DNA from: a virus
Length of the DNA: 28,886 bases
IMG/VR virus record: IMGVR_UViG_3300044825_003481
Location: 1-28,886 of that record
Reading direction: 5' to 3' (one strand)
Positions within the stretch are counted from its first letter, which is position 1. The number at the start of each line of letters is the position of its first letter. The position numbers and the translations under genes were made by a program. The notes beneath the pieces are model-generated. The model worked only from the letters and a program-made list of their open reading frames with translations, was not told the DNA's origin and ran no database searches. Below, piece by piece: positions 1 through 28,886 of the stretch.

Positions 1-61
1 CTTCCGTGGCGCGGCCGCGGCGCCCGCGGCTGGCCAGAAAGTCGTGCAGCCGCCTCAGTCG
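1..61 (-). CDS. -1 frame extension of tail chaperone (partial, runs off the window)
   Basis: After the slippery heptamer at 61-67 the -1 frame reads CGA CTG AGG CGG CTG CAC GAC TTT CTG and stays open to base 1 with no stop. It encodes a short basic stretch (RLRRLHDFLASRG...). In lambda-like phages the longer frameshift product (gpGT type) carries the T domain, which binds the major tail protein during tail assembly. I infer that this is the start of the T-like domain. It could instead be read only from a separate start outside the window. Confidence 0.6.
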
Positions 62-537
62 TTTTTTCGCGCCTCCGCGGTCTCGTAGAGGCCGGGTCGC
101 GCCAGCCGCAGGATCGCGTTGGCGACGGCCTCCAGCACCTCGATCTCCCACTCGTCGATCAGGTCGAAGGTCTTCGCCTCGTTGTCGACCGTCTCGACGC
201 CCATCACGCACAGGTGGCGGGCGTCGTAGCCGGCCAGCGGGTTGCGGCGCTTCTCCTCCTCGACCACGCTGCGCACGTCGCCGGCCTTCGCCTGCCGCGC
301 CTGCGCGCGGTCCTGGGCGTCTTCGATCAGCTTCTGGAACTCGGACACGACATCCGCGCCGCCGATCTTCTTCACCTCGGCGATGCTGTCGCGCTGCTTG
401 ACCTCGGCCGCCTCCTCGAGGCGGCGCCAGCCGAGGCGCTTGATGACGACGGCCGCGGGCCCGTAGTAGCTGGCCACCGTCGCCACCACGGCGCCGGTGC
501 GGTTTTCTGTGATCTCGGTGGTGCGCTGCTCGGGCAT
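55..537 (-). CDS. Tail assembly chaperone, short (G-like) form
   Basis: A 160-residue acidic, helical protein lying directly after the tail proteins in transcription order, where lambda-like phages place the gpG/gpGT chaperones that hold the tape measure protein for tail tube assembly. The ATG at 537 has a strong AGGAGAGG ribosome site about 6 bases upstream. The last codons before TGA are CGA AAA AAC GAC, a perfect -1 frameshift heptamer at the very end of the gene, just where chaperone genes carry it. I do not recognise the sequence itself at family level. The assignment rests on position, size, composition and the slippery site. Confidence 0.7.
   Translation of the reverse strand: MPEQRTTEITENRTGAVVATVASYYGPAAVVIKRLGWRRLEEAAEVKQRDSIAEVKKIGGADVVSEFQKLIEDAQDRAQARQAKAGDVRSVVEEEKRRNPLAGYDARHLCVMGVETVDNEAKTFDLIDEWEIEVLEAVANAILRLARPGLYETAEARKND
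61..67 (-). promoter_or_regulatory. Programmed -1 ribosomal frameshift site (A AAA AAC)
   Basis: On the minus strand the heptamer AAAAAAC sits with the zero-frame codons AAA and AAC in the X XXY YYZ register. It is 3 bases before the zero-frame stop (GAC then TGA). The -1 frame beyond it is open to the window edge. A run of six A is striking in DNA this GC-rich. The downstream stimulatory structure cannot be judged because only about 60 bases remain. Confidence 0.75.
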
Positions 538-566
538 CGGAACCTCTCCTGCGTGGGGAACAAGCG

Positions 567-597
567 CCGGGCGGCGGGGCCACGCGCGGCCGCCCGG
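567..597 (-). other. Strong hairpin in the gap before the tail chaperone gene
   Basis: CCGGGCGGC at 567-575 and GCCGCCCGG at 589-597 form a perfect 9-bp inverted repeat with a 13-base loop. It lies in the 88-base gap between the preceding tail gene (stop at 626) and the chaperone start at 537. No T-run follows on the minus strand, so it is not a textbook intrinsic terminator. It may stabilise or attenuate the message to set the ratio of tail protein to chaperone. Confidence 0.5.
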
Positions 598-625
598 GGG
601 TGTGCGCCTCGCCGGCGCCGATCGA

Positions 626-1045
626 TCAGGCCTCGGTCACCGCGCCGCTGGGCTGCAGCGTCACGGAGTACTTGTGGAGCGCCGCGCGCCCGAGCTTGCG
701 CCCGTACTTCGCGATCAGCGTTTCCACGCTGGTGCTCTTCGTTGAGCCGTAGACGCACTGCCAGGTGCGCAGCGTCTCGCTCGGGCCCGAAGCGGTCGTG
801 GCATACATCGCGTTGGGCCCGCTCGAGGACGTGTCGTCGTAGAGGCCGCCCATCACGATCGGCGCCATGCGGCGCACGCCGGTGGCCAGCGACTCGAACC
901 ACGAATCGCCGAAGGCGTGCGACTCCTCGAGAATCGACTCGATCTCGACGTCGTTGATGTCGAGGGTGTGCTGGGTCATGTCGACCGGGGTGCCGCCCGA
1001 GTTGTCGACGTTGATGGTGACGCTGTTCGATCCGTACTTGGCCAC
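626..1045 (-). CDS. Tail protein, shorter paralogue (possible tail tube protein)
   Basis: A 139-residue protein opening with MAKYGSNSV (GTG start). A clear GAGGAG ribosome site lies just upstream of 1045. The same opening residues, and a later W-(F/E)-E-x-x-ATGV-(R/K)-R block followed by a Y/L-DDT block, occur in the 239-residue protein encoded two genes upstream, so the two look homologous. Position before the frameshifted chaperone is the normal place of the major tail (tube) protein. The family is not recognised with certainty. It could be a tube protein or a tube-related accessory. Confidence 0.6.
   Translation of the reverse strand: MAKYGSNSVTINVDNSGGTPVDMTQHTLDINDVEIESILEESHAFGDSWFESLATGVRRMAPIVMGGLYDDTSSSGPNAMYATTASGPSETLRTWQCVYGSTKSTSVETLIAKYGRKLGRAALHKYSVTLQPSGAVTEA
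1025..1044. repeat. 20-bp exact direct repeat, copy 1
   Basis: The 20 bases at 1025-1044 are identical to those at 2011-2030. Both encode the first residues (AKYGSN) of the two related tail proteins. The identity at synonymous positions exceeds what protein conservation alone requires. Confidence 0.85.
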
Positions 1046-1127
1046 TGGTGTCTCCTCGTCTGAGGGTCTGGTCTGGTGGCCCCGGCATCCCGCCGGCGCG
1101 AACAACCCGATCCGCTAGCTGTGCGCC

Positions 1128-1319
1128 TTACGCGTGCGCCTGCTCCTGCAGCCACGCCGCGGCGGCCGCCTTCACACCTTTCGCGTGCCGATGCAGCGCG
1201 ATCGCGAACTGCTGCACCCGCGGGTTGGTCGCGTCCTGGCGGGGGCGGTCGGCGACCGCCACCATTTCGTCGGCCAGGTCCACCATGCGCCGCAGGGCGG
1301 CCGGGTCCGCGCTACCCAC
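1128..1319 (-). CDS. Hypothetical protein, small helical, between tail genes
   Basis: A 63-residue helical protein rich in Ala, Arg and Asp, starting at GTG 1319 and overlapping the stop of the upstream tail gene by 8 bases. Third codon positions are almost all G or C, as in the neighbours. No domain is recognised. Its place between two homologous tail genes suggests a virion or tail-assembly role, but that is only inference. Confidence 0.6.
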   Translation of the reverse strand: MGSADPAALRRMVDLADEMVAVADRPRQDATNPRVQQFAIALHRHAKGVKAAAAAWLQEQAHA

Positions 1320-2031
1320 GGCAGAACCCCGCGAGCACCTGAATCGACCCCGACCCGGTGACGTTGCCGTCGAAGGCCAGGTGCCGGTTGACCGCGCCGG
1401 CCACGGCGACGCGCTGCGCCGCCGGGGCGCTGGTCACGTTCGCGAAGGTCACCAGGTCGGCATACGTCGCGTCGTCGGCGGAATGGCGAATCTTGCCCAC
1501 GAAGCCCGTGAACCCGGTCAGCGCGGTGACCTGCAGGTATCCCGCCCCGCCGGCCGACGAGCTCGCGCCGGCGTCCTGGGACTCGGCGCCTTCCGTGTTC
1601 CAGTCGCTCGCCTTGGGCGTCACGTGCTGCAGCACGATCCCGTCCTCGACGGCGCCGGTCACCGTCGCCGTTTCCTTCACCCTGTGGATCGCGACGCGCT
1701 TCACGGAGCGCGCCTGCTTCGCGATGAAGAGCCCTGCGGCGCCGACGAACTTGGCCCCGACCGCGTTACCGGTGAGGCTAGCGCAGGCGATCCGCTGCGT
1801 GGCCTCGGTGCCGACGAAGGGGTTGATGGTGTCGTCGAGATAGCGGTCCCAGGACCACGACGCGCGCTTGACGCCCGTCGCGCTGGTCTCCTCCCAGGTC
1901 TTCCCGATGCCGTCGGTCCGTTCCATCACCGATTCGCGCTCCGGGCCCTCCATCGCCTGCACGTCCGTGGCCAGGAGGTCGACGCCGTCGACGATGAAGA
2001 ACCCGACCGAGTTCGATCCGTACTTGGCCAT
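1312..2031 (-). CDS. Tail protein, longer paralogue (possible major tail protein)
   Basis: A 239-residue protein with an ATG start at 2031 and a GGGGAAGG-like ribosome site upstream. It opens with MAKYGSNSV and shares the ATGV-K/R and DDT blocks with the 139-residue tail protein at 626-1045. The middle and C-terminal parts are beta-rich, full of Gly, Ser, Thr and Val, as in tail tube or decoration domains (for example VTALTGFTGFVGKIRHS). It follows the head-tail completion genes, where the major tail protein is expected. Which of the two related proteins forms the tube cannot be decided here. Confidence 0.6.
   Translation of the reverse strand: MAKYGSNSVGFFIVDGVDLLATDVQAMEGPERESVMERTDGIGKTWEETSATGVKRASWSWDRYLDDTINPFVGTEATQRIACASLTGNAVGAKFVGAAGLFIAKQARSVKRVAIHRVKETATVTGAVEDGIVLQHVTPKASDWNTEGAESQDAGASSSAGGAGYLQVTALTGFTGFVGKIRHSADDATYADLVTFANVTSAPAAQRVAVAGAVNRHLAFDGNVTGSGSIQVLAGFCRG
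2011..2030. repeat. 20-bp exact direct repeat, copy 2
   Basis: Identical to 1025-1044 and placed at the start of the longer tail gene. The spacing between copies is 986 bp. It probably reflects duplication of a tail gene start. Confidence 0.85.
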
Positions 2032-2034
2032 GGG

Positions 2035-2391
2035 TTACGCCTTCCCCGCCGGCGCCAGGGCCGCGGCGAGCGCCGCGGTGACGCCGGCGACGTCGATCAC
2101 CAGCGCCAGGGGCGCGTGATCGACCGGGCAGGCCGGGTCGGGCACGCGGACGTTGTCGGTGTCGGTATGGCCGCACGTGCACGCTGTGGGCACCATCAGG
2201 CCCTGCGCGATCAGCCACGGCCACGAGCCGAGGGGCACGCGCTCGCAGGTGGCGCCGGCGGCCGCCAGCACCGTGCGGTCCTTCGCGGTCAGGCGCACGA
2301 CCGCCCGCCAGGCGCGGCCCGTCATGATCTGCTCGCCGCCCGAGAGCACCGATCCGCTCGTCGGGCTCGGGTTACGCTGCTGCTGGCTCAT
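2035..2391 (-). CDS. Hypothetical protein with a Cys/His cluster
   Basis: A 118-residue protein. The ATG at 2391 is preferred because a GGAG ribosome site lies about 9 bases upstream. A GTG at 2406 would add five residues. The end of the upstream gene overlaps by about 20 bases. Its central part carries CTCGH and, some 15 residues on, CPVDH, a possible metal site. The C-terminus is Ala-rich and helical. It lies between the head-tail completion genes and the tail tube candidates. I do not recognise a family. Confidence 0.65.
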   Translation of the reverse strand: MSQQQRNPSPTSGSVLSGGEQIMTGRAWRAVVRLTAKDRTVLAAAGATCERVPLGSWPWLIAQGLMVPTACTCGHTDTDNVRVPDPACPVDHAPLALVIDVAGVTAALAAALAPAGKA

Positions 2392-2695
2392 AGCCGCACG
2401 CTCCACAGAGTTGCTTCACCGACATTCCGAAGCCCGCCGAAGGCACCAGGCGCAGCGTCTCGCCGCAGGCCGGGCACTTGTCGCCGGCCCCGCGCTTCGA
2501 CGCGCGCACATCCGCCGCCGTGATTTCCACCCGGGGCGCCAGCCCGACCAGCGAGCCGAGCGCCGTCACCGTTCGGCCCGCGCGCTCGACTTCGGCGCGC
2601 ACCTCCTCGGTGGCGATCGCGCCGCCCGCCAGGCGCGGCTCCAGCCAGCGGCCGATCTCGATCAGTTCGCGCGCGAGAATCTGTGCGCCCGTCAT
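2372..2695 (-). CDS. Hypothetical protein with C-terminal zinc ribbon
   Basis: A 107-residue protein starting at ATG 2695, which overlaps the TGA of the upstream gene (ATGA). The N-terminal two thirds look helical. The last 40 residues contain CPACG and CGACG about 20 residues apart, a classic four-cysteine zinc ribbon. The function is unknown. Its coupling to the minor capsid/tail terminator gene suggests it is made with the head-tail joining proteins. Confidence 0.7.
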   Translation of the reverse strand: MTGAQILARELIEIGRWLEPRLAGGAIATEEVRAEVERAGRTVTALGSLVGLAPRVEITAADVRASKRGAGDKCPACGETLRLVPSAGFGMSVKQLCGACGYEPAAA

Positions 2696-3096
2696 ACGCG
2701 CTTCTCGCCTTCGACGTTGAAGACCACCAGCGGCCGCCGATTCGCGTCGTAGCGCAGCACGTAGGGCGGCTGCAGGCACGTGACGCGGTGATAGAACGTC
2801 CCGTTGATGGTCGCGGCCTGCACGCGCCCGAGGGCCTCGTAGCAGGCGTGCGCCATCGTCAGCGCGGCCTCGAGGTCGTCGGCGGGCCCGCGGGTGATCA
2901 CCTGCAGGCGCGGCCACTCGAACGCCAGATCATCGGCGCCGAAGTTCGGCTCACTGGCGCGCGCCCCGGCGTACGGCAGCAGGCCGACGATCGTGGCCGC
3001 CTCCGGCCGGTCCTGCACCTGACCGATGAATAGGTTCGTGCCCGCGCTCAGCGTGGGCACCTCCGTCGGTAGGTACTCCTTCAGGTCGGCGGCCAT
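2692..3096 (-). CDS. Minor capsid / tail terminator-like protein
   Basis: A 134-residue protein. The ATG at 3096 overlaps the upstream stop (TGATG). A GTG at 3099 is possible. Features such as LFIGQVQDRPE, the central LQVITRGPADDLEAALTMAH stretch and the C-terminal YVLRYDANRRPLVVFNVE strand match the pattern of the small minor capsid / tail terminator proteins that cap the siphovirus tail tube before head joining. Order after an HK97 gp10-like gene agrees. The family call is from pattern recognition, not from a search. Confidence 0.65.
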   Translation of the reverse strand: MAADLKEYLPTEVPTLSAGTNLFIGQVQDRPEAATIVGLLPYAGARASEPNFGADDLAFEWPRLQVITRGPADDLEAALTMAHACYEALGRVQAATINGTFYHRVTCLQPPYVLRYDANRRPLVVFNVEGEKRV

Positions 3097-3494
3097 CACG
3101 GCGCGATCCCCAGGTCCGCACGAATGTCGTCGGCCAGGTCCGGCAGTAGGTGCTGGCCGTGCTCGAGCAGCGGCCGCTCGAGGTACTTGGGCCCGCCGCC
3201 GTTCGGGTGGTTCAGGCTCATGTCTTCGTGCTGCACGGCGGCGTACGCCTCCGCCGCGCCGCCGTAGCCCAGCGTGACGCGCACGCCGTCGTCGACGAAC
3301 TCCGGCAGGCCCACATAGCCGGAATCGCGCAGGATGCCCTGGTCGACCGGCACGAAGTGCTCCTTCGAGTCGGCCATGATGACCTCGCCGCGGCGATACA
3401 GGGCGCCGCCGGCGGCGCGCAGCATCCGGCCCGGCACGCCGGCGATGTTGCCGAGCATCTCCTCGAGCCCCTGCAGCGTCACGTCGGCGTTCAT
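3096..3494 (-). CDS. HK97 gp10-like / minor capsid head-tail completion protein
   Basis: A 132-residue protein with an ATGA overlap at 3494. It shows the usual gp10 pattern: an N-terminal helix, a Y-R-R-G-E-x-I-M-A-D-S-K helix, VPVDQGILRDSGYV, then a beta segment (VRVTLGYGG) and a Tyr/His-rich AYAAVQHEDMSLNHP segment ending in a conserved YLERPL. Members of this family sit at the neck and join the filled head to the tail. Confidence 0.75.
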   Translation of the reverse strand: MNADVTLQGLEEMLGNIAGVPGRMLRAAGGALYRRGEVIMADSKEHFVPVDQGILRDSGYVGLPEFVDDGVRVTLGYGGAAEAYAAVQHEDMSLNHPNGGGPKYLERPLLEHGQHLLPDLADDIRADLGIAP

Positions 3495-3847
3495 CCCAGC
3501 GCCACCTCGGTCGCGTAGCGGGCGCCCGTCGACGGGTCGGCGACGCCGTTGATCGTCAGGATGGGCGCGGTGCGGCCGTCCGGGAGCGTGAAGCGATCGC
3601 GCACGTCGATGGCCACCGGGCGCGGGAAGGTCAGGCGGGCGATACTGAGCCGCTCGTGGCCTTCCAGCGTCCGCATCGGCTTCTCGGTCAGCTCCACCAC
3701 GGCCTGGCGGTCGACGACCGCGGCATACGTGGGTTTCCCGTAGGCGTCCTGGCTGGTATACGCCGCATGGCCCACCGTCGCCTGCAGGCCGGCCGTCACG
3801 GCGTCGGCCGTGCGCAGGGCGGAGCGGATGAGGGCGTCGAGGGCCAT
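3491..3847 (-). CDS. Head-tail adaptor-like hypothetical protein
   Basis: A 118-residue protein whose in-frame ATG at 3847 follows the upstream stop (3856-3858) by only a few bases. It is predominantly beta, with a VVDRQAVVELTEKPMRTLEG segment followed by RFTLPDGRTAPILTINGVADPSTG. This is the pattern of small stopper / head-closure proteins. The position between a DnaT_2-type connector and a gp10-like protein supports a head-closure role, which I infer rather than recognise by clear motif. Confidence 0.65.
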   Translation of the reverse strand: MALDALIRSALRTADAVTAGLQATVGHAAYTSQDAYGKPTYAAVVDRQAVVELTEKPMRTLEGHERLSIARLTFPRPVAIDVRDRFTLPDGRTAPILTINGVADPSTGARYATEVALG

Positions 3848-3855
3848 GCGTCGTC

Positions 3856-4374
3856 TCAGGCGCGCGATAGCGCGATCGGGCCTTCCATCGAGCGCGTGCG
3901 CACCGTGCCCCACAGCGCGACGAGGTACCACACGGCATCCGGCAGCACCTTCACCAGCTGCGCCGGCGTCGCCCACGTCATCGAGATACTCCCGACCGTC
4001 AGCGACGTGAGGCCCTGGGCGTCGTTGTCGGCGGTGCGGTCGGCGGCGAGCAGCTGGCGCGCCAGTTCGGCGCAGGCCTCGGCGATCCGCTCCGGGATGG
4101 CCGTGCTACTCAGGACGTTGCCGTTGGCGTCCAGCAGCCCCGTGCGCGGCCAGGCGAGCCGCTGGGTCGTGGACGCCGCCGTGCCGCCCCACACGATGTG
4201 CTGGTCGAGCAGCCGCGTCGCCGTCAGCAGCGCGCGCTGCTTCCGCTCGACGTAGGTCTCGCGCCAGGTGTCGCCGTGCGCGTGCGCCTCGTGGTACGCG
4301 TCGGCCTGCGCGAGGGTCGCGTAGGCGTTCGCGTTCGCGGCGCCGGGCGTCGCGACGAGGGTGGGCGGCGGCAT
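3856..4374 (-). CDS. DnaT-like (DnaT_2) head-tail connector protein
   Basis: A 172-residue protein. The start ANAYATLAQADAYHE, then W followed by the helix KQRALLTATRLLDQ, the WPRTGL segment and the IPERIAEACAELARQLL helix, match the phage family labelled putative DnaT-like ssDNA-binding protein. In phages this family lies just after the major capsid gene and corresponds to the head-tail connector, so the DnaT name is probably misleading. The ATG at 4374 is 6 bases past the upstream stop. Confidence 0.75.
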   Translation of the reverse strand: MPPPTLVATPGAANANAYATLAQADAYHEAHAHGDTWRETYVERKQRALLTATRLLDQHIVWGGTAASTTQRLAWPRTGLLDANGNVLSSTAIPERIAEACAELARQLLAADRTADNDAQGLTSLTVGSISMTWATPAQLVKVLPDAVWYLVALWGTVRTRSMEGPIALSRA

Positions 4375-4380
4375 GGCGGT

Positions 4381-4740
4381 CTATTCGTCCTGCGCCGAGA
4401 AGGCGTCGATCTTGGCCTGCAGGGCCTTCAGCACGCCGGTGCGCGGCGACGGGCGCCCCGCTTCCTGCTGCTGCAGCAGCAGCAGCTCGCCGATGCTGGC
4501 GGCCGCCTCGATGACCGGGATCGCCTGGGCGACGGTCAGCTCGGCGATGTTCTTCACCGACGCGCCGGCCGGCGGCGCGGCGGGCGGCGGCACGTCCGAC
4601 GTCGCTGGCGTGGGCGCGGCCGCGGGCGCCGGCGTCGCGTTCGGCTCGAAGGGCTTGTGCTCGGCCGGGTTGAAGTCCCGCTTCGCGACCACGAGGTAGT
4701 CGCCCGGCTTGTCCGGGTCGGCGATCCGAATGAACTGCAT
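4381..4740 (-). CDS. Hypothetical protein downstream of the capsid gene
   Basis: A 119-residue protein with ATG at 4740 and an AGGAG ribosome site. The N-terminus (MQFIRIADPDKPGDYLVVAK) looks folded. Residues 30-60 form a Pro/Ala linker. The C-terminal half is a helix containing LLLLQQQ, encoded by a perfect CTG/CAG triplet palindrome, and ends in an acidic tail. It is placed between capsid and connector like small head-associated or decoration proteins, but no family is recognised. Confidence 0.65.
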   Translation of the reverse strand: MQFIRIADPDKPGDYLVVAKRDFNPAEHKPFEPNATPAPAAAPTPATSDVPPPAAPPAGASVKNIAELTVAQAIPVIEAAASIGELLLLQQQEAGRPSPRTGVLKALQAKIDAFSAQDE

Positions 4741-4832
4741 GGGTGGGGCTCCTGGTGTGTGGCGGTGTCGCGCGGCGAGGCCGGGATGGCCCCGCGCGCG
4801 CGAGCACCGCGAATCTCAGGACGTCAGACCGC

Positions 4833-6020
4833 TCAGTCGCGGAAGCGGACGGCCTTGTTCCCGTCGAGCGTCTTGACGCCGTAGAGGCAGTCGAGCGCGA
4901 CGTAGAACTTGTCGTTCCCCGGGTCGGCCCAGGTGCGGGCGCGCACCGACAGCCGCGAGGTCGGGTCGACCGGCGTGGCGAACACGCGGACGCCCTGGCC
5001 GTCGTAGAAGTCGGGCAGCTTGGCCATGGCCAGCGTGAAGGCGTTGCGGTGGAAGGCGAGGTTCTGCACCTTCGACGCGCCCGAGGTGCCCGACAGCACG
5101 AAGGTCAGCACCTGGTTGTCGACCACCGCCGCCTCGAGGCCGCCGCCCTGCACGTTGGGCGAGCCGAAGAACGACACCGTGGCGTTGCCCGAGCCGTCCG
5201 CGGTCGCGTCGGCCGTCAGCACGTACTGCTGCGTGTGGCCGGTCACCAGCATGATGTCGCCCGCCTTGAGGGCGGCCGAGGCCGAGATGCCGTCGAGCAC
5301 CACGGTCTTGATGCCCGCGGCGTAGCCGGCGCCGTTGTTCACCGCGCCCGCCAGGTCCGCCACCGTCGCCGACGTCGCCGTCTGCACGTTCTGGTTGGCG
5401 AAGAAGTTGATGCCGTAGCGCGTGCCGAGGAACCCGGTCATCTGCGACAGCACCGCGGCGTCGCCGCCGCCCTGGTTCTGCGTGAACGCCGAGACGTCGA
5501 GCAGCTCCTTCTCGGCCGTGCCGTCGATCATGAAGTGCACGGCGGTCGGGTCGTTCAGCGGCACCTTGTTGTTGAACAGCACCTTGCGCACGCCGGTGAT
5601 GTCGCCGACCACCATGGGCGAGCTGGAGTCGACGTACCACGGCACGTCCTTGTAGAGCAGCGCCAGGTCCTGGTCGATCTTGTCGGCCAGCGCGTAGGCC
5701 GCGGGGCGGATGTGGTCGTTGATGATCCGCTCGCTGGAGTACGCCAGCTCCTTGTCGGTGAGGGCGAACTTGACCTCCTTCAGCGAGCTCAGGTTGATCT
5801 GGATGTTCGCCGCGGTGACGTCCTGCGCGGCCGAGGGGCCATCCTGGGCGCTGAAGGAGCCCGGCACGGTGATGTCGATGTACTGGCCGCGCGTGCGCGC
5901 CGTGTTGCCGTCGTCGTAGCCGCGGAACACGCGGCCCGCCATGCCGAGGGCCTTCTCGAGCGCCGTCAGGGCCTCGTTGGCGTAGAAGATGGGGTTGTAC
6001 GAACTCAGGGTGTTGGACAT
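4833..6020 (-). CDS. Major capsid protein, P22 coat-like
   Basis: A 395-residue protein with ATG at 6020 and a GAGGAG ribosome site. The N-terminus (NTLSSYNPIFYANEALTALE), the YIDITVPG strand, the long helical SSERIINDHIRPAAYALADKIDQDL region and the VYRGLDC-like ending (FYVALDCLYGVKTLD) match P22 coat (gene 5)-type proteins with an HK97 fold. A DnaT_2 connector downstream and a scaffold-like protein upstream complete the usual head module. It forms the icosahedral shell. Confidence 0.85.
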   Translation of the reverse strand: MSNTLSSYNPIFYANEALTALEKALGMAGRVFRGYDDGNTARTRGQYIDITVPGSFSAQDGPSAAQDVTAANIQINLSSLKEVKFALTDKELAYSSERIINDHIRPAAYALADKIDQDLALLYKDVPWYVDSSSPMVVGDITGVRKVLFNNKVPLNDPTAVHFMIDGTAEKELLDVSAFTQNQGGGDAAVLSQMTGFLGTRYGINFFANQNVQTATSATVADLAGAVNNGAGYAAGIKTVVLDGISASAALKAGDIMLVTGHTQQYVLTADATADGSGNATVSFFGSPNVQGGGLEAAVVDNQVLTFVLSGTSGASKVQNLAFHRNAFTLAMAKLPDFYDGQGVRVFATPVDPTSRLSVRARTWADPGNDKFYVALDCLYGVKTLDGNKAVRFRD

Positions 6021-6141
6021 ACGCTCCTCGGTGACAAGTGCTGGAACTGCTGGGTGACCGAAGTCACGCGACCGTCCCGGTCATTCACCGAGGGCGTCCC
6101 GCCCCCGAGCGTGCGTGTGTGGGTCCGAACTGACCCGGGCC
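6021..6141 (-). promoter_or_regulatory. Structured 5' leader of the capsid gene, three small hairpins
   Basis: The 121-base gap between the scaffold-like gene and the capsid gene is long for this window. On the minus strand it holds GTGAC-TTCG-GTCAC (6054-6067), a stem closed by a cUUCGg tetraloop, and two other 5-bp stems (6070-6082 and 6121-6136). The GAGGAG site and ATG follow. No T-run is present. The hairpins may protect or process the capsid message so that it is made in excess. I see no clear promoter boxes. Confidence 0.45.
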
Positions 6142-6921
6142 TTACCCGACGATGGTCAGCGTCTGCCCGGCCTTCTCCGCGGCCTGGCGGGCCGCCTGGT
6201 ACTTACTGCGATCGCGGGCATCCGCCTCGCTGATGGTGAAGGGCCCGCGTGCCCCGCCGCCACCGCCCGCGCCGTTGCTCGCGCCGCCGCCGCTGCTGCC
6301 CTCGAAGAGGTGCGGCGCGGCCGGCGCAATCGAATCGGCCCACTCCTCCATCGACATCGGCTCGTTCGGCTTCTTGCCGAACACCACCTGGTCGCCCTTC
6401 ATCGGGACGGCCTTCCCGTCGACGAGCCGGTAGACCTTGCGGCCGCGCTCGAGGAAGTCCTCGACCGCTTCGGCGCGCACCTTCTTCGTGGTCGCGATCG
6501 TCCGCAGCTCGTTGTCGATGACCAGCTCGGCCAGCCGCTTCTCGGCGGCAGTGAGCTTGCCGTCGCGCTCGGTGATCTTCGCGTCGTAGTCTTTCACCAG
6601 ACGCTCGGTGCGCTGGCGGAACAGCTCGTCGACCTGGCCGGCGTCAATGAGCTTCTTGTCTTCGAGTTCCTGGAGCTTGGCCAGCGCCTCCCGCGCTTTG
6701 GCCGGGTCCGCATCGCCGAGCAGCTTCCGCAGGTCGGCGAGGGCTTTCTCCGAGGTCTCGCGCGTGCCGCGTTCCTTCTGCAGCGCGCTCTTGAGGCCAC
6801 TGACATCCTCGAAGTCGGCATCGAGCACGAACGTCCCGTTCTTCTCGATGTAGAACCCGCGCACCGCCTCCGGCTGTGCGTCGAGTTCGGCCTTCGTCAA
6901 CGTCGTCTTCAGCGTGGGCAC
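6142..6921 (-). CDS. Scaffold-like head assembly protein
   Basis: A 259-residue protein with a GTG start at 6921 and a perfect AGGAGG site 7 bases upstream. Residues about 40-150 are a charged coiled coil (heptads such as LKSALQKERGTRETSEKALA). A short compact segment with VEDFLERGRKVYRLVDGK and a Gly-rich linker then lead to a charged C-terminal helix. This matches phage scaffolding proteins (GPO/DUF4355-like), which template coat assembly and are encoded just before the capsid gene, as here. No protease signature is visible. Confidence 0.7.
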   Translation of the reverse strand: MPTLKTTLTKAELDAQPEAVRGFYIEKNGTFVLDADFEDVSGLKSALQKERGTRETSEKALADLRKLLGDADPAKAREALAKLQELEDKKLIDAGQVDELFRQRTERLVKDYDAKITERDGKLTAAEKRLAELVIDNELRTIATTKKVRAEAVEDFLERGRKVYRLVDGKAVPMKGDQVVFGKKPNEPMSMEEWADSIAPAAPHLFEGSSGGGASNGAGGGGGARGPFTISEADARDRSKYQAARQAAEKAGQTLTIVG

Positions 6922-6941
6922 GTGGGCCTCCTGGGTGACCG

Positions 6942-7184
6942 TCAGCCCCTCCCGGGCAGCGGTGAGCCGGGACTATCCTGCGTAGGTTTCCGGCGCCGGC
7001 GGGTTTTCGCACTACCGGAAACCCCGCGGAGGATGGCGCGGCGGAGCAGGCCGTGCACCGTGGCGTCGCCCTTCAGCGCCTCGCGGCAGTAGTGGTCATA
7101 CAGCCAGGGCGGCAGCTTCAGCGACACGACGACGGGCCGGGCGTCCGGCGGGAGCCGTGGGCGGCCGCCGCGCTTCTCGCTCAT
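6942..7184 (-). CDS. Small ribbon-helix-helix-like protein
   Basis: An 80-residue basic protein with an ATGA overlap at 7184. The core VVVSLKLPPWLYDHYCREA, followed by TVHGLLRRAILRGV, has the strand-helix-helix pattern of CopG/Arc-like DNA-binding proteins. The C-terminal tail is Arg/Lys-rich. It could be a small phage transcription factor, or a DNA-binding protein made during head assembly. The target is unknown. The fold call is moderate and rests on pattern only. Confidence 0.6.
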   Translation of the reverse strand: MSEKRGGRPRLPPDARPVVVSLKLPPWLYDHYCREALKGDATVHGLLRRAILRGVSGSAKTRRRRKPTQDSPGSPLPGRG

Positions 7185-7336
7185 CGCCCGCGCAGGCGCT
7201 TCGCGCGCTGCTGGTTGTCGATCGCCCGCTTGCACTGGAAGCAGACATCGTGATCCCGGTCCGCCCGCACGCGGCCGCCACGCACCCGGAAGCGGGCCGG
7301 GCGGCGTCGACAGCGGCGGCACAGCTGGGCGGCCAT
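7181..7336 (-). CDS. 51-residue zinc-knuckle protein
   Basis: A very short gene: ATG at 7336, TGA at 7181-7183, ATGA overlap with the next gene. It reads MAAQLCRRCRRRPARFR, then continues through VCFQCKRAIDNQQRAK. CxxC and a second CxxC about 28 residues apart form a four-cysteine zinc site in a very basic chain. Third codon positions are GC-rich and the overlap is typical of this operon, supporting a real gene. Nucleic-acid binding is likely from the charge, but not shown. Confidence 0.65.
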   Translation of the reverse strand: MAAQLCRRCRRRPARFRVRGGRVRADRDHDVCFQCKRAIDNQQRAKRLRGR

Positions 7337-7342
7337 GCGCGT

Positions 7343-7549
7343 TCACTGCAGGCCGTGCCGCTCGACCAGCTCGCGGCCGTCGAGCGCGTGATGAATGACC
7401 AGGCAGCCGCCGTCGGGATACGGATCGCCGGTCTGCGGGTCGATGGTCTCGACGCGCGGGGCGCACCAGCAGCGGAAGCCGGTGTCGACGTGCGCGCGCA
7501 GGTCGTCGATCGGCAGGACGTGCACGGCGCGGGCGGCCTTGGACACCAT
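7343..7549 (-). CDS. Small phage hypothetical protein (Cys/His-containing)
   Basis: A 68-residue protein. The ATG at 7549 has GAGG just upstream. A GTG at 7558 would overlap the upstream stop as GTGA and is an alternative. Its layout HVLPIDDLRAH, then CWCAPRVE, then CLVIHHALDGRELVERHG resembles a common small protein of many tailed phages that has no assigned function. The conserved Cys and His residues hint at metal binding. Confidence 0.6.
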   Translation of the reverse strand: MVSKAARAVHVLPIDDLRAHVDTGFRCWCAPRVETIDPQTGDPYPDGGCLVIHHALDGRELVERHGLQ

Positions 7550-7554
7550 CCACC

Positions 7555-7989
7555 TCACGCCATTCCCGCCGGGGTGAAGCACCGCCGCTCGCGGTGCGGG
7601 CTCATCGGCGCCGACGCCAGGTAGTAGGAGCCGTCGATCGCGCGCCCGACCAGCGCCCCCGTGGGCCAGAACACCAGCGCGTCGCGTTCGAAGAGCCCGC
7701 GCGAGACGCGCGCCCGATAGGACACCAGCAGCCAGCCGCAGTCCTCGCACCGCTGCTGGAACCCGTCGGGGGCCGCCGCCTGGTGCACAAGGCACAGGCC
7801 CTCGGCGTGCAGCGCGCGCTCGCTGGGCGCGGTGGCCACGAGCCGCTGGAATTTCTCCGGATGCAGGCGCAGCGTGTAGACCTTGCGGGTCGCCGTGCAC
7901 AGCCAGCGCACGACGCCGGCGGGGTCCAGCGGCAGGCGGTGCCGTCGGCCGCACGGGCACGGCGCCGGCGCGAAGATGCTGGTGATCAC
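7555..7989 (-). CDS. Hypothetical protein with several Cys/His pairs
   Basis: A 144-residue protein with GTG at 7989 overlapping the upstream TGA (GTGA). It has CPCGRRH near the N-terminus, LCLVH in the middle and CEDCGW near residue 85, so one or two metal sites are plausible. Short strands such as GLFERDALVFWPTGALVGR follow. No family is recognised. It lies in a cluster of small genes between the Mu F-like and scaffold-like genes. Confidence 0.6.
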   Translation of the reverse strand: MITSIFAPAPCPCGRRHRLPLDPAGVVRWLCTATRKVYTLRLHPEKFQRLVATAPSERALHAEGLCLVHQAAAPDGFQQRCEDCGWLLVSYRARVSRGLFERDALVFWPTGALVGRAIDGSYYLASAPMSPHRERRCFTPAGMA

Positions 7990-8207
7990 GGCAGCTCCAC
8001 CGGGTGAATCGGTTTCACCATGGCGTCGATGTTCGTCATCTCAGCGTCGATCGCCGCGCGTGCCCGCTCTAGCTCGTTCAAACTCCCGGCGATGGCCTGC
8101 TCTTCGAGGAAGTAGCCGTTGCCGTCGCACAGCCAGCGGAACCGGCGAGCGTCGGCCAACGCGTCAACCAGCCACGCCCGATACGCGACAGATTCAGCCG
8201 CGTTCAC
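7986..8207 (-). CDS. Small hypothetical helical protein
   Basis: A 73-residue protein starting at GTG 8207, a few bases past the upstream stop. It looks entirely helical, with an aromatic patch (FRWLCDGNGYFLEEQ) followed by a long charged helix, and ends HPVELP. No family is recognised. The gene couples to the next one by GTGA. Confidence 0.55.
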   Translation of the reverse strand: MNAAESVAYRAWLVDALADARRFRWLCDGNGYFLEEQAIAGSLNELERARAAIDAEMTNIDAMVKPIHPVELP

Positions 8208-8211
8208 CGGA

Positions 8212-8436
8212 TCACTTCCTGCCCCCGACCACGCGGTCGAAGCCCTTGACGCGAAGCGCGCGCTGCCACTGTTCGAGGAGCGCCGGCGTCTGGTCGATGC
8301 ACTCCGGCCAGATCGCCATCTGCCGTTCGGGTGGCGTGTTGTTCCACGCGCGGATGCGCTTGCGCCGGCGCCACCACGCCTCGAGGCGCTGGGCGAGGGT
8401 CGGGCGGGGCACGGGGGCAAAGGTGCGGTCAGGCAT
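8212..8436 (-). CDS. Small basic hypothetical protein
   Basis: A 74-residue protein with ATG at 8436. Its N-terminal half is basic (LEAWWRRRKRIRAWNN). The C-terminal half has an acidic then basic helix (ALLEQWQRALRVKGFDRVVG). No domain is recognised. The frame shows the high third-position GC of its neighbours. Confidence 0.55.
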   Translation of the reverse strand: MPDRTFAPVPRPTLAQRLEAWWRRRKRIRAWNNTPPERQMAIWPECIDQTPALLEQWQRALRVKGFDRVVGGRK

Positions 8437-8441
8437 GGGGT

Positions 8442-8720
8442 CTATCGCTCCTGTCGTCGGTGAATCCGCCGCCGGTACCACGCCAGCACCGGCGGGCGCA
8501 GCAGTCGTGGTGGAGGGTAGGTGTGGCGCGTGGGCTCGGCCAGGCCGGCGCCGGCGTCGCGCGGGCTCGGCCAGGGCGGCGGATCGGTCATGGTGGGCAC
8601 CGCGCCCGCGGCATCGGCGCAGGTCGAAGCCGTGGTCGCGGTGTCGATGGCCATCAGGACGACGACCGCCGTCGACGCGATGGCCTCCACGGCATACAGG
8701 CGGGCCATGCCGGGCGCCAT
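8442..8720 (-). CDS. Small protein with possible N-terminal membrane segment
   Basis: A 92-residue protein. The ATG at 8720 overlaps the upstream TGA as TGATG; a GTG at 8723 is also possible. Residues 8-28 (LYAVEAIASTAVVVLMAIDT) are hydrophobic enough for a membrane helix or signal anchor. The rest is Pro/Arg-rich and unstructured. Possible lysis-related or membrane roles cannot be separated from a soluble function. No lysis gene partner is seen nearby. Confidence 0.5.
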   Translation of the reverse strand: MAPGMARLYAVEAIASTAVVVLMAIDTATTASTCADAAGAVPTMTDPPPWPSPRDAGAGLAEPTRHTYPPPRLLRPPVLAWYRRRIHRRQER

Positions 8721-9580
8721 CACGCCTCCGGCCGAGATCGCCGCGGGATCACCAGCACCGTGGTGCAGCGGCAGTTCGGGTGCAGCGGCGGGCCATCGCC
8801 GCCGCCGCGCGGAAAGGCCTCGTCGAGCCCCACCTCGACGCCGCCCAGCGGCTCACACGCGGGGCACAGGCGATCGTCGTCGGTGACGACCCACCGGCGC
8901 CTCGCGGTGTCGGGCAGCAGGCCCTCGGCCCGTGCCTGGCGCCACGTCTCGTCGCGGCCCTCGCGCCCGGCGCGGATCGTCTCCGTGCGCGCGATCGTCT
9001 CCGACCGCTTCCGCAGCAGCTGCGCGGCGTAGCGTTCGGCGGCCCGGGCCACGGTGTCGGCGGAGGCGCCCTCCTCGAGCAGGCTGAAGCGGTAGTTCAT
9101 GACCGCCATCGCCTGGCGGTCGGTCAGCCCGATCGTCGGCCGCAGGATGCGCGCCGCTTCCGCCGGCGGGATGCCGTCGCGGATGCTCCGCACGATCGTG
9201 GCCTGGATGCCCTGGCGCGTCGACTCGGTGACCTCGCGCACCAGGCGCGCGCCGCGCCCGGCGGCCGTCAGGGCGCGCGGGTTCACGACGTCGAAGCGCA
9301 GCTGTAGCCCGAAGGACTGATCCAGGGCATCGGCCGCCACGCGCTGGGCCTCGTCGAAAATACGGTTCACGGTGGCCACCGCGGCGCGCAGGTCGGCCGA
9401 CAGGCCGGCCAGCTTCGCGTCGAGCCGCACGCTGATGCGGCCCTGCGCCACGGCGTCGATCAGGTCGTCGAGCGTGACCGTCCCGCGCAGCGCGTTGACG
9501 GCCTGCAGGAACTGCCGACGCACCGCGGGGCGGAGCCGGTCGGCGAAGGCGTGGATCGACGCGGCGGAGGGGCGCGCCAT
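8720..9580 (-). CDS. Phage head morphogenesis protein (Mu F / SPP1 gp7-like)
   Basis: A 286-residue protein with TGATG overlap at 9580. It is largely helical, then ends with the family's signature: SETIARTETIRAGREG, CPACEPLGG and HPNCRCTTVLV, whose cysteines and histidine form a metal site. In Mu and SPP1 such minor head proteins lie next to the portal gene, bind the portal and enter the head in few copies. The portal is encoded one small gene upstream here, as expected. Confidence 0.85.
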   Translation of the reverse strand: MARPSAASIHAFADRLRPAVRRQFLQAVNALRGTVTLDDLIDAVAQGRISVRLDAKLAGLSADLRAAVATVNRIFDEAQRVAADALDQSFGLQLRFDVVNPRALTAAGRGARLVREVTESTRQGIQATIVRSIRDGIPPAEAARILRPTIGLTDRQAMAVMNYRFSLLEEGASADTVARAAERYAAQLLRKRSETIARTETIRAGREGRDETWRQARAEGLLPDTARRRWVVTDDDRLCPACEPLGGVEVGLDEAFPRGGGDGPPLHPNCRCTTVLVIPRRSRPEA

Positions 9581-9942
9581 CAGCGCACCACCAGGGCCGG
9601 CGTCCACCACACGTCGAACGTGACGATCGGCGATCCGGGTGGGCGCGGGGCGCCGTTCATCGTGTGCAAGTACTCGCAGCCGAAGTGCCAGCCGGTAGCC
9701 GACACGAAGTGATAGCGCCCGCGCGCGAGCGGCGGGACGCACGTGCCCCCGACGCCCGCGCGGCCCAGCGCCCTGACGATCTCGCGCGCGGCCATGCGTG
9801 CCGCGCCCTCAACGGGAAGGCAGACATCGATCCGGAAGCACGACGTCGGGTGGTCGCCTTCCGGGGCCACCGCGGCCCGCGGCAGCGCGTTGAAGACGTC
9901 GATGAACGCCTCGGCAGCGACCCGCACAAGATCGGCAGCCAC
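9580..9942 (-). CDS. Hypothetical protein between portal and Mu F-like genes
   Basis: A 120-residue protein with GTG at 9942, following the portal TAG by 3 bases. It starts with a helix (VRVAAEAFIDVFNALPRA), then beta-rich segments with FRIDVCLPV and RYHFVSATGWHFGC. It ends in a hydrophobic strand (VTFDVWWTPALVV). No family is recognised. Its place suggests a head-related role. Confidence 0.6.
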   Translation of the reverse strand: MAADLVRVAAEAFIDVFNALPRAAVAPEGDHPTSCFRIDVCLPVEGAARMAAREIVRALGRAGVGGTCVPPLARGRYHFVSATGWHFGCEYLHTMNGAPRPPGSPIVTFDVWWTPALVVR

Positions 9943-9945
9943 GGT

Positions 9946-11517
9946 CTACGCTCCGGCGGCCGCCGCGGCGTCGACCGGCGCGCCCGCCGGCTTCGTGGCG
10001 CCGCCCTGCGCATCCGGCTGCTGGCCGCCCGGCGGCTGCACGCCCGCGAAGCCCTGCAGCGCCGGCGGCGTCGCGTCCACCGTGTCGGCGTCGATTTCCT
10101 CCCGCTCGGTCTCGAAGGCCACGCCCGGGCGCGTCAGCTCGGCGCGCGTCAGGTTCCAATAGAACGTGCGGCTGCTGATCTCGCCGGCCTGCAGGGCCAG
10201 CAGCAGCTTCGCCACGAGCTCGGGCGAGATCGCGACGCCCAGGAAGTCGGTGTTCAGCCCGACGGTGACCTGGGCATCCGGCGTGGTCAGGCCCGCCCAC
10301 CACACGTGCCAGCGCAGCGCCTGCGTGAGCGCCTGGTCGACGGCGATCGTGATCTTCTTCAGCACGCTCTCGTCGCCGGCGTGACGCAGGCGCACCGTCG
10401 CCGCGGCCTCGGCGTCGACCTTCTGCGCTTCGAGCAGCCGCGCGCCCAGCACCGCCATCTGCTCCTGCTTGTCGCGCAGGGCATCGCGCAGCGCCGACAG
10501 ACCCTGCCCGGTGTACTCCAGCATCCCGACCTTCGTCTCGGGGCTCTGGAAGGTCCACGCGACCGAGGAGCCGATGCGGTACACCGGCGTCGCCACGGGG
10601 TGGCCCTCGGGGTTGTCGGGCGACGCCGGCGCCACCCCGGCGCCGTTGAAGCCGCAGATGTAGGGCGTGGGCGAGCTGGTGAAGAAGCGCGCCCGCTCGA
10701 GGTCGGCCGAGCTGCGGTAGTGCGACAGGTTCAGATCGACCAGGTCGAGCAGCGGTGGCTTCGACACCTCCTCGGTGATGCCGGCCGCGCCGGCGAACAC
10801 GAACGGGATGAACGTCAGGGCCTCGCCACGGCGCCGCGGCGACACCGGCGGGTCGGCGACCCACTCCTCCGCCTCGCCAGCCGTCGGCGCCGCGCTCTTC
10901 TTCCAGACGGTCACGGTGTAGACCTCGGCGCCACCGGGCGTCGCCGGCGCCAGCGTCAGCACCCGATACTGCGTGCCCTCCGTTTGCACGAACGGGTCCG
11001 CGGGATCGACCGTGGCCACCGTCTCCTGCAGCACCACCAGCGTCAGCACGCGGCGGCCCTGGCGGACGTCCGTGCGCCAGTTGATGATCTGCTCCGCGCG
11101 ATACAGCACCCAGTACGGCCGGGCCTCGACCGCCGGCTGCTCGGGCAGGTCCACCAGGACGCCGGCGCGCCCCACGCACAGGTCCTGCTCGACGAGCTGC
11201 TTGGCGAAGGCCTCGAGCGGGACGCCCTGCGACGTGACGTCGGCCAGGTGCGGCTTGATGCCCTCCGGCACTTCGACCGCGGGCTCCTTCCGCAGCACCG
11301 CGCCGGCCAGGCCGTCGACCGTGCGGCCGCTGGCGCCGTAGAAGTCCGCCCGCAGCTTGTAGGCTTGATACTCCGCCTCGCTCTGGCCGTCGAGCCGCGG
11401 CAGGTAGTCGGCGCCGCGAGCGCGCACCGCGTCGCCGCCCTCGTAGGCGTCGCGGCACCGCTGCCACCGAGCTTTTGCCGTGCCGTACGCGGTGTGTTCG
11501 GTCGTCACTTTGGCCAT
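9946..11517 (-). CDS. Portal protein, DUF4055 type
   Basis: A 523-residue protein with ATG at 11517 overlapping the terminase stop (TGATG). The N-terminal YLPRLDGQSEAEYQAYKLRA and the following GRTVDGLAGAVLRKEP are typical of the DUF4055 family, which acts as portal in phages with this order. The central beta part is followed by a long helical stem region (LSALRDALRDKQEQMAVLG). The last 50 residues are low-complexity Pro/Ala/Gly. It forms the vertex ring through which the terminase pumps DNA. Confidence 0.85.
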   Translation of the reverse strand: MAKVTTEHTAYGTAKARWQRCRDAYEGGDAVRARGADYLPRLDGQSEAEYQAYKLRADFYGASGRTVDGLAGAVLRKEPAVEVPEGIKPHLADVTSQGVPLEAFAKQLVEQDLCVGRAGVLVDLPEQPAVEARPYWVLYRAEQIINWRTDVRQGRRVLTLVVLQETVATVDPADPFVQTEGTQYRVLTLAPATPGGAEVYTVTVWKKSAAPTAGEAEEWVADPPVSPRRRGEALTFIPFVFAGAAGITEEVSKPPLLDLVDLNLSHYRSSADLERARFFTSSPTPYICGFNGAGVAPASPDNPEGHPVATPVYRIGSSVAWTFQSPETKVGMLEYTGQGLSALRDALRDKQEQMAVLGARLLEAQKVDAEAAATVRLRHAGDESVLKKITIAVDQALTQALRWHVWWAGLTTPDAQVTVGLNTDFLGVAISPELVAKLLLALQAGEISSRTFYWNLTRAELTRPGVAFETEREEIDADTVDATPPALQGFAGVQPPGGQQPDAQGGATKPAGAPVDAAAAAGA

Positions 11518-12959
11518 CAGTGGGCTCCTCGAAGTTTCAGCGTGCCGCCGCCCTTACCGGCGATCGTCAGCTTGTTGAAGGCGCCGGCGGCGGCGTCGAT
11601 CTGGTCCTTGTAGGCGGCCTTCGCCTCGAAGCCGTGGGCCTCGCGGAGGAACGCTTCATTCCACTCGCCCTGCAGCAGCGAGACGTTGCCGGCGAGCGCC
11701 TGCGCCGCGAGCGGGTTCGCGCGCGCCAGCTTGTCGCCGCTCACCCGGTCCGCGTAGACGGCGTAGCCGCGCAGGCTCAGGATGGTGTTGTCGGCCGACT
11801 CTTTACCGCCACTGCCTGGCTCCTGCTCGATCCAGACCGTGACGCCGGGCCCGTCGGCCTGGGCGACCTGCTTGATCACCGGCTCGCGGTTCGCCGCCGA
11901 CCACTGCCCGCGCACCACATCTTCGATACAGACCCGGCCGTCGGCGTGCAGCGCCATCAGCACGCCGGCGGTGAACTTGCCGCCGCCCTCGGTGCCGGCC
12001 TTGTCCCAGTAGCGCACGCGCGTGGCCTGGGCCCACTTCGCAGGCTGGGTCTTGAACCCCGCCCGGTTGAAGACCTTGCCGGCGACCTCGCGCACCTTCC
12101 AGTTGCCGCCCCGATCGCCCCCGAGCAGTCGCTGCTGCTCCACCAGCGGCAGCATGCGCACGTTGGCCAGGTACGCGGGGTCGGCCTTGTTGCCGATCTC
12201 GTTGTCCTGCAGGCGCGCCAGAACGAAGGTGATGGACTTCGCGTGCGTGCCATGGCCAGGGTGGCGCTCCTCAAGGTCGTCTTTCGCCAGCGCCTCGCGA
12301 GACTCATACGCGTCGTACTCGTCAGGGCCACAGGTCACGTCCGACCAGACCAGGTCGTCGCCCACGCGAATCAGCCACCGGATGACGCCGCTGCGCTCGG
12401 TCAGTGCCCAGCCCTCCGCGTCGATCCACCACGCGAGCAGGCTCGCCAGGAAGCTGTCAGGGTCCGGGTTGCAGCTGGCCCGGATGTAGGGCCGCACGCC
12501 GCACGTCGAGCGGTTGCGGCTGAACATGTAGAAGAACTGCTTCTCGGTGAACTCCTCCAGCTGGTCGAAGCCAATCAGCGCGATCTGCGCGCCCTTCCAG
12601 TCTTCGAGATCCTTGTCGTATTGCAGGCCCGCGAACCGGCCAGAGGCGCCACTCGGGAACGTCCATTCGCGGGTGTGCTCGCGGGGTACGCCACCGGCCA
12701 GCGGGTACCACTTCGTCGACTCGTCCCACATGCCGCCCTTGTTCGTGATGCGGGGCATCTCGCGGCGGAATAGCACGAAGGTGAAGCCCGGCACGTCGAT
12801 GTTGCGCAGCGGTTCGTAGACCAGCGACCAGGTCTTGCCGCCGAACAGGCTTCCCCCGATGATGGCGACGTCGGCGGGCGTGCGCAGGAACAGCTCCTGC
12901 GGCCCGGGCTGCGGCCGCACCTCACGGCGAGGCGGCGCGACGGGGGCGGCTGTGGTCAC
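11517..12959 (-). CDS. terL: Terminase large subunit (packaging ATPase and nuclease)
   Basis: A 480-residue protein. GTG at 12959 overlaps the upstream TGA (GTGA). Walker A is GGSLFGGKT (residues 35-43). A Walker B-like strand IALIGFDQLEEF follows near residue 150. The C-terminal RNase H-like nuclease domain shows RYWDKAGTEGG and VWIEQEPGSGGKESAD with the expected acidic residues. It cuts concatemeric phage DNA and drives it through the portal encoded directly downstream. Confidence 0.9.
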   Translation of the reverse strand: MTTAAPVAPPRREVRPQPGPQELFLRTPADVAIIGGSLFGGKTWSLVYEPLRNIDVPGFTFVLFRREMPRITNKGGMWDESTKWYPLAGGVPREHTREWTFPSGASGRFAGLQYDKDLEDWKGAQIALIGFDQLEEFTEKQFFYMFSRNRSTCGVRPYIRASCNPDPDSFLASLLAWWIDAEGWALTERSGVIRWLIRVGDDLVWSDVTCGPDEYDAYESREALAKDDLEERHPGHGTHAKSITFVLARLQDNEIGNKADPAYLANVRMLPLVEQQRLLGGDRGGNWKVREVAGKVFNRAGFKTQPAKWAQATRVRYWDKAGTEGGGKFTAGVLMALHADGRVCIEDVVRGQWSAANREPVIKQVAQADGPGVTVWIEQEPGSGGKESADNTILSLRGYAVYADRVSGDKLARANPLAAQALAGNVSLLQGEWNEAFLREAHGFEAKAAYKDQIDAAAGAFNKLTIAGKGGGTLKLRGAH

Positions 12960-13204
12960 GCGGTCGGCTCCTTCGCGGTCCAGCAGTCGCAGCGCGCGTG
13001 CAGGGGCACCCAGCCACCGACGCCGTCGCCGCCGGTGCTCTGGCACAGCCCTGTGCCTTCGATGGCGTACGTCGTGTCGATGAAGTCGCAGTTGGCGCAC
13101 GTCTGCGCGGCGCGGTCGAGTGCGTCGGCCCCGGCCTCGCACGCGCACTTGTTCTTCGCATCCATCACGCCAGCCAGCGCGCGCAGACGTTCGGCGGCGG
13201 TCAC
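12956..13204 (-). CDS. Small Cys-rich protein between the terminase genes
   Basis: An 82-residue protein with GTG at 13204 overlapping the terminase small subunit stop (GTGA), and itself overlapping the large subunit start. It holds CAC, CANC, a single C and CDC over 45 residues, enough for one or two metal sites. An inserted small gene between terS and terL is unusual but known in phages. Function is unknown. Its coupling suggests a packaging-associated role, which is inference. Confidence 0.65.
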   Translation of the reverse strand: MTAAERLRALAGVMDAKNKCACEAGADALDRAAQTCANCDFIDTTYAIEGTGLCQSTGGDGVGGWVPLHARCDCWTAKEPTA

Positions 13205-13662
13205 GCGCCGCCTCCCTCGCCCGTGCGCGATCGCCCGTTGTCGGGCATGTACAGCTGCACCACCTCGATCGGCCCGCCCGTCGGCCCGGCCAGTCTCGTC
13301 GGCGCGTCGAGGCCCAGCAGCTTCGCCCGGCGGTCGAGGCAGCGGATGTAACTAATGACGGCCTTCGGGATGCCCTTCTTGACGGCCTTCGTCAGCCCTT
13401 GGATGGCAGTGTCGAGCCGCGCGAGGTCAAGCGCGCGTTCATCTTCCCGCGCCTCGGCCCGTAGCGCCTCGTTCTGCACCCGCTCGGCCGCGAGGTCCTT
13501 GCAGACGGTCGACGCGTTCACGCCAAGTGCTCGACCGATCTCCCGGTAGCTACGCCCACCGATGCGCAGCTCCAGCACGCGCAGGCGACGCTGCGCGATG
13601 CGTTCGGCTTCGCCGGGATGGGGTGGGCGTTTGCGTTGCCGCTTACTGTCGTTGCGGGCCAC
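13201..13662 (-). CDS. terS: Terminase small subunit-like protein
   Basis: A 153-residue protein, with an alternative TTG start at 13686 adding eight residues including CAHC. After a basic N-terminus it carries a helix-turn-helix (RRLRVLELRIGGRSYREIGR, then ALGVNASTVCKDL), followed by a long charged oligomerisation helix and a C-terminal LDRRAKLLGLDAP segment common in small terminase subunits. It recognises the packaging site and delivers DNA to the large subunit encoded one gene downstream. Confidence 0.75.
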   Translation of the reverse strand: MARNDSKRQRKRPPHPGEAERIAQRRLRVLELRIGGRSYREIGRALGVNASTVCKDLAAERVQNEALRAEAREDERALDLARLDTAIQGLTKAVKKGIPKAVISYIRCLDRRAKLLGLDAPTRLAGPTGGPIEVVQLYMPDNGRSRTGEGGGA

Positions 13663-13707
13663 GGCTGCCGCGCAGTGTGCGCACAAACGTGGGCGATCCG
13701 CTCAAGT

Positions 13708-13723
13708 GGCCTAGCGGTAGGCC
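13708..13723. other. Perfect 6-bp inverted repeat upstream of the terminase genes
   Basis: GGCCTA (13708-13713) and TAGGCC (13718-13723) flank GCGG. It lies in the short gap before the small terminase gene, a place where promoters, terminators or cos/pac recognition sites can be found. No T-run follows, so a terminator is not supported. Confidence 0.35.
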
Positions 13724-13734
13724 GGTGGCGACCG

Positions 13735-13908
13735 TCAGCGCAGGTCGGGCGCGATGTCGTGCAGCTTCTGCTGCACCCGCGCGACGTTCTCGACCAGCAT
13801 GGCGTGGCGGCGCGTCAGCGCCTGCAGCTCGTTGTGCAGCGCGCCGATGGCCAGCGCGTTCAGGATGACGATGACCGTGAGCAGCGCGATCGCGACCAGG
13901 AGCGTCAT
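13735..13908 (-). CDS. Small single-pass membrane protein with coiled-coil tail
   Basis: A 57-residue protein. ATG at 13908 overlaps the upstream TGA (ATGA). Residues 2-22 are strongly hydrophobic (TLLVAIALLTVIVILNALAI). The remainder is a charged heptad-like helix (LHNELQALTRRHAMLVENVA). This is the layout of small phage inner-membrane proteins, including some holins and i-spanins, but no endolysin gene is nearby, so no lysis role is claimed. Confidence 0.65.
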   Translation of the reverse strand: MTLLVAIALLTVIVILNALAIGALHNELQALTRRHAMLVENVARVQQKLHDIAPDLR

Positions 13909-14132
13909 GACAAGTGCCTCGGATGCCGACTGATCCACCGCGCGTAGCCGCCGAGCTCGCTGTCGGCTTCGAACCAGACGCGGAGCCCGAGTTCCGGCGA
14001 TGTGCCGTCCCGGTAGCACTCGCGGTCGCTGTAGACGTAGAACGACCCGTTGTCGGCCGCGATCTCGCCGAAGCCGCCACCGTAGGCGCTGGCGGACAGG
14101 TGCACGGAGACCATTGTGCCGGCGAGGATCAT
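13905..14132 (-). CDS. Small hypothetical protein
   Basis: A 75-residue protein with ATG at 14132 overlapping the upstream TGA (ATGA). An internal ATG at 14114 is less likely. It is acidic, aromatic and beta-rich (for example NGSFYVYSDRECYRD and LGLRVWFEADSELGG). No family is recognised. Confidence 0.6.
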   Translation of the reverse strand: MILAGTMVSVHLSASAYGGGFGEIAADNGSFYVYSDRECYRDGTSPELGLRVWFEADSELGGYARWISRHPRHLS

Positions 14133-14341
14133 GGCGCCACCCTATCAGCGGGCCGCGCGTGCCGTAGATCGCTCGGCGAGATGGTGGTCTCGTAGCTGCT
14201 CCAGCGGTGGCCACACTGCGGGCACCGGCGGCGCCGCCAGATGGCGCCGCGCAGCTGGCGCGTCTTCAGCACCTCGCTGCGCACCGGGAGCTTCCGCGTC
14301 GCGTGGCAAACGGGGCAGAAGTGCGGGGGCGCGGGGCTCAC
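14129..14341 (-). CDS. NrdR-like zinc ribbon miniprotein
   Basis: A 70-residue protein starting at GTG 14341, overlapping the upstream TGA (GTGA). It has CPVC, then RRRRCPQCGHRWSSYET. The spacing and the RRRR-C-x-x-C-G-x-(R/H)-x-(S/T)-x-YE pattern match the N-terminal zinc ribbon of the ribonucleotide reductase regulator NrdR. The ATP-cone domain that senses nucleotides in NrdR is absent. It is probably a DNA-binding miniprotein of phage origin. The target is unknown. Confidence 0.7.
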   Translation of the reverse strand: MSPAPPHFCPVCHATRKLPVRSEVLKTRQLRGAIWRRRRCPQCGHRWSSYETTISPSDLRHARPADRVAP

Positions 14342-14559
14342 GACCGCGCCCCCGGTCCGCCCTCGCGCGTGATGGCGCCGAGGGCCCTGGCGTGGTGCGC
14401 CTTGAGCGCATCGGCGGACAGCGGCGCCGGCCGCGGCGCGAACCCGCGCTTCCGCTGCCGCGGGTGTGGGTAGCAGGGGCAGCGGCCCGCGCAGTCTTTC
14501 CGGCCGCCGCAGAACGCGCAGCGTGGCCGGCGGGTGACGGTATCGCCGGGGTGGATCAT
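14338..14559 (-). CDS. Small Cys-rich zinc-binding protein
   Basis: A 73-residue basic protein with ATG at 14559 and a GGAGA ribosome site. The N-terminal half has CAFCGG, then C and CPC within 15 residues, plus a nearby His. A likely single zinc site lies in a basic chain. The C-terminal half is Arg/Pro/Ala-rich. No family is recognised. It overlaps its neighbours at both ends. Confidence 0.6.
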   Translation of the reverse strand: MIHPGDTVTRRPRCAFCGGRKDCAGRCPCYPHPRQRKRGFAPRPAPLSADALKAHHARALGAITREGGPGARS

Positions 14560-14746
14560 GGGGTCTCCGTGGATGCGTCGAACTCGTCGAACTCGCCCGG
14601 CTTGGCGTCAACGCCCAATGGCCGGAAGTGGAGCGCACGAGCACACCTTCACGGCCGTCGATGCGCACGCGAGCGCCGATGTAGGCAGGCACGCCGTAGT
14701 AGCTGCGCACGTAGTCGTAGCAGTCGGGCATCGGTGGTCTTCTCAT
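14556..14746 (-). pseudogene. Small phage protein gene with an apparent 1-base frameshift
   Basis: From ATG 14746 (or ATG 14731) the frame reads MPDCYDYVRSYYGVPAYIG and on to DGREGVLVRS, a coherent N-terminus. The same frame then loses coding character and has no stop for hundreds of bases. The frame one base back, open from 14648, reads HFRPLGVDAKPGEFDEFDAS and stops at 14556-14558, overlapping the next ATG as ATGA. Adding one base near 14630 would give a 63-residue protein. This is either an assembly error or a true mutation. No slippery heptamer is present at the junction. Confidence 0.55.
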
Positions 14747-14749
14747 GGA

Positions 14750-15355
14750 CTACTCGTCTCTCTCCGTGGCCTGCGGGGACGCGGGCAGCGGCATCCAGTG
14801 CGTCGGCGGCCGATAGTCGGATTCTTCCCCGCTGATCCACATCCCGGCGTCGTCCTGTTGCAGCACTTGCGGAAGCCAGTGGGGACGGTCAGCCCAACCG
14901 GCAAGCACGTCCGTTCGTTTCGGAGCCGTCTCGATGGGCCGCCAGTTCGCCACCAGCCCCGGCGGGTCCGACGCGGGCGGTGCCTGCGCGGCGAGTTCAC
15001 GCCAGTCGGGCACGTACTCGTCCATCTCGCTCGGGTGGAAACCGCCCCTCTCGGCGAGACGTTCCAGCGATTGCCCGGACCCGAAGCGAGCGCGGTACAC
15101 GCTGTAGGCCAGATCAGCCAGCCACCACGGGATACGCGTGGGGTGCGGCTTCGCCGCACGCTCTGACTGGATCGGAAACGTCCGCGCCTCAGCGGGCGTG
15201 GCGGCGAGCGCGGCGAGTACTTGCCGCACGTTCTCGGCGATGCCCTTCGACGTGTCGAACCCATCTTGCAATTCGCAGTAGCCGCTTGCCAAGCCCTCCA
15301 GTGCGCTTAGCGACGACAGTGCCTTCTTCATCTGCTCCGGTGTCACGGTCGCCAT
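14750..15355 (-). CDS. DUF551-domain protein
   Basis: A 201-residue protein with ATG at 15355 overlapping the upstream stop as TGATG. The N-terminal 60 residues are helical. The middle has PWWLADLAYSVYRARFG, a segment common in phage proteins of this type. The C-terminus, WRPIETAPKRTDVLAGW to THWMPLPASPQ, is the DUF551 signature seen in many phage and prophage proteins of unknown function. Confidence 0.75.
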   Translation of the reverse strand: MATVTPEQMKKALSSLSALEGLASGYCELQDGFDTSKGIAENVRQVLAALAATPAEARTFPIQSERAAKPHPTRIPWWLADLAYSVYRARFGSGQSLERLAERGGFHPSEMDEYVPDWRELAAQAPPASDPPGLVANWRPIETAPKRTDVLAGWADRPHWLPQVLQQDDAGMWISGEESDYRPPTHWMPLPASPQATERDE

Positions 15356-15624
15356 CAGCGCCCACCTTTCGCGGCGTCGCTCCAGATGCCGATATGCTCG
15401 CCCTCGACCTGCGCCCGCGCCCACCCGGTCCACGATTCTTCGGGCGGGTCGTCTTTTGAGCCGCAGAACTCGGCGTAGTCGCTAGGCATCGGCAGTCCCA
15501 GCAGCTTGGCCAGTTGCCGCACGTCCTCGCCTGCGTCACCAAGGTGGTCGGCAAGACCAAACGAGTGGATGAAATGCGGCCACAGCCTGCGCACCTTTGC
15601 TTCGAACGTTTCGTCGGTCGCCAT
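15355..15624 (-). CDS. Small hypothetical protein
   Basis: An 89-residue acidic protein with ATG at 15624 preceded by a perfect AGGAGG site. It has a helical part (EDVRQLAKLLGLPMPSDYAE) and a Trp-rich C-terminal segment. No family is recognised. It is coupled to the downstream DUF551 gene by a one-base overlap. Confidence 0.6.
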   Translation of the reverse strand: MATDETFEAKVRRLWPHFIHSFGLADHLGDAGEDVRQLAKLLGLPMPSDYAEFCGSKDDPPEESWTGWARAQVEGEHIGIWSDAAKGGR

Positions 15625-15942
15625 CTACGCACCCTCCTGCAGGCCATCGGCCGCCACCACCCACCGCCACACGGTGCGGCTCACCCCGTACGGCTGCGCC
15701 TGGCGGCCCGCGCTCTCGATGCACCCGGGCCGCGCCGCCATCAGCTCGCTCCGCCGGGCGCCGACGGTCGTCGACAGCACGCCCAGGGCGGCTGCGGCGT
15801 CGTGGTCGCTGAGGGGTCCGCGGTCGCGCAGCAGCTGCGCGTACCGCTCGCGGAGCGTCTCGCCCACCCGCCGGGCCCGCCGGAGGCCGGATCGCCGGCT
15901 GCGGACCGCGGCGGGATACTGCATCGTCAGTTGCTGCGTCAT
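15625..15942 (-). CDS. Winged-helix-like small protein
   Basis: A 105-residue basic protein with ATGA overlap at 15942. After an Arg-rich start it has a helix-turn-helix pattern (LSDHDAAAALGVLSTTVGAR, then RSELMAARPGCIES) and a wing-like hydrophobic ending (SRTVWRWVVA). It resembles phage MarR-like or helix-turn-helix helper proteins that switch replication genes, but no target is evident here. Confidence 0.6.
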   Translation of the reverse strand: MTQQLTMQYPAAVRSRRSGLRRARRVGETLRERYAQLLRDRGPLSDHDAAAALGVLSTTVGARRSELMAARPGCIESAGRQAQPYGVSRTVWRWVVAADGLQEGA

Positions 15943-16391
15943 GACGGGTTCACCGTGTGGCGCGAGCCCTGGCGCATCTCGCGGAAGTCGAGCAGGTAAG
16001 CCGCGGCGGCCTCCGGCGCCAGGCCGATCCGGGTCGTCAGGAACGCGAAGAGCATCTGGTCGGTGGCGGCGGCTTCGATAGCGCCCTGTAGCATGCCGAC
16101 GACCTCGCGCGCTTTCGGGAGGTCCATCTGCGCGATCTCGCCGTTCAAGACGAGCTCGACGCGCCCCTCCTTTGTGGTGGCGCTGAGCAAGGAGCCAACT
16201 TCGATCCGGTCGCCGGCGGCATGACGCTGGGCCGCCGTGGAACGCAGGGCGATGCCGAACATGTCGATCACCTCACCGTAGGGCGTTGTGCCGAAGCAGT
16301 GGTCGTAGCCCGCTCTGGCCAGCAGCGCGGAGACGGCCGCATAGACCGTGGGAGGCACGTCGAGGACGGCGTTGGTACGTGTCGCTCTCAT
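15939..16391 (-). CDS. Hypothetical protein
   Basis: A 150-residue protein with ATGA overlaps at both ends. It is mostly helical, with a hydrophobic patch at the start (VYAAVSALLARAGYDHCFG) and a central segment (EGRVELVLNGEIAQMDLPK) of beta-turn-helix pattern. No family is recognised. Its position in the accessory block gives no clear role. Confidence 0.6.
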   Translation of the reverse strand: MRATRTNAVLDVPPTVYAAVSALLARAGYDHCFGTTPYGEVIDMFGIALRSTAAQRHAAGDRIEVGSLLSATTKEGRVELVLNGEIAQMDLPKAREVVGMLQGAIEAAATDQMLFAFLTTRIGLAPEAAAAYLLDFREMRQGSRHTVNPS

Positions 16392-16618
16392 CGCCAGTTC
16401 CGCTTCCGGCTGGCGCGCTGCTGTGCGCGCTTCGCCATCTTGGCGGCCGCGGCGCCGCGCTTCCGCTGCCGTCGCGCGCGCGTGCGATCGCGCTGCTCGA
16501 ACAGCGGCTGGAGGTTCTTGAGCGCCTCGATCGGCCCCTGTACCAGAGCGTTCCTCGGCACGCCCGCGGCGAGCGCGTCCTCCAGACTTCCGTAGATCAC
16601 TCCCGTTCTCGTGTCCAT
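16388..16618 (-). CDS. Small basic hypothetical protein
   Basis: A 76-residue protein with ATG at 16618 and a strong GGGGAG ribosome site. The N-terminal half (GVIYGSLEDALAAGVPRNAL) is mildly acidic. The C-terminal 30 residues are very Arg/Lys/Gln-rich, so nucleic-acid binding is possible. No family is recognised. Confidence 0.6.
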   Translation of the reverse strand: MDTRTGVIYGSLEDALAAGVPRNALVQGPIEALKNLQPLFEQRDRTRARRQRKRGAAAAKMAKRAQQRASRKRNWR

Positions 16619-16620
16619 GA

Positions 16621-16662
16621 TCAGGCTCCCCTTTTCAACGAAAAGACGTTGGTGGTCTTCAT
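16621..16662 (-). other. Possible 13-codon leader peptide overlapping an RBS
   Basis: ATG at 16662 opens MKTTNVFSLKRGA and stops at TGA 16621-16623, two bases before the next ATG. The next gene's GGGGAG site lies inside it. A perfect inverted repeat, CTTTTC-AAC-GAAAAG (16631-16645), also sits here. The 55-base gap is one of the few AT-rich spots in the window. It may be a translational leader, or an operator or promoter element. No ribosome site for the leader is evident. Confidence 0.3.
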
Positions 16663-16673
16663 GTCGCGTCTGG

Positions 16674-17483
16674 TCACGGTGTATTCACCTGGCCTTTCAC
16701 GCTGCGCCCCACGTCGGATTTCGACATCGCCTCCGCGCGGCGCTGCGCCTCGGCGTTCAGCTCCGCGCGGGTCTTCAGCTCCCACCAGCTGCGCCCGCCG
16801 CTGACGGTCTGCTTGCCCACGGCGCGCACGTCGCGCGGCTGGCGGAGGCCGCGGGCCTGCTCGACGTCGAAGTCCGGCGACGGCGCGATCAGGTCCAGCA
16901 CGTCGACACCAGCGGCCGCGGTCAGCTCGTCGCGGCGTAGCGCGTCCCGGCGCCCTCGCCCGTCCGCGTCACCAGGCCCTGGTCGACCAGCGCCATCAGG
17001 CGCCGGCGCAGCGAGATGTTCGCCAGGCCCGTCTTCGCCCGGGCCTCGATCGCGCTCGTCGGTGCCGGCCCGCCCAGCGTCCGCAGGGCCTTCAGCAGCG
17101 CGCGCGCGGTGTCGTCCTCCGCGTCGGGGGCCGCCGGAGGGCGCGCCTGACGGACCGCCGGGGCCGTCGCAGGGGTCGCAGGCGGCGTGTCGCCGCGCAG
17201 GGCCGTCAGGGCCGTCACCAGCCGGGCGCGCTCCACTTCCAGCGTCGCCAGCTGGCCCTCGATCATCGTGATGGCTTCCGTGAGACTCATGGGGTTCCTC
17301 GATCACCTGGTAGTGCCGCCCCGCCGCGCGCACCCGCCCCAGGGTGAGCAGGGCGCGCAGGGCCGAAAGGACCTCGAGCAGCGACAGCGTCGTGTGCCGC
17401 AGCAGGTCGGTGGTGGTGCCCGGCCGGCGGGCCAATGCCGCGCGCACGCGCGCCATGGCCGCCGGATCGGGCGTGGTGGCCAT
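16674..17483 (-). CDS. Long frame joining a winged-helix-like N-terminus and a small C-terminal unit
   Basis: One frame is open from ATG 17483, 3 bases past the upstream stop. The first 63 codons look coding and end in a wing-like GRVRAAGRHYQVIEEP. About 130 codons then look like shadow sequence of the gene at 16922-17290. The last 75 codons look coding again and could be a separate gene from GTG 16901. Probably two genes share this frame: a first one (about 64 residues) that lost its stop through one missing base in the CCCC run near 17291, and a small last one. As written it encodes 269 residues. Confidence 0.5.
   Translation of the reverse strand: MATTPDPAAMARVRAALARRPGTTTDLLRHTTLSLLEVLSALRALLTLGRVRAAGRHYQVIEEPHESHGSHHDDRGPAGDAGSGARPAGDGPDGPARRHAACDPCDGPGGPSGAPSGGPRRGGRHRARAAEGPADAGRAGTDERDRGPGEDGPGEHLAAPAPDGAGRPGPGDADGRGRRDALRRDELTAAAGVDVLDLIAPSPDFDVEQARGLRQPRDVRAVGKQTVSGGRSWWELKTRAELNAEAQRRAEAMSKSDVGRSVKGQVNTP
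16922..17290 (-). CDS. Winged-helix-like protein with N-terminal coiled coil
   Basis: A 122-residue protein with ATG at 17290 and GAGGA just upstream. Residues 1-34 form an amphipathic helix (LTEAITMIEGQLATLEVERA). A Pro/Ala linker follows. Residues 60-120 form a helix-turn-helix with a wing (TARALLKALRTLGGPAPTSA, then LVDQGLVTRTGEGAGTRYAA). High third-position GC marks it as the true frame here, although the long frame at 16674-17483 is also open across it. Confidence 0.7.
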   Translation of the reverse strand: MSLTEAITMIEGQLATLEVERARLVTALTALRGDTPPATPATAPAVRQARPPAAPDAEDDTARALLKALRTLGGPAPTSAIEARAKTGLANISLRRRLMALVDQGLVTRTGEGAGTRYAATS

Positions 17484-17486
17484 GGG

Positions 17487-18161
17487 TCAGGCCGCCGCCG
17501 CGCGCCCGCCCGCCGCCATCCGGCGCCAGCAGGCGTGGTAGGCCTCGGCGTAGCAGCGCCGATAGGCCTCGGCGGCCGTCGGCGCGGCCGCCGCGAGGGC
17601 CGCGCAGCGGGCCACGTGGGCGCGTTCCTTGCGCACGGGCGGGCGGGCATACCCCGCCCGCACGGCGCGGCCCCTGGCGCACTCCCAGCCGTTCCGCCAG
17701 CCACGCCGGCCGGCGTCGGGCTTCGTCGCCGTCGCCAGGAACGCGCGCAGGCGGGCGACGAAGGCGCGGCGCATGCGCGCCCAGCCCCCGGCCAGCGCGT
17801 CGGCCACCTTGTCGGGGTGCCGCTGCCAGTACGCCGCCTTCGCGCAGCCCTTCGAGCAGAACTCGCGCCGCCGCCACTGCTGGCGCCGCGACAGCGGCCC
17901 GCCGCAGTGCTGGCAGTGCGTGCGCGTCGGGGCCGGCGTGCCGTGGCGCGTTCGCATCACGCAGCGCATCGAGCAGTGCTCGCCCCGCCGGGCCTGCGCC
18001 CATGTCAGGGGCGTGCTACAGACCCGGCAGTGGGTGGGCGCGCGTCGGGCGAGCGGCCGGCGGCGCGCCAGGTTGGCGCACGGCCGGCCGCAGCACCGGG
18101 TGCCCCTTGCCACCTGCGCCGGCGTCAGCGTCCGACGGCAGCCCTCCCGTGCGCAGGTCAT
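17487..18161 (-). CDS. Protein with three repeated zinc knuckles
   Basis: A 224-residue very basic protein with ATGA overlap at 18161 to the ParB-like gene. Three units repeat in its first 110 residues: CAREGC...CCGRPC, HCRVCSTPL...HCSMRC and HCQHCGGPLS...FCSKGC, each with paired Cys motifs about 20 residues apart. The C-terminal half is Ala/Arg-rich and helical with single cysteines. It probably binds nucleic acid. I do not recognise a named family. Its coupling to parB-like DNA may be functional. Confidence 0.6.
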   Translation of the reverse strand: MTCAREGCRRTLTPAQVARGTRCCGRPCANLARRRPLARRAPTHCRVCSTPLTWAQARRGEHCSMRCVMRTRHGTPAPTRTHCQHCGGPLSRRQQWRRREFCSKGCAKAAYWQRHPDKVADALAGGWARMRRAFVARLRAFLATATKPDAGRRGWRNGWECARGRAVRAGYARPPVRKERAHVARCAALAAAAPTAAEAYRRCYAEAYHACWRRMAAGGRAAAA

Positions 18162-19771
18162 CGCGCTTTCGCCGCCTTCGCCCGGGCCCGCTTCTTCGCC
18201 GGGGTGGCCTTCGCGTCCGTCGCCGGCGCGGCCGGCGTCAGCGCAGCGGCCGCCCGCTTCATGATCGGCGCGAGGTCCACGCCAAGCACCTTCGCCAGTG
18301 GCTCCAGGTCCTCGAACTCGTACCGGTAGTTCGTCCAGCTCGAGTTCGACTTGTCCGGCGCCCGCCTCTCCAGCTCGGTCCCGACGCAATGGCCGACCAG
18401 ATCGCCGACGGTGACCACCGACGCGGGGCGCTTCGTGCCCATGTCGAGGGCGAACCACAGCAGGGCGACCGGATCGGCGCTCGGTGCCGCGGCCGTCAGC
18501 GCGTCGCGGATCGCCGGATACGCCTGCCGATACTGCGCGTTGAACGCGATCCGCTTCGCGTCGGCTGCCTTGCGCTGCTCCGCCTCGGTCTTGCGTTCCG
18601 AGGCCTCCCTCGCATCCGCCGCCGCGCCCTGGCCGCTGGCACGCAGCTTGTCGCGCTTCTTCTTCTCAGCGATCTCGGCCTTCCAGTGGGTCTGGCAGGC
18701 CTCCCGGGCCAGGCACACCTGGAAGGCCGTCCCGTACTCCGGCCCGGCCACCACCAGGCCCAGCACCGAGTGCTCGCAGGTCGGCGCGTCGGCGCGGCGG
18801 CCGCGCGCGTCGAGGACCGTGCCCACGGTGCCGTCGGCGCGCCGCCAGGAGCGGGGCCCGTAGATACGGCCCTCGGTCTTCACCTCGTCGGCGAGGTGGT
18901 ACTCGTGCGTGATGTGCACGACCTTCTTGCCGCGGCCCGTCTTCGCCTCGGCGGCCGCCAGCTGCGTGCTCAGCCGGCCGAACTCGAGCGGCGCGGTGGT
19001 GGCCAGGTGCGACACATCGAGCCGCACGTGGCGGGCGATCCACGCCTCCAGCTCCTTCACCGTCGCCGTCTTGAGCCCGGCGTACGGGTCGGCCGTGCGC
19101 GCGTCGGGGGCCGCGTCGTCGTCGCTGCGATCGAAGGACAGTCCGCCCTCCCGGCCGGCCCACAGCCCGCCATAGGTGGGCCGGAAGTGGGCGCCGTCGC
19201 CAGGGTCCGCGGCGCGCGTCTGGTCGTCGGGCTTCAGCTTCGACAGCACCTCGGCGTGCGCGATCGTGATGCGGCCCTGGTCGAGCAGCTGCTGCAGCGC
19301 CGGAATGAGATCGAGCAGGCGCAGGCGGTCGGCCACCCACCGCTCGCTGCGCGACACGCGCTTCGCCAGCTCCGCCGGCGTCGCCTTCGAGGCCTTGAGC
19401 AGCGCCTTGAAGCCGCGCGCCTCTTCCAGCGGCGTCAGGTCGCTGCGCTGGATCGCGTTCTCCAGCTGCAGCTCGAGCACGCCGGCATCGGTCAGCGTGT
19501 TGCGCTGAATGACGGGCACGAACTGCAGGCCCGCGTTCTGCGCCGCGCGGTACCGGCGCTCGCCATCGACGATCTCGAAGCGGCCCTTCGCCGTGGGCCG
19601 CTCGCGCACCAGCAGCGGCACGTCGATGCCCTTGCGCTGAATGGACTGCGTGAGGTCGGTCAGCCCCTCGAAGTGTTTGCGTGGGTTGGATGGCGACGGG
19701 TACAGCTCGCTCATCGGGATGACGGCCGCCAGGACGGCGCCGCCTTCGGTCGGCACGGTGATGCTGTTCAT
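18158..19771 (-). CDS. ParB/RepB/Spo0J-like protein, long phage type
   Basis: A 537-residue protein. ATG at 19771 has a GGAG-type site upstream. The ParB N-terminal domain shows NPRKHF (29-34), the GERRYRA motif (70-76) that in ParB binds CTP, and LENAIQRSDLTPLEEARGF (from 103). The helix-turn-helix (TPAELAKRVSRSERWVADRL, 131-150) follows. The remainder, with Cys/His elements (CEHSVLG, CLAREACQTH) and a charged helix, resembles C-termini of phage ParB-like proteins. No ParA gene is present, so plasmid-like partition is not implied. It may act in replication or transcription. Confidence 0.8.
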   Translation of the reverse strand: MNSITVPTEGGAVLAAVIPMSELYPSPSNPRKHFEGLTDLTQSIQRKGIDVPLLVRERPTAKGRFEIVDGERRYRAAQNAGLQFVPVIQRNTLTDAGVLELQLENAIQRSDLTPLEEARGFKALLKASKATPAELAKRVSRSERWVADRLRLLDLIPALQQLLDQGRITIAHAEVLSKLKPDDQTRAADPGDGAHFRPTYGGLWAGREGGLSFDRSDDDAAPDARTADPYAGLKTATVKELEAWIARHVRLDVSHLATTAPLEFGRLSTQLAAAEAKTGRGKKVVHITHEYHLADEVKTEGRIYGPRSWRRADGTVGTVLDARGRRADAPTCEHSVLGLVVAGPEYGTAFQVCLAREACQTHWKAEIAEKKKRDKLRASGQGAAADAREASERKTEAEQRKAADAKRIAFNAQYRQAYPAIRDALTAAAPSADPVALLWFALDMGTKRPASVVTVGDLVGHCVGTELERRAPDKSNSSWTNYRYEFEDLEPLAKVLGVDLAPIMKRAAAALTPAAPATDAKATPAKKRARAKAAKAR

Positions 19772-19813
19772 GGACGTGTGGACTCCGAGAAAAGTCGAAA
19801 CGTGGGGTGGCCG

Positions 19814-20140
19814 TTACTGCAGGGTGTCGCCGGCGTCGAGGGTCCGCAGGACCGGCTGATTCGCGCTCGCGCGCTGCCGGTCGATGCGGTCGATCAGGAG
19901 GGAGATCGCGTTGCTCGCGTTATCGAGGTCCTTCTTGGCGTCCGACGCCTTGGTCTTCGCGTCGTCCCAGCGCCCCGCGCACTCATTGCGCTCGTGGTTC
20001 AGCTCGATCAGCTGCGCGATCGCTTCTTCGTCACTCAGCGGGCCGTCGAACACGCCCTGCTCGGGCGGCGGCGCCGCCGCGATCTCCGCCCCGTCGTCGT
20101 TCGCCGCCGCCGCCTTGCCGTCTTTCAGCTTCTTCGCCAT
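19814..20140 (-). CDS. Small coiled-coil protein
   Basis: A 108-residue acidic protein with ATG at 20140 and a clear AGGAG site. Residues about 30-95 form a heptad-like helix (for example ERNECAGRWDDAKTKASDA, then KKDLDNASNAISLLIDRID). The N-terminus is disordered. No family is recognised. It lies between the helicase and the ParB-like gene. Confidence 0.6.
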   Translation of the reverse strand: MAKKLKDGKAAAANDDGAEIAAAPPPEQGVFDGPLSDEEAIAQLIELNHERNECAGRWDDAKTKASDAKKDLDNASNAISLLIDRIDRQRASANQPVLRTLDAGDTLQ

Positions 20141-20148
20141 GGAGTCTC

Positions 20149-21369
20149 CTATCGTGAAAAGTTCCGCGGGAGGCCGAAGTGCACGTTCGTCAGCACGCGA
20201 TCCCGCTGCTCGCCGGTGACGATTACCCACTGGTCGCCGGTCTTGCCGCCCGGCTGCATCCAGAGCTGTTCGATCGGGCCAAAGCGCTTCTTCAGGCCGA
20301 CCAGGTCGACGACATGCGCCGTCGGCTTCGAGGGGTGCGGGCGGATGACGCGCCCGACCTGCTGGTAGTAGAGGGCCAGCGACATCGTCGGCCGCGCCAG
20401 CACCACGGTGGTGAGCTCGGGATAGTCGAAGCCCACGCTCAGCACGCCGACGTTGGCGACGACGCGCAGGAGGCCCTTCTTGAAGGCCCACAGAATCTGC
20501 GCGCGCTTGTCGGCCGGCGTCTCGGCCGACACCACCGCGGCGCCCGGGATCGCGGCGGCCAGGGCCTCGCTCTCCTCCAGGAACCGCGTGAACACCAGCA
20601 CCGATTTATGCCCGGTCGCCAGCAGGTGCTCGACGATGGCGTGCAGGCGCGACACGAACCCGATCTCGGTAAAGTGCTGCTGCAGCGCGCGATCGTCGAA
20701 GTCGGCGCCGGTCGAGTTGAGCCGCACCTTCGTGGTGTCGACCACCTGCGGCTCGTGATACGCCAGCGGCGCCAGGAAGCCCGCGCGGAAGAGCGGCGCG
20801 AGGTTCAGGTAGTACACGACATCGGTGAAGATGCGCGGCCGCGTGCGCGTCAGGAAGCGCAGCTGCGCGCCCATGCTGTCCGAGGCCAGGCGGTATGGCG
20901 TCGCCGTCAGCCCGATCACCCGGGCGCCCTCGAGCACCGCCAGGAAGTCGCGATACATCCCGCCCTTCGGGTTGACCAGGTGGGCCTCGTCGATCAGCAC
21001 GTACTTGAAGTGCTTGAAGGCCTCGACGTGGTTCATGACGCTGCCGATCGTGGCCAGGGTGATCTGGCCGACCCGCTTGCGGTTCAGCGAGGCCGACCAG
21101 ATCGCGGGCGCGTAGCCGTAGCCCCGCAGCTTCTCGGCGTTCTGCTGCAGGATTTCCTTCGACGGCTGGAACACCAGCACCGGCGCGTCGAGCCTGGCCG
21201 CAATGCCGGCGATGACCAGCGACTTGCCGGCGCCCGTCGGAATCACCAGCAGCCCGTTGCGCCCGCGCAGGCGCGGGTTGGTCAGGAACTCGACGCTGCG
21301 ATTGACCGCGTTCTGCTGGTAGCTGCGCAGCACGTAGCCGGGCACGGCCGGCGCGAGCAGCGCGCTCAC
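20149..21369 (-). CDS. Superfamily 2 DEAH helicase
   Basis: A 406-residue protein from GTG 21369, overlapping the nuclease stop as GTGA. Motif I is PTGAGKS (44-50), motif II is DEAH (127-130), motif III is TATPYR (about 155-160), and motif VI is QQVGRVIRPHP near residue 350, with VFTR and a VGFDYP element between. This is a complete DEAD/DEAH-box (RecG/UvrB-like core) helicase of the kind phages pair with a VRR-NUC nuclease. A role in replication restart or recombination is likely. Confidence 0.85.
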   Translation of the reverse strand: MSALLAPAVPGYVLRSYQQNAVNRSVEFLTNPRLRGRNGLLVIPTGAGKSLVIAGIAARLDAPVLVFQPSKEILQQNAEKLRGYGYAPAIWSASLNRKRVGQITLATIGSVMNHVEAFKHFKYVLIDEAHLVNPKGGMYRDFLAVLEGARVIGLTATPYRLASDSMGAQLRFLTRTRPRIFTDVVYYLNLAPLFRAGFLAPLAYHEPQVVDTTKVRLNSTGADFDDRALQQHFTEIGFVSRLHAIVEHLLATGHKSVLVFTRFLEESEALAAAIPGAAVVSAETPADKRAQILWAFKKGLLRVVANVGVLSVGFDYPELTTVVLARPTMSLALYYQQVGRVIRPHPSKPTAHVVDLVGLKKRFGPIEQLWMQPGGKTGDQWVIVTGEQRDRVLTNVHFGLPRNFSR

Positions 21370-21788
21370 GGCACACCGCCGAGTCGGGACGCGGGCAGCT
21401 GCTCGCGCTTCAGGAAGCCCGCGGCGACCAGCCAGGCCATCAGCGCCGACAGGCCGCCAGTAACGTGGGCATGGCCGGCGTTGAAGCACCGGCGGCGGAA
21501 GTCATCCTGTTCGGGGCGCAGGCGCCCCCGTTCGGATTTCACCTCCCACCACACCGCCGTCTCGGCGCCGCCGGCGCCGCGGCGCGGGATGATGGCGTAC
21601 ACGTCCGGGAAGCCCGGCGTCTGACACGTGCCCTGGTAGTCGCCGCCCGGCCGCCGGGTGCCCAGCACGCCCACCCAGGCCCCGAGCGAGCGCAGCAGCG
21701 CCACGCCCTGGGCCTGCTCGGCCTTCTCCGGCACGACCGGCCGACGCCGGCGCGGGGCCCGGATCGTGGACTGCGCGCGCAGGCTCAT
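21366..21788 (-). CDS. VRR-NUC domain nuclease
   Basis: A 140-residue protein. The ATG at 21788 gives an ATGA overlap. A GTG at 21797 would add three residues. The nuclease core reads TPGFPDVYAIIPR, then WWEVKSERGRLRPEQDDFR, the PD...(D/E)xK pattern of virus-type replication-repair nucleases, followed by a helix with ALMAWLVAAGF. Such enzymes cut branched or junction DNA and usually neighbour a helicase, as here. Confidence 0.85.
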   Translation of the reverse strand: MSLRAQSTIRAPRRRRPVVPEKAEQAQGVALLRSLGAWVGVLGTRRPGGDYQGTCQTPGFPDVYAIIPRRGAGGAETAVWWEVKSERGRLRPEQDDFRRRCFNAGHAHVTGGLSALMAWLVAAGFLKREQLPASRLGGVP

Positions 21789-22048
21789 GCGGGCCACCGC
21801 CCGCTTGGCGTCCAGATGGCCACGCGATCGTGCGGCCGCTGGCGCCCGCAGGGCCGATACTCGACGGCGCCGTCCCGATACGCGCCGTCGGGCACGCGCG
21901 CGAGGACCGTCGATCGCCGCTGATCGGGAAAGACCCGCACGCTGCGCGCGTCGGCGCGCACGGCGAAGAGGCGACCGGTGCCGGCAATCTTGCCGACCAG
22001 ACAGACGGTCACGAAACGCTCGCTGGCGGTCGCGGCCGGGGCGGTCAT
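21785..22048 (-). CDS. Small hypothetical protein
   Basis: An 87-residue basic beta-rich protein with ATGA overlaps at both ends. Segments such as RFVTVCLVGKIAGTGRLFAV and DRVAIWTPSGRW are well formed, but no family is recognised. It lies between the replication loader-like and nuclease genes. Confidence 0.6.
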   Translation of the reverse strand: MTAPAATASERFVTVCLVGKIAGTGRLFAVRADARSVRVFPDQRRSTVLARVPDGAYRDGAVEYRPCGRQRPHDRVAIWTPSGRWPA

Positions 22049-22536
22049 GCCGCGCTCCCGGACGTGACGTCCTCGCGCGCCGGCGGCAACGCCAGGCGCG
22101 CCGGCTGGGCCTCCGTCAGCAGCATCGCCGCCTTGTGGCACTCGCACCGCTGCATCCGCGCGATCCCATCCGGCGCCGTCACCTCGCGCCAGCCGCGGTG
22201 GTCCACCGTGCAGACCTCGCAGGCCTCCATCAGCTGGCGCGCCTGGGCGGCAACCGCGCGGCGCCGATCGTCGATGACCGCGGCGCAGGCCGCGCGCACC
22301 TCGCCGGGCTTCGGCATCCAGGTGATGCCCTGGCCGAAGACCCGCGCGAAGCCGGCCTCGAGGACATCCCGCGGCACGTCGTGCAGCTGCATGATCCACG
22401 CCTGCACCACCTCGCGCCCGACGGTCTCGTCGTCGAACAGCGTGGTGGCGGAGGCCCGCACCGCGGGCTTCAGCAGCGCGGCGAAGTACGCCTGGTGCTG
22501 CGCGTCGCGCGCGGACCAGATACTCGAGCCCTTCAT
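22045..22536 (-). CDS. Lambda P-like / helicase loader-like protein with a zinc site
   Basis: A 163-residue protein with ATG at 22536 overlapping the initiator stop (ATGA). The N-terminal 75 residues resemble phage helicase-loader proteins: LFDDETVGREVVQAWIMQL, VLEAGFARVFGQ and TWMPKPGEVRAAC. The middle carries CEVC and CECH about 25 residues apart, a probable zinc site. An initiator gene followed by a loader gene is the lambda O-P order. The loader would recruit host DnaB-type helicase to the origin. Confidence 0.65.
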   Translation of the reverse strand: MKGSSIWSARDAQHQAYFAALLKPAVRASATTLFDDETVGREVVQAWIMQLHDVPRDVLEAGFARVFGQGITWMPKPGEVRAACAAVIDDRRRAVAAQARQLMEACEVCTVDHRGWREVTAPDGIARMQRCECHKAAMLLTEAQPARLALPPAREDVTSGSAA

Positions 22537-23411
22537 GACGGAGTCCTTCCCTGCGCGATGAGCGCATCGATGCCGGCGGCGTGCCCCCGCGGCCGCGCGG
22601 CGGGCTTGTTGCTGCCATGGGTCGCCGACCACGCGTGCTTCCAGAAGTCCCACACGCTGTCGCCCGGGATGCCCTGGAAGCCCGCGCGGTAGGCCAGGGC
22701 CCACTCGCGCACCTGTGCCTCGGCCTGCTCGGGGTCGGCGCCGGCCGCGCGCACCCGGGTGACGAACTCGCGGAAGAGCCGCCCCGGGAAGCAGACGAAG
22801 TCGCAGAAGCCCTCGACGTGGTCGCTGTGCTCCACGCCCCAGCGCCCGGGGCTCGTCAGCAGCCCGGGGCGGCCGGGCGGCAGCTTCGGCGGGCGCGGCG
22901 GGCCGGCGACGGCCGCCGCCACCGCCCCCCCTGCACCCCCCGCAGAAGCATCAGCAGGAGCATCTGCAGTAGCGGGAGCATCGCACGCGCGCGCGTGAGG
23001 GGCCAATCGTGCGCGAACTTTGGGGTGAAAGTCGGCGAAGAGTGCGCGAGTTTTGGTCGAACATTGCTCCAAAAGTTCCGCAGGAACGGGCGGGTGTGAC
23101 GTCGCGCTGGCGTGCTTCAGCCGCTGCCAATCCTGCCAGTCGGGCTGGTAGAGATACCGGCGCGCGCCGTCCGTGAAGACGCCGCAGAGCCGCAGCTCGA
23201 TCAGGCGCTCGATCGCCTGCTGCACCACCCTCGCCGGCTTCTGCTCGAGCCGCGGGCTTTCGCCCTGCAGCTTGGCGGCCGTCGCCGGGCACACGCCGAA
23301 GTCGTCGGCCGCCAGCTGGTAGCTGATCCAGACGCAGAACTCAAAGTCGGTCAGGGCCGAGGACCGATCGCCGGTCTCGGCTTCTCGGTGAATGAGCCGG
23401 TACGTGGCCAT
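22533..23411 (-). CDS. Replication initiator-like protein (lambda O-type layout)
   Basis: A 292-residue protein with ATG at 23411 overlapping the upstream stop (TGATG). The N-terminal 90 residues form a winged-helix region (ALTDFEFCVWISYQLAADDF, ARVVQQAIERLIELRLCGVF). Residues about 115-190 are a low-complexity Ala/Pro/Asp linker. The C-terminus (FPGRLFREFVTRVRAAGADP, then WALAYRAGF) may bind the loader encoded next. DNA encoding the linker carries short repeats that could be the origin, as in lambda O. Confidence 0.65.
   Translation of the reverse strand: MATYRLIHREAETGDRSSALTDFEFCVWISYQLAADDFGVCPATAAKLQGESPRLEQKPARVVQQAIERLIELRLCGVFTDGARRYLYQPDWQDWQRLKHASATSHPPVPAELLEQCSTKTRALFADFHPKVRARLAPHARACDAPATADAPADASAGGAGGAVAAAVAGPPRPPKLPPGRPGLLTSPGRWGVEHSDHVEGFCDFVCFPGRLFREFVTRVRAAGADPEQAEAQVREWALAYRAGFQGIPGDSVWDFWKHAWSATHGSNKPAARPRGHAAGIDALIAQGRTPS
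22940..23085. other. Candidate replication origin (iteron-like repeats)
   Basis: Two near-identical 15-mers, GTGCGCGA(A/G)(C/T)TTTGG, lie at 23009-23023 and 23042-23056, 33 bp apart and in the same direction. A third, partial, inverted copy lies at 23069-23081. Left of them AGCATC recurs at 22947, 22959 and 22977. The codons here (GAT GCT, CCC, AAA GTT) break the strong GC-third-position habit of the gene, so DNA sequence, not protein, seems to be conserved. It sits inside the initiator gene. Confidence 0.5.
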
Positions 23412-23791
23412 CAGTTCCTCGGGGCGGCCTTCGTGGCGATGTCGACGTCCATCCGCTCGAACGTCTCGCGATTGGCGCGGGCGCCCGCCGCGGCCATCGC
23501 GGTGCAGCCGGCCTCGTGGGTGGGCGCGTCGCAGTAGGCCTCCAGCGCCTGGGCGACGCCGCGGAGGGACGCGGTCTTGCGCGCGAAGTTCTCGCGCGGG
23601 TCGGGAATCATCACCAGGCGCGCCAGCATCGTGGCGGTCGCACTGATCGAGATGTCGAGCGGCGCGCCGAGCGTGCTGAAGAACTCGGTCAGCACGTCGC
23701 AAAGCACGTGCATCGCCGCTTCTTTCTCCCGCAGCTGCTGCACCGTCTGCGGCAGCAGGCCATTGGTCTGATCTGGCCCCAGGTTGCTCAT
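23411..23791 (-). CDS. Small hypothetical protein next to SbcC
   Basis: A 126-residue helical protein with ATGA overlap at 23791 and TGATG overlap at its end. It contains a helix (VQQLREKEAAMHVLCDVLTE) and DISISATATMLARLVMI. No family is recognised. It is coupled between the SbcC-like gene and the initiator gene, and may act with either. Confidence 0.6.
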   Translation of the reverse strand: MSNLGPDQTNGLLPQTVQQLREKEAAMHVLCDVLTEFFSTLGAPLDISISATATMLARLVMIPDPRENFARKTASLRGVAQALEAYCDAPTHEAGCTAMAAAGARANRETFERMDVDIATKAAPRN

Positions 23792-26124
23792 GCGGCCTCC
23801 TGAAATGGTGGCCGGCACACGCGCACCTGGCCGTCGTCTAACCGCAGCTGCACATCCGCCAGGGCCGCGGCCGCGGGGTTGTGCGAGACGAAGATCACGT
23901 GCCGCACGTGCCCGATGGTGCGAACGCGCCGCAGCATCTCGATGTAGCGCAGGGCGTTCTCGGGATCGAGCGGGCCGGTCGTCTCGTCGCGCCACAGCGT
24001 CTCGATGGCGCCGGCATGCCGCGCGTTGATCACCAGCGCGAGGGCGTTCTTCAAGGCCTCGTCGACCAGAATCTGCTCGCCGCCGCTGAGGTCGGCCAGG
24101 TCGCGCGCCGCGCCGCCGCGCAGGTTGTCCAGCACGCGCAGGTCGAAGACCTCCTTCGTGCCCTTGCCGTCGGCCTTCTCCGCCTGGGTGATCAGCTCCA
24201 CCGTGAAGCGCGGGCCGAAGCAGACGCTGAGCAGGTCGTTGGTGTAGGCGCTGACCGTCGGCCCGGCGGCGTCGATTTCGAGCACCGGCAGCCCGTCGCG
24301 CCCGAAGGCCCGCGCCAGCAGCGCCCACTCCCGCACCTCGGCGTTGATCTGGTCCATCTGCCGCGCGACGGCGGCCGCGGCCGCCGTCTTCTGCTCCCAG
24401 GCGTGCAGGCGTTCCGATAGCGTGGCCAGTTGCTGCTCCAGCCGCGCGCGGTCGCCGGCGAGCGTCAGCGCCCGGGCGTCGATCGTGGCCAGCTGCGCCT
24501 CGGCGTCCTGCAGGGCGGCCGCCGCCGGCGCCGTGCGGGCCGCGTCGGCCTCGCCGGCCGCGGTCTCGGCGCCGACCTGGTCGAACTGCTGCTGGACCGC
24601 CCGCCGCTCGTCGGCGATGCGGTCCAGCGTCGCGCGCTGCCTGGCCGCCGCCGCCTGCTCCTGGGCGGCGTACGCCTCGATCGCCCGATCGCGCATGTCC
24701 CGCAAGTCCGCGATCCGGGCCTCGGCGTCCTCGAGCTTGGGCAGCAGCGCCGCGACCGGCTCCAGGTCGGCGACGGCGGCGCGCGCCGTCGTCAGCTCGG
24801 CCACCAGCCGGCCGTGCGCGTCCCGGCGTCCGGCACCGTCCAGCCCCAGGGCCGCCACCGCCTCGCGCCTGGCCGGCTCCGTGGCCACCAGTGCGCGCAG
24901 GGCGGGCAGGACGGCCGCCGCCTCCCGGGCGTCCGCCACGAAGGCGCAGGCGTCACAGGCGCCCGCCAGGCGCGCCGCTGCGGCCTCGGCGCGCTGCAGG
25001 TCGCGCTTCGCCACCGCGACCTCGGTCAGCGCGCGCTCGGCCGTCGACAGCTGATCCCGCCAGGCCAGGCCCTCGGCGTTCGATACCTCGATCGCCACCT
25101 CCAGCTGCGCCAGCGCCGCGCGGGCCGACACCAGCCGGGCGGCCGCGTCCCGCACCCGCTCGGCATCGCCCAGGAGGGCCTCGTTCCTCGCGATCCGGGC
25201 GTCCAGGTCTGCCAGCGCGCGCGCGTGATTCGCCGCGGCCAGGGCGCTCTCGGCGTCGAAGGTCTTCTCCGCGGCCGCCGCCTGGGCCGCCAGGCCGCTC
25301 GAGCGGACGATCAGCCCGGCGGCCTCGTTGGCGAGCGCGCGCAGGCGCTCGGTCGTGCGCTCGTGGGCCATCGCCCGATCGCGGTGGCCATCGCGCTCGG
25401 CCACCAGCCGCGCGCGATCGTCCGCCAGCGTCGCCAGGCCGGCGGCCATGCGGGCGATGCCATCCGCCGCCGCCTGCAGCTGCTGCTCCAGCTCCGGGCC
25501 GAGATGCGCGGGGGCATCGGTCTTGAGCATCACGCGCTCGGCGCCCAGGGCCACCAGGCGGCCCTCGTAGCGCGCCGCCGCCTGCTTCGCCGTCGCGCTC
25601 ATCGCCTCGAAGCGATCGAGCCCCAGCAGCCGCGAAAACAGCTCCTTCCGACCGCGCTTGTCGAGGGAGACGAAGCTGCCGGCGCGGTTCTGCGCGGCGA
25701 CCGCCGAGGCCAGCAGGACGTCGCGCGAGGGAAACACCCGCGCGACCGCCTCGTCGTAGGTGCTGACCTTGCCATCGTTCAGCAGGGTCGTCGTGCCGTC
25801 CTCGGCGACATGGGTCAGGACGGCGTCGGCCGCGCGCCGCTGGCCGTCGAGGTTCACACGGGCGCGGTAGGTGCCGCGCGTGTCGATCGTGAAGACCGCC
25901 TCGATGAAGGCGTCGCGCCCGTGCGCGTAATCGACCAGCGGCGTATCCTGGCGCGAGGGAAAGCCGCGGTAGAGCGCGGCGATCGGCGCCTCGACGAGGG
26001 TGGTCTTGCCGGAGCCGTTGGGCCCCACCACCGCCACGAGGCCTTCAGGCAAGGCCGCCAGGTCGACGGTGACCGGATCGGCGAAGCGGAGAACGCCGCC
26101 GATGCTGATGCGATCGAGCTTCAT
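23788..26124 (-). CDS. sbcC: SbcC/Rad50-like SMC ATPase with zinc hook
   Basis: A 778-residue protein with ATGA overlap at 26124. The ATP-binding head has Walker A GPNGSGKT (34-41), the signature LSGGEQ (679-684), a Walker B-like segment IETLWRDETTGPLD (707-720) with D713/E714, and FVSHNP with H748. A coiled coil with CDAC (390-393) as zinc hook fills the middle. It would pair with the SbcD-like nuclease encoded upstream to process DNA ends, hairpins or protein blocks during phage recombination. Confidence 0.9.
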   Translation of the reverse strand: MKLDRISIGGVLRFADPVTVDLAALPEGLVAVVGPNGSGKTTLVEAPIAALYRGFPSRQDTPLVDYAHGRDAFIEAVFTIDTRGTYRARVNLDGQRRAADAVLTHVAEDGTTTLLNDGKVSTYDEAVARVFPSRDVLLASAVAAQNRAGSFVSLDKRGRKELFSRLLGLDRFEAMSATAKQAAARYEGRLVALGAERVMLKTDAPAHLGPELEQQLQAAADGIARMAAGLATLADDRARLVAERDGHRDRAMAHERTTERLRALANEAAGLIVRSSGLAAQAAAAEKTFDAESALAAANHARALADLDARIARNEALLGDAERVRDAAARLVSARAALAQLEVAIEVSNAEGLAWRDQLSTAERALTEVAVAKRDLQRAEAAAARLAGACDACAFVADAREAAAVLPALRALVATEPARREAVAALGLDGAGRRDAHGRLVAELTTARAAVADLEPVAALLPKLEDAEARIADLRDMRDRAIEAYAAQEQAAAARQRATLDRIADERRAVQQQFDQVGAETAAGEADAARTAPAAAALQDAEAQLATIDARALTLAGDRARLEQQLATLSERLHAWEQKTAAAAAVARQMDQINAEVREWALLARAFGRDGLPVLEIDAAGPTVSAYTNDLLSVCFGPRFTVELITQAEKADGKGTKEVFDLRVLDNLRGGAARDLADLSGGEQILVDEALKNALALVINARHAGAIETLWRDETTGPLDPENALRYIEMLRRVRTIGHVRHVIFVSHNPAAAALADVQLRLDDGQVRVCRPPFQEAA

Positions 26125-27341
26125 GCCGCCACCGCCGATCCCGCGCCGGCCATCGCCGCCAGCCGCGCCTCGAGGTGCGCGAGCAGCGCCGCGGCGTCCT
26201 GCGCTTCGAGCGCCGCGAGCTTCGCCAGCAGGCCGTCGGTCACCTCGACGCCCGAGAGGGCGCAGTAGGCGCGCAGCTTGTCGGCCGTCGTGGTCGCCGC
26301 GGCCACCTCCGGCGCGCGCACCGCGCGATCCGGGACCGCGACCGGTTCCAGCTCCAGGTGCGCCACCTCCGCGAAGTCCGCCAGCAGCTGCGCCCGCGCG
26401 AGGTCCAGGCGCCCGGCGTCGCGCGCCTGGAAGCGGTACCGCACGCGAACCTCATCGCCCGCGAAGCTGGCCGGCGTGCTTTCCACCGGGCCCTCGGGGC
26501 CCTTGCGGACCACCCAGGCCACGTGGGTGCCATCGAAGACGCCCTCAACGTGCCAGAGCCGCGGCAGGGCCAGCGGATGCGACGTGGTCGTCCACCGCGT
26601 GCCGTCGTAGTCGAGCGTCAGGAAGCGCCGCGGCGTCACCTCGGCCCAATCGGCCGGGGCAATCGACCCAACGTAGACCGCGCCGTGCAGCTCCTGCGGC
26701 TCGTGAATGTGGTTCAGCACCTTCGGCACGTCATCACCCAGCCGCGCCAGGTGCTCGGGGCGCAGCGCGATCTCCGCGCCGACCAGCGGCTGGCCGGTGG
26801 ATGCGACGGCGCCGAGCAGATTGGCGTGACCGATGAAGAGCGGCGCCGCGCCATCCGCGCGCGCGGCGCCGAGGTCGCCGGCGAACTTCATGAAGATCGC
26901 GTCGAGCGCCGCGGCGGCGACGTCGGGCACATCGGGCGGCGCGATGCCCATCGCCGCCAGCGCGCCCTCCTCGGGATACGGCAGGCAGGCGACGGCGATC
27001 CACCCGCCGCGCGTGTGCATCACATGGACGTCGGGCTCGGTCGCCACCACCACCGCGTGCGCGGTCTCGATCGCGCCGAAGATGTCGAGGTCGCCGGGCG
27101 CGTCGTGGTTGCCGCGCACCACCAGCACGCGGGCCACCGCGCCCAGCCGCTGCAGGTAGCCCAACAGGATGTTCCGGTCGTCGATCGACGATCGGGTGTC
27201 GAAGAGGTCGCCGGGCCACACGATCAGGTCGGGGCGCAGCGCCTCGGCGGCCGCCGCGATCTGATCAAGGGCCCGCAGGCGCAGCGCGTTGCGGCGCGAG
27301 GTGGAGCGCAGGTGTCCGTCGCCGATGGCCAGGACGCGCAT
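26121..27341 (-). CDS. sbcD: SbcD/Mre11-like metallophosphoesterase nuclease
   Basis: A 406-residue protein with ATG at 27341 overlapping the upstream stop (TGATG). It holds the phosphoesterase motifs DGH (8-10), GDLFD (44-48), GNHD (77-80), FIGHANL and HIHEP, which bind two metals. A capping domain and a C-terminal helical tail follow, perhaps for SbcC binding. The adjacent SbcC-like gene, overlapping by ATGA, confirms the pair. An upstream in-frame start at 27908 lies inside the preceding gene and is rejected. Confidence 0.9.
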   Translation of the reverse strand: MRVLAIGDGHLRSTSRRNALRLRALDQIAAAAEALRPDLIVWPGDLFDTRSSIDDRNILLGYLQRLGAVARVLVVRGNHDAPGDLDIFGAIETAHAVVVATEPDVHVMHTRGGWIAVACLPYPEEGALAAMGIAPPDVPDVAAAALDAIFMKFAGDLGAARADGAAPLFIGHANLLGAVASTGQPLVGAEIALRPEHLARLGDDVPKVLNHIHEPQELHGAVYVGSIAPADWAEVTPRRFLTLDYDGTRWTTTSHPLALPRLWHVEGVFDGTHVAWVVRKGPEGPVESTPASFAGDEVRVRYRFQARDAGRLDLARAQLLADFAEVAHLELEPVAVPDRAVRAPEVAAATTTADKLRAYCALSGVEVTDGLLAKLAALEAQDAAALLAHLEARLAAMAGAGSAVAA

Positions 27342-28468
27342 CAGTAGCCCCCGTCCTGCGCGCCGTCGAACAGCCGGGGGCTCTGCCCCGCCGGCGCGAT
27401 TTCGACAAGGTTCTCGAAGTCGCCGTCCCGCTCGACGATCATCTCGACCCAGGCCTTCGCGTCGTGCGCCTTCTCCGCGGCGTCGCGCAGGGCGGTGTCG
27501 AAGGTCGAGTGCGTCTTGCCGCGGCTGTCGACCACGAGGAAGCGCGTCCACTTCCGGCCGTTCGTCTCGCCGCTGCGGCTCGTGATGCCCGTGATGCGCA
27601 CGGCCTCGGGCGTGGGCGGCTCGTCGGGCGCCGGCGCCGCCGGCTTCGCGGCCGCCGTCCCGGCGCCGACCACGCGCGGCTCTCCCGCCGGCTCGGGCTC
27701 GGGCTCGTCGGGAATGGGCCGAGGCGCCCCGGCGCCGATCAGCCCGGCGCCGCCGCCGTAGAGCGCCGACGTCGCCTGCAGGGCCGCGCCGGTCACGATG
27801 CGCCGCACCTCGGGGTCCGACATATCGGGCTGGAAGGACACGCGGATCGCGATGAAGGGCTTCTTCAGCTGCTCGAGCGTGTACTTCTGCGAGATGCCGC
27901 AGCCGCACTCCCGGATCGCGGCGTTGATGGCGCGGGCCTCGCAGTTGCGCAGGCCGTGCTTCCGGCCCTCGTTGACCTGGTCAGCCGTCCAGCCTTTCAG
28001 CTGCGGCGAGCCGTCGCGCAGGTCCCACTCCTTCGTCGCCTCGCGCGTGATTGGCGTGCCGTCGAGGCCGCGATAGGTGGCGACCGCCTTCACCTTCCAG
28101 AAGAAGCGGTGCCCGGTCGGCAGGTCGTAGGTCTGCGTGCTGATGCCCGCCCCTTCGGCGAGCTTGCGCAGGCCCTTCTTCGCCAGCGCCACCTCGCTGC
28201 CCTTTTTCAGAAACGGCAGGCCGTCATAGACCTCGCCCGGGCCTTCGCGCCGCGTGTCAGGGTTGATGGTGACGACGGAGCCGCTGATGGCCCAGCCGGG
28301 CGCGAGCGCCGTGAAAGTGCTGAACGGCGTCAGCACGTTGAACTGCTGCTGCCACTCCGCCAGCTTGGCCGCGAAGGCCTCCGGGCTGGTGATCATGGCG
28401 GAGCCGCTCACCGCGCGGGTGAGGGCCTGATTGTCGGTCGTGCTCGGTTCTGCTACTTTCGTCGTCAT
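27341..28468 (-). CDS. Candidate ssDNA-annealing protein with OB-like C-terminus
   Basis: A 375-residue protein with ATG at 28468 and GGAGG upstream. The N-terminal 230 residues include VALAKKGLRKLAEGAGI, a beta segment (HRFFWKVKAVATYRGLDGTP) and GLRNCEARAINAAIRECG, the helix-rich pattern of phage recombination annealases, followed by TLEQLKKPFIAIRVSFQPDM. A Pro/Ala linker leads to an OB-like domain (VRITGITSRSGETNGRKWTR to WVEMIVERDGDFENLVEI). Its place before an SbcCD-like nuclease fits an exonuclease-annealase pair. No named family can be assigned by eye. Confidence 0.6.
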   Translation of the reverse strand: MTTKVAEPSTTDNQALTRAVSGSAMITSPEAFAAKLAEWQQQFNVLTPFSTFTALAPGWAISGSVVTINPDTRREGPGEVYDGLPFLKKGSEVALAKKGLRKLAEGAGISTQTYDLPTGHRFFWKVKAVATYRGLDGTPITREATKEWDLRDGSPQLKGWTADQVNEGRKHGLRNCEARAINAAIRECGCGISQKYTLEQLKKPFIAIRVSFQPDMSDPEVRRIVTGAALQATSALYGGGAGLIGAGAPRPIPDEPEPEPAGEPRVVGAGTAAAKPAAPAPDEPPTPEAVRITGITSRSGETNGRKWTRFLVVDSRGKTHSTFDTALRDAAEKAHDAKAWVEMIVERDGDFENLVEIAPAGQSPRLFDGAQDGGY

Positions 28469-28472
28469 GATG

Positions 28473-28490
28473 TGCCGGCCTCCGACCGGC
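28473..28490 (-). promoter_or_regulatory. Ribosome site in a hairpin loop before the annealase candidate
   Basis: On the minus strand GCCGG-TCGGAGG-CCGGC precedes the ATG at 28468 by 5 bases, so the GGAGG site lies in the loop of a 5-bp stem. The gap 28469-28600 holds a second hairpin (stem CGGCGTCC / GGACGCCG, 28502-28522) and a 13-codon ATG frame (28534-28575). No promoter boxes are clear. Translational control is possible. Confidence 0.4.
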
Positions 28491-28600
28491 GGATCAGGGC
28501 TCGGCGTCCTGGCGGGACGCCGGGCCCGTGCTGTCAGCGCCGCTGCTCGGCGGCGAGGGCGCGCAGGCGCGACATCGCGCCCGGCGCGCGGCCCGACCAG

Positions 28601-28885
28601 TTACCGTCCCTCCGCGGATGCCGCGACCGAGTCCGGCGTCACGGCAATCAGTGCGTCGAGCAGCTCCAGCGCGGAGCGTTGGAGCGTGTCACGCGTAGGC
28701 GCGAACAGCGCCACGCAGGCGGGCAACGCCGCGGCGTAGGCGACACCATAGGTGTCGCCGGAGCCGGCCATGTTCTTCACGGCGGCCCAGGCGGCGGCCC
28801 AGGCGGCGGCCCAGGCGGCGTCCCAGGCGGCGTCCCTGGCGGCGTCCCTGGCGGCGTCCCTGGCGGCGTCCCTGGCGGCGTCCCA
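28601..28885 (-). CDS. Tetrapeptide-repeat protein, Imm5-like (partial, runs off window)
   Basis: The frame is open from the right edge to TAA at 28601-28603 (94 residues seen). It reads W-D-A-A-R then repeats of D-A-A-(R/W) and A-A-A-W, then AAVKNMAGSGDTYGVAYAAA, and ends in a helical PACVALFAPTRDTLQRSALE segment. Such W/R-spaced DAA repeats resemble the Imm5-like domains seen in phage and bacterial proteins. I name this by pattern only. The function is unknown and the start lies outside the window. Confidence 0.6.
   Translation of the reverse strand, partial: WDAARDAARDAARDAARDAAWDAAWAAAWAAAWAAVKNMAGSGDTYGVAYAAALPACVALFAPTRDTLQRSALELLDALIAVTPDSVAASAEGR
28739..28759. other. Perfect 9-bp-arm palindrome inside the repeat protein gene
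   Basis: GGCGACACC (28739-28747) and GGTGTCGCC (28751-28759) flank ATA. It encodes GDTYGVA. Symmetry of this length suggests a dimer-binding operator or an RNA hairpin of the message. Confidence 0.45.
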
Positions 28886-28886
28886 G
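28781..28886. repeat. 12-bp tandem repeat at the right edge
   Basis: Eight full copies and one partial copy of a 12-base unit (consensus gcggcgtccctg on the plus strand, with cccag and ggcccag variants) run to the last base. Four consecutive copies are identical. The unit encodes D-A-A-(R/W) on the minus strand, so it is a coding minisatellite of whole codons. Copy number may vary between phages and may be wrong in the assembly. Confidence 0.85.

Follow-up and report, generated by a model that had tools for sequence, protein, structure and literature searches.

The question raised by this locus is whether the short gene at the edge of the window encodes the G-like member of a pair of tail assembly chaperones, and whether its end directs ribosomes into a second, T-like domain in the −1 frame. 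The window is the whole stretch of DNA analysed, a complete virus record (G000) of 28,886 bases with a GC percentage of 71.9, and the record ends at the window edge. On the basis of sequence comparison, we estimate a probability of roughly 94% that the gene encodes such a G-like member, with a −1 frameshift at A_AAA_AAC into a T-like domain. Direct support exists for the motif and its conservation, for the change of the selected frame and, in relatives, for the downstream domain and a tape measure ORF.

The gene, its neighbours and the slippery heptamer

537..55, minus strand: tail assembly chaperone (G-like) gene, predicted, zero frame, 160 aa, ATG start, stop TGA at 57..55
541..550, minus strand: ribosome binding site AGGAGAGGTT 5′ of the ATG of the G-like gene, read directly from the letters
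626..1045, minus strand: tail protein adjoining the chaperone gene, GTG start, PHROG "major tail protein" match, used as query for relatives
1312..2031, minus strand: second tail protein, PHROG "major tail protein" match
61..67 (A67..C61), minus strand: slippery heptamer A_AAA_AAC, in register, with the same heptamer in 42 of 66 distinct related junctions and another canonical X_XXY_YYZ heptamer in 14 more

The PHROG matches of the two neighbouring genes to major tail proteins were weak but consistent. Further away, upstream of the structural module (18158-28468, minus strand), PHROG matches to a ParB-like protein, a DNA helicase, a replication initiation protein, and SbcC/SbcD-like nuclease subunits were identified.

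On the minus strand, the 3′-end of the gene reads ...GAG GCG CGA AAA AAC GAC TGA. The last base of CGA constitutes X, AAA is XXY and AAC is YYZ; a single sense codon GAC (60..58) and the stop TGA follow, which bears out the sequence-only reading of a heptamer in X XXY YYZ register one sense codon before the zero-frame stop. It had also held that six A in a row are unlikely by chance in such GC-rich DNA, and this is the only A6 run in the 28,886 bases with both strands counted, when about 0.14 occurrences of AAAAAAC per strand are expected under a first-order model. Lysine is encoded by 100 AAG and 10 AAA codons in the window, and with this codon usage the chance of the spelling NNA AAA AAC, given the residues K-N, is about 0.003.

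Relatives of the locus and conservation of the slip site

When the 160-aa protein of the window was used as a direct query, no relative was found in viral contigs or phages. The tail protein at 1312..2031 matched seven viral contigs, and an alignment of the tail protein at 626..1045 with its relatives matched 46; the tail protein query returned no match in genome contigs (one scan) and none in phages. Where the gene order was kept, the next gene ended in the same motif with the −1 frame continuing, and the 160-aa G-like gene is homologous to the zero-frame ORF at this place. In four loci (L030, L031, L032, and L034) the homologue of the 626..1045 protein was present in another gene order, in some of them before head-tail connector-like genes. 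A third search with T-like domain queries resulted in 62 loci; all T domains together were too diverse for profile scanning, and a closer subset was used. Both sets were merged at 90% identity into 66 distinct junctions from viral contigs. Part of the second set was found via the pattern KKRL, which favours lysine pairs, not the AAA AAC spelling, and the junctions obtained by other means than this pattern include 14 with A_AAA_AAC and 10 with other canonical heptamers. Five loci (L044, L047, L056, L033, and L046) were read separately, outside the count of 66.

In total, 56 of the 66 junctions had a canonical heptamer at the same place: 42 A_AAA_AAC, six G_GGA_AAC, three G_GGA_AAA, two A_AAA_AAA, and one each of T_TTA_AAC, A_AAA_AAT and C_CCT_TTG. 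The codon preceding AAA ended in A in every case, matching the requirement of the register, and exactly one sense codon preceded the stop in 35 of the 42 A_AAA_AAC junctions. Seven junctions had no canonical heptamer, mostly with GCG GGG GAA (GGGGGAA) in its place, a spelling which marks a subgroup of six loci (L085, L090, L092, L093, L100, and L105), and three junctions need a +1 or −2 shift. In two of the loci read separately, L033 and L046, T is reached by −1 at shorter A runs.

The −1 frame and the T-like domain

2..67, minus strand: beginning of the T-like domain in the −1 frame, KKRLRRLHDFLASRGRRGRATE, truncated by the record end; residues 4-13 score 15.9 against the profile of the relatives

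The −1 frame is open to the window edge, as had been claimed from the letters, and comprises 22 codons within the window. Of all six-frame segments in the window, this edge frame ranked highest against a profile built from the relatives, at E-values of 0.09–0.27 (HMMER, 22 residues). The usable measure for so few residues was a position-specific score, from which the first three residues were omitted as largely dictated by the heptamer; the stretch LRRLHDFLAS scored 15.9 bits, when 17,831 random stretches of the same strand averaged −9.3 with a maximum of 10.6.

The sequence-only reading had proposed to extend the sequence and see whether the −1 frame runs into a T-like domain followed by a long tape measure gene. 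Because the record ends at the window edge, this extension was followed in the relatives, with a positive outcome: L004, L005, L007, L008, L011 and others have about 100–110 codons of a conserved T-like domain in the continuing −1 frame, after which a long ORF begins. A tape-measure-type ORF was located directly after T or one gene later in the relatives read onward, and the ORF after T matched tape measure families in L007 and L005. One additional gene lies between T and the next long ORF in L044, L049, and L053. The proposed position of the gene between tail tube candidates and a tape measure gene is thus upheld by the weak major tail protein matches on the window side and by the tape measure matches in these two relatives.

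Mismatches between close pairs of relatives, counted by zero-frame codon positions 1/2/3, were 51/30/186 upstream of the heptamer and 43/221/77 downstream, in eight close pairs which in part share a member and hence are not all independent. The least constrained codon position moves by exactly −1 at the heptamer, which fits translation in the zero frame before it and in the −1 frame after it. In the relatives, the T frame opens at a median of 13 codons upstream of the heptamer, and in 34 of 41 A_AAA_AAC relatives it has no ATG, GTG or TTG in this interval; both features argue against separate initiation of T.

Candidate stimulatory elements

26..53, minus strand: possible stimulatory hairpin GCGGCTG/CAGCCGC, 7 bp, from 7 nt after the heptamer, at a position shared with relatives
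72..76, minus strand: SD-like GGAGG, possible stimulator, 4 nt upstream of the heptamer, of a kind enriched across 56 junctions (z −7.6)

Folding of the 42 nt starting 2 nt after the heptamer was compared with sequences in which synonymous codons were redrawn from the usage of each locus. Across the 56 junctions, the directly downstream fold was more stable than expected (mean z −1.53, Stouffer Z −11.5); stretches further downstream were around zero, and upstream stretches were mildly negative, to −3.8. At the family level, a hairpin starting 5–8 nt downstream, as in the dnaX type of site, is thus present. The hairpins were aligned, and their geometry was too variable for a covariation count, for which reason the energy test alone was used. 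The SD-like site upstream of the heptamer was stronger than elsewhere in the same genes (56 junctions, z −7.6); Glu codons are conserved there, and the enrichment may in part reflect selection on the protein. The 7-bp hairpin of the window was not significant by itself (z −0.38), the GC content being too high, and its GGAGG ranked at the 16th percentile of its own gene, which is not distinctive. For this phage, both stimulators are accordingly candidates by analogy with the relatives.

Alternative explanations

The T-like domain could be a separate gene with a start of its own, the A-run being incidental. An independent start is formally possible in the window, where the −1 frame has 186 open codons upstream and contains a GTG. 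In the relatives, however, start codons are absent from the T frame before the heptamer in the 34 of 41 cases given above, an ATG within the first 12 T-frame codons occurs in few of them, and the heptamer is conserved at codon level in spite of the GC-rich DNA; a separate T gene is therefore considered very improbable.

A fusion might alternatively arise from slippage of RNA polymerase on the A-run, and a six-A homopolymer is indeed present. Against this, the run is short, relatives have GGGAAAC and TTTAAAC without a long homopolymer at the same place, and the hairpin 5–8 nt downstream and the SD-like site fit a translational signal, which leaves polymerase slippage with just as little probability. 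That the motif stands by chance at the end of an unrelated gene could be argued from one occurrence in one window, for which the expectation is ~0.14 per strand, but dozens of independent contigs have the same motif at this place, the frame of selection switches there, and coincidence is the least probable explanation of all. Ribosomal −1 frameshifting at A_AAA_AAC is the reading which we retain.

Protein family and a cultured relative

Neither Pfam nor PHROGs contains the protein family, which is not yet catalogued. For 30 G-like members no Pfam hit was obtained, and PHROGs gave three stray single-member matches of unknown function; 15 T-like members had no meaningful Pfam or PHROG family, and in these two collections neither protein matched lambda G/T or another catalogued chaperone family. 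A match to a curated family is useful for naming chaperones but not required, as these proteins diverge widely. The AlphaFold model of the window protein (pLDDT 82.5) found nothing in PDB and no significant match among viral structures; several proteins named "tail assembly chaperone" were among the top 50 viral structures, with weak scores (E about 0.6–1.6, TM about 0.3–0.4).

The cultured Bacillus phage vB_BpsS-36 (MH884513) probably has the same layout, judging by a weak tblastn match (E-value 0.9) to which position and motif lend support. Its gene 18 ends in A AAA AAG TAA, thus with A_AAA_AAG in place of the A_AAA_AAC of the window, and a similar domain (..FHCLPSQ..) follows in the −1 frame. 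In the annotation, genes 18 and 19 stand as two separate hypothetical proteins, and similarity to tape measure proteins is noted for the second gene after 18.

In three loci (L037, L046, and L062), the G-like protein to which the T-like domain is joined looks different and has a Y-H-P-H motif (EEYHPHAGE or a similar sequence). This pairing suggests that G and T modules may be exchangeable.

Comparison with known systems

In E. coli dnaX the −1 shift leads into an early stop. Its heptamer is A_AAA_AAG, whereas A_AAA_AAC of the window would lead into a second domain; an A-rich heptamer and a downstream hairpin are shared features, and the SD-like site upstream may be a counterpart of the dnaX stimulator (PMC3711429, PMC5600365), with the hairpin and the SD-like site of the window attributed from its relatives. 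In E. coli, A_AAA_AAC is less slippery than A_AAA_AAG (PMC5009743).

The match to the lambda G/GT frameshift which the sequence-only reading had proposed holds for mechanism and layout, and fails for the heptamer and for the sequence family. As in lambda gpG/gpGT, a short chaperone with a −1 extension is located between tail tube and tape measure genes, and the first gene has an X_XXY_YYZ site close to its end (PMC5009743, PMC7618472). The lambda slip site is G_GGA_AAG (PMC7618472), so the likeness does not extend to the heptamer; nor is a sequence relation to lambda detectable in Pfam or PHROGs, and the relatives here have a significant downstream hairpin. The heptamer A_AAA_AAC itself is that of the G-T shift in the archaeal (haloarchaeal) virus HCTV-2 (PMC5009743). 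For the tail assembly gene of corynephage phi16, an internal SD GAGG, a slippery GGGGGAA and an RNA structure have been predicted (PMC5506516); the GGGGGAA of that proposal is also present in the subgroup of relatives described above, and the structure predicted in phi16 is an H-type pseudoknot, in contrast to the simple hairpin here. Tailed phages widely conserve a frameshift between a short and a long tail chaperone, which is −1, −2 or +1 depending on the phage (PMC5009743), and earlier work has proposed SD-like elements and downstream structures for tail genes (PMC3483164, PMC5506516). Two chaperone sites in one study gave 6–7% shifting (PMC3711429).

Proposed mechanism

The occurrence of the shift, its frequency and the chaperone function are here inferred from comparison. 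Most ribosomes would terminate at TGA and release the 160-aa protein. A minority would slip back by one base at A_AAA_AAC, where the P- and A-site tRNAs would re-pair on AAA AAA, and reading would then continue as CGA CTG AGG..., which would add a T-like domain of about 100 aa and give a longer G-T fusion. The slip is probably aided, in the relatives, by the SD-like sequence just upstream and by the hairpin 5–8 nt downstream, in the manner of E. coli dnaX. If lambda is taken as the model, the short form may coat the tape measure protein, and recruitment of the tail tube protein may fall to the long form, which is the rarer of the two.

Lineages with a possible +1 or −2 shift and implications

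In three of the loci read separately (L044:~5960, L047:~5983, and L056:~3463), a conserved GAC AAA AGY, with GGAGG 5 nt before the AAA, is the point at which the T domain lies in the +1 (or −2) frame; the simplest reading would be that AAA slips by +1 onto the AAA overlapping it. In L069:~3000 and L109:~2995, the T domain is reached via +1 or −2 at a shared GAG GGG CGA, which presumably resembles the −2 site of phage Mu. In L062:~3000, the T frame is +1/−2 relative to the zero frame at CAG CAA AAA AAG G, where an assembly error in the A-run is possible.

Tail chaperone frameshifting is itself long established, and the present case is an ordinary one. The annotation of the 537..55 gene is settled, and the relatives contribute an alignment of about 56 natural slip sites whose downstream hairpin is measurable, from a family outside Pfam and PHROGs; in all of these loci the long product would be split or missed by automatic annotation. 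Whether these loci constitute a chaperone family, as yet uncatalogued and belonging to uncultured phages, whose homologous G and T domains are joined mostly by −1 at several heptamers and in a few lineages by +1/−2 at GAC AAA AGY or GAG GGG CGA, with the SD-like site kept just upstream in several, is in our judgement an evenly balanced matter. If true, the family would provide a natural series in which the frameshift signal changes direction while the protein product stays conserved, and the +1/−2 lineages could be used for studying how the direction of a programmed shift changes.
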